From: Qipengyuania mesophila
Lineage (GTDB): Bacteria > Pseudomonadota > Alphaproteobacteria > Sphingomonadales > Sphingomonadaceae
Reading direction: 5' to 3'
Assembly: GCF_019711655.1 (NCBI RefSeq)
Contig: NZ_JAIGNU010000004.1
Span: 186,001-250,000 of the forward strand
DNA length: 64,000 nt
Shown here: positions 1-64,000 of the stretch, piece by piece
How the letters are laid out: each line of letters opens with the position of its first letter
Position numbering within the stretch: the stretch's first letter is position 1
Notes under the pieces: model-generated
The model's input: only the letters and a program-made list of their open reading frames with translations
Told to the model about the DNA's origin: nothing
The model's database searches: none
Made by a program: the position numbers and the translations under genes

Positions 1-1
1 C

Positions 2-892
2 TTTTTCGACGCCATCGCGCCGATCGTTCACCACGACAGCATCGACATGTCGAAGTGCTGGATCCAGAGCCGCTGGAACAAGCGCACCGAAGCCTCGAAC
101 GAGGGGGGCGACTACATCAACTGCCCGATGACCAAGGAGCAGTATCTCGCCTTCCACCAAGGGCTGATGGACGGCGAGAAGACCGAATTCCGCGAGTGGG
201 AGGCGGACACGCCCTATTTCGATGGCTGCATGCCGATCGAGGTCATGGCCGCGCGCGGGGTCGAAACGCTCCGCTACGGTCCGATGAAGGGCGTCGGGCT
301 CGACAATCCCTTCGATACTTCTGAGGAATTCCCGCAGGGGCGCTGGCCCTATGCGGTGGTCCAGTTGCGACAGGACAACAAGCTCGGCACGCTGTGGAAC
401 ATGGTCGGCTTCCAGACCAAGCTCAAATACGGCGCGCAGATCGAACTCTTCCGCACGATCCCGGGGCTCGAGAATGCAGAATTCGCCCGCCTCGGCGGAT
501 TGCATCGCAATACCTTCATCAATTCGCCGCTGGTGCTCGACCGGCAACTGCGGCTCAAGGGCGGCGAGCATGTCCGCTTCGCGGGCCAGATCACCGGTTG
601 CGAAGGCTATGTCGAAAGCTCCGCCGTCGGGCTGATGGCGGGGTTGATGGCGGCCGCCGAACTGGGCGGCCGCGACTGGACGCCGCCACCGCGCACGAGC
701 GCCTTCGGCGCGCTGCTCTCGCATATCACAGGCGATGCCGAGGCCGAGACCTTCCAGCCCATGAACGTCAATTTCGGGCTTTTCCCGCCGCTGCACGATG
801 TCGGCAAGAAGGTCCGCAAGGAAGCCTATACCAATCGCGCCAAGGCCGACTTCGGCGAATGGCTCACACAGGCGGAACTCACCGCCGCCTAG
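2..892 (+). CDS. trmFO: TrmFO, folate/FAD-dependent tRNA (uracil-54)-C5 methyltransferase, 3' part
   Basis: Truncated by the left edge: the frame is already open at base 2 and 296 residues are visible. TrmFO methylates U54 of the tRNA T-loop using methylenetetrahydrofolate and FAD. Recognition rests on the start of the visible part ([16 protein letters not shown]), the [16 protein letters not shown] segment, the [10 protein letters not shown] motif, the [14 protein letters not shown] motif and the [16 protein letters not shown] motif near the end, all typical of the family. The stop TAG overlaps the stop of the convergent EF-hand gene through the shared CTAG at 889-892. Confidence 0.95.
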
Positions 893-1347
893 CAGGCGCA
901 GCGGGTCTTCCTGGTCGGCTTGGGCGCCGTCGCGGCGAACTCGGCCGGGGTGAGCTGGTTGTCGCCATCGGCATCGGCGCCTTCGAACTTCTCGACCGTG
1001 GCCACCGCCCATTCCTCGAAATCGAGCAGATTGTTGCCGTCCTTGTCGAGCTTGCGGAAGCCGTTGGAGCGGGTCGAAAGCATCTCGGTGCGGGTGATGC
1101 GCCAGTCGCGGTTGCGATCGTAGCGGAAGAAGCGGCGCTGCTCCTTGGTGAGCTCCGTCGCTGCCGGAGGCGCGGGCCCGACCGCATCGCCTGCATCCGA
1201 GGCGGGAATCTCCGCCTCGGCGGCAGGCGCTTCGACCGGTTGCGGCGGCGGCGCGCCCTGCTCGATCTGGGCCCGGCCCTGCCACCAGAAGGCACCCAGC
1301 CCCACCAGCGCCAGCGCTATGATGGCTCCCAACACGATCCGGTTCAT
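889..1347 (-). CDS. Membrane-anchored EF-hand protein
   Basis: A 152-residue protein with one N-terminal hydrophobic segment (about residues 4-24, [19 protein letters not shown]), which is a signal anchor or uncleaved signal, then an Ala/Pro/Glu-rich linker. The C-terminal half holds three EF-hand-like loops beginning [24 protein letters not shown] and [12 protein letters not shown], each with acidic residues at the calcium positions. It probably binds calcium in the periplasm; the target is unknown. A strong ribosome site, GGGAGGG, precedes the ATG. It is convergent with trmFO and not obviously in an operon. Confidence 0.8.
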
Positions 1348-1379
1348 GCGCCACCCTCCCTCGCCTGCAGGCGGTTTAT

Positions 1380-2042
1380 CTAGCGCCCGAAGAGACCCAA
1401 TCGCAAGGCGATCAACGGGCTAAGTCGATCGCCCAAAAGCGGGCGACCTCCAGAATTCAGCGAACGCCGGGCCAGTCCACCGATGACCGACAGGGGTCGC
1501 AAGGGGCGCGGCAGGCGCAAATTCTGGCGAGCAATCTCGGCCGCGCGATTGAGCACAGCGTCGCGTTCGTCCGGCTCCTGCGTGTGGACGGCGAGATCGG
1601 CGAGCGCCCACAGCGTTCCAGCGCGTTCGGCTTCGTTCGCGGCGCTGGGGCTGCCGGCGCGTTCGGCCAAAGCCCGCGCAAGGCTCGCCCGCCCGGCAAC
1701 GAAAGAGGCGCGGTCGGCTTCGCTCAAGGGACGCTGAGAAAGCAGAGCCTCCCACCCGTCGACGAGGTCGCGAAGCGCCCGCTCGCAACCCTCCCAGCTC
1801 CGGCCAATGAGATCGAGCAGCGGATCGCCATCGGGGCGGGCAGTTGCCGGCTGACCGAACTGGTCCCGCCACCAGGCAAGCCGCATCTGGCCGAGCATGG
1901 GCTCGGTCGCGCCGAGCACCATCCGCCCGATGCGTCCGTCGAGCGCGAAGGCCGCAAGCCACAGATCGCGGTCGCGGCCCGCGCTCGCCAGTGCGATGCG
2001 CGAGACCTCGGGGCATTCGTCGATCAGTTCGGCACGCTCCAC
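1380..2042 (-). CDS. Squalene/phytoene synthase-like protein, NDUFAF6-type
   Basis: A 220-residue protein starting at GTG with ribosome site GGAGGG seven bases upstream, 16 bases after pdhB, so last in the pdh operon. The N-terminal part (LWLAAFALDGRIGRMVLG, then MLGQMRLAWWRDQF) matches the squalene/phytoene synthase fold, but I cannot find the Asp-rich DxxxD catalytic motifs. It is also shorter than the roughly 280 residues of true synthases. The closest described group is NDUFAF6, a non-catalytic mitochondrial Complex I assembly factor of this fold. A prenyl-transferring activity is unlikely; a respiratory assembly role is inference. Confidence 0.65.
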   Translation of the reverse strand: MERAELIDECPEVSRIALASAGRDRDLWLAAFALDGRIGRMVLGATEPMLGQMRLAWWRDQFGQPATARPDGDPLLDLIGRSWEGCERALRDLVDGWEALLSQRPLSEADRASFVAGRASLARALAERAGSPSAANEAERAGTLWALADLAVHTQEPDERDAVLNRAAEIARQNLRLPRPLRPLSVIGGLARRSLNSGGRPLLGDRLSPLIALRLGLFGR

Positions 2043-2058
2043 CGAAGCGCCCTCCGGG

Positions 2059-3444
2059 TCAGTCGCGGTAGCAGACCTTCTTGACCGCCGCGACGATGCG
2101 CGGTGTGTCGATCAGGGCGAGCTTCTCGAGATTGGCGGCATAGGGCAGCGGCACGTCCTCGTCGCATACGCGGGTGACCGGCGCATCGAGGTGGTCGAAG
2201 CCTTCCTCCATGCAGATCGCGATCACTTCCGACGAGATCGAACAGGTCGGCCAGCCTTCCTCGGCGATCACCAGGCGGTTGGTCTTGGCGAGCGAGGTGA
2301 GGATCGCGTCCTTGTCGAGCGGGCGCAGCGTGCGCAGGTCGATGACTTCGGCCTCGATGCCTTCGCCAGCCAGTTCCTCCGCCGCTTCCAGCGCGAGGCC
2401 GACCGCGATCGAATAGGCGACGATGGTCACGTCGGAGCCTTCGCGCATGATCCGCGCCTTGCCGATCGGCAGGACGTAATCCTCGATATCGGGCACATCG
2501 AAGCTGCGACCGTAAACTAACTCGTTCTCGAGGAAGACCACCGGGTCCTCGCAGCGGATCGCCGCCTTCATCAACCCCTTTGCGTCGGCCGCGTCATAGG
2601 GCGCAATGACGATCAGGCCGGGGACGCTCGCATACCACGGGCCATAGTTCTGGCTGTGTTGGGCACCGACGCGGCTTGCCGCACCATTGGGGCCGCGGAA
2701 GACGACCGGGCAACGCATCTGGCCACCCGACATGTAATTGGTCTTGGCCGCCGAATTGATGATGTGGTCGATCGCCTGCATCGCGAAATTGAAGGTCATG
2801 AACTCGACGATCGGGCGCAGCCCGCCCATCGCGGCGCCGGTGCCGATGCCTGCGAAGCCGTATTCGGTGATCGGCGTGTCGATCACGCGCTTCGGCCCGA
2901 ATTCGTCGAGCAGGCCCTGCGTGACCTTGTAGGCGCCCTGATACTGGGCGACTTCCTCGCCCATCACGAAGACGCGCTCGTCCTTGCGCATTTCCTCGGC
3001 CATGCCGTCGCGCAGCGCTTCGCGGACGCTGGTCGAGGTGAAGCTGGTGCCTTCGGGGACCTCGGGGTCCTTCACATCGGTCTTGCGCGCGGGCTTGGTG
3101 ATCTCGGCTTCGCTCGGTTCGCGTCCGACGTCCTTGCCCTCGCCCGGCGTGTCCTCGACCGGAACGGGTTCGTCAGGCGCTTCCGTGGCGGAAACGTCCT
3201 CGCCCTCACCCGCAATCATGGCGATCACGGTCCCGACTTTCACGCCCTCGGTGCCTTCCTCGACGAGGATCTTGCCGAGCGTGCCTTCATCGACCGCTTC
3301 GAATTCCATCGTCGCCTTGTCGGTCTCGATCTCGGCGATGATGTCGCCGGCAACGATCTCGTCACCTTCGGACTTGAGCCACTTGGCGAGCGTGCCCTCT
3401 TCCATGGTGGGCGACAGCGCGGGCATCTTGAGTTCGATAGCCAT
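2059..3444 (-). CDS. pdhB: Pyruvate dehydrogenase E1 component, beta subunit with N-terminal lipoyl domain
   Basis: A 461-residue protein. Residues 1-80 form a biotinyl/lipoyl domain with lipoylation site K43 (ETDKATMEF). An acidic, proline-rich linker follows (about 80-135), then the E1-beta transketolase-like pyrimidine domain and C-terminal domain ([30 protein letters not shown]). With PdhA it decarboxylates pyruvate using thiamine diphosphate and passes the acetyl group to E2. A lipoyl domain on E1-beta is a known alphaproteobacterial architecture. It starts 3 bases after pdhA ends; the E2 gene is not in this window. Confidence 0.97.
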
Positions 3445-3447
3445 GGC

Positions 3448-4524
3448 TCAATACTCCCCGACCAGAACGTCGGTGTAGAGCTCGGACGCCTCGGGCTCGG
3501 GCGAATTCTCGGCGAAGTCAGCGGCTTCGGTCACGGTCTTGCGAATGTCCTTGTCGATGGCCTTGAGGTCGTCCTCGCTGCTGCCGTTTTCGATCAGCAG
3601 CTTCTTGATGCCCTCGATCGGGTCCTTGTGCTCGCGCACGTCCTGCACTTCCTCGCGCGTGCGGTATTTCGCCGGGTCGGACATGGAGTGACCGCGATAA
3701 CGGTAGGTGTTGCATTCCATCAGCACCGGCCCCTTGCCTTCGCGCACGTGCGCGAAGGCGATTTCGGCGGCCTGGCGCACCTCGAGCACGTCCATGCCGT
3801 TTACATCCATGCCGGGAATGCGGAAGGCGGTACCGCGACGGTGGAATTCGGTCTCGGCCGAGCTGCGGCCGACTGCGGTGCCCATGGCATACTGGTTGTT
3901 CTCGACGACGAAGACGATCGGCAGCTTCCACAGCGCCGCCATGTTCATCGTCTCGTAGACCTGGCCCTGGTTGGCCGCGCCGTCGCCGAAATAGGCGAGG
4001 CACAGCCCGCCGTCATTGTTGTACTGATGCGCGAGCGCGAGCCCGCCGCCGAGCGCGACCTGCGCACCGACGATGCCGTGCCCGCCGTAGAACTTATGCT
4101 CGGTCGAGAACATGTGCATCGACCCGCCCTTGCCCTTCGAGATGCCGGCCTCGCGGCCGGTGAGCTCGGCCATGATGACCTTGGGATCGATGCCGTAGGC
4201 GAGCATGTGGCCGTGATCGCGATAGCCGGTAATCACGCTGTCCTTGTCGCCGTCGAGCGCCGATTGCAGGCCGATCGCGACGGCTTCCTGGCCGATATAG
4301 AGGTGGCAGAAGCCGCCGATCAGGCCGAGGCCGTAAAGCTGGCCAGCGCGCTCCTCGAAGCGGCGGATCAGCAGCATCTGCTCGTAGAAATGGAGCATCT
4401 GCTCCTTGCTCGCCTTGAACTGGCGATCCTTCTCGAGCCGATCCTGCAGCGAGTGAAGGATGAAGTCGGTGTCCTCGGCGGGCGACTTCGTGGCGGTCTT
4501 CTTGCTCCGGGGGGCTTTGGCCAA
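3448..4524 (-). CDS. pdhA: Pyruvate dehydrogenase E1 component, alpha subunit
   Basis: A 358-residue protein of the E1-alpha family. The thiamine-diphosphate motif runs from GDGAANQG (about residue 180) to VVENNQYAMGT (about 207-215), and the phosphorylation-loop region YRYRGHSMSDPAKYR is present. The first 25 residues are Lys/Ala-rich (AKAPRSKKTATK) and probably disordered. It forms the E1 heterotetramer with PdhB. It is the first gene of a pdhA-pdhB-NDUFAF6-like operon; the 140 bases upstream (4525-4664) should contain its promoter, but I see no convincing consensus. Confidence 0.97.
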   Translation of the reverse strand: MAKAPRSKKTATKSPAEDTDFILHSLQDRLEKDRQFKASKEQMLHFYEQMLLIRRFEERAGQLYGLGLIGGFCHLYIGQEAVAIGLQSALDGDKDSVITGYRDHGHMLAYGIDPKVIMAELTGREAGISKGKGGSMHMFSTEHKFYGGHGIVGAQVALGGGLALAHQYNNDGGLCLAYFGDGAANQGQVYETMNMAALWKLPIVFVVENNQYAMGTAVGRSSAETEFHRRGTAFRIPGMDVNGMDVLEVRQAAEIAFAHVREGKGPVLMECNTYRYRGHSMSDPAKYRTREEVQDVREHKDPIEGIKKLLIENGSSEDDLKAIDKDIRKTVTEAADFAENSPEPEASELYTDVLVGEY

Positions 4525-4664
4525 GACTTTTGTCCTTGTTCTTCCGGGGAGGAATATCGGTTGCGCCTATAGGCACAGGCGCATGGCCCGCGCAACGGGG
4601 CAGCGCATGTGCATACGAAAACCCTTACGGAAAGCTGTGGTTTCCGCCCGACATTCGCGCGGCG

Positions 4665-4985
4665 TCACTCTTCGAGCTTGATGACCACTTCGTCGGGATG
4701 GACGACATTGAGCTGGCTGCGCAGCAGTTCGCCGACCATGTCGGGATCGGCGTGGTCGGGATCGAGCAGAGCCACGCGGTTCTCCAGCGCGGTGCGTTCG
4801 GCTTCCAACTCGGTCAGCTGGGCCTTGCGCTGGTCGAGCAGGCGCAGGTTCTCGCTCCAGGCGAGCAGGCCCGAGGGACCCGCAATGGCGAGTCCGCCCA
4901 TGATCAGAAGCGCTGCCAACGCAGCATGCTGCGTGACTTTCGCCTTGTGAATCAGGGCCGTGGATTTCCTGCGGTGCATAGCCAC
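4665..4985 (-). CDS. FtsB/DivIC-type septum formation initiator
   Basis: A 106-residue bitopic protein: a short basic N-terminus, one membrane helix (about residues 20-42), then a coiled coil (LRLLDQRKAQLTELEAERTALENRVALL) and a short C-terminal segment. Size and layout match FtsB-like divisome proteins, which form a periplasmic complex with FtsL and FtsQ. In many alphaproteobacteria this gene lies upstream of the pdh genes, as here. It is separated from pdhA by about 140 bases. Sequence conservation in this family is low, so the call rests on architecture and context. Confidence 0.8.
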   Translation of the reverse strand: MAMHRRKSTALIHKAKVTQHAALAALLIMGGLAIAGPSGLLAWSENLRLLDQRKAQLTELEAERTALENRVALLDPDHADPDMVGELLRSQLNVVHPDEVVIKLEE

Positions 4986-5042
4986 ACAGAATCACAGTTA
5001 ACCCCGCCGCGCAAGCGCAAACTGCGAGGGATTCCGGGCGCT

Positions 5043-5672
5043 TCAGCTATTTGCGAAGGCCTGCGGCGAAAAGTCCTCAGGCGCGTCGACTTCGGTGATC
5101 GGTTCGTCGCGATCGTCGTATTCGGTCCGCAGCGCGCGGCTCATCACCCCATGCATGAAATAGAGGCAGGTGATGTAGGTCAGCTCGAGGATTTCCTCGT
5201 CGGTGAAGGCCTCGCGCAGCTGCGCGAACAGCACCTCGGGAACGCGGCCGTGATGCATCACCAGGCGATCGGCATAGGCCAGCACCAGGCGCTCGCGCGC
5301 GTCGAACAGCTCGCTTGCCTGCCAGTGCGGCAAGGCCGCGATCTTGTCCTCCGACGCGCCCAGCCCTCTCAGCGACTTGCAATGCTGCGAGAAGACGAAC
5401 TGGCTGCCGCAAGCCCAGCCTGCCCAGGCTTGCCCGAGTTCGCGCAGCACCGGATCGATCTTGCGCTCGGGGCTGCGGTAGTAGGCAAAGCCCTGCGCCG
5501 CGTGTTTCAGCGTAGCGGGCGAATTGGCGAAGACGGTCCACCAATCACCCGGCGTCCCGGTGGAGGTGCCCGGCTCCGCCACCGGATCGCGCTCGCCGAA
5601 GAGGAAATTGTAGAGCGGCAGCGTGACCTCCGCATCGGCTTCAGCCCGCGGGACTTCGCGCAGCCGCGGCAT
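5043..5672 (-). CDS. Carboxymuconolactone decarboxylase family protein
   Basis: A 209-residue, mostly helical protein of the AhpD/CMD fold. The core segment WACGSQFVFSQHCKSLRG followed by LGASEDKIAAL corresponds to the CMD motif. Of the CxxC pair of redox-active AhpD only the first cysteine position is kept and the second is Phe/Val, so peroxidase-type activity is unlikely. Its ATG overlaps the TGA of the upstream VOC gene by one base (TGATG), implying coupled translation. The position next to hpd suggests a role in aromatic catabolism, but the substrate is unknown. Confidence 0.8.
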   Translation of the reverse strand: MPRLREVPRAEADAEVTLPLYNFLFGERDPVAEPGTSTGTPGDWWTVFANSPATLKHAAQGFAYYRSPERKIDPVLRELGQAWAGWACGSQFVFSQHCKSLRGLGASEDKIAALPHWQASELFDARERLVLAYADRLVMHHGRVPEVLFAQLREAFTDEEILELTYITCLYFMHGVMSRALRTEYDDRDEPITEVDAPEDFSPQAFANS

Positions 5673-6196
5673 CAGGCATCCATCGTGGCGGGTTCGTGCC
5701 GCACGTCCTCTGGAGTGAACTTCCGGGTGAAGGCGGCGAATTCCATCATGATGCCGTTGGGATCGGTGAAATAGACCGAGCGGACGAAGACGCCCTCGTG
5801 CACGTCCCTCGCGACGCCAGCGTGGCTGTCATCGTGATTGACCACGGCGTGCGTGTGCGGGACGCCGGCGGACTCGAGCTTGTCGAGCGCTGCCTCGAGG
5901 TCGGCCTCGTCCATATTGAAGGCGATGTGGTTCATCGACCCGACCGCCGTCTTGGAATCGTATGGGAAATTCTTCACCGAGGCGATGCCCGGCGCCATGG
6001 CCGGCGCATCCTTCCACCAGAAGAAGGCGACGCTCGCCCCACCCCCGCAATCGAAGAAGAAGTGCTGCCCGCCGTCGGGCAGTTGCACGGTCTTGACCAG
6101 CGGCATGCCCAGCACGCCGGTGTAGAAATCGACCGTCTGCTTCATGTCGCGGCATACCAGCGCGATGTGGTTGATGCCCTTGTTCGTCTCGAACAT
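5672..6196 (-). CDS. VOC (glyoxalase/dioxygenase) family protein
   Basis: A 174-residue protein of the vicinal-oxygen-chelate superfamily. The N-terminal half has GINHIALVCRDMKQTVDFYTGVLGM and the C-terminal half has NHIAFNMDEADLEAALDKL, then VYFTDPNGIMMEFAAF. H, H and E are the probable metal ligands. The start at 6196 is chosen for its ribosome site GGAGGAG and because homology begins there; an in-frame extension to 6301 runs through the hpd promoter region. It is transcribed divergently from hpd and coupled to the CMD gene. The substrate cannot be assigned. Confidence 0.85.
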   Translation of the reverse strand: MFETNKGINHIALVCRDMKQTVDFYTGVLGMPLVKTVQLPDGGQHFFFDCGGGASVAFFWWKDAPAMAPGIASVKNFPYDSKTAVGSMNHIAFNMDEADLEAALDKLESAGVPHTHAVVNHDDSHAGVARDVHEGVFVRSVYFTDPNGIMMEFAAFTRKFTPEDVRHEPATMDA

Positions 6197-6281
6197 GCCC
6201 GCTCTCCTCCGGGTGGGAGGATGCCAAGCATCGTGCCGTCGCGCAATCGGAACCATGCGTCCCGCCAGACAGGAGCCGACC

Positions 6282-6310
6282 TTGACACGAGACGGTATCA
6301 AGTGTAACTA
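6282..6310 (+). promoter_or_regulatory. Putative hpd promoter with inverted repeat
   Basis: A perfect -35 hexamer TTGACA (6282-6287) lies 17-18 bases before TAACTAT (6305-6311), a weak -10. The site overlaps the inverted repeat CTTGA-N12-TCAAG (6281-6302), a possible operator between the divergent VOC/CMD and hpd units. The transcript would begin about 30 bases before the hpd ATG. No regulator gene is adjacent. Confidence 0.5.
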
Positions 6311-6348
6311 TTTTCCCGAGCCAACCAACATAATTCCAGAGGATTGAA

Positions 6349-7470
6349 ATGCCCGATCTCTTCGAAAACCCCATCGGTCTCGACGGCTTCGAATTCGTCG
6401 AATTCTGCGCCCCTGAAAAGGGAGTGATCGAGCCGGTTTTCAAGGCGATGGGCTTCACCCATGTGGCGACGCACCGGTCGAAGGACGTCGACCTGTGGCG
6501 CCAGGGCCAGATCAATCTGATCCTCAACTACGAACCCAAGAGCGCCGCGTGGTTCTTCGCCCGCGAACATGGGCCTTCCGCCTGCGGCATGGGTTTCCGC
6601 GTCCGTGACGCGCGCAAGGCCTATGCCGAACTACTCGAGCGCGGCGCCGAACCCGTCGCCGTCCAGACCGGCCCGATGGAACTTCACATCCCCGCGATCC
6701 GCGGCATCGGCGGCGCGATCGTCTATCTGATCGACCGCTACCAGGATGCCGAGGGCAATGGCCTGTCGATCTACGACATCGACTTCGAATATCTGCCCGG
6801 CGTCGAGAAGCACCCGGTCGGCGCCGGCTTCAACGTGATCGATCACCTCACCCACAACGTCTACAACGGCCGCATGAAGTACTGGGCGGACTATTACGAG
6901 ACGCTGTTCAACTTCCGCGAAATCCGCTTCTTCGACATCAAGGGCGAATACACCGGCCTGACCTCGAAAGCGCTGACCGCGCCCGACGGAAAGATCCGCA
7001 TCCCGCTCAACGAGGAAGGCGAAGGGGGCAAGGGCCAGATCGAAGAATTCCTCAAGGAATTCAACGGAGAAGGCATCCAGCACATCGCGCTGATCTGCGA
7101 CGACCTCGTGGGCTGCTGGGATAATCTGAAGCAACTCGGCGTGCCGTTCATGACCGCGCCGCCCGAAACCTATTACGAAATGCTGCCCGAACGCCTTCCC
7201 GATCACGGCGAACCGGTCGACGAGCTCAAGGCGCGCGGAATCCTGCTCGACGGTACGACCGAAGGCGGCCAGCCCCGCCTGCTGCTGCAGATCTTCGCCG
7301 AGGCTCAGGTCGGCCCGGTGTTCTTCGAATTCATCCAGCGCAAGGGCGACGAAGGCTTCGGCGAAGGCAATTTCAAGGCGCTGTTCGAAAGCATGGAGCG
7401 CGACCAGATCAAGCGCGGCGTGCTGAGCGTCGACGAGGCGAAGACGGTCGAAGCGGAGCCGGCGGAATGA
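6349..7470 (+). CDS. hpd: 4-hydroxyphenylpyruvate dioxygenase
   Basis: A 373-residue enzyme converting 4-hydroxyphenylpyruvate to homogentisate in tyrosine and phenylalanine catabolism; the product also feeds tocopherol- or pyomelanin-type chemistry in other organisms. Two VOC domains are visible. The catalytic C-terminal domain carries the iron ligands H166 (VIDHLTHNV), H245 (GIQHIALIC) and E327 ([10 protein letters not shown]). The C-terminal segment [18 protein letters not shown] is the family signature covering the active site. The stop overlaps the next VOC start as ATGA, so the two genes are co-translated. Confidence 0.97.
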
Positions 7471-8039
7471 GCGACGTCGCCAACCATCCCGTGAAGCTGG
7501 GCGGCGTCCACCACGCCGCCTACCGCTGCAAGGACGCCAAAGAGACCGTCGAATGGTACGGCAAGGTCCTCGGCATGGACTACACCACCGCCTTTGCCGA
7601 GGACCATGTGCCCTCGACCGGAGACTACGATCCCTACATGCACGTCTTCCTCGACGCAGGGAACGGCAACATCCTCGCCTTTTTCGAACTGCCGAACCAG
7701 AAGGACATGGGCCGCGACGAGAACACGCCCGCCTGGGTCCAGCACCTCGCCTTCAAGGTCGGCAGCGAAGAGGAATTGCTGGCCGCCAAGGAGCATGTCG
7801 AAAGCCTCGGGATCGACGTCCTCGGTCCGACGCATCACGGCATCTTCAAGTCGATCTATTTCTTTGATCCCAATGGCCATCGCGTGGAACTGGCGGCCGA
7901 TATCGGCACCGAAGAGCAATATGCCGAACTCAAGCGCGTCGCCCCGCTGATGCTCGACGAATGGAGCCAGACCAAGAAGGCGCCCCGCCACGCCGACTGG
8001 CTGCACGAGCTCGCGCGCAAGGAGCACGGCCACAGCTAA
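7467..8039 (+). CDS. VOC family protein co-expressed with hpd
   Basis: A 190-residue vicinal-oxygen-chelate protein. Motifs are [28 protein letters not shown] in two consecutive blocks near the start, then [22 protein letters not shown] and [19 protein letters not shown]. Histidines in the first and third segments and a Glu in the last could bind metal. A C-terminal tail of about 45 residues ([20 protein letters not shown]) lies outside the fold. ATGA overlap with hpd points to a linked role in homogentisate-pathway or aromatic metabolism. It is not closely similar to the VOC protein across the divergent promoter. Confidence 0.85.
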
Positions 8040-8102
8040 GCGCCGGGCGGAAGGAACCTCACCCTTTGTGTTGCGTTGCAGCGCAAAGGGAGTTCCGCAC
8101 AC

Positions 8103-8981
8103 GTGAATTACATCGGTACGCTGCGCGAACAGCTGCGCGAGATGGGCGAGGGTTTCGTCGCCAGCCTTCCCAGCCTCGCAATCGCCTTCTTCATCGTCCT
8201 GCTGACATGGATCGTCGCGCGTTTTGCCGTGCGCATTTCCGACATGATCGTCGGGCGGACCGAAATCAGGGCCAGCCTCAAGACGCTCATCGACACGCTG
8301 GTCAAGCTCGGGATCTGGCTGTTTGGCCTGTTCGTAGCCGCGATCGTGGTCATGCCCGACCTGACCCCTTCCAGCCTGCTCGCCGGGCTCGGCATCGGTG
8401 CGGTGGCGATCGGCTTCGCCTTCCAGGACATTTTCGAGAACTTCCTCGCCGGCGTCTTGATCATGCTGCGCGAGAAGATGCGCATCGGCGACGTCATCGA
8501 GTGCGAGGGCATCGCCGGCAAGGTCGAGCACATCACCCTGCGCGAAACGCATGTCCGCAAGCTGTCGGGTGAGCTGACCGTCGTGCCCAATTCGATCCTC
8601 TTCAAGAACCCGGTGGAAATCCTCACCGATGTCGACGAACGGCGCCACGAGGTGGTGGTCGGCGTGTCATACGACACGCAGCTCGATCACGCCGCCGAGG
8701 TGATCCGCCGCGCGGTCGAGGATGTCGAGGACGTCCTCGCCAGCAAGGGCATCGATATCTTCGCGCAGGAATTCAATTCGAGCTCGGTCGACTTCCTCGT
8801 GCGCTGGTGGGCCGGTTCCGCCCCGCGTGCCGGATGGGAAAGCCGGGACAAGGTCGTCCGCGCGATCAAGGCGGGGCTCGATGAGGCCGGGATCGAGATC
8901 CCCTTCCCCTATGTCACCCATACCTTCAAGGAGACCGTCCCGGTCAGCCTGCTGGGTGACACGCGCCGAAAGACTCCTTAA
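8103..8981 (+). CDS. Mechanosensitive ion channel, MscS family
   Basis: A 292-residue small-conductance mechanosensitive channel that releases solutes under hypo-osmotic shock. Transmembrane helices lie near residues 18-40 and 60-83. The pore helix TM3 is GLGIGAVAIGFAFQDIFENF, followed by LAGVLIMLREKMRIGDVIE leading into the beta domain, then the alpha/beta C-terminal domain. I chose GTG at 8103 because AAAGGGAG lies about 9 bases upstream; an in-frame TTG at 8076 would add nine residues with no ribosome site. Confidence 0.92.
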   Translation: MNYIGTLREQLREMGEGFVASLPSLAIAFFIVLLTWIVARFAVRISDMIVGRTEIRASLKTLIDTLVKLGIWLFGLFVAAIVVMPDLTPSSLLAGLGIGAVAIGFAFQDIFENFLAGVLIMLREKMRIGDVIECEGIAGKVEHITLRETHVRKLSGELTVVPNSILFKNPVEILTDVDERRHEVVVGVSYDTQLDHAAEVIRRAVEDVEDVLASKGIDIFAQEFNSSSVDFLVRWWAGSAPRAGWESRDKVVRAIKAGLDEAGIEIPFPYVTHTFKETVPVSLLGDTRRKTP

Positions 8982-9056
8982 GGTTTCGAATCAAGACGGG
9001 ATTTCCCCGATCTTTCACCGGGAACCCGTCGTGCCGCAATCGATCGGACACTTGGC

Positions 9057-10235
9057 TTGAACGACACTGCGCGACTGACCGGCGCGCAGGAAACTTCGCT
9101 CGCCATCGCCGCCGCGGTGGTCACCGCCAATGCATATTACATCCACCCGATCATCGGAGAGGTCGCCGACCATTTCGGTGTCAGCCATGCGCGCATCGGG
9201 CTGGTTCCCGCGCTCAACCAGCTGGCGCTGGCGCTCGGCATCTTCATGCTCCTGCCGCTCGGCGACCGCATTTCCAACCGCCGGCTGACCATCGCCTTCG
9301 CCGCAGGGCAGACCGCGTCGCTGGCCATCATGACGCTGGCGCAGGGCTTCACCCTCTTCGTGATCGGCTCCACCCTGCTCGGTTATTTCACCATCGCGCC
9401 CTATTTGCTGCCCGCCTATGCCTCGAAGCGGGTCGCGCCCGAACGCCTCGGGCAGGTCACCGCCAAGCTCGCCGCCGGGGTCATCCTGGGGATCCTCGTC
9501 GCGCGCGTCGGCGCCGGTGTCATGGCCGAGCATCTCGGCTGGCGTTCGGTCTACTGGCTGGCCACCGCGCTGATGCTCGCAGTGACGCTCGCCCTTCCCC
9601 GACTGATGGAAGGCGGAGAACGGTCCGCGAGCGACAGGCAATCCTATCCCGCGCTGCTGATGTCGGTCTTTCCGCTGATCGCCCGTCACCGCGAGATCGC
9701 GATCTCTGGCGCGATCCAGGCGCTCAACTTCGGCCAGTTCATCGCGGTGTGGCTCGGCCTCGCGCTCTATCTCACCTCGCCGCAGATGGGCTATGGCACC
9801 GATACCGTCGGCTATCTTGCCGGGCTGGCGGCGGTAAGCATCGTCTCCACGCCTCGGCTGGGACGGTGGGCGGACCATGTCGGACCGCGGTGGGCGCGCG
9901 TGATCTTCGCGCTGATCCAGCTCGCGGGGATCGCCCTGCTCTATCCACTGAGCGGATCGCTCTGGACGCTCCTCCTGCCGCTGTTCGTCACCAATCTCGT
10001 CGGCCCGGGCATCGATGTCACCGGAAGGATGACCTTCCTCGCGCTCGATCCCGCGGTCCGCACCCGCCTGACGACGGTCTATGTCGTGATCATGTTCGTC
10101 GGCGGCGGGATCGGGAGCTTTGCAGGCACCGCAGTGTACGACGCCTTCGGCTGGGCCGGGACCTGCGCGCTGATGGGCCTGTGCTCGCTGCTGCTCACCG
10201 CGTTGGCGATGACCGCCCGCCGCTTCGGCAGATAG
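9057..10235 (+). CDS. MFS transporter
   Basis: A 392-residue membrane protein with about 12 predicted helices. The family's loop 2-3 region appears as LLPLGDRISNRRLTIAF (DRxxxRR type), and a repeat of the signature occurs near GRWADHVGPRWARV in the second half. It resembles drug/metabolite efflux permeases of the YgaY/AraJ-like group. The TTG start at 9057 has no good ribosome site, so the true start is uncertain. It is a stand-alone gene between mscS and tRNA-Arg; the substrate is unknown. Confidence 0.85.
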   Translation: MNDTARLTGAQETSLAIAAAVVTANAYYIHPIIGEVADHFGVSHARIGLVPALNQLALALGIFMLLPLGDRISNRRLTIAFAAGQTASLAIMTLAQGFTLFVIGSTLLGYFTIAPYLLPAYASKRVAPERLGQVTAKLAAGVILGILVARVGAGVMAEHLGWRSVYWLATALMLAVTLALPRLMEGGERSASDRQSYPALLMSVFPLIARHREIAISGAIQALNFGQFIAVWLGLALYLTSPQMGYGTDTVGYLAGLAAVSIVSTPRLGRWADHVGPRWARVIFALIQLAGIALLYPLSGSLWTLLLPLFVTNLVGPGIDVTGRMTFLALDPAVRTRLTTVYVVIMFVGGGIGSFAGTAVYDAFGWAGTCALMGLCSLLLTALAMTARRFGR

Positions 10236-10266
10236 TGGTGCGCCCGACAGGATTGGCGCCTGCGGC
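10236..10266 (-). repeat. Degenerate copy of the tRNA-Arg 3' end
   Basis: TGGTGCGCCCGACAGGATT at 10236-10254 repeats exactly the 3' 19 bases (CCA included) of the tRNA-Arg gene at 10354-10372. Weaker similarity continues to about 10266, through the T-arm. The T-loop bases TTCGA are changed in the copy, so it cannot be a working tRNA. Such duplications are the usual scar or attachment core left by integrases at tRNA 3' ends. Confidence 0.75.
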
Positions 10267-10320
10267 GCCGTCTCCGCTGCGCTTCGACTCCGAAAAGGTC
10301 CGATCCCGAGGCGTCGAACC

Positions 10321-10354
10321 ACAACAGGCGGCCCCTCGCAGGACCGCCTGTTGT
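10321..10354. terminator. Hairpin between tRNA copy and tRNA-Arg
   Basis: An 11-base perfect inverted repeat, ACAACAGGCGG (10321-10331) and CCGCCTGTTGT (10344-10354), with a 12-base loop. It sits directly 3' of the tRNA on the minus strand and 3' of the MFS gene on the plus strand, so it could end both transcripts, but no T-run follows on either side. Confidence 0.5.
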
Positions 10355-10430
10355 GGTGCGCCCGACAGGATTCGAACCTGTGGCCCCCAGATTAGGAATC
10401 TGATGCTCTATCCTACTGAGCTACGGGCGC
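10354..10430 (-). tRNA. tRNA-Arg(CCT)
   Basis: A 77-base cloverleaf read on the minus strand. The acceptor stem GCGCCCG pairs with CGGGCGC, then A and an encoded CCA. The D-arm contains TAGCTCAGTAGGATAGAG. The anticodon loop TTCCTAA lies within stem TCAGA/TCTGG, giving anticodon CCT, which reads AGG. The T-arm contains GGTTCGAATCC. It is preceded on the minus strand by the DUF1178 operon. Confidence 0.97.
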
Positions 10431-10468
10431 ATTGCGGCCCCGTATAGCGGCTCGCCGCCGCGAGGCAA

Positions 10469-10930
10469 TCAGTTGAGTTCGTCGGGCGGAGCCACCGGCA
10501 CGAGCAGCGGGGCGACGGCAATGCCCTCGGCCGAAAGTTCCTCCGCCTGATCACGCGTGGCGCGACCGTGGATCGGTGCCTCGTCGGTCTCGCCATAGTG
10601 CATCTCGCGGGCCTTTTCCGCAAAACGGTCGCCGACCCAGGTGCTTGTCTCGAGCGCCTTGGCCTGCGCCTTGGCGAGCCCTTCGAGAGCCTTCTTCACA
10701 GCAGACGGCATGTCGCCGGTGGTCATCTGCCGTGTCTCGCCGCTGCTCTCGGCGCGCGCATTGCCCTTTGCCGGTACCGAAGGCGCCATGGGCGCTTTGC
10801 CCACCTCGTCGCAGCCGCAGGTCGGGCATTCGATCAGTCCGCCCGCCTTCTGCTCGGCGAAATCGTCGGACGAGCCGAACCAGCCCTCGAAACGGTGGCC
10901 ATGGCTGCAGGATAGGTCGAACACGATCAT
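10469..10930 (-). CDS. DUF1178 family protein
   Basis: A 153-residue protein of the DUF1178 family, function unknown. The N-terminus (MIVFDLSCSHGHRFEGWFGSS) contains a Cys-His pair, and ECPTCGC at about residues 34-40 supplies further cysteines, suggesting a small zinc-ribbon. The C-terminal half is helical (KALEGLAKAQAKALETSTWVG) and contains GRATRDQAEELSAEGI. It starts 8 bases after the nitrilase gene and ends a glutaredoxin-nitrilase-DUF1178 operon that is conserved in alphaproteobacteria. Confidence 0.88.
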   Translation of the reverse strand: MIVFDLSCSHGHRFEGWFGSSDDFAEQKAGGLIECPTCGCDEVGKAPMAPSVPAKGNARAESSGETRQMTTGDMPSAVKKALEGLAKAQAKALETSTWVGDRFAEKAREMHYGETDEAPIHGRATRDQAEELSAEGIAVAPLLVPVAPPDELN

Positions 10931-10938
10931 TGCGGGGC

Positions 10939-11757
10939 CTATTTGGCGATTTCGCGGCGGTTGGCAAGGCTCGGCACCTGCGCGCGCACCTCTGCGATCC
11001 GCGCCAGATCGATGTCGCAGAAGCCGAGGCCAGGCTTCTCGCCGCCCATGTCGAGCAGAACGTCGCCCCAGGGATCGACGACAAGGCTGTGGCCATAGGT
11101 GCGGCGCCCGTCCTCATGCTCGCCGACCTGTGCCGCAGCGACCACGAAAGCGCTCGCCTCGATTGCACGGGCACGCTGGAGAACATGCCAATGGGCCGTC
11201 CCAGTCGGGACGGTGAAAGCGGCGGGGATGGCAATGACGTCGCAGCCCTGACGGCCAAGCGCGTCGAACAGCGCCGGAAAGCGGATGTCGTAGCAGATCG
11301 TCAGCCCGAGCGTGCCGACCGGTGTTCCGGGCACGGTGACGAGCTGAGAACCGGGCTGATAGGCGTTGGATTCGCGCCAGCTCTCGCCGCTGTCGAGGTC
11401 GACATCGAACATATGGATCTTGTCGTATCTGGCCATGATCGCGCCTGCGGGATCGATCACGAAGGCGCGGTTGGCCCAGCGCCCGGCGCCGGTGTCGAGC
11501 GCGAGCGACCCCAGCGAGACCCATATGCCATGCTCTCGCGCGGATTCGCGGACCTTCGCGAGCACCGGCGAATCCTCTTCGGGAATGATCGACGAAGCGG
11601 CGCGCTTGCGGTCGCGATCGAGCATCCCCGACATCTCGGGCGTGAAGAGCATCGTCGCGCCGCCCTGCGCTGCCTGTGCGACCGCCTCGGCCAGCACGCG
11701 CGCATTGTCCGCGGGATCGATCCCCGCGGTCATCTGGAGGACGGCAATACGCGGCAT
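10939..11757 (-). CDS. Carbon-nitrogen hydrolase (nitrilase superfamily), Nit2/YafV-like
   Basis: A 272-residue amidase of the nitrilase superfamily. The catalytic triad is visible as E in LFTPEMSG, K in YDKIHMFDVD and C in TICYDIRFP. Close homologues act as omega-amidases or deaminated-glutathione amidases; the partner glutaredoxin gene makes a glutathione-repair role attractive but unproven. The ATG at 11757 overlaps the grxC TGA by one base. The in-frame sequence upstream to 11982 is excluded because it lies inside grxC in another frame. Confidence 0.92.
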   Translation of the reverse strand: MPRIAVLQMTAGIDPADNARVLAEAVAQAAQGGATMLFTPEMSGMLDRDRKRAASSIIPEEDSPVLAKVRESAREHGIWVSLGSLALDTGAGRWANRAFVIDPAGAIMARYDKIHMFDVDLDSGESWRESNAYQPGSQLVTVPGTPVGTLGLTICYDIRFPALFDALGRQGCDVIAIPAAFTVPTGTAHWHVLQRARAIEASAFVVAAAQVGEHEDGRRTYGHSLVVDPWGDVLLDMGGEKPGLGFCDIDLARIAEVRAQVPSLANRREIAK

Positions 11758-12020
11758 CAGCCGCCGAGCAGCGCGTCGAGCCTGCCCTCGCGTTCGAGCG
11801 CGGCGAGATCGTCGGACCCGCCGACATGCGTTTCGCCGATGAAAATCTGCGGTACCGTCATCGCATTGGGCGCGCGCTGGAGCATCTCCTCGCGTTTCGG
11901 TCCGCCCAGCGTGATGTCGAATTCGGTGTAGTCGACCCCCTTCTGGTCGAGCAGGCGCTTGGCGCGGAAGCAGTATCCGCAACCGAACTTCGTGTAGATG
12001 TCGACCTGGGGCTGGCTCAT
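11757..12020 (-). CDS. grxC: Glutaredoxin 3
   Basis: An 87-residue glutaredoxin. The active site is CGYC (KFGCGYCFRAKRLL), a variant of the usual CPYC. TVPQIFIGETHVGGSDDL gives the cis-Pro and glutathione-binding GG motifs. It reduces protein disulfides and glutathione mixed disulfides in the cytoplasm. ATG at 12020 is chosen because AGAGGAA lies just upstream and homology starts there. First gene of the grxC-nitrilase-DUF1178 operon; its upstream region faces the divergent hsp20 promoter. Confidence 0.95.
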   Translation of the reverse strand: MSQPQVDIYTKFGCGYCFRAKRLLDQKGVDYTEFDITLGGPKREEMLQRAPNAMTVPQIFIGETHVGGSDDLAALEREGRLDALLGG

Positions 12021-12067
12021 GGAATTCCTCTTGTATTCAAGCGCGAAACTAGCGCGCGCAACAGGCA

Positions 12068-12095
12068 CTTGAAAGCCCAAACGGTGCGCCTATCT
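12068..12095 (+). promoter_or_regulatory. Sigma-32 (RpoH) type promoter of hsp20
   Basis: An exact heat-shock -35 element CTTGAAA (12068-12074) is separated by 14 bases from CCTATCT (12089-12095), one mismatch from the -10 core CCCATNT. The predicted transcript start, about 12102, falls at the first base of the hairpins of the RNA thermometer. Confidence 0.75.
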
Positions 12096-12102
12096 CGAAG
12101 GT

Positions 12103-12185
12103 GTCGCCACGATGATCGTGGCGGCGACGGGGTGCCGAATGCGGGCCCCGCCCTGATAGAATCGCTCACAAGAGGATTTGTTTCG
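12103..12185 (+). promoter_or_regulatory. ROSE-like RNA thermometer in the hsp20 5' UTR
   Basis: Three successive hairpins fill the leader. Hairpin 1 pairs 12103-12112 with 12116-12128 around a 3-base loop, with a GGC bulge. Hairpin 2 pairs 12128-12132 with 12146-12150. Hairpin 3 pairs AATCGCTC (12160-12167) with GAGGATT (12172-12178) across an ACAA loop, so the ribosome site AGAGGA is sequestered. The anti-ribosome strand contains UCGCU, the U(U/C)GCU motif diagnostic of ROSE elements, and its G (12164) is the bulged base. Melting on heat should free the site for translation of hsp20. Confidence 0.8.
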
Positions 12186-12662
12186 ATGAACCGTATGGAC
12201 CTTACCCCCTTCCGTCGCTCCACCGTCGGCTTCGACCGTGTGTTCGACCTGATGGAACGGCAGGCGCGCGGCGCCGGCGGCGACAATTACCCCCCCTTCA
12301 ACATCGAGCGCCGCGGCGATGACGACTATCGCATCACGCTGGCCGTGGCCGGCTTCCGCAAGAGCGACCTCGACATCGTCGCGCAGCAGAACCTGCTCGT
12401 GGTCACCGGCCGCAAGCGCGACGAGGTCGCCGAAGGTGAAATGCTGCATGTCGGCATTGCCAATCGCGGCTTCGAGCGCCGGTTCGAACTGGCCGACTAC
12501 GTCCGGGTCGCCAATGCCGACCTCGCCGATGGCCTCCTGGTGATCGACCTGGTGCGCGAAGTGCCCGAGGCGATGAAGCCCAAGAAGATCGCCATCGGCG
12601 GCCAGCAGCCGCTCGAAGTGGTCAAGGGCGACGAGGACGACGGCGACAGCAAGGCCGCCTGA
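12186..12662 (+). CDS. Small heat-shock protein, Hsp20/IbpA family
   Basis: A 158-residue alpha-crystallin-domain holdase. The N-terminus has DLTPFRRSTVGFDRVFDLME, typical of IbpA-like proteins. The crystallin core runs from YPPFNIERRGDDDYRITLAV to NADLADGLLVIDLVREVPE, with GFRKSDLDIV and VVTGRK inside. An IxI-type tail is replaced by KIAIGGQQPLEV. It binds unfolding proteins during heat stress for later refolding by DnaK. Control is two-layered: a sigma-32-like promoter and the ROSE-like leader. The ATG lies 9 bases after GAGGA; a terminator hairpin follows at 12698. Confidence 0.95.
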   Translation: MNRMDLTPFRRSTVGFDRVFDLMERQARGAGGDNYPPFNIERRGDDDYRITLAVAGFRKSDLDIVAQQNLLVVTGRKRDEVAEGEMLHVGIANRGFERRFELADYVRVANADLADGLLVIDLVREVPEAMKPKKIAIGGQQPLEVVKGDEDDGDSKAA

Positions 12663-12697
12663 GCGTTTTCGATCTTCTTCAGAACTGGAAACGAATA

Positions 12698-12723
12698 GGG
12701 GGCGGAACTTGGGTTCCGCCCCC
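12698..12723 (+). terminator. Terminator-like hairpin after hsp20
   Basis: A perfect 10-base stem, GGGGGCGGAA (12698-12707) with TTCCGCCCCC (12714-12723), and a six-base loop, 36 bases after the hsp20 stop. No T-run follows, which is common in this GC-rich group. Confidence 0.65.
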
Positions 12724-12990
12724 GCGACGCATGACGCCGCCTAACCTCGAAATCGACCGTCCGGGTCGCAGAAGACGACCGTCATCGAGGCAAGCCCCAC
12801 CGCTTGCGGGCGAAGCGTTGTCTCGTGAATTCACGCCTTTGGAGCGGGAATGCGGTGCATCCTGCATCAGATATAACAAAAGATAAACCCGCCAGCGCAG
12901 CGTGTGCGGATTTTGTCGCAAGGCTACAAGCGCCTGCGACTCCCTCGTCAAGGAAATCAGCGGTTTAGGAAAATTCGCTGACAGGTCGGC
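12724..12990. other. Intergenic region hsp20-pyrG, several hairpins, no gene recognised
   Basis: With the end of hsp20 this is the only gene-free stretch over 300 bases. It holds a GCAAGC/GCTTGC hairpin (12790-12807), the perfect 12-base palindrome CGTGAATTCACG (12824-12835), an A/T-rich patch near 12868-12890, and a 9-base-pair hairpin with one bulge formed by GTCGCAAGGC and GCGCCTGCGAC near 12917-12942. On the minus strand TCAGCG/CGCTGA followed by TTTCCTT, just after pyrG, may be its terminator. A small RNA is possible; I find no protein-coding signal. Confidence 0.5.
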
Positions 12991-14625
<1,635 letters not shown>

Positions 14626-14683
14626 GGGAGTCGGGCCTTAAGCTGAAGGGTTGAGTCGGGGCAAGCACAAACACATGCAAATC

Positions 14684-14701
14684 GCGCCGCGTACGCGGCG
14701 C
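14684..14701 (-). terminator. Hairpin after secG
   Basis: A perfect 7-base stem GCGCCGC/GCGGCGC with a GTAC loop. Read on the minus strand it is followed by GATTTGC, a weak T-run, 29 bases after the secG stop. It could terminate or attenuate read-through into pyrG. Confidence 0.45.
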
Positions 14702-14729
14702 AATCCACAGGCCTGCAACGGAGGTTGGG

Positions 14730-15086
14730 TTATTCGGCTACGTCGGCCAGCGGGTCGTCGCCGGCCGGGGCGCCTTCGCCAGTCGTGGCCGGGCCAAGCG
14801 GGTCGGCCGGGGCCGCCGGAGCCACCGTCCGGTCAAGCGTCGATTCGATGGCGTCGCTGCCGGTGGTTTCAACCGCGACCGCGGCAAGCGCGATCGACAG
14901 CACCACGAAAGCCACCGCTAGCCACTTGGTCGAACGGGTCAGAAAGTCCGCCGCACCGCGCGCGCTCAGCATGCCCGAGGGGCTGCCGCCGACACCGAGG
15001 CCACCCCCTTCGGAGCGCTGCATCAGGATGACGCCGACAAGCGCGGCTGCGACGATCGCCTGGACGACGGTGAGAAACAGGAACAT
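14730..15086 (-). CDS. secG: Preprotein translocase subunit SecG
   Basis: A 118-residue membrane subunit of SecYEG. It shows helix 1 (FLFLTVVQAIVAAALVGVILM), the conserved loop QRSEGGGLGVGG and FLTRSTKWLAVAFVVLSIAL as helix 2. The C-terminal 45 residues are an Ala/Pro/Asp-rich tail, as is common in sphingomonads. ATG at 15086 is chosen because the membrane helix begins there; an in-frame extension to 15146 has no family similarity. Confidence 0.93.
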   Translation of the reverse strand: MFLFLTVVQAIVAAALVGVILMQRSEGGGLGVGGSPSGMLSARGAADFLTRSTKWLAVAFVVLSIALAAVAVETTGSDAIESTLDRTVAPAAPADPLGPATTGEGAPAGDDPLADVAE

Positions 15087-15164
15087 GCGGATACTCTTGG
15101 AACTGCGGTAGCGGGGTTCACGCGCATTTAGGCACGCGCGCGGCAAACGGCAAGCGTGGCGGGA

Positions 15165-15926
15165 TCAGACCTCTTCGGCCTCCGAAGCGCCGACCACGAT
15201 GCCGAGAAAGTTCTCGGCCGAAAGGCTGGCGCCGCCAACCAGCGCGCCGCCGACTTCGGGCGTCGCGAGGATTTCGCGTGCATTGTCCGGCTTGACCGAA
15301 CCGCCGTAGAGAATGCGCACCTGCGCCGAGGCTTCCGCACCGTAGGTCTCGTCGAGCAGGCCGCGGATCGCCCCATGCATCGCGGCGATGTCGTCGGGGG
15401 TCGCGGTGCGCCCGGTACCGATCGCCCAGATCGGCTCGTAGGCGATCGTCAGCCGCTCGGCGGGATCCTGGAATGCGGGCAGCGCCGCCTTCAGCTGCGC
15501 GAGCACGAAGGCCTCCGCCTCGCCTGCATCGCGCGTTTCGAGCGTTTCGCCGCAGCACAGGATCACCCGCAGGCCTGCATCGAGCGCGGATTCGATCTTG
15601 GCATTGATCAGTTCGTCGGTCTCGCCATGGTCCTGGCGCCGTTCGCTGTGACCGAGGATGACGAACTTCGCACCCGCATCGGCAATCATCGAGGCATTGA
15701 TGTCGCCGGTGTGCGCGCCTTCCGCACCGGGATGGCAGTCCTGTGCGCCGACGCCGATCTGCTCGGCCTCCTTGTGGACCGCGTGAATCAAGGTGTAGGG
15801 CGGCGCCACCGCGACCTCCACCTTCATGTAGCGCTGTGCGGCACGGTCGATGGCGCGTGCTTCGGAAAGCATCGCGCGCGTGCCGTTCATTTTCCAGTTT
15901 CCGACGATATAGGGCCGTTCGGCCAT
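15165..15926 (-). CDS. tpiA: Triose-phosphate isomerase
   Basis: A 253-residue TIM-barrel enzyme interconverting dihydroxyacetone phosphate and glyceraldehyde 3-phosphate. Active-site residues are N10 and K12 (GNWKMN), H93 (ILGHSERR) and E164 (AYEPIWAIGTG). The phosphate-binding loop is YGGSVKPDN with GGALVGGASL near the end. Full family length. It is divergent from ppiD across a 195-base region that should hold both promoters; secG follows after 78 bases. Confidence 0.97.
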   Translation of the reverse strand: MAERPYIVGNWKMNGTRAMLSEARAIDRAAQRYMKVEVAVAPPYTLIHAVHKEAEQIGVGAQDCHPGAEGAHTGDINASMIADAGAKFVILGHSERRQDHGETDELINAKIESALDAGLRVILCCGETLETRDAGEAEAFVLAQLKAALPAFQDPAERLTIAYEPIWAIGTGRTATPDDIAAMHGAIRGLLDETYGAEASAQVRILYGGSVKPDNAREILATPEVGGALVGGASLSAENFLGIVVGASEAEEV

Positions 15927-16121
15927 GGGTAAGTCCTGCGAATTATCTGAATCTGTCGCCCGCTATACCGGGCGTGGGATTGGCTCCGCTAGACAAGGTT
16001 TGATCGCACGTCAAAACCCTTTGCAACCTGTTGCCGGGAGGTCGCAGGGCGGATAAAGCGCCCCAACCCAACCAGGCCCCGCCTGATCGACAGCCGCCAG
16101 ATACGGGATAGCCCGCACGCC

Positions 16122-18056
16122 ATGTTCCAGTTCTTCCGCAATTTCTTCAAGACCAAGCTCGGCCTCGCGATCTCGCTGGCCTTCCTCGGTCTGATCGCCC
16201 TCGCCTTTGCCAGCGCCGATGTTTCCGGCAGCGGCGCATTCGGCGGAATTGCCGGCGGGGACCGGGTGGCTGTCGTCGGGGACGAAAAGATATCCACCGC
16301 CGACCTGGTTCGGGGCGCCAATAACGGCCTCGAAAGGCTGCGGCAGGAACAACCGACCGCGACGATGCAGGCCTTCCTGCGCGAAGGCGGTCTCGATAGC
16401 GCGCTCGATGCCCTGATCGGCCGCGCCGCGCTCAAGGGCTATGCCGAAAAACACGGGGTCCGTGTCGGCGACAATCTGATCAACAGCGAAATCCGCATGA
16501 TCCCGGCCTTCCGCGGCCCCGATGGCAATTTCAGCGAGGATATCTACCGGCAGACGCTCCAGCAGCAACGCCTTACCGATGCACAGGTCCGCGACGATCT
16601 CGGGGTCGGCCTGCTGTCGCAGCAATTGCTGATCCCCGCCGGCTTCGGCGCGACCGTTCCCGACAAGCTGGCCTATCGCTATGCCCAGCTGTTCAAGGAA
16701 CGCCGCAAGGGCGAGGTCGCTCTGCTTCCAGCGGCGACCTATGCGCCGACCGGCAAGGCCGATCCCAAGGTCCTGCGCGCCTATTACCAGAAGAATCGCG
16801 ATGCCTTCGTCCGCCCCGAACGCCGGACGATCCGCTTCGCCACTTTCGATTCGAACGCGCTGGGCGACCGGGTCGAGCCGACCGATGCGGAGATCGCCGC
16901 ACGCTACAAGCGCGACGCCAAGCAATATGCTGCCAGCGAAACGCGCAACGTGACGCAGGTCATCGTCCCGACCGAAGCCGCCGCCGATGCCATTCGGAAG
17001 CGCGTGGTCGCCGGCGAGTCCTTCGAAGCGGTTGCGCGCGAGGCGGGCCTGCGTGCCGCGCCGGTCGTCGATGTATTGCGCGAAGGCCTCTCGGGCCAAG
17101 CCTCGCCTGCCGTGGCCGCCGCCTATTTCGCCGCTGCGCGCGGCTCGATGACCAAGCCGGCACGCAGCCCGCTCGGCTGGCACATCGCGCGCATCGATGC
17201 CATCGACGCCACCCCGGCGCGCACGCTGGCCCAGGTGCGTGACGAGATCGCGACCGCGCTGCGCGAGGAAAAGCGCGTTCGCGGCTTGGCCGACCTCGCC
17301 AGCGAAATCGAAGAACAGCTCGACGATGGCGCGACGCTGGCCGAAGTCACCAAGGACCTCGATCTCGATCTCGAAAGCACCGAACCGGCGGTTGCCGACG
17401 GTCGCATCTTCGCTTCGCCCGGCAAGTCGGTGCCCGAGGTGCTGCGTCCCGCGCTCTCCACCGCATTCCAGATGGATGTGGAAGAACCCGAGATTGCGCC
17501 GGTCGAAAGCGGGCAGACCTATCTGGTCTACGAAGTCAGCGACATCGTTCCTGCCGCGACCGCTCCCTTCGACGAGATCGCAAAGCTCGTCGAGGCGCGT
17601 TGGCGCGCGACCGAAGGGATGAAGGCCGCTCAGGCGGCCGCCGACCGGGTCATGGCGCGCGTTCGCGCAGGCAAGTCGATCAGCGAGGCGCTGGCCGCCG
17701 AAGACCGTCGCGTGCCTCCCGCCCAGAAGATCGACATGACCCGCGAAGATCTCGCCCGCCAGCGCGAGCGTCGCATCCCGCCGCCGATCGCGCTGCTGTT
17801 CAGCATGGCCGAGGGGACGACCAAGAAGCTCGAAGCGGGCGGCGATGTCGGCTTCTTCGTGATCAAGGTCGACGATATTGCGATGGACGATATCGCCAAC
17901 GACGATCCGCTGATCGCGCAGGCGCACCGCCAGATGGGCCCGCTCCTCGGCGACGAGTACGCCCAGCAGTTCGGTCGTGCGATGCGCGAGGATCTGGGCG
18001 TTTCGCGCAATCCGACGGCGATCGAAGCCGTGCGCAAGCAGCTGGTCGGGAATTGA
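16122..18056 (+). CDS. Peptidyl-prolyl isomerase / periplasmic chaperone, PpiD-like
   Basis: A 644-residue membrane-anchored chaperone. One N-terminal helix (about 11-31, KLGLAISLAFLGLIALAFA) leaves the rest in the periplasm. A SurA-N-like domain follows (DKISTADLVRGANNGLERL to about residue 165), then a parvulin-type region (about 240-360) ending GWHIARIDAI, and a second degenerate repeat. It helps outer-membrane and secreted proteins leave the Sec translocon; its neighbours tpiA-secG suit that role. trpE starts 8 bases after its stop. Confidence 0.88.
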   Translation: MFQFFRNFFKTKLGLAISLAFLGLIALAFASADVSGSGAFGGIAGGDRVAVVGDEKISTADLVRGANNGLERLRQEQPTATMQAFLREGGLDSALDALIGRAALKGYAEKHGVRVGDNLINSEIRMIPAFRGPDGNFSEDIYRQTLQQQRLTDAQVRDDLGVGLLSQQLLIPAGFGATVPDKLAYRYAQLFKERRKGEVALLPAATYAPTGKADPKVLRAYYQKNRDAFVRPERRTIRFATFDSNALGDRVEPTDAEIAARYKRDAKQYAASETRNVTQVIVPTEAAADAIRKRVVAGESFEAVAREAGLRAAPVVDVLREGLSGQASPAVAAAYFAAARGSMTKPARSPLGWHIARIDAIDATPARTLAQVRDEIATALREEKRVRGLADLASEIEEQLDDGATLAEVTKDLDLDLESTEPAVADGRIFASPGKSVPEVLRPALSTAFQMDVEEPEIAPVESGQTYLVYEVSDIVPAATAPFDEIAKLVEARWRATEGMKAAQAAADRVMARVRAGKSISEALAAEDRRVPPAQKIDMTREDLARQRERRIPPPIALLFSMAEGTTKKLEAGGDVGFFVIKVDDIAMDDIANDDPLIAQAHRQMGPLLGDEYAQQFGRAMREDLGVSRNPTAIEAVRKQLVGN

Positions 18057-18063
18057 GGCGCGC

Positions 18064-19563
18064 TTGAGTAGCGGCCTGAAAGGCGTCGAACGGGCACAAG
18101 CGGCACTGGCGCGAGGCAATCCTGCGCTAGTGTGGCGCGAAATCGTTGCCGATACCGAGACCCCGGTCGGCGCAGCGCTCAAGCTGTTCGAACCGGGGCG
18201 CGGAGATTTCCTGCTCGAATCGGTCGAAGGCGGCGAGATCCGCGGGCGCTACAGCCTCCTGGGGCTCGACCCCGATCTCGTCTTCCGCGCCACGGGCGAG
18301 AGTAGCGAGATCAATGCCAGATGGGGGCAGACGCGAGATGCCTTCGTCGCTTGCGAACAGGGCACGCTGGATAGCCTGAGGGCCCTGGTCGAATCCTGTC
18401 GCTGCGAAGTGCCCGAGGAATTGCCCCCTGCCCTCGCCTGCCTCGTCGGCCATTTCGGCTACGAGACCATCGGCCTAGTCGAAAAGCTTCCGCGCCCTTC
18501 CGCGGACCCGCTCGAACTGCCCGACATGCTGTTCGTGCGGCCCACGGTGCTGCTGGTGTTCGACCGGCTCAGCGATGCGCTGTTCTGCATCGCGCCGGTA
18601 TGGCGCGACGGTTCGATCGAGCAGGCGGGCGAGCGGATCGACGAAGTTCTGCGCCGTCTAACCCGCGCGACACCCGGCGACAGGGCCGATGCCGCGCAGC
18701 ATCCCGACCCCGCCCTCGCCCCGACGATGCCGGCGCAGGACTATGCGGCGATGGTGCTGCGGGCGAAGGAGTACATCGAAGCGGGCGACATCTTCCAGGT
18801 CGTGCTGTCGCAGCGCTTCACCTCACCATTCGCGCTGCCGCCGATGGCGCTCTATCGTGCGCTGCGCCGGGTCAATCCCTCGCCCTTCCTCTATTTCCTC
18901 GACATGCCGGGCTTCGCCATCGTCGGTTCGAGCCCCGAAATCCTCGTGCGCGTGCGCGACGGCGAGGTCACCATCCGACCCATCGCCGGGACCCGCCCGC
19001 GCGGCGCGACGCCGGCCGCCGATCGGCTCGCCGAGCGGGAGCTGCTGTCCGACCCGAAGGAACGCGCCGAGCACTTGATGCTGCTCGACCTCGGGCGCAA
19101 CGACGTCGGCCGCGTCGCCGAATGCGGCACCGTCACCGTCACCGAGAGCTTCACCGTCGAGCGCTACAGCCACGTCATGCATATCGTCAGCAATGTCACT
19201 GGCCGAGTCGACCCGGCGAAGGATGCAATCGACGCGCTCTTCGCGGGCTTCCCCGCAGGCACAGTCAGCGGTGCGCCCAAGGTGCGCGCCTGCGAGATCA
19301 TCGCCGAGCTCGAGCCCGCCACGCGCGGGCCCTATGCCGGCGGTGTGGGCTATTTCGCGCCCGACGGCTCGGTCGACAGCTGCATCGTGCTGCGTACCGC
19401 GGTGGTCAAGGACGGCACGATGCACGTCCAGGCCGGCGCGGGGATAGTCGCGGACAGCGATCCCGCCTATGAACAGAGAGAATGCGAAGCGAAGGCGGGC
19501 GCGCTGCTCGCCGCGGCGAAGGAAGCCGTCCGTCTCGCGAAGGAGCCCGGGTTCGGCCAATGA
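18064..19563 (+). CDS. trpE: Anthranilate synthase component I
   Basis: A 499-residue chorismate-utilising enzyme, first step of tryptophan synthesis. The N-terminal domain has LLESVEGGEIRGRYSLLG, carrying the Ser-containing tryptophan-feedback element. The C-terminal catalytic part has FQVVLSQRF, VGSSPEILVRV, IAGTRPRGATP, GRNDVGRV and FPAGTVSGAPKVRA. TTG at 18064 is the likely start: it follows a GAGG ribosome site and gives the family length. An in-frame region back to 17977 overlaps ppiD. Its TGA overlaps the next gene as ATGA. Confidence 0.95.
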   Translation: MSSGLKGVERAQAALARGNPALVWREIVADTETPVGAALKLFEPGRGDFLLESVEGGEIRGRYSLLGLDPDLVFRATGESSEINARWGQTRDAFVACEQGTLDSLRALVESCRCEVPEELPPALACLVGHFGYETIGLVEKLPRPSADPLELPDMLFVRPTVLLVFDRLSDALFCIAPVWRDGSIEQAGERIDEVLRRLTRATPGDRADAAQHPDPALAPTMPAQDYAAMVLRAKEYIEAGDIFQVVLSQRFTSPFALPPMALYRALRRVNPSPFLYFLDMPGFAIVGSSPEILVRVRDGEVTIRPIAGTRPRGATPAADRLAERELLSDPKERAEHLMLLDLGRNDVGRVAECGTVTVTESFTVERYSHVMHIVSNVTGRVDPAKDAIDALFAGFPAGTVSGAPKVRACEIIAELEPATRGPYAGGVGYFAPDGSVDSCIVLRTAVVKDGTMHVQAGAGIVADSDPAYEQRECEAKAGALLAAAKEAVRLAKEPGFGQ

Positions 19564-20396
19564 AAACGACTATCGCCGCGCTGGCGCTGCTGGCGCTGAC
19601 TGCCTGTGAAGCCCAGCCCGAGGGCGAGCCCGTCGCCCGCGCTCGGATCGACGGCAAGGCGGAGGATGCTGCGCCCTCGCCCGAGCCGAGCCCGAGTGAA
19701 ACGCTCGCCAGCCAGGTCGAAAGCGCCTGCCGCTCGATCATCTTCGAAGACACGCCGCTGACCCATTGCCTTGCCGTGCCCGAACGCAACACGATCGAAA
19801 TGGCGCTCGGCTCGAACGGCAAGCCTTATCGCAGCCTCAAGGACTTCGCCGCTGCGAGCGACGGCGAGACGATTGCCTTCGCGATGAATGCCGGGATCTT
19901 CGATTCCGAAGGCACCCCGGTCGGCTATTTCGTCGAGAATGCCGAGCGTCGGCAGACGCTCGACACCGGCACCGGGTCGGGCAATTTCTACATGAAGCCG
20001 AACGGCGTCTTCTATGGCAGCGATGGCAAGTGGATGGTGCGCGAAACCGACTGGTTCCTCGCCAATGTCACCGACCGCCCGCAATTCGGCACGCAATCGG
20101 GCCCGATGCTGGTGGTCGACGGCAAGATCCACCCGCAGATCACGCATGACGGCCCCTCGCGGCTGGTGCGCAATGCGGTGGGCGTCGACGACGAGGGGCG
20201 CGCGCATTTCGTGATCTCGAACGCTCCGATCTCCTTCGGCAAGCTCGCGCGCTTCTACCGGAACGAACTCGAGGTGAAGAACGCTCTGTTCCTGGACGAT
20301 ACGGTTTCACTTCTGTGGAACCCCTCGACCGGGCGCCTCGATACGGGCGCGCCGATCGGCCCCATCGTCGTCGTCAGGAAGAAGGCCAGCGAATGA
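19560..20396 (+). CDS. Phosphodiester glycosidase (DUF2233/NAGPA-like) lipoprotein
   Basis: A 278-residue exported protein. The signal peptide ends in a lipobox (LLALTAC, lipidated Cys 16), then a Pro/Ser/Glu linker to about residue 45, then a NAGPA/DUF2233 domain: FAMNAGIFDSEGTPVGYFVE, NFYMKPNGVFYG, ATQSGPMLVVDG-like GTQSGPMLV, and ALFLDDTVS near the end. The family cleaves sugar phosphodiesters or related bonds at the cell surface. Overlaps at both ends (ATGA with trpE and with pip) embed it between tryptophan genes, with which no functional link is known. Confidence 0.85.
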   Translation: MKTTIAALALLALTACEAQPEGEPVARARIDGKAEDAAPSPEPSPSETLASQVESACRSIIFEDTPLTHCLAVPERNTIEMALGSNGKPYRSLKDFAAASDGETIAFAMNAGIFDSEGTPVGYFVENAERRQTLDTGTGSGNFYMKPNGVFYGSDGKWMVRETDWFLANVTDRPQFGTQSGPMLVVDGKIHPQITHDGPSRLVRNAVGVDDEGRAHFVISNAPISFGKLARFYRNELEVKNALFLDDTVSLLWNPSTGRLDTGAPIGPIVVVRKKASE

Positions 20397-21355
20397 CCCA
20401 GGACCGCCGTACGCTCTATCCCGAGATCGAACCCTACGAGACCGGCATGCTCGATGTCGGCGAGGGCCATTCGCTCTATTGGGAGCGTGTCGGCACGCCC
20501 GGCGCAAAGCCCGCGGTCTTCCTCCATGGCGGTCCCGGCGGCGGCATGGCACCCGATCATCGCCGCCAGTGGGACCCGGCGCTCTACGACGTCCTGCTGT
20601 TCGACCAGCGCGGCTGCGGCAAGTCGCTGCCCTTCGCCGAGATCGAGCACAACGACACCTGGCGAATCGTCGATGATATCGAACGCCTGCGCGAGATGTG
20701 TGGCCACGAAAAATGGCAGGCCTTCGGTGGCAGCTGGGGTTCGACGCTCGCGCTCGCCTATGCGCAGAAATATCCCGAACGCGTGAGCGAGCTGGTGCTG
20801 CGCGGCGTCTTCCTCGCCCGCCAGCAAGAAAGGACCTGGCTCTACAGCTACGGCGCGAGCGAAGTGATGGCCGAGCAATGGGACCAGTTCACCGGTCTCA
20901 TCCCCGAGGACGAACGCGGCGATCTCGTTCGCGCCTATTACGAGCGCCTCACCAGCGATGACGAAGCGACGCGCCTCGCCGCCGCGCGCGAATGGTCGCT
21001 GTGGGAAGGCAATGTCGCCACGCTGCTGCCCAACGAGGCGCTGCTCGAAAGCTTCGGCGATCCGGCCAAGGCAGTCCCCTTCGCCCGCATCTGCGCGCGC
21101 TTCTTCCTCGAGGACTTCTTCCTCGAGGAGAACCAGCTGCTCGCCAATGTCGACAAGCTCGCAGGCATCCCCGGGATCATCGTCCAGGGGCGGCACGACA
21201 TCTGCACTCCGCCGAGCGCCGCCTGGGCGCTGAAGAAGGCCTGGCCCGAAGCCGAGCTCTGGATCGTCCCCGATGCCGGCCACAGCGCCAGCGAGCCGGG
21301 CATCGTCGACGGCCTCGTGCGCGCGACCGACAAGCTGGCCGGCAAAACGGCGTGA
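20393..21355 (+). CDS. pip: Proline iminopeptidase
   Basis: A 320-residue alpha/beta-hydrolase releasing N-terminal proline from peptides. Motifs are HGGPGGGMAP (oxyanion hole), DQRGCGKS, the nucleophile elbow GGSWGSTLALAY, the Asp in QGRHDICTPP and the His in DAGHSASEPG. The ATG at 20393 overlaps the previous TGA, and homology starts there (TLYPEIEPYETGML). Full length for the S33 family. It sits between trpE and trpG without evident metabolic link. Confidence 0.95.
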   Translation: MTQDRRTLYPEIEPYETGMLDVGEGHSLYWERVGTPGAKPAVFLHGGPGGGMAPDHRRQWDPALYDVLLFDQRGCGKSLPFAEIEHNDTWRIVDDIERLREMCGHEKWQAFGGSWGSTLALAYAQKYPERVSELVLRGVFLARQQERTWLYSYGASEVMAEQWDQFTGLIPEDERGDLVRAYYERLTSDDEATRLAAAREWSLWEGNVATLLPNEALLESFGDPAKAVPFARICARFFLEDFFLEENQLLANVDKLAGIPGIIVQGRHDICTPPSAAWALKKAWPEAELWIVPDAGHSASEPGIVDGLVRATDKLAGKTA

Positions 21356-21431
21356 CGTCATAGGGACGTTTCGCGTCTCGCAGCTTTCCTTGCTTGAAAG
21401 GCCGGCGCTAGCGCCTCATTGACGCCGGAAC

Positions 21432-22046
21432 ATGACCGACAGACGTTCCATCCTCGTAATCGACAATTACGACAGCTTCACCTTCAACCTCGTCCATTAC
21501 CTGATGGAACTGGGCGCCGGCGTGGAGGTGGTGCGCAATGACGCCATTTCGGCGCGCGAGGCCCTGGCGGCGGACCATGCGGGCTATCTCATCTCGCCCG
21601 GCCCCTGCACGCCGAATGAGGCGGGGGTCAGCCTCGACCTCGTGGCGGCATGCGCCGAAGCGGGCAAGCCGCTGCTCGGCGTCTGCCTCGGCCACCAGGC
21701 GATCGGCCAGCATTTCGGCGGGCGCGTGACCCGCGGCGGACTGATGCACGGCAAGACGTCACCCGTGACGCATGACGGCAGCGGCGTCTTCGCCGGGCTG
21801 CCCTCGCCCTATACCGCGACGCGCTACCACTCGCTCATCGTCGAGGACATTCCCGACTGCCTCGTGGTCAATGCGACCAGCGAGACGCCCGGGCTCGACG
21901 GCAGCAGCGTGATGGGCTTCCGCCATCGCGAACTGCCGATCCACGGCGTCCAGTTCCATCCCGAGAGCATCGCTACCGAGCACGGCCATGCGCTGCTCGC
22001 CAATTTCCTCGAAATCTGCGGCATCGCCGCGAAGGTCCCCGCATGA
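21432..22046 (+). CDS. trpG: Anthranilate synthase component II (glutamine amidotransferase)
   Basis: A 204-residue class-I amidotransferase supplying ammonia to TrpE. It shows [14 protein letters not shown] at the start, the nucleophile in [17 protein letters not shown] and the dyad in [16 protein letters not shown]. 76 bases separate it from pip, so a promoter may lie there; I see no convincing sigma-70 elements. It is coupled to trpD by an ATGA overlap. Confidence 0.97.
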
Positions 22047-23035
22047 AGAGCCTCCCCGACGCCAGGCAGCATCTCGGCGAGGCGGAGGCCGAGGAAATCT
22101 TTGGCTGGATCCTCGACGGCGAGACATCCGAAGAAGAGATCGCGCGCTTCCTCGTCGACATGTCCGCGCGCAGCGAGACCTCGGACGAAATCGCCGGGGC
22201 GGCACGGGCGCTGCGGGCGCGGCTGATTCCGGTCGATGCCCCCGAAGGCACGGTCGACTGCTGCGGCACCGGCGGCGACGGCCATCACACGCTCAACGTC
22301 TCGACCGCCGTCAGCCTCGTCGTGGCGGCCTGCGGCGTGCCGGTGGCGAAGCACGGCAACCGCGCGGCGAGCAGCAAGGCGGGCGCGGCCGATACGCTCG
22401 AGGCGCTCGGCCTCGACATGGAAGCGGCGGGAAGAAGCGCCGAGAAAACACTGGCGGAACTGGGAATTTGTTTCCTCTTCGCCAAGAACCACCACCCCGC
22501 CATGGGCCGCATCCAGCCCATCCGTCAGACGCTCGGGGTGCGCACCATCTTCAACTTGATGGGGCCGCTGTCGAACCCCGCCGGCGTGCGGCGCCAGCTG
22601 ATCGGCATCGCGCGGCCGGCCTATGTCCCGATCTATGCCGCCGCCAAGGCCAAGCTGGGGACCGAACGCACCTTCATCGCCTCGGGCGACGAGGGGCTCG
22701 ACGAACTCAGCCTTGCGGGCGGCAACGAACTGGCCGACGTCGTTGATCACGATTTCGAGATGCGCCGCGTGGTCGCGGTGCAGGCGAACCTGCCGCATGC
22801 GCCGGTCGAGGCCATCCGGGGCGGCGATCCGCAGCATAATGCGCGGGCGCTGGAGGCACTGCTGATGGGCGCGCCCGGCCCGTATCGCGACGCCGTTCTG
22901 TTCAACGCCGCCGCGACGCTGATCGTCGCCGGACGCACCGACGACTGGACCGAAGGCGCGGAGATCGCCGCCGAGGCGCTCGATTCGGGCAAGGCCAAGG
23001 AATTGCTCGAACGCTGGATCGAAATGGCTGCGTGA
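22043..23035 (+). CDS. trpD: Anthranilate phosphoribosyltransferase
   Basis: A 330-residue enzyme joining anthranilate to PRPP. The glycine-rich PRPP site is [36 protein letters not shown] and the anthranilate-site segment [17 protein letters not shown] follow, then [16 protein letters not shown]. Full length for the family. It overlaps trpG by four bases, and trpC starts one base after its stop. Confidence 0.97.
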
Positions 23036-23036
23036 C

Positions 23037-23822
23037 ATGAACAAGCTCGACGAAATCTGCGCGACGAAGCGCGAGGAAGTGGCGACACGCAAGGCGGCCC
23101 GGTCGCTCGCCGAACTGGGAGCGCTCGCCGCCGGCCAATCCGCGCCGAGAGGGTTCCGCGCCGCGCTCGACCGCGCCCAACAGGACGGCTTCGGGCTGAT
23201 CGCGGAGGTCAAGAAGGCATCGCCCTCCAAGGGTTTGATTCGCGAAGACTTTCACCCTGCGGACCACGCCCGTTCCTATACCGAGGGCGGCGCAGCCTGT
23301 CTCTCGGTGCTGACGGATGCCCCCTATTTCCAGGGTCACGAGGACTATCTGGTCGAAGCGCGCGCCGCCTGCGAGCTGCCGGTGCTGCGCAAGGATTTCA
23401 TGGTCGATCCCTGGCAGGTGCTCGAGGCCCGCGCGATCGGTGCCGACGCGATCCTGATCATTGTCGCCGCGCTCGACGACACGCTGATGGCCGAGATCGA
23501 GGCCGCCGCCTTCGACCAGGGCATGGATGTGCTGGTCGAGGTCCATGACGAGGCCGAAATGGAACGCGCTTCGCGGCTGCGCTCGCGTCTGATCGGGGTC
23601 AACAATCGCGATTTGCGGACTTTCACCACCGACCTTGCGACGACCGAGAGGCTCGCGCGGCTCGCGCCCGAAGGCGCATTGCTCGTGGGAGAAAGCGGCA
23701 TCGCCAAGCATTCGGACTGCCAGCGACTCGCGCGGAGCGGCGTACGCTCCTTCCTCGTCGGCGAGAGCCTGATGCGGCAAGCCGATGTAGCGCACGCGAC
23801 GCGCACTTTGCTGGAAGGCTGA
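23037..23822 (+). CDS. trpC: Indole-3-glycerol-phosphate synthase
   Basis: A 261-residue TIM barrel closing the indole ring. Signature segments are [15 protein letters not shown] (catalytic Lys), [30 protein letters not shown] (catalytic Lys), [10 protein letters not shown] and [10 protein letters not shown] monofunctional enzyme. Last gene of trpGDC. In many alphaproteobacteria moaC and moeA follow here; in this window lexA follows directly after a 143-base gap. Confidence 0.97.
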
Positions 23823-23886
23823 CCCCGCAGGGCCCAAAGCGTGAACGCCTGTTCCGCGCGCCATCGCGGAAAAATGGCGCGATTGC

Positions 23887-23943
23887 TTGACTTGACGAAT
23901 CGAGTTGCTTACTTGTTCCGCATTCGTTCACAGATTTGTGAAC
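23887..23943 (+). promoter_or_regulatory. lexA promoter with LexA box and adjacent palindrome
   Basis: The alphaproteobacterial LexA operator GTTC-N7-GTTC is exact at 23915-23929. Its second half-site also forms the left arm of the inverted repeat GTTCAC-N6-GTGAAC (23926-23943). A candidate -35 TTGACT (23887-23892) is followed 17 bases later by TACTTG, so bound LexA would cover the start site and repress its own gene. Confidence 0.8.
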
Positions 23944-23965
23944 AGGCGTAACGGGAGTTCGCATC

Positions 23966-24655
23966 ATGCTGACCGCCAAGCAGCACGAGTTGATCCGTTT
24001 CATCCAGCAGCGGCTGGAAGAGACCGGTATCTCGCCGAGTTTCGAGGAAATGAAGGAAGCGCTCGACCTCAAGAGCAAGTCGGGCGTGCATCGCCTGATT
24101 TCCGCGCTCGAGGAACGCGGCTTCATTCGCCGCCTGCCCAACCGTGCGCGCGCGCTCGAAGTGGTCAAGCTGCCCGAGGATGCGGTGATGGGGTCGCCCA
24201 AACCCGCGGCGGCCAACGACGCGGTCGGGGCGGCGATGCCGACGAGGGCGGTCGCTCCCGAACCCGCCAACGACATCATCGACGTGCCCCTTCACGGCCG
24301 GATCGCCGCCGGCGCCCCGATCGAGGCGATCGAAGGCCAGTCCTCGATGCCCGTGCCCGCCGCCCTGCTCGGCCCCGGAGAACATTACGCGCTCGAGGTT
24401 TCGGGCGATTCGATGATCGAGGCCGGCATTTTCGACGGCGACTTCGCGCTGGTGAAGCGCACCGACAGCGCGCGTGATGGCGAGATCGTGGTTGCGCTGG
24501 TCGACAATGAGGAAGCGACGCTCAAGTACCTGCGCCGCGATGCGGGACGCATCCGGCTCGATCCCGCCAATGGCGCCTACGAACCGCAGATCTACGAAGC
24601 CCATCGGGTCCAGGTCCAGGGCAAGCTCGCGGGGCTCCTGCGCCGCTATCACTGA
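23966..24655 (+). CDS. lexA: LexA repressor of the SOS response
   Basis: A 229-residue repressor-protease. The N-terminal winged helix (residues 1-70) reads [20 protein letters not shown] and [21 protein letters not shown] linker of about 35 residues is longer than in E. coli LexA. The self-cleavage site is A115-G116 ([11 protein letters not shown]), with catalytic S149 ([10 protein letters not shown]) and K187 (EATLKYLRR). RecA filaments on single-stranded DNA stimulate cleavage. Autoregulated through the operator just upstream; convergent with comEC. Confidence 0.97.
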
Positions 24656-24670
24656 GTGGTCGGCGCGCGC

Positions 24671-26854
24671 TCACCGATCGGGCGCGTGCCACCATCCGTG
24701 GACACCCTGCTCCTGGCTCACCGTGTCTATCCGCTGGCGATCGAGGTAGATTGCGGTGCCGCCCTCGCGTTCGAGAAACCGGCGATCGGCCGTGAGCCAG
24801 CGCGGACGACAACTGCGCGGCAGGAAGCGCGGGGCAATGACGAGATCCGCCTTCGCGCAGGCCGCAGCTAGCGCGCGCTCCTCGACCAGTTCGCGGTTGC
24901 GCGCGACGAGAACCGCCCAGTCGCGTCCTCCCCGTCTCAGCGACAGCACGCAGAATTCATCGCTGCAGCGGCTCCCCGGCCATTGCTCCAGCAGCAACGG
25001 TTCGCGCATGCTGCCCGCGAGTTCGAGCAGATTGTCGCGCGCGTAGCCTCCCTCGCCCTCCCGCAGCACCAGCAGGCGCTCGCTCTCGTTCGCCACGCCG
25101 ATATCGCGCCCGTCGCGCGTGATCAGGATGTCCGGCACCGGGGCCAGCACGATCAGCACGACCGCCACCGCGATCGGTGTCAGGCCATATATTCGCGTCC
25201 GCCCATGCCATAGCGCCAGCCACAGCGCGCCTGCTGCATAGAGCACGACCGTGCCAGTCGGGATGCGGGGCGCAAGCTTCACCGACCCGGGTTGGTCGGC
25301 GAAGAAATGCGCGATTCCGAGTAGTGCCTCGAGTGAATGCCCGACCAGCCACCACACCGGCCCGCCCGCCCCGACGAGGTCGAGCGCGAGCGCCAGCGCC
25401 ACCAGCGGCATGGCGAGGAAGGTCACCAGCGGGATGGCGAGAAGATTGGCCGCCGCGCCATAGACCCCGGCCCTGTGGAAGTGGAACAGGACGATCGGCA
25501 TGAGCGCCAACTCGATGACGAGGCCGGTCAGGAACAGCACGGCCGTCCGCCGACCGGCGCGCCGGAGCCAGCTCTCTTCGCGCGGCGCCAAAAACGCCCG
25601 GATCGCCGAGGCATTGTGCAGCGCGACGATCGCGATCACCGCGGCGAAGCTCATCTGGAAGCTCGGGCCGACAAGCGCCTCGGGCCACAGCGCCAGGACC
25701 ACGCCCGCAGCCACCGCCACCATCCGCAGTGAAAGGGGTTCGCGCCCGATCGCCAGTGCGATCAGCACCAGCAGCGCCCCGATGCAGCTGCGAACCGTCG
25801 GCACCTCGGCCCCGGTCAGCAGCGTATAGCCGATCCCCGCCGCCGCAGCCGCGCCGGTCGCCACCAGAGGCAGACGCACGCGCAGCGCGAGCCACGGCCA
25901 TAGCGCCAACAGCCTGAGCGCAAGGACATAGACAGCGGCGATGATCGCGCTGACGTGCAGTCCGCTGATCGAGAGCAGGTGCGTGAGCCCCGCATCGCGC
26001 ATCGCCTCCTCGTCGGCCTCGGGGATGGCGCCGCGGTCTCCGCTCGCCAGCGTTGCGGCGACGGCACCGCGCGTTCCGCCGAGGCTTGCACGCACATGCG
26101 CCGACAGGCGCCGCTGTATCGCAGCCAAGGACAGTTCGGTTTGTGCCGCAGGTTCGACCAGCTCGATCTTGCCGACCAGGCTTCCCGTCGCACTGAGTCC
26201 CTCGAACCAGGCCCGACGCGCGAAGTTGTAGGCTCCCGGAACGATCGGCGGCGACGGCGGCATGAGCCGCGCTGCGAGGCGCACCCTTGCACCCTCGCGC
26301 AGGCCCGGGAGGTCCTCAGCAAGCGGTACATTGATCCGATAGGCCAACGCTCGCCCGTTGCCCCCATCGCGCGCCGCCAGAACCAGTCTGACGCGATCTT
26401 CGGCCGGCTGTTCCTCGCGCTCGAGGATGCGTCCGTCGATCCGCTCGAAGCGCGGTTGTTCGATCGGCTCCGCGCCGACCAGCGCCGAGCGCGCCCAGAC
26501 CAGTGCGATGCCCAACGCCAGCGCGAGAGCGAGCGAGGCGAGCGCCGCCAAGACATGTCCTCGCCTCTCCCGCCCGCGCCACACCAGCGCCGCCGCAATC
26601 ACACCGGCTAACGCGACGGAGATGGCTGCAAGCCAGTAAGCCGGAGCAGGAAGCGCGAACCACAGTCCGATTCCCGCTGCAAAGGCCACCACCAGCCAGG
26701 GTCCGCGGTCGAATTCGGCGCGTTCGAGGAAGGCGTCGAACTGTGCGGGGAAACTGGACAATCCCGCGCGCATGGGCCAAGGGCGCGGCACTGCATCGCG
26801 GGCCTCCTCGCCCGCCTCCCCCATCGGTACCGAAGGCGTCCCCCGCGTCGCCAT
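24671..26854 (-). CDS. ComEC/Rec2 family membrane protein
   Basis: About 727 residues. An N-terminal membrane pair (DUF4131) is followed by an OB-like segment (about 110-200, RIDGRILEREEQPAEDRV), then the Competence domain with multiple helices (GAVAATLASGDRGAIPEADEE in two blocks, LSISGLHVSAIIAAVYVLA, TGAEVPTVRSCIGALLVL). The C-terminal part should be a metallo-beta-lactamase-like nuclease, but no HxHxDH motif is present, so that domain is degenerate. It conducts incoming DNA in transformable bacteria. The start is uncertain (26854, 26824 or 26773) and lies within 30 bases of gltX. Confidence 0.85.
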   Translation of the reverse strand: MATRGTPSVPMGEAGEEARDAVPRPWPMRAGLSSFPAQFDAFLERAEFDRGPWLVVAFAAGIGLWFALPAPAYWLAAISVALAGVIAAALVWRGRERRGHVLAALASLALALALGIALVWARSALVGAEPIEQPRFERIDGRILEREEQPAEDRVRLVLAARDGGNGRALAYRINVPLAEDLPGLREGARVRLAARLMPPSPPIVPGAYNFARRAWFEGLSATGSLVGKIELVEPAAQTELSLAAIQRRLSAHVRASLGGTRGAVAATLASGDRGAIPEADEEAMRDAGLTHLLSISGLHVSAIIAAVYVLALRLLALWPWLALRVRLPLVATGAAAAAGIGYTLLTGAEVPTVRSCIGALLVLIALAIGREPLSLRMVAVAAGVVLALWPEALVGPSFQMSFAAVIAIVALHNASAIRAFLAPREESWLRRAGRRTAVLFLTGLVIELALMPIVLFHFHRAGVYGAAANLLAIPLVTFLAMPLVALALALDLVGAGGPVWWLVGHSLEALLGIAHFFADQPGSVKLAPRIPTGTVVLYAAGALWLALWHGRTRIYGLTPIAVAVVLIVLAPVPDILITRDGRDIGVANESERLLVLREGEGGYARDNLLELAGSMREPLLLEQWPGSRCSDEFCVLSLRRGGRDWAVLVARNRELVEERALAAACAKADLVIAPRFLPRSCRPRWLTADRRFLEREGGTAIYLDRQRIDTVSQEQGVHGWWHAPDR

Positions 26855-26882
26855 GCACAGAGTTGAAAGGAAGCGAGAGACA

Positions 26883-28331
26883 ATGGCAAGCGATAGCGGC
26901 AGCAAGGCCCCTCCGGTCGTCACCCGCTTCGCCCCCTCGCCCACCGGCTATCTCCACATCGGCGGCGCGCGCACCGCGCTGTTCAACTGGCTCTATGCGC
27001 GCCACCACGGCGGGCGCGTCCTGCTCCGCATCGAGGATACCGACCGCAAGCGCAGTACCCAGGACGCGATCGACAAGATTATCGACGGGCTCGACTGGCT
27101 TGGGCTCGAATTCGACGAGCCGCCGTTGTTCCAGTCCGACCGCGCCGAGCGCCACGCCGAGGTCGCGCGCAAGCTGCTCGACGCAGGCCACGCCTACAAG
27201 TGCTACGCCACGCCCGAGGAACTCGAGGCGATGCGTGCCGAACAGCGCGCCAACAAGCAGCCGATGCGCTACGATCGCCGCTGGCGCGATCGCCACGAAA
27301 GCGAAGCCCCCGAAGGCGCGCCCTACGTCATCCGGCTGAAGGTCCCGACCGAGGGCGAGACCACTATCGCCGACGAGGTCCAGGGCAAGGTCACCGTCCG
27401 CAATGCCGAGATCGACGATTACGTCCTCCTGCGCGCGGACGGCACCCCGACCTATATGCTCGCGGTAGTGGTCGACGACCACGACATGGGCGTGACGCAT
27501 ATCATCCGCGGCGACGACCATCTCAACAACGCCTTCCGCCAACTGCCGATCATCCGCGCGATGGACGCGATCGAGGGCGGCTGGCCCGATCCGGTCTATG
27601 CGCATGTCCCGCTGATCCACGGGCCCGACGGGGCAAAGATGTCGAAGCGCCACGGCGCGGTCGGCGTCGAGGCCTATCGCGACGACGAGGGCGTGCTGCC
27701 CGAGGCGCTGTTCAACTATCTCCTGCGGCTCGGCTGGGGTCATGGCGACCGCGAAGAGATCACCAAATCCGAGGCGATCGAACTGTTCGACCTCGACGGC
27801 GTGGGCAAGGGTCCCGCGCGCTTCGACATCAAGAAGCTGCAGAACCTCAACGGCCATTACATCCGCGCCGCGGATGACGCCCGCCTCGCCGCGATCGTCG
27901 CCGAGCGGATCGGACCGGAGGCCGACATAGCGCTGCTGACCGAAGCCATGCCGGTGCTCAAGACACGTGCGAAGTCGATCAACGAACTGGTTGAAGGGTC
28001 GGCATTTCTATTTGCCAAACGCCCGCTGGAGATGACCGACAAGGCGGCTGCGCTGATCGACGCCGAGGCGCGCGAGCGGCTCGCCGGCTTGTCCAAAATG
28101 CTGCATGTGCAAAATGACTGGACAATCGAGGCGCTGGAAGCCACTACGAAATCGTATGCGGAGGCCCTCGAGCTGGGTCTCGGCAAGCTCGCGCAGCCCA
28201 TGCGCGCGGCGCTGACGGGCACGACCACGTCGCCCGGCATTTTCGATGTGCTGGTCCTGTTGGGCAAGGAAGAATCGCTCGCGCGTATCGATGCGCAGGC
28301 CCTTCCCGCAGGCACCGAAGAGAACGACTGA
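26883..28331 (+). CDS. gltX: Glutamyl-tRNA synthetase
   Basis: A 482-residue class-I synthetase. The HIGH element is LHIGG (residues 24-28) and KMSKR lies at 252-256. [20 protein letters not shown] precedes the Rossmann fold, and [13 protein letters not shown] marks the catalytic core; the C-terminal helical anticodon-binding half follows. It charges tRNA-Glu, and in alphaproteobacteria often also tRNA-Gln for amidation. ATG at 26883 follows AGGAAG by about 9 bases. Divergent from comEC, 10 bases upstream of gltA. Confidence 0.95.
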
Positions 28332-28341
28332 GGAGACACGC

Positions 28342-29628
28342 GTGGCCGACAAGCAGGCAACCCTCGATCTGGGCGGTCAGACCCAGGAATTCCCCGTGCT
28401 GCAGGGCAGTGTCGGGCCGGACGTCATCGACATCCGCAAGCTCTACGGCTCGACCGGTAAGTTCACCTACGATCCGGGCTACAAGTCGACCGCCAGCTGC
28501 GAGAGCGCGCTGACCTATATCGACGGCGAAGAAGGCGTCCTGCTCCACCGCGGCTACCCCATCGGCCAGCTCGCCGAAGGCTCGTCCTTCATGGAAGTCA
28601 GCTACCTGCTGCTGAACGGCGAACTGCCGAGCCAGGAAGAGCTCGACGACTTCACCTACACGATCACGCGTCACACCATGGTGCACGACCAGTTGCGTCA
28701 ATTCTACCAGGGTTTCCGCCGCGATGCGCACCCGATGGCGATCATGTGCGGTGTCGTTGGCGCGCTTTCGGCCTTCTATCACGACAGCACCGACATCTCG
28801 GACCCCGAGCAGCGCAAGATCGCCAGCCACCGGCTGATTGCCAAGATGCCGACGATCGCGGCGATGGCTTACAAATATTCGGTCGGCCAGCCCTTCATGC
28901 AGCCGAAGAACGAGCTGAGCTATACCGGCAACTTCCTGCGCATGACCTTCGGTGTTCCGGCCGAGGAATATGAGATCCACCCCGCGATCGAACGCGCGAT
29001 GGACCGCATCTTCATCCTCCACGCCGACCACGAACAGAACGCCTCGACCTCGACCGTGCGCCTCGCCGGTTCGTCGGGCGCCAATCCCTTCGCCTGCATC
29101 GCGGCCGGCATCGCCTGCCTGTGGGGCCCGGCGCATGGCGGCGCCAACGAGGCGGCGCTCAATATGCTGCAGGAAATCGGGTCGCCCGATCGCATCCCGC
29201 ACTATATCGAGCGCGCCAAGGACAAGAACGACCCGTTCCGCCTGATGGGCTTCGGCCACCGCGTCTACAAGAACTACGATCCGCGCGCGACCGTCATGCA
29301 GCAGACGCTGCGCGAGGTGTTCGACGCGCTGAACGTCAACGACCCGGTGTTCGAAACCGCACTGAAGCTCGAGGAACTCGCGCTCAACGACGATTACTTC
29401 AAGGAAAAGAAGCTTTTCCCGAACGTCGATTTCTACTCGGGCATCATCCTCAACGCGATCGGTTTCCCGACGACCATGTTCACCGCGCTCTTCGCCCTTG
29501 CCCGCACCGTGGGCTGGGTGGCGCAGTGGAACGAGATGATCTCCGATCCCGCGCAGGTCATCGGCCGTCCGCGCCAGCTCTACACCGGCCCGACCGAACG
29601 CGACTACGTTCCGATCGGGAAGCGCTGA
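28342..29628 (+). CDS. gltA: Citrate synthase (type II)
   Basis: A 428-residue enzyme condensing oxaloacetate with acetyl-CoA. It has the N-terminal small beta domain of hexameric type-II enzymes ([19 protein letters not shown]), [34 protein letters not shown] and the catalytic region [18 protein letters not shown] at 28342 follows GAGGAGA. Co-directional with gltX, an order kept in many alphaproteobacteria. NADH inhibition is typical of this class. Confidence 0.97.
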
Positions 29629-29629
29629 G

Positions 29630-29821
29630 ATGCGCTTCGTCCTCATGGTCTTCGGAGTGGCGCTCATGCTCTCCGGAGGCCTATGGGCGCTCCAGGGCCT
29701 CGGCCTGGTCATGTGGCCGGCCGAGAGCTTCATGCTCGCCGAGCGCCAGTGGGCGCTTTACGGAGCGATCACATTCCTCATCGGGGCATTGCTGTTCTGG
29801 CGCGGTTCGCGCCGCCGCTGA
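29630..29821 (+). CDS. Small two-helix membrane protein
   Basis: A 63-residue protein with two hydrophobic helices (about 2-24 and 40-57), a short loop with WPAESFMLAERQW between them, and a basic C-terminus (WRGSRRR). It starts one base after the gltA stop, so it is probably co-transcribed. The positive-inside rule places both ends in the cytoplasm. No family recognised. Its end abuts the convergent kinase-like gene with no gap. Confidence 0.7.
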   Translation: MRFVLMVFGVALMLSGGLWALQGLGLVMWPAESFMLAERQWALYGAITFLIGALLFWRGSRRR

Positions 29822-31222
29822 TCAGCGCGGCGTCTGCCGCAGATCGTCGGCCGCCGGCACCGAAAGGGTGAAGCGTGCGCCCTGCCCCGGCGCGCTTTCC
29901 ACCGTCAGATCGCCGTCCATCGCGCGCGCAATTCGGCGCGAGATGTAGAGGCCGAGGCCCGAGCCGCCGTCACCGCTGCGCCCGAGCCGCTCGAATTTCT
30001 CGAACACTCGTTCCTGCTGCTGCTCGTCGAGTCCGTGGCCCTGGTCGGCAACGGTGATCAGCGCGCGGCTGCCGATGCGGTCGAGCCGGATCCACACCTG
30101 GCTCTCGTCGGGCGAATAGCGGATCGCATTGGCCACGAGGTTGAGCAGGATCTGCAGCACGCGGCGGAATTCGGCGATCGCCAGCTGGCTCTCGCCTTCG
30201 GGCGGGGCGACCAACGTGATGCCCTTTTCGCGCGCCCGCACCCCGAGGATGCCGCAGGCGCGGCGGGCGACGTCGGCCAGCTCGATGCGGTCGGGCGCAG
30301 TGACGAAATCCTCCGATTCGACCACTTCGAGATCGGACAAATCGTCGATCAGCGCGAGCAAGTGCTGCGCGGCCGTGGCGATGTCGGCGGCATAGGAACT
30401 GTATTCGTCCGCCAGCGGACCGGCGAGCTTGGTGCGGATCGTCTCGGCATTGGCGATGATCCGGTTGATCGGCTGGCGAAGTACCGGGGTCAGGTCGCGT
30501 CCGAACGAAGGTCCCTCGCTCGTCTCGACAGCGGCACCATCATCCGCGATCGCCAGAGGGCTGTCGGCGCTCAGGTAGAGCACGAAGCCGGCGCTGCCGG
30601 GTTGCGGTTGCCCCAGCGGCTCGAGATGCGCGGTCCAACTGCGCTGCGAGCCGTCGATCTCGCACCGCGCCCCGTCGAGCAGGCGCCAGTGCAACGGCTG
30701 CTGGTGCGCATTGCCGGGCAGGTCGACGAAATCGGTCCAGGGCTTGCCTACATTGGCGAGCGCCTTCTGCGCGAACTCGGCGAGATCGGGCGCCTCGGTC
30801 TCCACCGACAGCAGACGCTGGTTCGAATCGAGCCGTGCGGTGCAATCGGCCAAATGGCGGTTGATCTCGATCCGCCGCCGCGCCGCCGCGATATCGTTCT
30901 CGGGCGGCAGGTCCTCGCTCTGCCAGCTGACCACATCGATCGTGCAGCCCGCGGCCTCGCCCGCCTCGTTTGTCAGCGGAGCGATTTCCACCCAGGCCGT
31001 AATCCGGTGCTCGCCGTCGACCGCCTCGAACTGACGCGCGAGTCTCAGGCCGAAGCGCTGGGTCTTTTCGACCAGCGCGAGGAGTTCGGGGATGGCAAGC
31101 CGCGTGCCGACAGCGCCGCCGCAGGCCACCTGAAGCTGCGCGAGCGGCTCCTCGGCCTCGACCAGCCTGCCCTCGGTATCGGTCCGGGCATGCGCAAGAT
31201 ATCGTGTTCCGACAGTCGCCAT
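29822..31222 (-). CDS. Histidine-kinase-like protein lacking the phospho-accepting histidine
   Basis: About 466 residues, no membrane segment. Residues 1-220 look like two degenerate PAS-type sensor regions. The dimerisation helix reads SFGRDLTPVLRQPINRIIANAE, where the usual SHELRTPLN has proline in place of His (about residue 246). The ATPase domain is intact: N box LLNLVANAIRYSPDE, G1 VADQGHGLD, F box VFEKFERLG, G2 GSGLGLYIS. It resembles the PleC/DivJ/PdhS class and could act without phosphotransfer, as DivL does with Tyr. The GTG at 31228, overlapping the upstream stop as GTGA, is an alternative start. Confidence 0.8.
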   Translation of the reverse strand: MATVGTRYLAHARTDTEGRLVEAEEPLAQLQVACGGAVGTRLAIPELLALVEKTQRFGLRLARQFEAVDGEHRITAWVEIAPLTNEAGEAAGCTIDVVSWQSEDLPPENDIAAARRRIEINRHLADCTARLDSNQRLLSVETEAPDLAEFAQKALANVGKPWTDFVDLPGNAHQQPLHWRLLDGARCEIDGSQRSWTAHLEPLGQPQPGSAGFVLYLSADSPLAIADDGAAVETSEGPSFGRDLTPVLRQPINRIIANAETIRTKLAGPLADEYSSYAADIATAAQHLLALIDDLSDLEVVESEDFVTAPDRIELADVARRACGILGVRAREKGITLVAPPEGESQLAIAEFRRVLQILLNLVANAIRYSPDESQVWIRLDRIGSRALITVADQGHGLDEQQQERVFEKFERLGRSGDGGSGLGLYISRRIARAMDGDLTVESAPGQGARFTLSVPAADDLRQTPR

Positions 31223-31224
31223 GA

Positions 31225-32187
31225 TCACTCGATTCCGGAAATAGATGTTTCGGCGAGCAAGCGGCGCGCCTCTTCTGTTGCAAACGCGGCGACGGCCCGC
31301 TGTGGCTCGGCCTGCGGATCGAGGCGCAGCACCTGTCGCTCGACATCGCCGCTATCGAGCCCGGCGGCGCGCAAACCCAGTGCGAGGCGGGCGGTCTGCT
31401 TGTGATTGGTCGACAGCACTGTGGCGGTGCGCGACTGTCCCGAACGGGTGGCGAGCGCGGAGAGGAACAGCGCCGCACCGGCCCGATCGATGTCGAGCGC
31501 CTGCAGGCCCTCGTTGCCCATAACCGTGACCACGCGTGCGAGGAGCGCAATCCGCCCCGCCCCTTCGTCGAACGCTTCGCGCAGCTTGCTCTCGGCGCGG
31601 ATCATGGCATCGGAGCGGACCTGCCCGACATAGTCGCGCCAGCCCATCAGCAGGTGGTGGAACAGGTCGCCCGGCAATTCGCTGAGCGGAAGCTCCATCC
31701 GCCGCTGGCTCTGCGCAAACCGCGCCTGAGCGGTAAGCGAGGCCATCGCCGCGCTGGCGAGGCTGCTGTCTTCATCGGCGATCAACTCCTGCACCAGCGG
31801 CGAAAGGACAGGGTCAATGCCATATTGAACTTCCAGCTTTTCGGTCAGCTGCCATTCGATCGCCAGGGCGTGACAATGCGCCAGCAGCGCCGGACTGCCG
31901 AAGAAATGCTCCGCCAGCGCCGCGCCATGGCGCTCGGCAAAGGCTTCGCGCCCTGCCTGTCCCGCGGCTTCGGCCTGCGCCCGCAGCACCTGCCAGGCCA
32001 GATGGTGACACATGCCACGGATGCGCGCGACGATCTCGTCGCTGAACAGCGAATGGTCAGGCGTGGTCAGCAGATGCGACAGGATCGGCGCAATGCGCTC
32101 GAGCGCGGCATCTTCCGCAGCGAGCGCCTCGCGCAGGGTCTCCTGGTCCGAAGCGACCTCAGGGGATGCGGCATCAGGCATCGTCAT
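31225..32187 (-). CDS. Conserved helical protein coupled to the kinase-like gene
   Basis: A 320-residue soluble protein, rich in Ala, Leu, Arg and Glu and predicted almost wholly helical. It contains LARVVTVMGNEGLQALDIDR and ALFLSALATRSGQSRTATVL, which hint at repeated helical pairs of HEAT or DUF2336 type. I cannot assign a family with confidence. Its stop overlaps the GTG/ATG start region of the histidine-kinase-like gene, suggesting the products act together. No signal peptide or membrane segment. Confidence 0.7.
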   Translation of the reverse strand: MTMPDAASPEVASDQETLREALAAEDAALERIAPILSHLLTTPDHSLFSDEIVARIRGMCHHLAWQVLRAQAEAAGQAGREAFAERHGAALAEHFFGSPALLAHCHALAIEWQLTEKLEVQYGIDPVLSPLVQELIADEDSSLASAAMASLTAQARFAQSQRRMELPLSELPGDLFHHLLMGWRDYVGQVRSDAMIRAESKLREAFDEGAGRIALLARVVTVMGNEGLQALDIDRAGAALFLSALATRSGQSRTATVLSTNHKQTARLALGLRAAGLDSGDVERQVLRLDPQAEPQRAVAAFATEEARRLLAETSISGIE

Positions 32188-32222
32188 GATCCAGAAATAG
32201 CATCGCCATGGTTAATTGCGCG

Positions 32223-33401
32223 TTATGTCTGCGGCTCGGACGTCAAGAACAGCGAGAGCAGCACTCCCAGAGCCAGCACCCCCGCCACCGGCTGCATGAT
32301 ACCGAGCACCGCCGCGGGGACGAGCAGGACGGTCAACAGGACCCGGTCGGCATAGCTGCGCCGCCAACGTCGGGCGGCGATCCGCTCGCCCAGGTGCAGC
32401 AGGCCGAACAAGACCACCGGAACGAACAGCCGCAGCCATTCGGAATCTTCCGGAGATGCGCGGGCGATCAGAATGACGAGCAGCGGATCGAGCAGGACAG
32501 TCAAAGCCTGGACGAGCATCGGCACCTGGGGGCGCAACTGGCCTGCATGGGCGACCCGCCGAACCACCCCTTCCATGGCGAAGAACAGCGCTGCCATCAC
32601 GGCGAATCCGAAGCCCGGGATCATCCATCCGGCGATGGCGGAGGACAGGGCGAGGAGGCACGCGATCGCCGAGCTCAGCGCGAGAACACGCGGCAGATTG
32701 CCCCCCATCGTATCCTGCGCGAGCCGCACGCCAAGGCGCTCGGCAATCGCCAGCCCGGGCGCGCTGAAGGGCGCGACATCGGCATGACCGGCGACCCAGC
32801 TCCGTTCGCGCGCCGCCAGTTCCTCGGCAGAGGGGTCGCGCAGCCAGCCATGTTCGTCGAGCAGCCGGGTCTCGAGCGGATAGGTGCGTGTGCCGGACTG
32901 CAGCGCAATGCGTAGGAGCGCGGAGGGCGCATCGACATCGCCGGGCAGATGCGCCAGCTGTTCGACCGCACTCCCGCGCACCAGCAAGGCTCCCGCCCAG
33001 GCGAAATGCGCATCGATCCGCTCGTAGCCCCTTGCGATCGCCGGGTCTTCGGGAAACACGAGAATGCCGGGTTTGGCCAGGTGCCGTGCGATGGCTGCTT
33101 CGTCGGGCAGGACCCCCGCTTCGAAAACCAGCAATTCGTCCTGCGCGGCGACGATGCCCGACAGCTTGTGCGGATCGCGCAAGGCGATGAACCGCGCTCC
33201 TGCGGCCTCGGCACGATGCTGCAGAGCGATCACCTCGCGTCCCACCGTCCCGGCGAGACAAGCCACCGTTTCGCAGCCTGCCGCCAGCGCGATGTCGAGC
33301 TGGCGATCGACCAGGCGCGCACCGGCCAGCGTGCGGTACGGCGCAGGCACGGCGCGCGGATCGGCAGGGCTGTGGAGCACGGACAGCAGGGCGATGCGCA
33401 C
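32223..33401 (-). CDS. Nucleotidyltransferase-like domain fused to a membrane domain
   Basis: A 392-residue protein. Residues 1-200 resemble a sugar-phosphate nucleotidyltransferase fold (TLAGARLVDRQLDIALAAGC, VFPEDPAIARGYERI), but a full GxGxRxxP signature is missing. Residues 230-392 are membrane helices with a segment (LVQALTVLLDPLLVILIARA) where CDP-alcohol phosphatidyltransferases would carry their catalytic Asp motif, of which I see only one Asp. The layout recalls bifunctional inositol-phosphate cytidylyltransferase / DIPP synthases. Starts at GTG with GGAG six bases upstream. Activity unknown. Confidence 0.65.
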   Translation of the reverse strand: MRIALLSVLHSPADPRAVPAPYRTLAGARLVDRQLDIALAAGCETVACLAGTVGREVIALQHRAEAAGARFIALRDPHKLSGIVAAQDELLVFEAGVLPDEAAIARHLAKPGILVFPEDPAIARGYERIDAHFAWAGALLVRGSAVEQLAHLPGDVDAPSALLRIALQSGTRTYPLETRLLDEHGWLRDPSAEELAARERSWVAGHADVAPFSAPGLAIAERLGVRLAQDTMGGNLPRVLALSSAIACLLALSSAIAGWMIPGFGFAVMAALFFAMEGVVRRVAHAGQLRPQVPMLVQALTVLLDPLLVILIARASPEDSEWLRLFVPVVLFGLLHLGERIAARRWRRSYADRVLLTVLLVPAAVLGIMQPVAGVLALGVLLSLFLTSEPQT

Positions 33402-33488
33402 GCTTTACTCCGCATTGCGAATGGTTGGTCGAAATCCGCTTCTAGGGATGCCCTACCCCGCTCGCCAAGGGGGCTGCGCCGGTTTCCC

Positions 33489-33785
33489 TCAGTCGAGCGC
33501 GTCGATGAAGGCTTCGATCCGACGGATGACACTCGGATCGCCGGGTGCTCCCGAACGCGCCTCGGCCGCCAGGCCCATCAACTCGACGGCATGGAAACTC
33601 GCGGCGATCGCGTGAAGTCGCTCGGCAGCAACCTCCCAGTTCGCATCGCAGCGCGCCCTGCGCAGCAGGTCGAGCTGGCGCGCCGTGCTGTCGACGAATC
33701 CGGCACGTAGCTCGTTCCGGAGCGCAAGATCGTCGCCGGCCGCGCTCGCCAGGGCGGCAGTGAATGCAATGGAGTGGTACGCCAT
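33489..33785 (-). CDS. Small helical protein, possible degenerate Hpt domain
   Basis: A 98-residue all-helical protein. The segment AERLHAIAASFHAVELMGLAAEA aligns without gaps in two blocks to the Hpt consensus A-H-x-L-K-G-x-A-x-x-x-G-A, with Glu at the phospho-histidine position and His where Lys is usual. Size fits one four-helix Hpt bundle. An ATG at 33785 with AGG eight bases upstream is preferred to the GTG two codons earlier. It lies near a kinase-like gene that also lacks its histidine. Family assignment is tentative. Confidence 0.55.
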   Translation of the reverse strand: MAYHSIAFTAALASAAGDDLALRNELRAGFVDSTARQLDLLRRARCDANWEVAAERLHAIAASFHAVELMGLAAEARSGAPGDPSVIRRIEAFIDALD

Positions 33786-33855
33786 CGCCACAGCCTGCAG
33801 CCAATCGGTTAATGGTGGTTTAAGCCTGCCACCTTTGGTGATAGTTTCGACAGCG

Positions 33856-36480
33856 ATGAGAAAGCGCTCGCTGATCCAGGCCGTCGAACAGTCGGCCGAT
33901 GAAAGCCCTTCGGAAGCTCAGGCTTCTGAGGAGGTTGTGGAAGAAAGCTCGAACATGGAAGAAGACGTGTTCGAGGAAGAATGGATCGAGGAGCCCGAAC
34001 TGCCACGCCATTACGGCTGGGTCATTCCCGCGCTCGCCTTCGTGGCGGTAGCGGGATGGACCGGCTTCTTCCTCTGGGCGCATCAGGCCACCATACTGAC
34101 CCGCCCTGCCCCTGGGGAAGCGATCGATCTGATCGTCCAATGGACGATCCCCGTGCTGTTCGTGATTTCGCTCTGGCTGCTCGCCATGCGCAATTCGACG
34201 CGCGAAGCACGACGCTTTTCCGAAGTCGCGCACAGCCTTTCACTCCATTCCGCTGAACTCGAAACCCGCTTGGCCCGCGTCAATCGCGAACTGAGCCTGG
34301 CGCGCGAATTCCTCTCGAGCCAGAGCCGCGAACTCGACTATCTCGGCCGGACCGCGACCGAACGCCTGTCAGAACATGCCGATCGCCTCCAGGCGCTGGT
34401 CGGGGAGAATGGCGAGCGAGTCGAATCGATTGCAAGTGTCAGCGTTACGGCGCTGGAAAACATGGGTAAATTGCGAGACAACCTGCCAGTTATCGCCAAT
34501 TCGGCCAAGGATGTCTCCAACCAGATCGGCAGCGCCGGGCGCACGGCTCAATCGCAGCTCGACGAGCTCGTTGACGGGTTCGAGCGGCTCAACGAATTCG
34601 GCGCTGCGAGCGAGCGCCAGGTTTCGTCGCTGCGCGAACGGGTCGACGCGGCACTCGAGGCCTTCACCGCACAGGCCGACCAGCTTGCGGCTATCACCGA
34701 TCAGCGTTTTGCCGAATTGCGCGAGCGGAGCGAGAGCTTCCGCGGAGAGCTCGACAGCCGCGAAGTGGACGCGCTCGCCGCCATCCGCTCGCGCTTCGAG
34801 GCACTGCAAAGCGAACTCGCCGAGCTCGATGCGGCGGCCGAGGCGGAGCGCGCGGCGGCGATCGACAGCCTGAGCGAACGGCTCGCCACGCTGCGCGACG
34901 AGGCAGTACAGGCGGGCGCGACGATCCGCGACGGCGAGGCGCACGCACTGACCGCCTGGCGCAACCAGATCGAGGCACTGCAACAGCGGCTGCGCGATGC
35001 GGTGGCCGAAGTCGAGCGGATCGACGAGGCCGCGCTCGCCGCTGCCAATGCCAAGCTGGCCGCGCTCGCGGCCGAGGCGGAAGCCGTCGATGCGCGGGTC
35101 GCCGAACGGAACCGGGCCTTCGCCGCAGAGACCGCGGAGCGCCAGAGCGCCTTTGCCGAGGCCGAAGAGCAGGCCGAAACGCGCCTCACCGAGCGCCTTG
35201 CCGCGCTCGACGAAGCGATCGCCGAACGCCGCGCGGCACAGGCCGAACAGCTCTCGATCATGGCAGCCGAAGGCGAGGAACTCGCCGAGCGGATCGAAGC
35301 GCTCGGAGCGATCTTCCAGACCATTTCGGAACAGGGGCGCGCCGCGGGGACGGATCTCTCGAACGGCATTTCCGAACTCTCCGCGAAGCTCGCCGAGAGC
35401 CGCGAGGCGCTCGACGGGACCGATTCGGCGGTGGCATCGCTGACCGACGCCAGCGTGCGACTGCTCGAGTTGATCCAGGCCAGCGCCAAGCACAGCCGCG
35501 AGGACCTGCCCGAAGCGATGGAAGCCAGCGAGGCGCGCCTAGCCGGCATCGAACATCGGGCCGAAGAGGTTAAAGCCCTGCTCGATCAGGCCAGGGCGGC
35601 CGGCGAGGCGCTCACCGCAAGCATGGAAGCGGCCGAGAGCCGGAGCCGCGACGCGATCGACGGCGTCGAGGCTTTCCAGGCACGCTTCGGCGAAACGAGT
35701 GCGGGCCATGCCGACAGCATCGACGGCCTGCGCGCAAGTGTCTCAGCGCTGGGCGAGGAAAGCGCCGCTCTGTCGGACAAGGCGCAAGGCGAATTGCGCG
35801 ACGCCATCGCGGCTCTGGAAGCGAGCGCGCGCGAAGCGCTGGCGGCGATCGAGGATGAGCAGGCCCAGCGCATCGCGCGCATCGCGGAGCGGGTCGGCGA
35901 GCAGAGCGCGGCGGCGATCGACCGCGCCTTGCGCGAGCACACCGCAGAAGCGATCACCGCACTCGACAAGGCGACCGGGCGCTCGGCCGAGGCCGGGCGC
36001 GAGGTCACCCGCCAGCTGCGCGATCAGCTGGCCAAGGTCAACGAGCTGACGGGAAACCTCGAGAACCGTATTGCCCATGCCCGCGAACGCGCCACCGAGG
36101 AGGTCGACAACGACTTCTCGCGCCGTGTCGCCCTCATCACCGAGAGCCTAAACTCGAACGCCATCGACATTGCCAAGGCGATATCGACCGAGGTCACCGA
36201 CACCGCCTGGGCAAGCTATTTGCGGGGCGATCGCGGCATTTTCACCCGCCGTGCAGTCCGCCTGATCGACAACACCGAGGCGCGCGAGATCGCCGAGCTT
36301 TACGATGCCGATCACGACTTCCGCGAACATGTCAGCCGCTACATCCACGATTTCGAGGCTATGCTGCGCACCATGCTCTCGACGCGCGACGGCCATGCCG
36401 TCAGCGTCACGCTGCTCAGCAGCGACATGGGCAAGCTCTACGTCGTGCTGGCACAGGCGCTCGAACGCCTGCGGCAATGA
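33856..36480 (+). CDS. Membrane-anchored long coiled-coil protein
   Basis: An 874-residue protein. An acidic N-terminus (to about 50) is followed by two helices forming a hairpin (about 54-74 and 93-111) and then about 640 residues of almost uninterrupted coiled coil rich in Glu, Ala, Arg and Leu. A distinct, probably globular end (from about residue 760) reads AKAISTEVTDTAWASYLRGD, RYIHDFEAMLRTML and SSDMGKLYVVLAQALERL. Topology puts the coil in the cytoplasm. It resembles cytoskeletal or envelope-organising proteins; function unknown. Divergent from the Hpt-like gene. Confidence 0.85.
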   Translation: MRKRSLIQAVEQSADESPSEAQASEEVVEESSNMEEDVFEEEWIEEPELPRHYGWVIPALAFVAVAGWTGFFLWAHQATILTRPAPGEAIDLIVQWTIPVLFVISLWLLAMRNSTREARRFSEVAHSLSLHSAELETRLARVNRELSLAREFLSSQSRELDYLGRTATERLSEHADRLQALVGENGERVESIASVSVTALENMGKLRDNLPVIANSAKDVSNQIGSAGRTAQSQLDELVDGFERLNEFGAASERQVSSLRERVDAALEAFTAQADQLAAITDQRFAELRERSESFRGELDSREVDALAAIRSRFEALQSELAELDAAAEAERAAAIDSLSERLATLRDEAVQAGATIRDGEAHALTAWRNQIEALQQRLRDAVAEVERIDEAALAAANAKLAALAAEAEAVDARVAERNRAFAAETAERQSAFAEAEEQAETRLTERLAALDEAIAERRAAQAEQLSIMAAEGEELAERIEALGAIFQTISEQGRAAGTDLSNGISELSAKLAESREALDGTDSAVASLTDASVRLLELIQASAKHSREDLPEAMEASEARLAGIEHRAEEVKALLDQARAAGEALTASMEAAESRSRDAIDGVEAFQARFGETSAGHADSIDGLRASVSALGEESAALSDKAQGELRDAIAALEASAREALAAIEDEQAQRIARIAERVGEQSAAAIDRALREHTAEAITALDKATGRSAEAGREVTRQLRDQLAKVNELTGNLENRIAHARERATEEVDNDFSRRVALITESLNSNAIDIAKAISTEVTDTAWASYLRGDRGIFTRRAVRLIDNTEAREIAELYDADHDFREHVSRYIHDFEAMLRTMLSTRDGHAVSVTLLSSDMGKLYVVLAQALERLRQ

Positions 36481-36753
36481 TCAATCGGCGTCGGGGCCCC
36501 AGACGATGAGGTCCTCGACGCCGATCCATCCGTAGATGTAGTTCAGGACGAACAGCGCCGTCACGACTGCGGCGAGCGCGGCTGCGCGCAGCAGCAATCT
36601 GCCGGGGCGAAACTCGACCGGCGCGCTGTCGGCCTGGCCGGGGATTTTCTCCAGCCCAGCCTCGTCGTGCGTGCGCACGCCGAAGGGCAGCAGCAGGAAG
36701 GCGCTGAATACGAAGAACAGGAAATAGATCGCGAGGACGCTGGTCCACTGCAT
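36481..36753 (-). CDS. DUF1467 family membrane protein
   Basis: A 90-residue protein with two helices (about 5-25 and 55-75). The first, SVLAIYFLFFVFSAFLLLPFGVRT, ends in the DUF1467 signature FGVRTHDEAG. Function unknown; the family is restricted to alphaproteobacteria and found beside RNase J, as here. It starts 11 bases after the rnj stop, so it closes the nuo-birA-coaX-rnj operon. Its stop abuts the convergent coiled-coil gene. Confidence 0.88.
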   Translation of the reverse strand: MQWTSVLAIYFLFFVFSAFLLLPFGVRTHDEAGLEKIPGQADSAPVEFRPGRLLLRAAALAAVVTALFVLNYIYGWIGVEDLIVWGPDAD

Positions 36754-36764
36754 CGCTGCGTCTC

Positions 36765-38414
36765 CTAGAGGTTCGGCACGATCACGCGCACCTGCGGGCG
36801 CTTGCCCGACCAGCGCTGCGCCGCCCGGCGCGCGGCGAGACGGGCCGCTTCGTGGACACTGGCCTCGTTGCGCCGGTCCGCACCGCGCAGCTTGCCGATG
36901 GCATCGCGGATGTCCTTGGTCGCTTCGGCGACGAAGTCCTCGTAGTCCTCGTCGAGCGGGAGGCCGAGACTGTCGAGCCGCGGGTTGAGATCGCCGTCGA
37001 GCGCGACGATCACTACGCCTTCGCGCATGATCCGGCGGCGCATGGCGATCGCCTCGCCATCGGCGGGCACGATGATGTCGCCATCGAGCACGAGCCGTCC
37101 GGCGCGCACTTCGGCCACCTTGCCCGGCGCTCCTGGAGCGAGCCGCACCAGATCGCCGTTCTGCTGTACCACTTGATCGGGGATGCCGCAGGACTGCCCC
37201 AGGCGCGCCTGTTCCTGCATGTGCCGCATTTCGCCGTGTACCGGCAGCAGAATGTCGGGCCGCAGCCAGCCATAGAGCGCTTCGAGCTCGGGACGGCCCG
37301 GATGGCCCGAGACATGGATCATGCTCTGGCGGTCGGTGACCATGGTGATACCGCGCGCGGCGAGCCGGTTCTGGACCGCGCCGATGGCGATCTCGTTGCC
37401 GGGGATCTGGCGGCTGGAGAATAGCACGACATCGCCGCGCACCAGTTCGAGCGGGTGGTTTTCTTCCGAGATCCGCGAGAGCGCCGCGCGGGGCTCGCCC
37501 TGCCCGCCAGTGGCGAGGATCAGCAGTTCGCCGCGCGGCAGCCCCATCGCCGTGTCGAAATCGACCGGTTCGGGGAAGTCCTCAAGATAGCCATTGGCCT
37601 GCGCTACCTCGATGATCCGGTCGAGCGAGCGCCCAGCGACGCAGACCTGCCGCCCGGTCTCGCGCGCGACATCGCCGAGCGTCTGCAACCGCGCGACATT
37701 ACTCGCGAAGGTGGTGACCAGCACGCGCTTGCCCGCGTGGCGCTGGACCTCCTCGAGCAGCCCCTTGTGCACAGCGCCCTCGGACCCGCTCGGCGCGGGA
37801 TTGAAGACATTGGTGCTGTCGCAGACCAGCGCGAGCACGCCTTCGTCGCCGATTTCGACCAGCTCTTCCTCGGTGGTCGGCTCGCCAATGATCGGATCCT
37901 CGTCGAGCTTCCAGTCGCCGGTGTGGAAGATGCGCCCATGCGGCGTCTCGATCAGCAGCGCGTTGCCTTCGGCAATCGAGTGCGCGAGCGGGATATAGGT
38001 GACCTCGAAGGGGCCGACGGCGAAACTGCCGTGATCGTCGGCGATCACATGGACCTCGACCCGGTCGAGCAGCCCCGCTTCCTCGAGCTTGCGGCGCACG
38101 AGATCGGCGGTGAACGGCGTCGCATAGATCGGCACGCCGAGATCGGCGGCGAAATAGGGCACCGCGCCGATATGGTCCTCATGCGCATGCGTGAGCACGA
38201 TGGCATCGAGCTTGTCCGCCCGGTCCTCGATGAATTCGAGATCGGCGAAGACCAGGTCGACCCCGGGATACTGGTCGCCCGAGAAGGTCATGCCGAGATC
38301 GACCATCAGCCACCGGCCCCGGCAGCCGTAGAGATTGACGTTCATGCCGATCTCGCCCGACCCGCCGAGAGCGAGGAAGAGCAGTTCGTCTTCGGGAGTG
38401 AAATCCTTCTTCAC
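36765..38414 (-). CDS. rnj: Ribonuclease J
   Basis: A 549-residue metallo-beta-lactamase/beta-CASP nuclease with 5'-3' exo- and endonuclease activity on mRNA and rRNA. It shows [18 protein letters not shown], the metal motif [23 protein letters not shown], the beta-CASP region with [15 protein letters not shown], and [10 protein letters not shown] with LLPVHGE. GTG at 38414 overlaps the coaX stop as GTGA. An in-frame extension to 38903 lies inside coaX and is rejected. Confidence 0.96.
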
Positions 38415-39184
38415 GCGGCGCGCTCCGCCAGGATCGCGAGACCTTCGAGCGTGAGGTCGGGATCGACCGCGTCGAACAGCGCGGTGTGTTCGTCGAACAA
38501 TATGGCGAGGCCGCCGGTGGCGACGACCTTGGCCGGTCGCCCGATTTCCTTCTTCATCCGTGCGATAAGCCCTTCGATCAGTGAGACGTAGCCCCAGAAA
38601 ACGCCGATCAGCATCTGGTCCTCGGTGTTGCGGCCAATCACGCTGTCGCTTTCGGGCCGCTCGATCGCGATACGCGGCAACTTGGCCGTGTTCCCGACCA
38701 GCGCGTCGAGCGAGAGATTGATCCCCGGGGCGATGATCCCGCCCTTGTAGGCCCCGGTGAAGTCGACCACGTCGAAGGTCGTCGCGGTGCCGAAATCGAT
38801 CACGATCAGATCGCCCTCGTATTTGGCATGCGCCGCGATCGTATTGAGCGCGCGATCGGCGCCGAGCGAGCTGGGCTGCTCGATATCGAGCTCGATGCCC
38901 CACTGCCCTGCTCCCTGCCCCGCAATCAGCGGGGTGATACCGAGATATTTCTCCGACAGGACGGTGAGGTTGTGAATCGCACGTGGCACGACCGAGCCGA
39001 TGATCACCTGGTCGATATCGGCGCTGTCAAAGCCCTGGAATTCGGCGAGCTGGAGCAGCCACACCGCATATTCGTCACCCGTCCGCCGGGGATCGGTGGC
39101 GATGCGCCAACGGGCCTTGATCTCGCGCCCCTCGATCAGGGCGAAGACCACATTGGTATTTCCGACATCGGCTGCGAGCAGCAT
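38411..39184 (-). CDS. coaX: Type III pantothenate kinase
   Basis: A 257-residue kinase, first step of CoA synthesis. It is of the ASKHA fold: [16 protein letters not shown] (phosphate 1), [26 protein letters not shown] (phosphate 2) and [15 protein letters not shown]. It lacks the P-loop of CoaA and so is type III, not feedback-inhibited by CoA. It starts 3 bases after birA and overlaps rnj by four. Confidence 0.96.
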
Positions 39185-39187
39185 GGC

Positions 39188-39910
39188 TCAGCTCTCCTCG
39201 TTCACGAGCATCACATCGCCCGCGTGGATGGCACGGGTGGAGCCGTCCGCCAAGCGCAGCGACAGCGCGCCCTCAGCGGTCAGGCCGGCAAAACTGCCCT
39301 CGAGCAAATCCTCGCCCGGCGGATGCACCTTGAGCGGCGTGCCCAAAGCGTGCGCGACGCTTTCCCAGCGCCGGACCAGCGGCTCCAAGCCATAGGTCCG
39401 CCAGCGCTCCAGTTCGCGGTCGAAGGCAGCGGCGAGCGCGCGGGCGAAGAGGTCGCGGTCGGGCGCGGGCCCCAATGTCGTCAGGGCGATGGTCTTGCGG
39501 TCGGTCAAATCGGGCGCCACCGCGAGGTTGATACCCATGCCCACGATGATCGCATCGCCTTCACGCTCAAGCAGGATGCCGGCCAGCTTGGCGTCGCCCA
39601 GCATCAAATCGTTGGGCCATTTCAAACGCAACCTGCTGGGATCGGCGAGCACACCGGCGACCGCCTCGTAGGCCGCAACGCCGGCAACCAGCGCCAGCGT
39701 CGCCGGGCTCGGATCGCGTGGCGCACAATGCACCACCGTCGAGCCCATGAAATTGCCGCTGCCGTCGAACCAGTTGCGACCCTGCCGTCCGCGCCCCGCG
39801 ACCTGCCGGTCGGCGACCAGCCACTGGCCTTCGGGCACAGCCTCGCCCGCGCGCAATTGCGCGGCGAGGTCGGAATTGGTCGAACCGGTTTCGGTAACGA
39901 AGCGGATCAC
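39188..39910 (-). CDS. birA: Biotin--[acetyl-CoA-carboxylase] ligase
   Basis: A 240-residue group-I biotin protein ligase without the DNA-binding domain of E. coli BirA, so it is enzymatic only. Motifs are TGSTNSDL, VADRQVAGRGRQGRNWFDGSG for biotinyl-AMP binding, LKWPNDLMLGDAKLAGIL and GMGINLAV. GTG start at 39910 overlaps the nuoN stop as GTGA. It biotinylates carboxylase carrier proteins; its place behind nuoN is conserved in alphaproteobacteria. Confidence 0.96.
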   Translation of the reverse strand: MIRFVTETGSTNSDLAAQLRAGEAVPEGQWLVADRQVAGRGRQGRNWFDGSGNFMGSTVVHCAPRDPSPATLALVAGVAAYEAVAGVLADPSRLRLKWPNDLMLGDAKLAGILLEREGDAIIVGMGINLAVAPDLTDRKTIALTTLGPAPDRDLFARALAAAFDRELERWRTYGLEPLVRRWESVAHALGTPLKVHPPGEDLLEGSFAGLTAEGALSLRLADGSTRAIHAGDVMLVNEES

Positions 39911-41370
39911 ATCGCCGCGACGAAGGAGGCGGCCGCCTGCGCGGTCCAGTCACCCAGGGGGATGGTGAGCAAGTAGCCGAGCGGCGAGATCACCGCCACG
40001 CAGATCGCCAGCACCGCCCAGTGGCTCACCGGGCTGCTCGCTTCGACTTCGCGCAGCGGCTCGTCGAAGAACATCACCTTGATGAACTTGAGGTAGTAGA
40101 AGGCACCGATCACGCTCGCGGCGATACCGATCGCCGCCAGCGCGACGAGGTCGGCCTGCACGGCCGCCTGGAAGACCACGAATTTGCCCCAGAAGCCGAA
40201 CAGCGGCGGGATGCCCGCGAGGCTGAACATCAGCGCAAGCAGCGACCAAGCCAGCGCCGGGCGCCGGGTCGACAGGCCGGAGATGTCGGCGAAGGTCTCG
40301 AGATTGTTGCCTGCCGGATCGCGCAGCATCAGCAGTGCTGTGAAGCTGCCGACGACCATCGCGACGTAGATCGCGAGATAGGTCAGCGCTCCGGCAATCC
40401 CCGCCGGCGTCGCCGCGGCGAGGCCGATGAGGATGAAGCCGACGTTGTTGATCGAGGAATAGGCGAGCAGGCGCTTGAGGTTCTGCTGGCCTATGGCCCC
40501 CAGTGCGCCGACCACGATCGATGCGAGCGCGGCGAAGATGACGATCTGCCGCCAGGCGTCGACTTCGCCGGCGAAGGGGTCCATTGCCATGCGCAGCAGC
40601 ATGCCCATCGCTGCGACCTTGGGGGCGCTGGCGAAGAAGGCGGTGACCGGCGTCGGTGCGCCTTCGTAGACGTCGGGGGTCCACATGTGGAACGGCACTG
40701 CGCTGACCTTGAACGCGAGGCCCGCGAGCACGAACACCACGCCGAACAGCGCCCCGGTGGGGAAGCTGGTGGCGAAAGCGGCGCGGATGCCCTCATAATT
40801 GGTCGAGCCGGTGAAGCCGTAGACCAGGCTGATGCCGTAGAGGATGATCCCCGAAGCGAGCGCGCCGAGCACGAAATATTTGAGGCCCGCCTCGCTTGAG
40901 CGGTCGTCCTGCTTGAGGAAGCTGGCGAGGACGTAGCTCGACAGGCTCGACATCTCGAGACCGATATAGAGCGTCATCAGGTCGGTGGCGGAGACCATCA
41001 TGCCCATGCCGACCGCGTTGAACACCATCAGCACCGGATATTCGGCGCGATAGCTGCCCGAATGCGTGTAGAAGCGCGGGGTCACCACGAGCACCGCCGA
41101 GGTGGCGAGATAGATGAGGATCTTGGCGAAGCTGCCGAAGGCGTCCGCGCGATAAAGGTCGCCGAAGGCGCGGCCCGCGACTTCGCTGCCGGCGCGGTCG
41201 AACAGACCGACGCTGAAGATGGCGGCGCCGATGAGTGCGGCGACGCTGAGGATCGTCACCAGGCGCGCGGACTTGGTGCCGCCCCAGGCGGCTACCAGCA
41301 GCAGCACGAGCCCGGTCAGCGACAGGCCGACTTCGGCGCCGGTCAGGTAGAGCGAGGTTGCGTAGGACAT
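39907..41370 (-). CDS. nuoN: NADH-quinone oxidoreductase subunit N
   Basis: A 487-residue antiporter-like membrane subunit of Complex I with about 14 helices. It has GLEMSSLSSYVLASF (TM5 Glu), the Lys-bearing helices around LKYFVLGALASGIILYG, KVSAVPFHMWTPDVYEGAPTPVTAF and LKRLLAYSSINNVGFILIGL. It is one of three proton-pumping modules with NuoL and NuoM. TGATG overlap with nuoM, GTGA overlap with birA. Confidence 0.97.
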   Translation of the reverse strand: MSYATSLYLTGAEVGLSLTGLVLLLVAAWGGTKSARLVTILSVAALIGAAIFSVGLFDRAGSEVAGRAFGDLYRADAFGSFAKILIYLATSAVLVVTPRFYTHSGSYRAEYPVLMVFNAVGMGMMVSATDLMTLYIGLEMSSLSSYVLASFLKQDDRSSEAGLKYFVLGALASGIILYGISLVYGFTGSTNYEGIRAAFATSFPTGALFGVVFVLAGLAFKVSAVPFHMWTPDVYEGAPTPVTAFFASAPKVAAMGMLLRMAMDPFAGEVDAWRQIVIFAALASIVVGALGAIGQQNLKRLLAYSSINNVGFILIGLAAATPAGIAGALTYLAIYVAMVVGSFTALLMLRDPAGNNLETFADISGLSTRRPALAWSLLALMFSLAGIPPLFGFWGKFVVFQAAVQADLVALAAIGIAASVIGAFYYLKFIKVMFFDEPLREVEASSPVSHWAVLAICVAVISPLGYLLTIPLGDWTAQAAASFVAAM

Positions 41371-42926
41371 CAGTGCGCTCCCTCCTCGCCGTGCTCTTCG
41401 CCATGCGCGGGGGCGACGTAGTTGGCATTATGCTCGCGCGGGGTGCCGATCACATTGTCGGCATCGAAATCGGGAGCGGCGCGCGCGATGCGGGCCTCGA
41501 GTGCGGCAATGTCCTGACGCATGGGGGCAAGAAAGCTTTCCGGATAGACGCCCATCCACAGCACGGCGGCTGCGATCGGGGCGAGCATGGCCCATTCGCG
41601 GGCGTTGAGGTCGGGCATGGCCGCCGCATCGGCGTTTGTCTGCTCACCGAAGGCCACGCGGCGGTAGAGATAGAGCATGTAGGCCGCGCCGAGGATGATG
41701 CCCGTGGTGCAGACCAGCGTCACCAGCGTCGAAACCTTGTAGAGCCCGGCCAGCGCAAGGAATTCGCCGACGAAGTTGCTCGTGCCCGGCAGGCCGACCG
41801 AGGCCATGGTGAAGAGCATGAAGAACAGCGCGTATTTCGGCATGTTGATGCTGAGCCCGCCATAGCGCGCGATCTCGCGGGTGTGCAGGCGGTCGTAGAT
41901 CACGCCGACGCAGAGGAACAGCGCACCCGAGACGAGGCCGTGGCCGAGCATGACCATCATCGCGCCTTCGATGCCCTGCGCGTTGAAGGCGAACAGGCCC
42001 GCGGTCACGATCGCCATATGCGCGACCGAGGAATAGGCGATCAGCTTCTTCATGTCGTGCTGCACCAGCGCAACAAGCGAAGTGTAGACCACCGCCACCA
42101 TCGACAAGATGAAGACGAACCAGGTGAACTGCTCGCTCGCCTCGGGGAACATCGGCAGGCTGAAGCGGATGAAGCCGTAGCCACCGAGCTTGAGCAGCAC
42201 GCCCGCGAGGATCACCGAACCGGCGGTCGGCGCCTGGACGTGCGCGTCGGGCAGCCAGGTGTGGACCGGCCACATAGGCATCTTCACCGCGAAGCTGGCG
42301 AAGAAGGCGAGCCACAGCCAGGTTTGCGCCTGCGGATCGAAATCGTAGTTCAGCAGCGTCGGGATATCGGTGGTGCCCGCCTCGTTCACCATCCACATCA
42401 TCGCAATCAGCATCAGCACCGAGCCGAGCAGCGTGTAGAGGAAGAACTTATACGAGGCGTAGATGCGGTTGTCGCCGCCCCACACGCCGATGATCAGGTA
42501 CATCGGGATTAGGCCGGCTTCGAAGAAGATGTAGAACAGGAACATGTCCTGCGCGGCGAACACGCCGATCATCAGCACTTCCATCAGCAGGAAGGCGCTC
42601 ATGTATTCGCCGACGCGCTTCTCGATCGCATCCCAGCTCGCGAGGATGCAGATCGGCATCAGGAAGACGCTGAGCATGATCAGCATCAGCGCGATGCCAT
42701 CGATTCCGAGAGCATAGCTGAAGCCGGCGAAGATCTCCGCGCGTTCGACGAACTGCCACTGCGCGCCGCCGATATCGTAGTTGAGCCACAGCACGATGCC
42801 GAGCGCGAGGTTCGCCAGCGTGGCGACCAGCGCGGTCATGCGCGCGCTCTGCGCTCCGAGGAACAGGCAGGCGATGGCCCCGACGAGCGGGACGGCGAGC
42901 ATCAGCGAAAGGATGGGGAACTCCAT
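41370..42926 (-). CDS. nuoM: NADH-quinone oxidoreductase subunit M
   Basis: A 518-residue antiporter-like proton-pumping subunit with 14 or so helices. It shows FFEAGLIPMYLIIGVWGG (conserved Glu), FFASFAVKMPMWPVHTWLPDAHVQAP and DMKKLIAYSSVAHMAIVTAG with conserved lysines. The C-terminus is His/Glu-rich and cytoplasmic (APAHGEEHGEEGAH), a possible metal-binding tail. One-base TGATG overlaps at both ends couple nuoL-M-N. Confidence 0.97.
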   Translation of the reverse strand: MEFPILSLMLAVPLVGAIACLFLGAQSARMTALVATLANLALGIVLWLNYDIGGAQWQFVERAEIFAGFSYALGIDGIALMLIMLSVFLMPICILASWDAIEKRVGEYMSAFLLMEVLMIGVFAAQDMFLFYIFFEAGLIPMYLIIGVWGGDNRIYASYKFFLYTLLGSVLMLIAMMWMVNEAGTTDIPTLLNYDFDPQAQTWLWLAFFASFAVKMPMWPVHTWLPDAHVQAPTAGSVILAGVLLKLGGYGFIRFSLPMFPEASEQFTWFVFILSMVAVVYTSLVALVQHDMKKLIAYSSVAHMAIVTAGLFAFNAQGIEGAMMVMLGHGLVSGALFLCVGVIYDRLHTREIARYGGLSINMPKYALFFMLFTMASVGLPGTSNFVGEFLALAGLYKVSTLVTLVCTTGIILGAAYMLYLYRRVAFGEQTNADAAAMPDLNAREWAMLAPIAAAVLWMGVYPESFLAPMRQDIAALEARIARAAPDFDADNVIGTPREHNANYVAPAHGEEHGEEGAH

Positions 42927-44986
42927 CAGAACAGCACCCAGGTGATCGCTGCAACGAGCCCGAGGAGCATCACCAGCGCATAGCTATAGAGATATCCGGT
43001 CTGAAACTTGCGGGCGCCGACGGAACCCTTCTCGACCACCCAGGCCACGCCATTGGGGCCGAAGCGATCGATCGTGCCGATATCGCCGAGTTTCCAGAAC
43101 TGGCGGCCGAGCCAGAAGGCCGGGACCACGAAGAGATAGTGGTAGAGCTCGTCGAAATACCACTTGTTGTAGAGGAAACGGTAGACCGGACCGAGCTGTT
43201 CGGCAGTCTTCGCCGGAACGCTGGTGTCCTTGATATAGGCATACCACGCCACGAACAGGCCGAGCACCATGACGATCGTCGCGGCATACTTAACCGGCCC
43301 GGGAACGCCGTGCATCGCATGGACCAGCGCTTCGTTATAGTAGATCGATCCGCCCCAGAATGCCTCGCTGTCGAGGAACTGGTGGTTGAAGAAGAAACCG
43401 GCGAACACCGCGCCAAGACTGAGCACCCCCAGCGGGATCAGCATGGTGAGCGGGCTTTCATGCGGATGGTAACCCGCAGTACCCGCTTCATAGTCTTCCG
43501 AGGGAACTGCATGATGCGCATCGTGACCCGCATCTTCCTGCGACGGTGGATTGTGGTGCTCGGGTTCGGCATGGCCGTGATGCACGGCATGCTGGATATG
43601 CTCGCTCTCGGCCCAGCGGGGCTTGCCCCAGAAGGTGAGGAACATCAGGCGCCAGCTGTAGAAGCTGGTCAGCAGTGCGGCGAGCGTGCCCATCCAGAAG
43701 GCGAACTTGCCGAGCTCGGTCCCACGCGCGAAGGCGACCTCGATGATCGCGTCCTTCGAATGGAAGCCGGCAAAGCCCGCATGCAGCATGACCACGCCGA
43801 CGCCGGTGATCGCGAGCGTGCCCGCCATCATCGCCCAGAAGGTCAGCGGGATGTGCTTCCGCAGATTGCCGTAGTAACGCATGTCCTGCTCGTGGTGCAT
43901 CGCGTGGATCACCGAGCCCGCGCCGAGGAACAGCAGCGCCTTGAAGAAGGCGTGCGTGAACAGGTGGAACATCGCCGCGCCATAGGCGCCGACGCCGGCG
44001 GCGAAGAACATGTAGCCGAGCTGCGAGCAGGTCGAATAGGCAATGACGCGCTTGATGTCCCACTGCGTCGTGCCGACCGTCGCGGCGAAGATACAGGTGG
44101 CGGCGCCGACGAAGGTGACCATCGAGAGCGCGACGGGTGCGGTCTCGAACATGGGCGACAGGCGGCAGACCATGAACACGCCCGCCGTCACCATGGTGGC
44201 GGCGTGGATCAGCGCGGAGACCGGGGTCGGGCCTTCCATCGCGTCAGGCAGCCAGGTGTGCAGGCCGAGCTGCGCCGACTTGCCCATCGCTCCGATGAAC
44301 AGGAGGATGCACAGCAGGTCCATCGTGTGGACGCTGTAGCCGAGGAAACCGATGGTCGCACCGCTCATGCCGGGGGCGGCGGCGAGGATCTCGGGGATCG
44401 AAACGGTGTCGAACACGAGGTAGGTGCCGAAGATGCCCATCATGAAGCCGAGGTCGCCGACGCGGTTGACGACGAAGGCCTTGATCGCCGCGGCATTGGC
44501 GCTCGGCTTTTTGAACCAGAAACCGATCAGCAGGTAGGAGGCGAGGCCGACCCCTTCCCATCCGAAGAACATCTGGACGAGGTTGTCGGCCGTCACCAGC
44601 ATCAGCATGGCGAAGGTGAACAGGCTGAGATAGGCGAAGAACCGCTGCTGGTCCGGGTCTTCCTCCATATAGCCCCAGCTATAGAGGTGGACGAGCGCCG
44701 AGACGGTGGTGATGACCACCAGCATGACCGCGGTCAGCGTGTCGACGCGCAGCGCCCAGTCGAAGGCCAGCGTGCCCGAATGGAGCCAGGTCAGCACCGG
44801 CACCACGGTCGGTTCGGCGGTCCCGCCGACGAAGCCGAGGAAGATCGGCCAGCTCAGCCCGGCGCTGACGAACAGCGCGCCGGTGGTCACCGCCTTGGCG
44901 AAGATGCTGGGCGCGGCCTTGTTGGTCAGGCCGGCGACGATTGCCGCGAGCAGCGGCAGGAAGACGATAAGGAGGATCGGATGCAC
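42926..44986 (-). CDS. nuoL: NADH-quinone oxidoreductase subunit L
   Basis: A 686-residue subunit, the distal proton pump, with the long C-terminal lateral helix. Motifs are [40 protein letters not shown] and [21 protein letters not shown] His-rich loop lies around residues 465-490 ([16 protein letters not shown] and DAGHDAHHA), between the last helices; it may bind metal. GTG start at 44986, seven bases after nuoK. Confidence 0.97.
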
Positions 44987-44992
44987 CGGAGC

Positions 44993-45298
44993 TTATCCCT
45001 TCAGCCGGTCGACGTCGTCGACCGCGATCGTGCCGCGGCCACGGAAATAGATGACGAGGATGGCGAGCCCGACGGCGGCTTCGCCCGCAGCCACGGTCAG
45101 CACGAACATGGCGAAGACCTGGCCGACCATGTCGCCGAGGAAAGAGCTGAAAGCGACGAGGTTGATGTTCACGCTGAGCAGGATGAGCTCGATCGCCATC
45201 AAGATGACGATGATGTTCTTCCGGTTGAGGAAGATGCCGAGCACGCCGAGCACGAAGAGGATCGCACTCACCACGATATAGTGTTCGATGCCGATCAC
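44993..45298 (-). CDS. nuoK: NADH-quinone oxidoreductase subunit K
   Basis: A 101-residue three-helix subunit. It has [24 protein letters not shown] in two blocks, with the conserved membrane Glu in helix 2, and [22 protein letters not shown] with the second Glu. GTG at 45298 overlaps the nuoJ stop as GTGA. An in-frame extension to 45823 lies inside nuoJ and is rejected. Confidence 0.97.
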
Positions 45299-45918
45299 AG
45301 CTCGACCCCCTCGCCCACACCGGGCTGCTTCATGACGGTGGCCTCGTCCGGCTTGCGGCGGACCTGCTTCGAAATGTTCTGCTGGCCGCGCGCGCCATCG
45401 GGGCGCTGGCGATGCGTCAGCACGATCGCGCCGACCATGGCGACCAGCAGGATCACGCCCGCCGCCTCGAACAGGAACAGATAGTCGCGATAGAGCACCG
45501 CGCCGAGGCTGGCGGTGTTCGAGGCATCGAGGATCGGCGCTGCGGCACCGCTCGCGACGCCCAGGTCGAGGCGACCGGCCTGGTAGGCGCCGATGCCGAA
45601 GATCAGCTCGGCGGCGAGCACAAGCGCGATCAGGATGCCGAGCGGGAAGTTCTTCACGAAACCGGCACGCAGTTCGGCGAAGTCGATGTCGAGCATCATC
45701 ACGACGAAGAGGAACAGCACCGCGACCGCGCCGACGTAGACGATGACCAGCAGCGCGGCGATGAATTCGGCGCCGGTCAGGACCATCAGGCCCGCGGCGT
45801 TGAAGAAGGCGAGGATCAGCCACAGCACCGAATGCACCGGGTTGCGCGCCATGATGACCATGACGGCGCTGGCGATGACGAGCGCGGCGAAGAGGTAGAA
45901 GGCGAGCGTCTGGATCAC
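45295..45918 (-). CDS. nuoJ: NADH-quinone oxidoreductase subunit J
   Basis: A 207-residue five-helix membrane subunit of Complex I. It shows [22 protein letters not shown] and [28 protein letters not shown] split over adjacent helices, with the conserved TM3 region. The cytoplasmic C-terminal 40 residues ([20 protein letters not shown]) are polar. 26 bases separate it from nuoI, one of the larger gaps in the operon. Confidence 0.96.
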
Positions 45919-45944
45919 GATGTCATATCCCTTGGCGCGGGCCC

Positions 45945-46433
45945 CTATCGATACGGCGCATCGGCTTCAAGGTTCGCGGCGATCGCCCGCTCCCACTTGT
46001 CCCCGTTCGCCAGCAGCTTGGCCTTGTCGTAGAGCAGTTCCTCGCGCGTTTCGCTCGCGTATTCGAAGTTCGGCCCTTCGACGATCGCATCCACCGGGCA
46101 GGCTTCCTGGCAGAAGCCGCAATAGATGCACTTGGTCATGTCGATGTCGTAGCGCGTCGTGCGGCGGCTGCCGTCCTCGCGCGGTTCGGCCTCGATCGTG
46201 ATCGCCTGCGCCGGGCAGATCGCCTCGCACAGCTTGCAGGCAATGCAGCGTTCTTCCCCGTTGGGGTAGCGGCGCAGGGCGTGCTCGCCGCGGAAGCGCG
46301 GGCTGATCGGGTTCTTCTCGAACGGGTAGTTGATCGTCGCCTTGGGCTTGAAGAAATACTTCAGCGTGAGGGCGTGCGCCTTCACGAATTCCCACAGGGT
46401 GAACGACTTGATGAGATGCGCGACGGTGCTCAT
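45945..46433 (-). CDS. nuoI: NADH-quinone oxidoreductase subunit I
   Basis: A 162-residue ferredoxin-like subunit carrying clusters N6a and N6b. It has two complete CxxCxxCxxxCP motifs: [17 protein letters not shown] and [20 protein letters not shown] at 46433 is selected ([16 protein letters not shown]) because it overlaps nuoH as ATGA and matches family length. It passes electrons from NuoG towards NuoB. Confidence 0.98.
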
Positions 46434-47494
46434 GCGAAATGCCCCGTGGCCATGAGATAGCCGGAAATGAGTACGACGAAGAACAGGCTGAGCGGGAGGA
46501 ACACCTTCCACCCCAGGCGCATCAGCTGGTCATAGCGATAGCGCGGGACGGTGGCCTTCACCCAGCTGAAGATGAAGAAGAAGAACAGGATCTTCATCAC
46601 CAGCCAGAAGAACGCGGTCAGGCCCGGCCCGAACAGGAAGGTGTAGAGGATCGGGATATCGAGCGGCGGCAGCCAGCCACCCCAGAACAGGATCGCATTG
46701 AGCGCGCACATCAGCAGCACGTTGGCGTATTCGCCGAGCCAGAACAGCGCGAAGCTCATGCTGGAATATTCGGTCTGGTAGCCGGCAACGAGCTCGCTCT
46801 CGGCTTCCGTCAGGTCGAACGGTGCGCGCGCGGTTTCGGCCAGTGCCGAGATCAGGAACATGACCCACAGCGGGAACAGCAGCGGGTTGAACACGAAGCC
46901 GTTGATCAGCCCGAAGATGTGCCCCTTCTGCGCGAGGATGATCGCGTTCATATTGGTGGTGCCCGCCCACAGGATCACGCAGACCAGGATGAAGCCGATC
47001 GAGACCTCGTAGGAGATCATCTGCGCTGCGGCGCGCATGGCCGAGAAGAACGGGTATTTCGAGTTCGACGCCCACCCGCTCATCACCACGCCGTAGACGC
47101 CGAGCGAGCTGATCGCGAGGATGTAGAGCAGGCCGATGTTGATGTCCGACAGCACCGCGACCGGCCCGAAGGGGATCACCGCCCAGGCCATCAGCGCGAC
47201 AGTGAAGGTGATGATCGGCGCGATCAGGAAGATGCCCTTGTTCGCTGCCGTGGGAATGATGGTTTCCTGCAGGAAGACCTTGAGCCCGTCGGCGAAGCTC
47301 TGCAGCAGACCGAACGGACCGACCACGTTGGGGCCCTTGCGCAGCGCGATCGCCGCCCAGATCTTGCGGTCGGCATAGATGATCATCGCCACCGCCAGCA
47401 TCAGCGGCAGTGCGATGAGCAGGATACCCGCGAGAGTCGCGAGACCCCATGCCCACTCGTAGGTCATGCCCAGCGATTGGAAGAATTCGGTCAT
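46430..47494 (-). CDS. nuoH: NADH-quinone oxidoreductase subunit H
   Basis: A 354-residue, eight-helix membrane subunit that lines the quinone tunnel. Motifs are [70 protein letters not shown] split over two blocks, and [19 protein letters not shown]. It overlaps nuoI and the upstream 54-residue gene by ATGA at each end. Confidence 0.97.
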
Positions 47495-47655
47495 TTCGCC
47501 TTCCTGCCCTTCGCGGCCTCTTCACGCGCCGAGAAGGCTTCATTGCGCCAGCCATTGGCGGCGTTCGACTTATGCTTGCGGTCGGTGCGGAAGCCGCGCC
47601 ACACGGCGTAGCCGCCGGCACCCACCAGCGTCAGGGGAATGATCGGCAAGGCCAT
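47491..47655 (-). CDS. 54-residue membrane peptide between nuoG and nuoH
   Basis: One N-terminal hydrophobic segment (about 3-19, [17 protein letters not shown]) is followed by a basic polar tail ([19 protein letters not shown], then [11 protein letters not shown]). ATG at 47655 shares its A with the nuoG TAA (TAATG) and the TGA overlaps the nuoH ATG, so it is translated as part of the nuo operon. No family recognised. The layout (single helix, positive cytoplasmic end) suits a small Complex I accessory or assembly subunit; that role is inference. Confidence 0.75.
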
Positions 47656-49664
47656 TATTCCGCCGCCTCCGCCAGGTCGCCGCCGTGGAGCAGTTCCGCA
47701 GAGCAACGCTGCATCACCGCGCTGGCGCGGGCGATCGGGTTGGTGAGGTAGAAGTCCTTGATCGGGTATTCCGCAATCGTGCCTTCGGCCTTCGCCTTGG
47801 CGTCGGCCTTGGGCAGCGCACCGTAATCGGCGAGGCCTTCCTCGCCCAGCGCGGGCACCTCGGCGATCATCGCCGCCTGGAGCTGCGCGAAGCTGTCGAA
47901 ACCGACCGAAACGCCCAGCGCATCGGCCAGCGCGCGCAGGATCGTCCAGTCCTCGCGCGCATCGCCCGGTGCGAAGACCGCCTTCTCGGCGAACTGCACG
48001 CGACCTTCGGTGTTGACGTAGGTCCCGTCCTTCTCGGCATAGCTCGCACCCGGCAGGATGATGTCGGCCGCATGCGCGCCCTTGTCGCCGTGGTGGCCGA
48101 TATAGACCTTCAGCGCGTCGGCGAAGGGTCCGAAATCCATCTCGTCGGCACCGAGGCTGATGACCACCTTGGGCTTGGCCGCGACCACGTCCTTCATCCC
48201 GCCCTCCTGCGCGAAGCCGAGCATCAGGCCGCCCATGCGCGCGGCACTGAAGTGGAGCACGTTGAAGCCATTCCAGCCATCGCGCACGAGCTTGAACTGC
48301 TCGGCAAAGCCGAGACCGGCGCCGAGCGCGCCCCTGGCCAGCGCCGCGCCGCCCATGATGATCGCGGGCCGCTCGGCCTTGGCGAAGGCTTCGGCCACTT
48401 CCTCCGGCAGGTCGCCGAGGATCGAGAGGTCGTCGCCGAGGAAATGCGCCGGATAGGTGGTGTCCCAGAAGGCGCCGATCACGAACACCTTGGCACCGCG
48501 CTTCACCGCCTTGCGCAGGCGGACGTTCACCAGCGGCGCTTCCCAGCGGATGTAGCTGCCGACGATCAGGATCGCATCGGCGGTCTCGATCCCGGCGAAG
48601 GTCGAATTGAAATTGACCGCCGCGAGGTTCGACACGTCGTAATCCATGCCGGTCTGGCGGCCTTCGAGCAGGTTCGAGCCGCAGGCCTTGAGCAGCGCCT
48701 TGGCGGCGAACATGGTTTCGCAATCGACCATGTCGCCGGCTATGGCGGCAATGTCCTTGCCCGGCTTGGCCTTGGCGATGGCCTTGAACGCCTCGTCCCA
48801 GCTGGCCGGCTTGAGGCCGCCCTTCACGCGCATGAAGACCTTGTCGAGGCGGCGCTTCGACAGCCCATCGACCTGGTAGCGCGCCTTATCCGAGATCCAT
48901 TCCTCGTTGACGTCGTCATTGATACGCGGAAGCGCGCGCATCACTTCGCGACCACGGCTGTCGAGGCGGATATTGGCGCCGACGGCGTCGGAGACGTCGA
49001 TCGAGAGGGTCTTCTTGAGCTCCCACGGGCGCGCCTCGAAGGCATAGGGGCGGCTGGTCAGCGCGCCGACGGGGCAGAGGTCGATCACATTGGCCGACAG
49101 CTCGTGCTCGGCCGCCTGCTCGAGATAGGTCGTGATCTGCATGTCCTCGCCGCGGCCCACCGCGCCGATTTCGTCGACGCCGGCGATCTCTTCCGAGAAG
49201 CGCACGCAGCGGGTGCAGTGGATGCAGCGGGTCATGACCGTCTTGATCAGCGGGCCCATGTATTTCTCGGTCACCGCGCGCTTGTTCTCGTGATAGCGCG
49301 AGCCGCCGCGACCATAGGCGACCGACTGGTCCTGCAAATCGCATTCGCCGCCCTGATCGCAGATCGGGCAATCGAGCGGGTGGTTGATGAGGAGGAACTC
49401 CATCACCCCTTCGCGTGCGGTCTTGACCATCGGCGTGTCGGTACGGATTTCCTGGCCTTCGGTGGCGGGCAGCGCGCACGACGCCTGCGGCTTGGGCGGC
49501 CCGGGCTTCACTTCGACTAGGCACATGCGGCAGTTGCCGGCGATGCTCAGCCGCTCGTGATAGCAGAAGCGCGGGATTTCCTTGCCGGCGAGCTCGCAGG
49601 CCTGAAGAACGGTCGCGCCGTCCGGAACCTCGATTTCCTGTCCGTCTACGGTGACCTTGGGCAT
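47655..49664 (-). CDS. nuoG: NADH-quinone oxidoreductase subunit G
   Basis: A 669-residue iron-sulfur subunit. The N-terminal [2Fe-2S] domain has RFCYHERLSIAGNCRMCLVEV. The His-cysteine cluster region is HPLDCPICDQGGECDLQDQS, and CIHCTRCVRF carries the next [4Fe-4S]. The remainder is a molybdopterin-oxidoreductase-like fold without cofactor. It relays electrons in the peripheral arm. Its ATG at 49664 overlaps the stop of the inserted 252-residue gene. Confidence 0.97.
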   Translation of the reverse strand: MPKVTVDGQEIEVPDGATVLQACELAGKEIPRFCYHERLSIAGNCRMCLVEVKPGPPKPQASCALPATEGQEIRTDTPMVKTAREGVMEFLLINHPLDCPICDQGGECDLQDQSVAYGRGGSRYHENKRAVTEKYMGPLIKTVMTRCIHCTRCVRFSEEIAGVDEIGAVGRGEDMQITTYLEQAAEHELSANVIDLCPVGALTSRPYAFEARPWELKKTLSIDVSDAVGANIRLDSRGREVMRALPRINDDVNEEWISDKARYQVDGLSKRRLDKVFMRVKGGLKPASWDEAFKAIAKAKPGKDIAAIAGDMVDCETMFAAKALLKACGSNLLEGRQTGMDYDVSNLAAVNFNSTFAGIETADAILIVGSYIRWEAPLVNVRLRKAVKRGAKVFVIGAFWDTTYPAHFLGDDLSILGDLPEEVAEAFAKAERPAIIMGGAALARGALGAGLGFAEQFKLVRDGWNGFNVLHFSAARMGGLMLGFAQEGGMKDVVAAKPKVVISLGADEMDFGPFADALKVYIGHHGDKGAHAADIILPGASYAEKDGTYVNTEGRVQFAEKAVFAPGDAREDWTILRALADALGVSVGFDSFAQLQAAMIAEVPALGEEGLADYGALPKADAKAKAEGTIAEYPIKDFYLTNPIARASAVMQRCSAELLHGGDLAEAAE

Positions 49665-50422
49665 TACTCAGCTGCCTCTTTTGCAGGGGACACACGGGCG
49701 TCGACGACGTAGCGCTGCCACAGCCCATCCGCCGCGAAGCTTCGGATATTGGCCGGCGTCAGCTCCAGTTCGTGACCCGCAACCAGGCAATCGCCAAGTG
49801 CATCCACCATGCCCATCGCAGCCGCGCGTTCTTCGGACGACCGGATTTCCGAGCGCACTAGGCGGTCAGCGCCGCGCGGGTCCTTGGCTACGATACAGTC
49901 GGCGAAATCGCCGAAGAACCGAGCTTTGCCGAGGTTCTCGCCGGTTGAAACGTAGCGACGGCTCACATTCCAATTCGGCGCAGTCGCTTGGCTGTCAGGT
50001 GACATGCCCGCCGGTGGCGCATCAGGAAACCGATAAAGATACGCCGCTTCAGCCATCATGTACCGCAGGGCGCGAGTGTTGAAACTCAGGGTGGATTCGA
50101 TAGCGGTTCCGCGCTGGTCGTACTGACAGCCCGCCGACCATTTGTTGGGACGCAGGGTCAACCGATCGATTGTGCCTTTGGGTCTTTCTTCCGAATAGGC
50201 ATCGGTCTGGATCAGGAAATTGTCCGCCCGCTCGGGATAATTCTTATAATAGCAATGCTTGAACGCCTCGATGAACGCCTTGGCATAGCGATCGGGCGAT
50301 TTGTCCGGCTTACGTTCGAACCGTGAACCGACCTGCTGTTGACCTTCCGCCTGCGCGATAGCTTCCGTGGGAAGAGCGGCAACGGCGACGATGGCTGTGA
50401 AAATTGCTAGCGACGACTTCAT
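49664..50422 (-). CDS. Exported protein of unknown function inserted between nuoF and nuoG
   Basis: A 252-residue protein with a Sec signal peptide ([22 protein letters not shown], cleavage after AIA-QA at about 24). The mature part is soluble with four cysteines ([29 protein letters not shown]), possibly two disulfides. No domain recognised. It overlaps nuoF (ATGA) and nuoG (one base), so it is locked into the operon. Its base composition is visibly more A/T-rich than its neighbours, which suggests later insertion or relaxed constraint. Confidence 0.8.
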
Positions 50423-51711
50423 TCCGCGGCCTCCGCGAACTTGGCGTTGTGTTCTTCGATCCGACGCTCGAGCTCGGGGCGGAAGTGGCGGATGAGGCCC
50501 TGGATCGGCCAGGCCGCCGCGTCACCGAGTGCGCAAATCGTGTGACCCTCCACCTGCTTGGTGACCTGCTGCAGCATGTCGATTTCCTCGATCGCCGCAT
50601 CGCCGGTGCGCAGGCGCTCCATCATGCGCCACATCCAGCCCGTGCCTTCGCGGCAGGGGGTGCACTGGCCGCAGCTCTCGTGCTTGTAGAAATAGCTCAA
50701 TCGGCTGATCGCGCGGACGATGTCGGTCGACTTGTCCATCACGATGACGCCCGCCGTGCCGAGACCCGATCCGAGATCCTTGAGACCGTCGAAATCCATC
50801 GGCGCGTCCCAGATCTGCTCGGCCGGGACCAGCGGGACCGAGGAGCCGCCGGGGATCACGGCGAGGAGATTGTCCTTGCCGCCTACGATGCCGCCGCAAT
50901 GCTTCTCGATCAGCTCGCTGAACGGGATGCTGAGCGCTTCCTCGACCACGCAGGGCTTGTTCACATGGCCGCTGATCTGGAAGAGCTTGGTGCCCTTGTT
51001 GTTCTCGCGACCGAAGCTGGCGAACCACGATGCGCCGCGGCGCAGGATGGTCGGCACCACGGCGATCGATTCGACATTGTTGACCGTGGTCGGACAACCA
51101 TAGAGGCCCGCACCCGCCGGGAACGGCGGCTTCAAACGCGGCTGTCCCTTCTTGCCTTCGAGGCTCTCGATCATCGCGGTTTCTTCGCCGCAGATATAGG
51201 CGCCAGCGCCGCGATGCAGGAAGACGTCGAAATCGTAGCCCGACTTCGATGCGTTCTTGCCGATCAGCCCGGCGTCGTAGGCCTCGTCGATCGCCGCCTG
51301 CAGCGTCTCGGCCTCGCGGATGTATTCGCCGCGGATGTAGATATAGGCTGCCCTCGCCCGCATGGCGTAGCCGGCGACCAGTGCGCCTTCGATCAGCTTG
51401 TGCGGATCGTGGCGGATGATCTCGCGGTCCTTGCACGAACCGGGCTCGGATTCGTCGGCGTTGATGACGAGGAAGCTCGGACGCCCGTCCTTGCTTTCCT
51501 TGGGCATGAACGACCACTTTAGCCCGGTCGGGAAGCCAGCACCGCCGCGGCCGCGCAGGCCCGAGGCCTTCATCTCCTCGATGATATTCTCGTGCCCGCG
51601 CGCGATCAGCGACTTGGTGTCGTCCCAGTCGCCGCGCTGCTGCGCCCCCTTCAGCCCCCAGTCCTGGAAGCCGTAGAGATTGGTGAAGATGCGATCCTTG
51701 TCGGCGAGCAT
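50419..51711 (-). CDS. nuoF: NADH-quinone oxidoreductase subunit F
   Basis: A 430-residue NADH- and FMN-binding subunit. It shows [17 protein letters not shown] (NADH), [17 protein letters not shown] (FMN), [19 protein letters not shown] and the [4Fe-4S] cluster N3 motif [20 protein letters not shown] at 51711 overlaps the stop of the 46-residue upstream gene (TGATG). An in-frame stretch to 51816 is rejected because it lies in that gene. Confidence 0.98.
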
Positions 51712-51851
51712 CAGAAGGCCCCTCCCTGCGAGAGGAAATAGAGTGCGCCGAGGATGACCACGGCGATCAGCCCGAACTTGATGATGCCGGTCAGCACCTT
51801 CCAGGCGATGAAGCATACGACCAGCGCGATGAGGATGGTGGCAATGCTCAT
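51711..51851 (-). CDS. 46-residue hydrophobic peptide between nuoE and nuoF
   Basis: The translation starts [20 protein letters not shown] and ends YFLSQGGAF. It is almost entirely hydrophobic, with one long or two short membrane helices and two central lysines (AWK, IIK). Its ATG shares one base with the nuoE TGA and its TGA shares one base with the nuoF ATG (TGATG twice), exactly the junction style of the other nuo genes. That makes an accidental frame unlikely. No known family; a membrane accessory or assembly peptide of Complex I is the natural hypothesis. Confidence 0.75.
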
Positions 51852-52519
51852 CACCAATCCTTCCGGTAATCGTGATTGGCGTCGACCATTTCCTTCAGCG
51901 TGGTCGGGCCGCCCTCGGGTTCGCTGGTGCGCTTTCCGGGAATTTGCGTGCCGGTCTTGGGCTGCTTGCCCGCGGCCAGCTCGTCGAGGATTTCGTCGAG
52001 GCGTTCAGGCGTGAGGTCCTCGTAATTGTCGTCGTTGATCTGGACCATCGGCGCAGTCGCGCAATTGCCCATGCATTCGACCTCGGTGAGCGTCCACAGC
52101 CCGTCTTCGGAGACGTGGCCCTTGCTCATGCCGCGCTTCTTGCAGACCTCGAACAACCCGTCCGAACCGCGCAACATGCATGGCGTCGTGCCGCAGACCT
52201 GCACGTGGTACCGGCCCACCGGCTTCAGATTGTACATGAAGTAGAAGCTGGCGACTTCGAGCACGCGGATGACCGGCATGTCGAGATAGTCGGCGACATA
52301 TTCGATCACCGGCAGCGGCAGCCAGCCCTGCGTGTTCGTCTCTTCACCGACCTGGCGCTGGGCAAGGTCGAGCAGCGGCATCACCGCCGAGCGCTGGCGC
52401 CCTTCGGGATAGCGCGCGATCGCCTTGTCCGCGCGCTCGCGGTAGCTCTCGGTGAACTCGAAAGCGCCCCAGCGCTCGCGCAGCTCGGGAGTATCGGGTG
52501 CGGGGGAACGGTCAGCCAT
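51851..52519 (-). CDS. nuoE: NADH-quinone oxidoreductase subunit E
   Basis: A 222-residue thioredoxin-like subunit carrying [2Fe-2S] cluster N1a. Ligands lie in [11 protein letters not shown] and [11 protein letters not shown]. Helical N-terminus [15 protein letters not shown] and [17 protein letters not shown] are typical. The C-terminal 45 residues ([20 protein letters not shown]) are an alphaproteobacterial-type tail. ATG at 52519 overlaps the nuoD TAA (TAATG). Confidence 0.97.
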
Positions 52520-53736
52520 TAGCGGTCGCACTCCCCGAACACGACGTCGATGGCGCCGAGGATGGCGGTCGCATCGGGCAGCATGTGGCCTTTGCTCATG
52601 AAATCCATTGCTTGCAAATGGCTGAAGGCCGTCGGGCGGATCTTGCAGCGATAGGGTTTGTTGGAGCCGTCGCTGACGAGGTAGACGCCGAATTCGCCCT
52701 TGGGGCTTTCAGTGGCGACATAGACCTCGCCCGCGGGCACGTGGAAGCCCTCGGTGTAGAGCTTGAAGTGGTGGATCAGCGCTTCCATCGACTGCTTCAT
52801 CTCGGCGCGCTTGGGCGGCGCGACCTTGCGGTCGTCCGAGCACACCGGGCCGGTGGGCATTTGCGCGAGGCACTGCTTGATGATCCTGGCGCTCTCGTAG
52901 ACTTCCTTCACGCGGACCATGAAGCGGTCGTAGCAGTCCGAGGCGGTGCCGACGGGGATGTCGAACTCCATCCGGTCGTAGACGTCGTAGGGCTGCGATT
53001 TGCGCAGGTCCCACGGAATGCCCGCGGCACGGATCATCGGGCCGGAGAAGCCCCAGGCCACCGCGTCGTCCTTGCTCACCACGGCGATGTCGACATTGCG
53101 CTGCTTGAAGATGCGATTGTCGAGCACCAGGCTCATCGCATCGCCGAACAGTTCGGGCAGGCGCGTGTCGACCCAGTTGCCGATATCCACCAGCAGCTTC
53201 TCGGGCACGTCCTGGTGGACGCCTCCCGGGCGGAACCATGCCGAGTGCATGCGCGCGCCCGAAGCCCGTTCGAAGAAGTTCATGCAGTCTTCGCGCAGCT
53301 CGAACACCCACAGGTTCGGCGTCATCGCGCCGACGTCCATGACGTGCGCGCCGATGTTGAGCATGTGGTTGCAGATGCGCGTCAGCTCGGCGAACAGCAC
53401 GCGCAGGTACTGCGCACGCTCGGGCACCTCGACATTGAGCAGCTTCTCGATCGCGAGGACGTAGCTGTGCTCCATGCACAGCGGCGAGCAATAGTCGAGC
53501 CGGTCGAAATAGGGCAGCGCCTGGAGGTATGTCTTGTGCTCGATCAGCTTCTCGGTGCCGCGATGGAGCAGGCCCACATGCGGATCGATCCGCTCGATGA
53601 TCTCGCCGTCGAGCTCCATCACCATGCGCAGCACGCCGTGCGCCGCGGGGTGCTGGGGCCCGAAGTTGATCGTGTAATTGGTGATGACCTCGTCGCCAGT
53701 GGTCGGCGACTCTTCGAGATGCATGGCGTGGCTCAT
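52519..53736 (-). CDS. nuoD: NADH-quinone oxidoreductase subunit D
   Basis: A 405-residue hydrogenase-like subunit forming the quinone site with NuoB. It shows [57 protein letters not shown] and the C-terminus [17 protein letters not shown] at 53736 is preferred over an in-frame site at 53748 because it overlaps the upstream lipoprotein stop (ATGA) and matches family length. Confidence 0.97.
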
Positions 53737-54272
53737 GCGCAGATCCACTTGCCGCTGTAGGATTGGGTCTTGCCCGCCGCGTCACGCACGGTGACGTTGG
53801 CCGGGCGGCTCTGCTGGTCGCCCGCCGCAGGGGCCACGGTGACGGTGAAGCCTTCGCCGTTGAAGGTCGTGCCGGCCTTGATCGCATCGAGGCCGCCGAC
53901 GTCGGCATCGACCATCGTCAGGCTGTCGCCGACGCGGACCACCGCCTTGCCGGGCAGCGCCTTGTCTTTCATGCCGGCGGCGATGAGCATTTCCTCATTG
54001 CCGACCATGAGCGTGCAGCCACCGTCGCGCGGGCCGAGGTTCACGCCACCAATGTCGCCCAGCTGGGCGAGCTGAGTGAGATCGGCACCTGCGGGCGGCG
54101 CTTCGTTCGCGGTGTTGGGCGCGTTGGGATCGGGCTGCGACGGATCGAGCTGCGCACCCTCCCCGTTCTGTCCGATTCGGTTGGCGAACTCGTCCGCGCT
54201 GTCCTGCTCGGCAGGCTCGGACGAGCATGCGGCGAGCGCGAGCACGGCAAGCGGAAGAAACAGGCGGGTCAT
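53733..54272 (-). CDS. Lipoprotein gene inserted between nuoC and nuoD
   Basis: A 179-residue predicted lipoprotein. The signal peptide ends in the lipobox [11 protein letters not shown] (Cys 16), then a Pro/Asn/Asp-rich linker to about residue 65. The C-terminal domain is predicted beta-rich ([51 protein letters not shown]) with cysteines near both ends of it. No family recognised. Overlaps with nuoC (TGATG) and nuoD (ATGA) place it in the nuo operon, although a periplasmic lipoprotein is not a Complex I subunit. Confidence 0.82.
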
Positions 54273-55189
54273 CACTTGTCGTCCTTCTTCCTGGCGGCAG
54301 GCTTGCGCTTGGCAGGAGCCTTCTTGGCAGCGGGTTTTGCCTTGGCGGGAGCCTTCTTCGGCTCGGTTGCCTTGGCCGTATCCTTCGCCTTGCCCTGGCG
54401 CTTGGCGCGCGTCGGGCGGTCTTCGGTCGGCTTCGGCGCGGGCGCGTCCTTGCCGCCATCTTCCTCGGCGGGCGCACCTTTGCTGACCGTGTCGGCAGCC
54501 TTGTCGTCGGCCTTCTTGCCGGCGCCGGTATCGGAGGGCTTGTCCGTCGTCTTGGCTTCCTCGACCGGAGACGTGGTCGCCTTTTCGTCGCCCGGAAGGA
54601 CGTAGTCCGCGCCTTCCCACGGGCTCATGAAGTCGAACTGGCGCAGGTCCTGCGCGAGCTCGACCGGCTCGTAGACCACGCGCTTCTCGTCTTCGGAGTA
54701 ACGCAGTTCCTGATAACCGGTGAGCGGGAAGTCCTTGCGGAAGGGATGCCCTTCGAAACCGTAGTCGGTGAGGATGCGGCGCAGGTCGGTATTGCCCGCG
54801 AAGAGCACGCCGTAGAGGTCGAACACCTCGCGCTCGAGCCAGCCGGCATTGGGCCACAGCGTGGTGACCGTAGGCACGGGTGTGTCTTCGGAGGCCGAAC
54901 ACTTGACGATGATGCGGCTGTTGGTGGTCAGCGAGAGCAGCATGTAGACCACTTCGAAGCGCTCGCGGCGCGACGGATAGTCGACCCCGGCGATTTCCAT
55001 CAGCTGCTGATAGGAATGGTCGTCGCGCAGGATGCGCAGCGCGTCCTCGACGCTGTCACGCTTCACGGTGAGCAGCAGTTCGCCATGCTCTTCATGCGCT
55101 TCGAGCAGGTGCTCGCCGAGCGCGCCCGAGAGCGTGCCCTTGAGCCCGTCGATCTGCGTGAAGCGGGGCGCGGAATGCAGAGTAGCCAT
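54272..55189 (-). CDS. nuoC: NADH-quinone oxidoreductase subunit C with histone-H1-like C-terminal tail
   Basis: A 305-residue subunit, longer than the usual 200 or so. Residues 1-202 are normal Nuo[41 protein letters not shown] and [19 protein letters not shown]. Residues 203-305 are low complexity: first Asp/Glu/Lys/Thr-rich, then Lys-Ala-Pro repeats ([18 protein letters not shown]) ending RKKDDK. The tail resembles bacterial H1-like proteins and should be disordered and basic. The frame is continuous and overlaps the lipoprotein gene by one base. Confidence 0.95.
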
Positions 55190-55198
55190 GATGCGCCC

Positions 55199-55765
55199 TT
55201 ACCTCTCGATCGTGCCCGAACGGCGGATCTTCCGCTGCAGCTGCATCACGCCATAGAGCAGCGCTTCGGCCGTCGGCGGGCACCCGGGGACATAGATGTC
55301 CACCGGGACGATCCGGTCGCAGCCGCGCACCACCGAATAGCTGTAGTGATAATAGCCGCCGCCATTGGCGCAGCTGCCCATGGAGATGACGTATTTGGGC
55401 TCCGACATCTGGTCGTAGACCTTGCGCAGCGCGGGGGCCATCTTGTTGCACAGCGTGCCGGCGACGATCATCACGTCCGACTGGCGCGGCGAGGCGCGCG
55501 GGGCGACGCCGAAGCGTTCCATGTCGTAGCGCGGCATGTTGACGTGGATCATCTCGACCGCGCAGCAGGCGAGGCCGAAGGTCATCCACCACAGCGAGCC
55601 GGTGCGCGCCCACTGGAACAGGTCCTCGGTGCTGGTGACGAGGAAGCCCTTGTCGTTCACCTCGGTCGAGAGCGCGTTGAAATAATCCGCGTCGGGCTGG
55701 CGCACTTCGCCGCCCTGCGCAGCGGGCACCGCATTCGGCGGTGTGATGATGGTCGACTGGGTCAT
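55199..55765 (-). CDS. nuoB: NADH-quinone oxidoreductase subunit B
   Basis: A 188-residue subunit binding [4Fe-4S] cluster N2, the last electron donor to quinone. Ligands are the tandem cysteines in [31 protein letters not shown] and [37 protein letters not shown] is also present. ATG at 55765 is chosen; it lies 4 bases after the nuoA stop. Confidence 0.98.
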
Positions 55766-55769
55766 GCGA

Positions 55770-56144
55770 TCACTCCCACTCCAGCGCGCCGACCTTCCAC
55801 GCATAGGCGAGGCCGACGGCGAGTTCGCCGAGGAACACCATCATGGTGATCCAGCCGGGCCAGCCGGTCAGGTCGAGGCTTACCGCCCAGGGAAACAGGA
55901 AGGCCGCTTCGAGGTCGAAGATGATGAACAGGATGGCGATCAGGTAGAACCGCACATCGAACTGGCTGCGCGGGTCCTCGAAGGCAGGGAAACCGCATTC
56001 ATACTCGCTGTTCTTCTCCGCATCGGGCTTGTGCGCGCCGGTCAGCCGGGCGACGCCCATGGGGAGGAATACGAAGAGGGCCGACAGGCCGACGGCGATG
56101 AACAGGAAGATCAGGATGGGCAGGTATTGTTCGAGATCGACCAC
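55770..56144 (-). CDS. nuoA: NADH-quinone oxidoreductase subunit A
   Basis: A 124-residue three-helix subunit at the junction of the two arms. It shows [20 protein letters not shown] and [21 protein letters not shown], with the conserved membrane acidic residues. GTG start at 56144 preceded by AGGAA. First gene of the nuo operon, about 30 bases downstream of the predicted transcript start. Confidence 0.97.
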
Positions 56145-56180
56145 GAATGATTCCTAGGCGTCGGGCTTGGTTCGCGCCCG

Positions 56181-56209
56181 CCTCTAGGCCCGTCGCGAAG
56201 TTGGTGCAA
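56181..56209 (-). promoter_or_regulatory. Predicted promoter of the nuo operon
   Basis: Read on the minus strand, TTGCAC (56209-56204) is followed by a 17-base spacer and TAGAGG (56186-56181; CTAGAG if shifted by one). Both resemble housekeeping elements seen in alphaproteobacteria. The start would be near 56174, giving a leader of about 30 bases. It is the only good promoter I see for the whole 20-kb unit. Confidence 0.5.
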
Positions 56210-56262
56210 GGGTGCGCATGGCGCAATTCCCTCATCTCCTGTCGCGCTTGGAGCGAGGCCGA

Positions 56263-57513
56263 TCAGCGTTCGAGCGGAAGCTTGCGGATCGTGGTGTCGA
56301 CGAAGGGCCGGGACGGGTCCGGCCTCCCCTCCTTCAGGCGATCCCACTGGCCATTGCCCACGTAGTAGAGCGCATCCTGCCCGAGATGGCCCGACAGCGG
56401 TTCGGTCCAGTCGGGATTGGCCTGCTCGAGAACCCGCTGGCCGACAATCCGCAGCCCGTCGTCCGAGAGTTGTAGCGCGACGATCCGCATCGGGCTGGTC
56501 CCGTTCTGCACTGCGATCAGCTCGTTGTCGTGGCGCCAGAGCCCGTCGACCCCGTCGAGCAGGATCGGAAGGTCGGTCGCCAGCCGCTCGATCGGTTTCC
56601 CGTCGAGCGGGACGATCGCGATCCCGTAATTGTAGTCGCTGACGTAGAGCCACTTGCCATCTGCACTCGTTGCAAGGCCCTGCGGCGAACGGAAGCTGCC
56701 CGGTGGGACGAGCGTTTCGAGCGTTTCGCTGCCGGGCCCGAGCCTGTAGATGCCACCGCCCAGCGGATCGCTGGCGTAGATCGTGCCGTCGGTTGCGCGG
56801 TGGATATCCGAGAGATTCGCGCCCTGGGGCGCCGCGATGCGCTGCTGTTCCGCGCCGTCGGGCGACATTGCGATCAGCCCGGCAAACCCCGCGCTCTCGT
56901 CCTGTCCGCCGTCGATATGTCCCGCAGCCACCCACAGCGTGCCGCGCGCAGGATCGAGGACGATGCCCGAGAGATTGCCCGCTCCAGTAGGCGCGAACTC
57001 ACGCCAGTCGCCTCCTGCGGAACCCACCCAGACGCTGTGCCGTGACACCGATGTCGCCACCATCCTTCCGGTCTCGGGATCGATCACTAGACTTTCGACC
57101 AGCTCCGCCGACGACGGGATGGTCGCAAAAACCGTACTGGCGTCGACCGGTTCGGCAGGCTCGCGGATGAGCGCTGTGACCTGCGCCGCACGTTCCGCCC
57201 CGACCAGCTCGGGAAGCCGGCGGCGTGCGGCTTCCGAGAACACGTAGCCACGCTCGTAGAGCCAGCGAAGAGTCGGGATCGCAGCGTCGTAGTCCTCCGC
57301 TCCGAGTTGGGCGTTGAGGAGGCGCAAGCGGACCGAACCGCTGTCCGGATAGGCCGCGGCCAGGGCTTCGAGCGCCTTGGCCTCGGCGATCGCACCGGTC
57401 CCGGAATCGACCGGGCGCCAGAGCGCAGTGCTCGCGGGCGCCGCCTCCTGCGCGTGCGGGTAACTGGCGCAGCCGGCGAGCGCGATGGCCAGCGCTGCGC
57501 CCAGCGCCCTCAT
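56263..57513 (-). CDS. Beta-propeller lipoprotein (NHL/SMP-30-like)
   Basis: A 416-residue predicted lipoprotein. The lipobox is ALAIALAGCASY (Cys 15). Residues 40-125 form a helical, TPR-like part (LRLLNAQLGAEDYDAAIPTL). From about 130 to the end are repeated blades with VIDPETGRMVATSV, IVLDPARGTLWVAAG, HRATDGTIYASDPLGGGIY and LATSADGKWLYVSDYNYGI, typical of SMP-30/NHL propellers. Likely periplasmic, ligand unknown. ATGA overlap with the aldehyde dehydrogenase gene. Confidence 0.82.
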   Translation of the reverse strand: MRALGAALAIALAGCASYPHAQEAAPASTALWRPVDSGTGAIAEAKALEALAAAYPDSGSVRLRLLNAQLGAEDYDAAIPTLRWLYERGYVFSEAARRRLPELVGAERAAQVTALIREPAEPVDASTVFATIPSSAELVESLVIDPETGRMVATSVSRHSVWVGSAGGDWREFAPTGAGNLSGIVLDPARGTLWVAAGHIDGGQDESAGFAGLIAMSPDGAEQQRIAAPQGANLSDIHRATDGTIYASDPLGGGIYRLGPGSETLETLVPPGSFRSPQGLATSADGKWLYVSDYNYGIAIVPLDGKPIERLATDLPILLDGVDGLWRHDNELIAVQNGTSPMRIVALQLSDDGLRIVGQRVLEQANPDWTEPLSGHLGQDALYYVGNGQWDRLKEGRPDPSRPFVDTTIRKLPLER

Positions 57514-58940
57514 TTCATCATCGTCTTCACGGCTTTCTCGGTCGCGGGGCCATAGGGGGGCTTGAACCCGCCGAGCTTGGCGACATCGATCTTGGGCTGG
57601 GTGTAGATGCTCCGCGCATGGCTGAACTCACGGAAGCCCTCGACCCCGTGATAGCTGCCCATGCCGCTCGGCCCGACCCCGCCGAAGGGCAGGTCCTCCA
57701 TCGAGACGTGGAAGATCACATCGTTGACCGTCACGCCGCCGCTGATCGTCCTTGTCAGAACCTTCTCGCGCTCGTCGCTGTCCTGGCCGAAGTAGTAGAG
57801 GCCGAGCGGACGGTCGTGCTCGTTCACGTAATCGATCGCATCGTCGATGCTGGTGTAGGTCTTGACCGGCAACACCGGGCCGAAGATCTCTTCCTGCATC
57901 GCCTTCATGTCCTCGGTGACGTTCTTGAGGATCGTCAGCGGCATCTTGCGGGCATTGGTGCTCGAAAAATCCTCGTTCCCGGGATTGACCTCGATCACCT
58001 CGGCGCCCTTGTCGCGCGCATCGGCGACGAGGTCCTGCAAGCGGTCGAAATGGCGGTCGCTGACCACGCTCGCGTAATCCTCGTTCTCCAGCAGCGTCGG
58101 GTACATGTTGGCAGTACCCTGCCACACACCGTGGATCGCCTCGTCCTGCTTGCTTTCGGGGACGTAGAGATAATCGGGCGCAAGACAGATCTGGCCCGCA
58201 TTCATCATCTTGCCCAGCGCGACGCGTTCGCCCGCCTTGGCGAAATCGGCGCTCTCGCCCATGAACACGGGGCTCTTGCCGCCCAGCTCGAGCGTCACCG
58301 GGACGAGGTTCTGCGCCGCAGCCTCCATCACCTTGCGACCCGTGGCGGTCGAACCTGTGAAGACGAGATGGTCGAAGGGCAGCTGCGAAAAGGCATGCGC
58401 CACTTCGGGCCCGCCGGTGAACACGGCGCATTCGTCAGGCGTGAAGTATTCCTCGACCAGTTCCTTGGTCAGCAGGCTGGTCTTCTCGGTGAACTCGCTG
58501 GGCTTGATCATCGCGCGGTTGCCCGCGGCGAAGACCTGCATCAGCGGGCCGAAGCTGAGATTGACCGGGAAATTCCACGGGCTGAGGATGCCGACCACGC
58601 CCTTGGGTTCGTAGCGCACCTCTGCCTTGGCGCCGAGCAGGCCGAGCGGGAACTGGACGTGGCGCTTCTCCGCCCGCGCCCACTTGTCCATGTTCTTGAG
58701 GCAGTACTTGCCGAAATTGACCGTACCGGCGATGTCGGTGATCATCGACTGGTGCGGCGAGCGATTGCCGAAGTCGGCGGCCATGACCTTGCACAAATCC
58801 TCGCCGTGCTTCTTGAGCAGCGTCATCGCCCGCTGGATGCGGTCCTTGCGCAGCGCCATAGGCTCGGGGCGCATCTGGTGGTGTGCGGCGCGCTGCTTGC
58901 GCAAAACGGCTTCCATGTCGCTCTTACGATTATCCGCCAT
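57510..58940 (-). CDS. Coniferyl-aldehyde dehydrogenase-type aldehyde dehydrogenase
   Basis: A 476-residue NAD(P)-dependent aldehyde dehydrogenase. The catalytic Glu is E218 (TLELGGKSP) and the nucleophile C252 (NAGQICLAPDYLYVP); the nucleotide-site residues lie in SPWNFPVNLSFGPL and VFTGSTATGR. The VNDVIFHVSMEDLPFGGVG and GMGSYHGVEGFREFSHARS segments place it in the coniferyl-aldehyde / ALDH3-like branch. ATG at 58940 has GGAGAG upstream. It oxidises aromatic or fatty aldehydes; exact substrate unproven. Confidence 0.92.
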   Translation of the reverse strand: MADNRKSDMEAVLRKQRAAHHQMRPEPMALRKDRIQRAMTLLKKHGEDLCKVMAADFGNRSPHQSMITDIAGTVNFGKYCLKNMDKWARAEKRHVQFPLGLLGAKAEVRYEPKGVVGILSPWNFPVNLSFGPLMQVFAAGNRAMIKPSEFTEKTSLLTKELVEEYFTPDECAVFTGGPEVAHAFSQLPFDHLVFTGSTATGRKVMEAAAQNLVPVTLELGGKSPVFMGESADFAKAGERVALGKMMNAGQICLAPDYLYVPESKQDEAIHGVWQGTANMYPTLLENEDYASVVSDRHFDRLQDLVADARDKGAEVIEVNPGNEDFSSTNARKMPLTILKNVTEDMKAMQEEIFGPVLPVKTYTSIDDAIDYVNEHDRPLGLYYFGQDSDEREKVLTRTISGGVTVNDVIFHVSMEDLPFGGVGPSGMGSYHGVEGFREFSHARSIYTQPKIDVAKLGGFKPPYGPATEKAVKTMMK

Positions 58941-59044
58941 CGCTCTCTCCGTTTGATATTGGTGCAACGCAGCACTAGATTGCAGGCCACCATTTAGGTC
59001 GCCTTTGGCAACCGATATTCCAGATCAAGAGGAACAGCACAAGC

Positions 59045-60241
59045 ATGCCCCAGTTCAGCGCATCCGATCCCGTCGTCATCCTGTCCTATGCCCGCACACC
59101 CATGGGCGGCATGCAGGGTGCCCTCGCCGATGTTTCCGCGACCGAACTCGGTGCGACGGCGATCAAGGCGGCGGTCGAGCGCTCGGGCGTCGGGGCCGAC
59201 CAATTCGATCGCACCTACATGGGCTGCGTCCTTCCCGCCGGGCTCGGCCAAGCCCCTGCCCGTCAGGCATCGATCAAGGCCGGCCTGCCCAAATCGGTCC
59301 AGGCGACCACGGTCAACAAGGTCTGCGGCAGCGGCATGCAGACGGTGATCATGGGCGCCGAGGCGCTCGCCAGCGGTACCGTGGACTATGTCGTCGCGGG
59401 CGGGATGGAGAGCATGACCAATGCGCCCTACCTGCTCAAGAAGCACCGCTCGGGCGCCCGCCTCGGCCACGACCCCGCATATGACCACATGTTCCTCGAC
59501 GGGCTGGAAGACGCCTATGAGGAAGGCCGCGCTATGGGCACATTCGCGCAGGATACGGCCAACGAATACCAGCTCACCCGCGAGGAAATGGACGCCTATT
59601 CGATCGAATCGCTGCGCCGCGCCAATGCCGCGATCGAGAGCGGCGCCTTCGCCGACGAGGTGGTCCCCGTGACCTTCTCGACCCGTGCGGGCGAACAGAC
59701 GGTCGAGCACGACGAACAGCCCGGCAAGGGCAAGCCCGACAAGATCCCGACCCTGCGCCCGGCCTTCGCCAAGGACGGCACGATCACCGCGGCAACCTCG
59801 AGCTCGATTTCCGACGGCGCGGCCGCGGTCGTGCTGACGCGCGAGAGCGTGGCCAAGGCCAATGGCCAGGAGCCGGTGGCGAAGATCGTCGCCATGGCCG
59901 CGCATGCGCAGGAGCCCTCGCAGTTCACCGTCGCCCCCATCGGCGCGATCGAAAAGGTGCTCGAAAAGGCCGGCTGGTCGGCGGAGGACGTCGACCTGTG
60001 GGAGGTCAACGAGGCCTTTGCCTGCGTCGCCATGTTCGCGATGCGCGACATCGGCATCCCGCACGACAGGATCAACGTCAACGGCGGCGGCACTGCGCTC
60101 GGTCACCCGATCGGCGCCAGCGGGACGCGCATCATCGTCACCCTGCTCAATGCGCTCAAGCGGCAGGGCAAGACGCGCGGCGTCGCCTCGCTCTGCATCG
60201 GCGGCGGCGAAGCCACCGCGGTGGCGGTCGAGCTCGCCTGA
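59045..60241 (+). CDS. Acetyl-CoA C-acetyltransferase (thiolase)
   Basis: A 398-residue thiolase. The acyl-accepting Cys is C94 (VNKVCGSGMQTV). The other catalytic residues lie in WEVNEAFACVAMFA, NVNGGGTALGHPIGASGTR and SLCIGGGEATAVAV. Biosynthetic type, forming acetoacetyl-CoA, or short-chain degradative; length fits both. No phaB or other beta-oxidation gene is adjacent. Divergent from the aldehyde dehydrogenase across 104 bases. Confidence 0.95.
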   Translation: MPQFSASDPVVILSYARTPMGGMQGALADVSATELGATAIKAAVERSGVGADQFDRTYMGCVLPAGLGQAPARQASIKAGLPKSVQATTVNKVCGSGMQTVIMGAEALASGTVDYVVAGGMESMTNAPYLLKKHRSGARLGHDPAYDHMFLDGLEDAYEEGRAMGTFAQDTANEYQLTREEMDAYSIESLRRANAAIESGAFADEVVPVTFSTRAGEQTVEHDEQPGKGKPDKIPTLRPAFAKDGTITAATSSSISDGAAAVVLTRESVAKANGQEPVAKIVAMAAHAQEPSQFTVAPIGAIEKVLEKAGWSAEDVDLWEVNEAFACVAMFAMRDIGIPHDRINVNGGGTALGHPIGASGTRIIVTLLNALKRQGKTRGVASLCIGGGEATAVAVELA

Positions 60242-60303
60242 TGGCGCGGGCCACTCCCCTCGTCCTGCGTACCGACACCACCCACGGCGAAGGGGGATTG
60301 GCC

Positions 60304-60735
60304 ATGAAACGATTGCTGCTGATCGCGGCGGCCGGCATTTCGCTGGCCGCCTGCGGCTCGAAGGACGAACCTGCGGAGGCGGTGGTACCGACCGACGCGA
60401 CGCTCAAGAGCACCGCGACCGGCGATCTTGCCGGGACCTATGAAGTCAAGCTGGCCGACGGCACCGTCACGATCCAGACGATCAATGCCGACGGCACCTA
60501 TGCCGAAGCGACGGCGGACGGCACGCGCACCGGGGGCGGGACCTGGCGTACGGGCGACGAAGGCACAATGTGCTTCGACCCCGAAGGTGACGATCCCGAG
60601 GAATGCTACGCCGGCGGTGCGCCGGGTGAGGACGGCGCCTTCGAAATGCGCGGCGAGGATGGCAAGGTCCAGTCCTCGGTTCGCAGGATGGAGACTGAGC
60701 CGGAGCCCGTCGCCGAGGCTACACCAGAGGGTTAG
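60304..60735 (+). CDS. Small lipoprotein
   Basis: A 143-residue predicted lipoprotein: signal peptide with lipobox GISLAACGSK (Cys 17), then a small beta-rich domain (LAGTYEVKLADGTVTIQTIN, ADGTYAEATADGTRTGGGTW) with two cysteines (TMCFDPEG, EECYAGG), and an acidic tail. No family recognised; similar small lipoproteins occur in erythrobacters. It starts 63 bases after the thiolase stop with a G-rich ribosome site. Confidence 0.8.
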   Translation: MKRLLLIAAAGISLAACGSKDEPAEAVVPTDATLKSTATGDLAGTYEVKLADGTVTIQTINADGTYAEATADGTRTGGGTWRTGDEGTMCFDPEGDDPEECYAGGAPGEDGAFEMRGEDGKVQSSVRRMETEPEPVAEATPEG

Positions 60736-60748
60736 CTTGCCTTGAGCC

Positions 60749-61216
60749 TCAGGGCTCGCCCACACCCCAGAGACGCGATTCGAGCACATAGCCGCGGCGA
60801 TTCTCGACCGCGAATTCGCACCAGCCATCGTCGCAATCGCCGAGCACGCCGACGACGCCCGGCTCGACCTTCCATTTGAGCGCGGCATCATTGCTGGCCC
60901 CGGCGCGCATCGCCGCCAGCCCCTCGCCAATGACGATCGCCCCGCGATCGGGGCTCAGCAGCCGGGCGACCACCCAGCCCCGCGCCCCGTCCGGGTCCTC
61001 GATCAGGCGCCAGCCTTCCATCAGCCGCACCACCTTCACCGGCAGGCCCGGGCGGCGATAGACCCAGTCGATCTTGTAGTCGGCGCTCGGCCCCACGCGG
61101 AGGTTGAGGACGCTGGCCCGAATCGTCGCCCAATAGGGTACGTCGCGGTCCTGCGCCCCGGCAGGGGCCGCAAGTCCGGCGAACAGAAGGAAAGGTATGA
61201 AAAGCCGTGCGAACAT
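60749..61216 (-). CDS. Exported SH3-domain protein
   Basis: A 155-residue secreted protein. The signal peptide has FIPFLLFAGLAAPAGAQ (cleavage near residue 21). Two bacterial SH3-like modules follow: ASVLNLRVGPSADYKIDWVY with VRLMEGWRLIEDPDGARGWV, then a degenerate second one ending DGWCEFAVENRRGYVLESRL. Proteins of this type usually bind peptidoglycan. It is divergent from the hydroxyacid dehydrogenase and convergent with the small lipoprotein gene. Confidence 0.88.
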   Translation of the reverse strand: MFARLFIPFLLFAGLAAPAGAQDRDVPYWATIRASVLNLRVGPSADYKIDWVYRRPGLPVKVVRLMEGWRLIEDPDGARGWVVARLLSPDRGAIVIGEGLAAMRAGASNDAALKWKVEPGVVGVLGDCDDGWCEFAVENRRGYVLESRLWGVGEP

Positions 61217-61323
61217 GGCGCGCTGAATCGGGCAATGCGCGCCGACAGTCAACGCCCTTCGCGGATCGCCCGAGTGCGAATCCTTGACCGCTCCCCGCCG
61301 CGCGGCCTAGCGCTTGGCAGCAC

Positions 61324-62337
61324 ATGGACAGCACCGACGCCCGCCCGGCCAAACGCCTCGATCGCAAGCCCCGCGTCTTCGTGACGCGCCACCTCATGCC
61401 CGGCGTCGAGGAGCGCATGAGCGAATTGTTCGAGGTGAGTCTCAATGCCGGGGATGTGCCGCTTTCGCGCGACCAACTCATCGCCGCGATGCGCGGATAC
61501 GACGTACTGGTCCCGACCGTCACCGACCGGATCGATGCCGCGATGATCGCCGAGGCGGGCAAGGACCTCGGCCTGATCGCCAATTTCGGCGCTGGGACCG
61601 AGCATATCGACCTCGAGGCTGCCGCCGCGCGGCACATCCTGGTCACCAACACGCCGGGCGTGTTCACCGACGACACCGCCGACCTCGCCATGGCCGGAAT
61701 CATCGGCGTGCCCCGCCGCATCCGCGAGGGCGTCGAGCTCATCCGCAGCGGCAAGTGGAGCGGCTGGACCCCGACCGCACTGCTCGGCACCAAACTCGCA
61801 GGCAAGGTGCTCGGCATCGTGGGGATGGGCCGGATAGGCCAGGCGGTGGCGCACCGCGCGCGCGCCTTCGGGCTCGAAATCGCCTATCACAACCGCAAGC
61901 GCCTGCCCGAGGCGGTCGAGCGCATGTTCCACGCGCGCTGGGTCGACAGCCTCGACGCGCTGATGGCCGAGGCCGACATCCTCACCCTCCACTGCCCCGC
62001 CGGGCCCGACACGCATCACATGATCGACGCGCGGCGGATCGGGCTGATGAAGGATGGCGCAAGCCTCATCAACACGGCGCGCGGCGACCTCGTCGACCAG
62101 GAAGCGCTGATCGCAGCGCTGGAGGGCGGCAAGCTGGCCGGCGCGGGGCTCGACGTCTATCCCGACGAGCCCAGTGTCGATCCGCGCCTGGTCCGCCATC
62201 GCAACGTGATGACCCTCCCCCATATCGGCAGCGCCACGCGCGAAGGGCGCGAGGAAAGCGGCCTCAAGGTGATCGCCAACATCCGCATGTGGGCCGATGG
62301 CCACAGACCGCCGGACCAGGTGCTGACGGGGCTATAG
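61324..62337 (+). CDS. D-2-hydroxyacid dehydrogenase, glyoxylate/hydroxypyruvate reductase-like
   Basis: A 337-residue NAD(P)-dependent reductase. The NAD motif is GIVGMGRIGQAVA. Catalytic residues are Arg in NTARGDLVDQ, Glu in DVYPDEPSVD and His in LPHIGSATREG. NFGAGTEHIDLEAA is typical of the family. The Arg after the second beta strand (HNRKRLP) suggests preference for NADPH, as in glyoxylate reductases. Stand-alone; a REP-like palindrome follows its stop. Confidence 0.92.
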   Translation: MDSTDARPAKRLDRKPRVFVTRHLMPGVEERMSELFEVSLNAGDVPLSRDQLIAAMRGYDVLVPTVTDRIDAAMIAEAGKDLGLIANFGAGTEHIDLEAAAARHILVTNTPGVFTDDTADLAMAGIIGVPRRIREGVELIRSGKWSGWTPTALLGTKLAGKVLGIVGMGRIGQAVAHRARAFGLEIAYHNRKRLPEAVERMFHARWVDSLDALMAEADILTLHCPAGPDTHHMIDARRIGLMKDGASLINTARGDLVDQEALIAALEGGKLAGAGLDVYPDEPSVDPRLVRHRNVMTLPHIGSATREGREESGLKVIANIRMWADGHRPPDQVLTGL

Positions 62338-62345
62338 GCCGCACT

Positions 62346-62433
62346 CGTCGCCCCCGACTTGATCCGGGGCCGGTGCTATTCCGGAGGATTCTCGCACGAA
62401 AGCCCCGCCCCCGGCTCGGAGGCCGGGGTGACG
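62346..62433. repeat. REP-like palindromic repeat
   Basis: Two GC-rich hairpins: one around GACTTGATCCGGGG (62350-62369, one mismatch) and one perfect seven-base stem CCCCGGC/GCCGGGG around a TCGGAG loop (62409-62428), bounded by GTCGCCCCC and GGGGTGACG. This resembles the dispersed intergenic palindrome with the core GACTTGATCCGGGG common in sphingomonads and rhizobia. It sits between convergent genes and may serve as their terminator. Confidence 0.65.
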
Positions 62434-62457
62434 CATCGACACATTTGGCGCGAAGCC

Positions 62458-63864
62458 TCAATCCCCCGTCAAAATCCGCTCGACCAGTTCCTTCACCGTA
62501 GGGGTGAAATTGTTCGAATAGAACGGGTCCTGCTTGAAGCGGTAGGCCGCGTGGCCGGCGAAGGCGAGGTTCTCGTCCGGGTCGCCGCCGTGGGCGATGT
62601 CCTGCAGCGTCTTCTGGATACAGAAGCTGCGCGGGTCGGCGAGGCGCCCGGTGGTGTGGTTGTCGTGATCCTTCCAGCTCGAGAACTGGCAGTGCGACAG
62701 GCAGCCCATGCAGCCCTGCTGGTCGGCGCGAATCTGCTCGGCACTCTCGGGCGTGGTGAAGACCACCGTGTCGTCGGGGGTCTTGAGCGCCTCGGTGAAG
62801 CCTTCGTGCATCCACGCCTGCGCCTTGCGCTGGTCGCCCGGGTGGACGAAGAAATACTTCGCCTTGCCGTGATCGGCGAGCGGGATCGTGCCCTCTTCCT
62901 CGTCGCGCTTGAAGATCGGAATCTGGCGCTCGCTGCGGTGCATGAGATCGTAGAGGAACGGCGTCTTGACCGCGGAGGAATAGAAGCCGGTGGGGCTGAA
63001 CTTGTGCAGCAGCACATCGCCCGGCTCGACCGTGCGCAGCATGTCCTTCCACACTTGCGGGATCGGGCTCTCCTTGGTCAGCAGCGGCCGGGTGCCGAAC
63101 TGGAACATGATCTTGCCCAGCTCGGGATTGTCGATCCAGTCGTTCCATTCGCGCAGGAACCACACGCCGCCGGCCATGACGATCGCGGTCTCTTCGCTAA
63201 CGCCCTCGGCGCGCATCGTGTCGCGCAGCGCCTTGACGCGCGGATAGGGATCTTCCGGCTTGGTCGGGTCCTCGGCGTTGGAAAGGCCGTTGTGCCCACC
63301 CGCGAGCCAGGGATCTTCGTAGACCACCGCGGCCATCAGGTGCGGAACCTTGGAATAGCTCCGCTTCCACAGCGCGCGGAAGGCGCGCGCCGAGCTTACG
63401 ATCGGCAGGTAGTGGACATTGTGCTTGGCCGCGATCTCGGCGAGCTTGTAGGGCATGCCCGCGCCGCAGGTGACGCCGGTAACGAGGCCGGGGCAGTTTT
63501 CGAGCACGCCTTCGAGCACGCGCTGCGCCCCGCCCATTTCCCACAGCACGTTGATGTTGATCGCGCCCTTGCCGCCGGAGATCTCGTGCGCGCGCTTCAC
63601 CTGCTCGGTGGCACCGTCGATGGCGTATCGCACCAGTTGTTCGAAACGCTCGGTGCGGGTCGCCTGCGGATAGACCTGCGGGATCGGGTTGCCGTCGACA
63701 TCGTAGCTGTCGGCATTGACCGCACTGACCGTGCCGATACCGCCTGCGGCGGCCCAGGCGCCCGAGCTCATGTGATTGGTGGCGGATACGCCCTTGCCGC
63801 CTTCGACCAGCGGCCAGACTTCCTTGCCGCCATAGATGATTGGCTCGAGACCCTTGAAACTCAT
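62458..63864 (-). CDS. Nitronate monooxygenase-like flavoprotein with C-terminal cysteine cluster
   Basis: A 468-residue FMN TIM-barrel enzyme of the 2-nitropropane dioxygenase family. It shows GVSATNHMSSGAWAAAGGIG, LVTGVTCGAGMPYKL, KHNVHYLPIVSSARAFRAL and VMAGGVWFLREW. It is longer than typical members (about 320-350). The last 100 residues contain C385, C388, C392 and C415 (CMGCLSHC and SFC), a possible iron-sulfur site. ATG at 63864 follows a weak AGAAAG and lies 4 bases after a probable upstream gene. Confidence 0.88.
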   Translation of the reverse strand: MSFKGLEPIIYGGKEVWPLVEGGKGVSATNHMSSGAWAAAGGIGTVSAVNADSYDVDGNPIPQVYPQATRTERFEQLVRYAIDGATEQVKRAHEISGGKGAININVLWEMGGAQRVLEGVLENCPGLVTGVTCGAGMPYKLAEIAAKHNVHYLPIVSSARAFRALWKRSYSKVPHLMAAVVYEDPWLAGGHNGLSNAEDPTKPEDPYPRVKALRDTMRAEGVSEETAIVMAGGVWFLREWNDWIDNPELGKIMFQFGTRPLLTKESPIPQVWKDMLRTVEPGDVLLHKFSPTGFYSSAVKTPFLYDLMHRSERQIPIFKRDEEEGTIPLADHGKAKYFFVHPGDQRKAQAWMHEGFTEALKTPDDTVVFTTPESAEQIRADQQGCMGCLSHCQFSSWKDHDNHTTGRLADPRSFCIQKTLQDIAHGGDPDENLAFAGHAAYRFKQDPFYSNNFTPTVKELVERILTGD

Positions 63865-63868
63865 ATAC

Positions 63869-64000
63869 TTACGCTTTCTCTCTTTTCGCGGGGCGCTGGG
63901 CCCCATCGCGCAGCGCGGCACGGTCGCCGCGGCAGCGCTCTATCTCTCCGGGAGCGGGCCTCGTAGCGGCTGCCTTGAACTGTGCATAGTACCCCGCCAA
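63869..64000 (-). CDS. Probable 3' end of a gene running off the right edge
   Basis: An open minus-strand frame enters from the right edge and ends at TAA (63869-63871), giving 43 residues (ending RDGAQRPAKREKA). Third-position GC is high and there is no stop. The stop is 4 bases before the nitronate monooxygenase ATG, operon-like spacing. Too little is visible to name a family, and it could be a chance frame. Confidence 0.4.
   Translation of the reverse strand: MAGYYAQFKAAATRPAPGEIERCRGDRAALRDGAQRPAKREKA

Follow-up and report, generated by a model that had tools for sequence, protein, structure and literature searches.

A probable ROSE-type RNA thermometer behind an RpoH-type promoter in the hsp20 leader of Qipengyuania mesophila

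The hsp20 locus and its promoter

The stretch of the Qipengyuania mesophila genome analysed here (64,000 nt, hereafter the window) carries hsp20, a gene for an IbpA-like small heat-shock protein, preceded by a promoter and a structured leader (Table 1). The best NCBIfam match of the protein was the IbpA model NF008013, with 147 bits, which is below the cut-off of that model. Its closest orthologs, from Erythrobacter sp. AP23 and Qipengyuania species, share 89-93% protein identity with it. For comparison, a set of 80 orthologous hsp20 genes was collected together with their leaders. In nearly all of these leaders the same order was found: the promoter, the hairpin or hairpins, hairpin II, a CAAATTGCTC...GAGGATTTG core or a near variant of it, and the ATG.

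Table 1. Coordinates of the hsp20 element and its surroundings in the window
Feature	Position	Strand	Basis
Glutaredoxin gene, divergent neighbour, outside the element	11757..12020	-	PF00462
-35 element CTTGAAA, RpoH (sigma-32) type	12068..12074	+	read directly; kept in nearly all 81 leaders
-10 element CCTATCT	12089..12095	+	read directly; type kept across leaders
Inferred transcript start	12102	+	spacing rule, 7 nt past the -10
Hairpin I	12102..12126	+	RNAfold; no 5' bulged G in the window's copy
Hairpin II, CGGGGU-G-CCG-AAUG-CGG-GCCCCG, invariant bulged G12134	12128..12150	+	RNAfold, alignment
Hairpin III, putative thermosensor, bulged G12164	~12154..12184, core 12159..12179	+	RNAfold, alignment, ROSE_3 match
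U(U/C)GCU motif, UCGCU here, UUGCU in most relatives	12162..12166	+	sequence, relatives
Masked Shine-Dalgarno AGAGGA	12171..12176	+	sequence; alignment (GAG invariant, GAGG almost)
hsp20, IbpA-like small heat-shock protein, 158 aa	12186..12662	+	PF00011, E 1e-16

The sigma-32 promoter with an exact CTTGAAA that a preliminary description of this DNA had pointed out is indeed present. Positions 12068-12095 read CTTGAAA-N14-CCTATCT, so that the CTTGAA and CYTATNT elements of RpoH promoters stand at a fixed spacing, which among the 67 orthologous leaders with a clear -10 was 14 in 59 cases and 15 in 8. A strict RpoH-type pattern (CTTGAA-N15-17-YYTATNT) matched only twice in the whole genome (3.13 Mb), and the hsp20 promoter was one of these matches; the same pattern reversed, used as a control, gave 0 matches in the same 3.13 Mb. 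A quick look at the second match (G000:C1:490266) found no ORF beside it. The genome encodes RpoH (363 bits, where the cut-off is 323), and its dnaK gene has a like promoter with the same type of -10, CTTGTGCCAAGAGAAACCACACCTATAT. The conserved promoter, the presence of rpoH and the similar dnaK promoter together give good support to the view that hsp20 is under RpoH control. By the spacing rule, transcription would start near 12102 and produce a 5' UTR of ~84 nt.

Leader structure and ROSE family membership

Folding of 12102-12200 with RNAfold gave three hairpins and a minimum free energy of -40.6 kcal/mol, compared with a mean of -32.0 for shuffled sequences (z -2.58; equal stability in 3 of 200 shuffles). 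In hairpin III, AAUC-G12164-CUC pairs with GAG-GAUU (12172-12178), with AAUCGCUC masking GAGGA and G12164 left bulged. The fold, together with the alignment described below, bears out the earlier claim of three hairpins, the last of which hides AGAGGA behind a UCGCU strand with the bulged G12164.

Conservation of the structure was assessed on a MAFFT alignment of 52 orthologous leaders including that of the window (A1), scored on the structure of the window. In this alignment, 96.8% of the cells were paired and double-sided changes occurred at 8 of 18 pairs, with a covariation of 0.277 against 0.158 in shuffled alignments and at most 0.141 when the structure was slid along the sequence. Nearly all of the covariation came from hairpin II, where 95.2% of the cells were paired, compensatory changes were found at 7 of 9 pairs and the number of double-changed cells was 64 compared with 18.3 after shuffling. 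The bulge of this hairpin, G12134, was a G in 52/52 leaders. Hairpin III was paired in 98.3% of the cells, but its pairs were mostly invariant, as was the G12164 column in the 52 leaders, and covariation gave it little support. Such invariance is expected when ribosome binding and masking both restrict the two strands, and it is conservation and not covariation that supports this hairpin. For hairpin I, an alignment over a wider set (A2) was unreliable as the lengths differ; nine close relatives were used instead, and showed double changes at 5 of 11 pairs. Hairpin I is missing from 13 of the 81 leaders (Aurantiacibacter, some Croceibacterium and related MAGs), in which the predicted UTR has 60-62 nt and the transcript would begin at hairpin II. 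This absence indicates that hairpin I is evolutionarily dispensable. A further peculiarity was seen in the clade of the window and also in L054, where UCGCU serves as the anti-Shine-Dalgarno motif and the sensor hairpin has lost the outer C-G pair present in UUGCU relatives (12157-12180). This combination looks like a balance of stability inside the putative thermometer.

The assignment to the ROSE family made in the preliminary description was agreed with in part by the covariance models of Rfam (release 15). ROSE_3 (RF02523) matched over its full length at 12126-12191 with 39.9 bits (E 9.6e-7), but this score is just under the gathering score of 43 bits, and ROSE (RF00435) gave 17.7 bits, under its gathering score of 45. 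Scanning the whole window at gathering level returned no ROSE family, the sole report being a tRNA. Matches to sR44 and to the lysine riboswitch in the leader stretch were far under threshold and were taken as chance. The element thus narrowly misses the curated thresholds, and the case for its membership is made by its features and not by a cut-off. The leader stands directly before a small heat-shock gene (PF00011 at 12186), its 3'-proximal hairpin pairs the Shine-Dalgarno sequence with a U(U/C)GCU motif (UCGCU against GAGGA), G12164 is bulged opposite that site, and its number of hairpins falls within the two to four of ROSE elements, with a conserved structure.

The known ROSE types share these features to different degrees. 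With ROSE_3 the leader has in common the two-hairpin core, a bulged G in both hairpins, the UCGCU anti-Shine-Dalgarno strand and the position before hsp20, whereas hairpin I is an extra 5' hairpin and most relatives have UUGCU. The rhizobial ROSE (RF00435; Bradyrhizobium ROSE1) is alike in its UUGCUC/GAGGA thermosensor with a bulged G, its 5' hairpin, also with a bulged G, and its sHsp gene, but its middle hairpin is absent here. ROSE_2, the E. coli ibpA leader (RF01832), also combines a sigma-32 promoter, a Shine-Dalgarno sequence masked by CUCGCUGA and an upstream hairpin with a bulged G; in contrast, its stems and sequence are different and its upstream bulge is U-G-U, that of the window being Y-G-C. 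The short ROSE-like elements of Pseudomonas ibpA (61-62 nt, two hairpins) parallel the 60-62 nt Aurantiacibacter-type forms and likewise join sigma-32 and a thermometer, although the leader of the window has three hairpins (PMC3669281). ROSE-G shares the anti-Shine-Dalgarno strand with a bulged G, but it has CUGCU and a second bulged G in the Shine-Dalgarno strand, where the window has U(U/C)GCU and a Shine-Dalgarno strand that lacks a bulge of its own (PMC12857270).

The distribution of the element was mapped with a covariance model (R1) built from A1. On its own genome, R1 scored the hsp20 leader with 71.9 bits (E 1.5e-14), and the next-best match, with 22.8 bits, was the leader of a second hsp20. 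As the training alignment includes the window, the strongest independent support comes from the Rfam match and from conservation. Every one of the 23 congeneric genomes had an R1 match, as did 124 of 298 genomes in the order and 32 of 385 in the class. RF02523 at E<=0.01 recovered 10 of the 298 order genomes and missed most congeners, and mapping by Rfam alone was dropped; in the order R1 yields about twelve times as many genomes. At the order level, all 30 inspected loci have an hsp20 gene that starts where the match stops. The same was seen in 23 of 26 loci from outside the order; of the three exceptions, one lies at the edge of a contig and two seem to be chance matches. Because the training set of R1 came from the same family of leaders, the order-level hits are partly a re-finding, which does not apply to those outside the order. 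R1 recovers such leaders class-wide, and covariation shows a ROSE-type leader to be standard equipment of hsp20 in the Erythrobacteraceae.

ROSE thermometers have previously been described in rhizobia, Caulobacter and gamma-proteobacteria. For the Sphingomonadales, no ROSE report was found in the literature searched, and an earlier prediction in a sphingomonad may exist, for example in a 2005 survey of alpha- and gamma-proteobacteria. The element is new as a member of a kind already known. Its occurrence in a sphingomonad, put forward in the preliminary description, holds, but the element is general in the genus, and the same genome contains a second ROSE leader at Rfam threshold. The latter, of the rhizobial type, precedes another hsp20 (L176:1501-1602; G000:C2:154593-154694) and scored 55.1 bits with RF00435. 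A third hsp20 lies downstream and a second groES ~2.2 kb upstream, and the locus looks like a heat-resistance cluster.

Temperature response and competing explanations

The most probable interpretation, at about 0.92 on the sequence evidence, is that hsp20 is transcribed from an RpoH promoter and that its leader acts as a ROSE-type RNA thermometer. In the proposed mechanism, this promoter would give rise to an hsp20 mRNA with an 84-nt leader. At growth temperature, hairpin III would hold the Shine-Dalgarno stretch GAGGAUU paired to AAUCGCUC, with the bulged G left unpaired, and heat would melt this imperfect helix and permit ribosome binding; hairpins I and II would act as stable scaffolds. 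Both layers of the heat control proposed earlier, promoter and thermometer, are backed by features of the sequence.

The computed opening of the Shine-Dalgarno sequence increased from 5.8e-5 at 25 C to 2.2e-3 at 42 C in a nearest-neighbour calculation that leaves non-canonical pairs outside the model. In-silico removal of G12164 lowered the opening by three to four orders of magnitude. Values for ten genes of the window, taken as a crude comparison, spanned the same range, and the change in accessibility computed for the known E. coli ibpA element was modest too. For these reasons, computed accessibility was rejected as a thermometer criterion, and the melting calculation neither supports nor refutes a thermometer. 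The expectation of one comes instead from published genetics of the same motif. In the published ROSE mechanism, too, a U(U/C)GCU motif with a bulged G masks the Shine-Dalgarno sequence (PMC3669281, PMC11342760), and when the bulged G was deleted or paired, heat induction was abolished or lowered (PMC11342760, PMC12857270, PMC3669281).

That the melting calculation does not single out the hsp20 leader would also agree with an ordinary stable 5' structure, which might affect mRNA stability or damp translation in general while heat control takes place at the promoter only; an RpoH-type promoter could by itself account for heat induction. This alternative is nevertheless improbable. A stable damping structure would have no need of an invariant imperfect helix, and the exact ROSE signature of motif, bulged G and Shine-Dalgarno pairing is kept before hsp20 across the order and the class. 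A further alternative, chance hairpins in a GC-rich spacer, could appeal to the single-sequence folds, whose z values are only -2.58 and -1.66. It has practically no credibility left in view of the Rfam E value of 9.6e-7, the 64 versus 18.3 compensatory cells in hairpin II and the presence of the element in all 23 congeners; conservation and covariation already refute it.

A different kind of proposal extends the promoter and thermometer explanation without replacing it. Hsp20 free of clients may bind its own leader and repress translation as a third layer of control, with the bulged-G hairpins I and II as docking sites. This is a tentative idea, which we regard as possible but rather unlikely. 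It would fit the large excess of a bulged-G motif in the upstream hairpins (105 copies against 2.45), the invariant bulged G of hairpin II, which recurs in almost every one of 29 distant leaders and in the upstream hairpins of three Rfam models, and the retention of IbpA residues in Hsp20. Against it, the retained residues may instead serve the chaperone fold, and the motif is missing from the window's own hairpin I.

A repeated bulged-G motif and heat-shock control at other loci

The G12134 bulge of hairpin II, absent from the preliminary description, belongs to a motif shared with the sensor hairpin: a pyrimidine-purine pair, the bulged G, and C-G and Y-R pairs (UG-CC/GG-G in hairpin II, CG-CU/AG-G in the sensor). 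The bulged G has remained fixed, although compensatory changes have accumulated in the stem beneath. Hairpin I also carries the motif in longer relatives, as L039 shows (GCAUCGC-G-CC-GCGA-GG-GCGAUGC). In the part of the leader that precedes the sensor hairpin, the Y-G-C motif was counted 105 times in 81 leaders compared with 2.45 in dinucleotide shuffles, a count that is inflated by the relatedness of the leaders, whose stems differ though. At least one copy was present in 77/81 leaders and two or more in 28/81. Among 29 distant alphaproteobacterial leaders, the first upstream 5' bulge was a G in 26 and a bulged G came second in 2 more. In RF00435, RF01832 and RF02523, too, a G is bulged at the corresponding position of the upstream hairpin. 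In the literature examined, no statement on this repetition was found, and the function of the 5' hairpins was described by Krajewski et al. as 'not fully understood' (PMC3669281).

A link to the protein is offered by E. coli IbpA, which binds its own 5' UTR and represses its own translation, in a manner that depends on Arg93, on positively charged residues 97 and 98 and on an aromatic side chain at position 34; R93 was also noted in alpha-proteobacterial IbpAs (PMC10474464). Hsp20 of the window has these self-repressor residues (Arg93, Arg97, a basic 98 and an aromatic 34), and together with its 81 relatives, in IbpA numbering, R93, R97 and R/K98 were each found in 82/82 and Y34 in 81/82. Because the leader-binding residues of IbpA are kept, the bulged-G hairpins are candidate docking sites for Hsp20, and the kept residues suggest self-repression via these hairpins. 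More generally, ROSE leaders might be arrays in which a single hairpin module recurs, marked by a bulged G next to a pyrimidine-purine pair (Y-G-C-Y / R-G-R) and by roughly three base pairs in its apical stem. The final copy would mask the Shine-Dalgarno sequence and sense heat, and the upstream copies would dock a protein, most likely Hsp20. The odds stand against this speculative reading, which, if true, would add autoregulation to sigma-32 and thermometer control. The repeated motif in the upstream hairpins is possibly a new part and worth following, and, combined with the RNA-binding arginine that the sHsp conserves, it makes the role of these hairpins directly testable.

ROSE-like leaders were also seen before other genes. 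At L092:1490-1640 and L097:1490-1640, a ROSE_3 match, over threshold in L092 (43.9 bits), precedes clpB and not hsp20. The predicted fold has three bulged-G hairpins, of which the third masks GGGAG before the clpB ATG, and the bulged G of this third hairpin is the G of an upstream AUG that belongs to a short overlapping ORF. It would be unusual, if true, for a disaggregase gene to have a ROSE-like thermometer. At L098:1501-1571, a ROSE-like leader (UUGCUCC-AC-GGAGGA) precedes a 62-aa ORF of unknown function and not hsp20. The two groES genes differ in their upstream regions. The one at L148:1100-1530 (G000:C1:1238718) has a CIRCE-like inverted repeat, TGGCACTC...GAGTGCCA, and the one at C2 lacks such a repeat and has an RpoH-like CTTGAAGCCGTTTTCAGCAAAACTAGAT instead, which looks like a split between HrcA- and RpoH-type control.

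Follow-up and report, generated by a model that had tools for sequence, protein, structure and literature searches.

The window analyzed here is a 64,000-nt stretch of the Qipengyuania mesophila genome, which is assembled as 3.13 Mb in 7 contigs. Four genes follow one another on its reverse strand, encoding an Hpt-like protein (33489–33785), a 392-residue membrane protein (32223–33401), a 320-residue divergent DUF2336 protein called the partner below (31225–32187), and a 468-residue pseudo-histidine kinase (29822–31228). The partner gene and the start of the kinase gene share 4 nt, an overlap that had been described before, and the two gaps farther upstream are 35 and 87 nt. The preliminary description had taken partner and kinase for a two-gene unit, but the pseudo-Hpt gene and the gene of an IPCT-DIPPS-like membrane protein precede them on the same strand, behind a CtrA-type box.

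From the other side, the citrate synthase gene converges on the kinase gene. Seven flanking proteins were scanned between 23.0 and 41.4 kb (IGPS, ComEC, GltX, citrate synthase, RNase J, CoaX, and a Nuo subunit), and no response regulator is among them. To that extent the earlier remark that none lies nearby holds, but it had overlooked the Hpt-like gene in the cluster.

A divergent neighbor on the forward strand (33856–36480) has two membrane segments, a long coiled coil, and a conserved C-terminal domain. It is syntenic with the four genes, and its membership in the unit is only putative. The 150-residue C-terminal domain is strongly conserved; 70 of 190 genomes in the class have it, nearly all of them in a single copy. 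The architecture is reminiscent of Caulobacter TipN, to which the gene is a putative counterpart; the accessible portion of PMC10127582 did not decide the matter.

The kinase consists of two divergent PAS-like regions, a DHp region, and a CA domain, and no transmembrane segment was found in it. Pfam recognizes HATPase_c at residues 355–459 (E = 2e-28) and HisKA at residues 250–301 (E = 7.2e-7). The H-box region reads FGRDLTPVLRQPINRII where the canonical form is F...SHELRTPLN, so that Pro248 (codon CCG, 30485–30487, reverse strand) occupies the column of the phospho-accepting His that active HisKA kinases carry. This placement is backed by a full-length profile alignment to relatives reading SHELRTPLN. 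The DHp region spans about residues 242–302 (30323–30505, reverse strand), within which PVLRQPINRIIANAETIR and YAADIATAAQHLLALIDDL are strongly conserved. In the CA, or ATP-binding, domain (residues 355–460; 29849–30166, reverse strand), the N, G1, F, and G2 boxes are all present, with their residues conserved, in agreement with the earlier description of a histidine-kinase-like protein that lacks its His but keeps its ATP-binding boxes.

The loss is shared across the family. Among 97 distinct orthologues, which were drawn from 108 sequences and keep both the gene pair and its location, the residue in the His column is P in 91, S in 2, K in 2, A in 1, N in 1, and H in none. It is also P in 80/80 named loci, the loci kept by the search out of 565 relatives, a set that shares genomes with the 97 orthologues. 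In 20 more distant family members, the column drifts to R (6), K (3), A (3), G (2), T (2), Q (2), N (1), and P (1), again without a single H. The H+4 position is mostly Q among the orthologues and mixed among the distant members, and the Thr/Asn of the H box is lost in the pseudo-kinase family.

The N-box, G1, F, and G2 residues are kept at ~100% in both sets. Over all 117 sequences, the mean column conservation is 0.88 in the N box, 0.80 in G1, and 0.87 in F/G2, as compared with 0.52 in the N-terminal part. DHp helix 1 past the lost His (0.86) is conserved like the ATP boxes, and helix 2 reaches 0.79. Because the His is missing while the ATP boxes and DHp helices stay conserved, the kinase is, as judged from these alignments, no decaying gene: its acceptor site is dead, but the core remains under selection. 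That decay, a sequencing error, or a strain-specific mutation explains the missing His has next to no chance of being right: nothing was found in its favor, and the His is missing in 97/97 orthologues and 20/20 distant members while frame, ATP boxes, and gene order are kept. Error and strain-specific mutation were rejected on these counts.

The conserved helices bear on another possibility, regulation by a hetero-dimer in which the pseudo-kinase joins an active cellular HisKA kinase and either silences it or redirects it to another target. Strong conservation of the DHp dimer helices would suit such a hetero-dimer, as would the intact CA domain, which could even phosphorylate the His of the other kinase in trans. 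But hetero-dimers of HisKA kinases are rare and no partner kinase is co-conserved beside the pseudo-kinase, and we regard this possibility as rather improbable.

The kinase is widespread. An alignment search matched it at E of 1e-50 or better in 241 of 298 family genomes (80/96 genera) and left 57 genomes without such a match, the residues having been read in only part of the 241. It is kept in all 37 genomes of the genus. The partner was found by a single-sequence search in 36/61 relatives, including 36 of the 37 genus genomes, and in 134/298 family genomes (45/96 genera). In most of the regions fetched around partner genes (20 + 20 + 18, mostly one per genus), the same order recurs: divergent gene, Hpt-like gene, membrane protein gene, DUF2336-like gene, kinase gene, and citrate synthase gene. 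The 80 named loci contain the kinase in 80, the membrane protein in 79, the partner in 79, the Hpt-like protein in 62, citrate synthase in 77, and the divergent gene in 76.

The partner had been called an unknown helical protein, a description that no longer fits. The window partner itself gives no match to PF10098, but 4 of 27 relatives match it directly (best E = 2.6e-23). Among 3 further distant members, 2 also match and L359 does not. By hhalign, the partner family profile aligns with that of the DUF2336 family over 277 columns (probability 98.6, E = 1.4e-15). It is accordingly a divergent DUF2336 protein by profile–profile comparison and by the matches of its relatives. A full-text literature search for DUF2336 turned up no paper.

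Outside the family, the same pair occurs with its His. The best-scoring kinase homologue was taken from 20 of 24 genomes of other families in the order. All 20 have a normal box of the SHELRTPLNAI type, 19 by pattern and the last by alignment, and the His column is invariant in the 17/17 alignment rows of other-family kinases, including the one that the pattern missed. In 18/20, the kinase gene lies directly downstream of a gene matching the partner profile, and the other two reach contig ends. When four of these pairs were checked with Pfam, the upstream gene was DUF2336 (E = 1e-68 to 1e-71) and the kinases had PAS regions. The preliminary description had held that close relatives with a normal His would point to a sequencing or strain-specific change; relatives with a normal His do exist in the other families (20/20), but none was found within the family.

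Profiles of the pseudo-kinases and of the His-bearing kinases align by hhalign over 439 columns that include the PAS regions (probability 100, E = 4.7e-59). In a 53-row tree, which has an unsettled bootstrap, long branches, and no DivL among its rows, the pseudo-kinases come out as a single group (99/98), with the DUF2336-linked kinases next to it (100/99 for the joint branch). The pairs of the other families, with DUF2336 followed by PAS-PAS-HisKA-HATPase, resemble the window pair in gene order, full-length kinase homology, a related partner, and CtrA-type boxes upstream, and differ from it in the normal SHELRTPLNAI box and in PAS regions that Pfam recognizes (in the four checked). Because the best homologues in other families keep both the His box and an upstream DUF2336 gene, the pseudo-kinase and its partner are, on this sequence evidence, descendants of an ordinary pair of DUF2336 and PAS-PAS-histidine kinase. 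Neither the Hpt-like gene nor the IPCT-DIPPS-like gene was found in the stretches fetched around the other-family pairs.

DivL of Caulobacter had been named as the precedent for such a pseudo-kinase. According to the accessible part of PMC4211667, the kinase core of DivL has no kinase activity and has instead become a means of sensing a phosphorylated receiver; the protein acts with DivK~P and CckA and can dispense with its CA domain. It is a proper precedent in function, but the window kinase is not DivL. As far as that part of PMC4211667 describes DivL, the two share a replaced H-box His (Tyr550 in DivL), the N, G1, F, and G2 boxes, the PAS-DHp-CA layout, and a conserved patch near the lost His with Arg at H+3 and Pro at H+5. 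The window kinase differs in being shorter, in having no membrane helix that was found, in being paired with DUF2336, and in carrying not Tyr at the His position but P (or R, K, A, G, T, Q, or N in its family).

Of the genome's other proteins with an ATPase domain, a 798-residue kinase reads NMSYEFRTPLTS, with SYEFRTP and hence the DivL-type Tyr, and the remaining HisKA-type kinases examined keep their His. Given this separate DivL-like Tyr kinase, the window kinase is, by its residues, the second His-less kinase of the genome. DivL orthology was rejected as the simplest reading, since the nearest kin are the DUF2336-linked kinases (in a tree without DivL) and the SYEFRTP kinase is separate. 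Because the ATP boxes are near-invariant in the window family, unlike the CA domain that the accessible text of PMC4211667 gives as dispensable in DivL, nucleotide binding probably matters in the window kinase.

The first gene of the unit starts with ATG at 33785 by conservation, while the ORF list has GTG at 33791. Its product is Hpt-like by several measures: Pfam Hpt is matched by 12 of 29 members (best E = 1.6e-4), the predicted structure (pLDDT of 92.1) has an Hpt fold, and the first six PDB matches of the model in Foldseek are Hpt domains, at weak E values of 0.2–1.6. A canonical Hpt that stands beside a receiver in another family aligns its His onto the acceptor column of the Hpt-like proteins. 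When the Hpt alignment was searched against PDB sequences, nothing beyond chance-level matches came up, most of them to capsid proteins.

Hpt domain proteins thus share with the Hpt-like protein a four-helix fold and profile matches, both to Pfam Hpt and to the canonical Hpt beside the receiver, but they have a phospho-accepting His that it lacks. The window protein has Glu there. In 54 Hpt-like proteins, the acceptor column reads M in 17, L in 12, Q in 12, W in 4, E in 3, A in 2, G in 2, S in 1, Y in 1, and H in none. The His is likewise absent from 62/62 named loci and from 11 of 12 distant members. At L354 (2878–3180), a distant family member, the Hpt-like protein retains the acceptor His (AAHRLKG) and the kinase His is gone.

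The missing acceptors count in weighing whether the pseudo-kinase is still a kinase, of another substrate, whose GHKL domain phosphorylates a residue of a partner instead of its own DHp, as in mitochondrial PDK and SpoIIAB. Near-invariance of the ATP-coordinating residues over 117 sequences, which exceeds what a pure scaffold needs, speaks for this explanation. However, the acidic residue next to the His, which is needed for His transfer, is gone: H+1 is not E/D but V or A in 92/97 orthologues and A, V, or S in 20/20 distant members. Besides, the pseudo-Hpt offers no acceptor His (0/54), and no alternative acceptor is evident. We consider continued kinase activity on another substrate unlikely, while leaving it a real chance.

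All 37 genus genomes retain the kinase, but no Hpt-like gene was found in 13 of them. Flagellin is absent from 23/37 genus genomes, and the pseudo-kinase is retained there. A motility link through the Hpt gene was also considered and rejected, as flagellin occurs in 9/24 genus genomes with the Hpt gene and in 5/13 without it, showing no association.

The membrane protein has a predicted IPCT-DIPPS-like fold, with a nucleotidyltransferase-like N-terminal half and a membrane C-terminal half. In a sequence-profile search, its top match is the IPCT-DIPPS structure 4mnd (E = 3.8e-4), a nucleotidyltransferase fused to a CDP-alcohol phosphotransferase. The predicted structure (pLDDT of 92.9) matches 4mnd over the whole length (E = 3.8e-8, TM of 0.60/0.58). 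The likeness does not extend to the catalytic motifs. CDP-alcohol phosphotransferases carry a signature motif of the DxxDGxxAR type, and neither this motif nor a nucleotidyltransferase loop was found by pattern in any of 72 members. The members have low mutual identity.

This protein could be taken as the effector of an envelope or lipid module, gated by the signaling-like proteins, with CtrA serving only as transcriptional input. Its presence in 79/80 named loci and its whole-length fold likeness to 4mnd fit that proposal. The absence of both motifs by pattern (0/72) and the low identity among members stand against it, and we give it little credence.

The CtrA-type box TTAAACCACCATTAAC (33808–33823, reverse strand) lies in the divergent promoter, some 22 nt ahead of where the Hpt-like gene starts. 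It agrees at 9/9 positions with TTAA-N7-TTAAC, which the accessible part of PMC7200025 reports as the CtrA ChIP-seq consensus in Hyphomonas. Over 52 loci, the best box scores 9/9 in 9, 8 in 18, 7 in 18, 6 in 5, 4 in 1, and 3 in 1, the two lowest scores coming from short loci that lack upstream DNA (L082 and L088). Shuffles, which here and below preserve base composition only, reach a score of at least 8 in 1.4%. The position is conserved as well: 45/45 sites scoring 7–9 stand 163–168 nt ahead of the same codon, and in 60/62 named loci the box is at 163–169 nt. When the Hpt gene is lost (23 loci, some from the same genomes), the box before the membrane protein gene scores 9 in 3, 8 in 9, 7 in 7, and 6 in 4.

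Boxes scoring at least 8 are also present in 13/18 promoters of the His-bearing DUF2336 pairs (11% of shuffles) and in 13/20 stretches upstream of Flp pilins (3.6% of shuffles). Flp pilin is a classical CtrA target. Of the three places with the exact box in the genome, one (L147 1501-1516; G000:C1:91302-91317) precedes a Flp pilin match by about 110 bp. Genome-wide, the exact box is not enriched, with 4 hits (at 3 places) versus 4 for the reversed pattern, and a looser pattern gives 14 hits versus 32 in its control. Because the shuffles keep only base composition and there is no genome-wide enrichment, CtrA control of the operon is put forward as a strong hypothesis and not as a result.

In Sphingomonadales, DivJ-PleC-DivK is degenerate and CckA-ChpT-CtrA is kept, as stated in the accessible part of PMC2877005. 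Given this and the DivL principle, the best reading is that the operon encodes a CtrA-controlled docking or scaffold module that works independently of phosphorylation, DivL-like in principle but not DivL; we put its probability at roughly 0.5. The pseudo-kinase would not autophosphorylate and would bind ATP as a structural or conformational ligand. Its conserved DHp surface may serve to dock either a receiver domain or a true kinase, for instance CckA, in the way that DivL docks DivK~P and CckA, and DUF2336, the pseudo-Hpt, and the membrane protein may help to place or gate that contact. Since the operon is probably driven by CtrA, the module would most likely act in Sphingomonadaceae as an input to the CckA-ChpT-CtrA pathway, for feedback or for polarity.

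Several observations weigh against this docking module. The DivL-like Tyr kinase of the genome may already fill the DivL job, and the near-invariant ATP boxes suggest a real nucleotide function. The equal genome-wide counts of exact and reversed boxes bear on its CtrA part. Nor does Hpt presence track flagellin, and the 23 flagellin-less genomes of the genus still have the kinase.

The conserved His-less kinase and its degraded neighbors suggest a signaling device that has done with phosphate and now works by binding. More tentatively, and with the odds somewhat against it, the whole operon of catalytically dead parts (pseudo-kinase, pseudo-Hpt, and pseudo-nucleotidyl/CDP-alcohol transferase) might form, together with DUF2336, a CtrA-controlled phosphate-free complex that replaces the DivJ-PleC-DivK input in Sphingomonadaceae.

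Pseudo-histidine kinases are known mainly from DivL, and the window kinase would be a second one, independently derived and fixed across much of a large family. With the His-bearing ancestor pair surviving in sister families and a His-less Hpt as neighbor, what a two-component pair does after phosphate becomes testable. The operon also supplies candidates for the missing inputs of the sphingomonad CckA-ChpT-CtrA pathway, the Caulobacter inputs being degenerate there according to the accessible part of PMC2877005, and would give a first genetic handle on DUF2336. In the literature on pseudo-histidine kinases, no paper on sphingomonads was found by title or abstract start, and nothing on the window kinase gene.

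The His-bearing pairs gave two further observations. In 8 of the 22 other-family genomes tabulated, the His-bearing kinase has a Flagellin_N (FlgL-like) gene no more than 10 kb away, and an older flagellar link of the DUF2336-kinase pair is possible. Two other-family loci (L200 and L202) seem, by eye, to hold a second DUF2336-like ORF.
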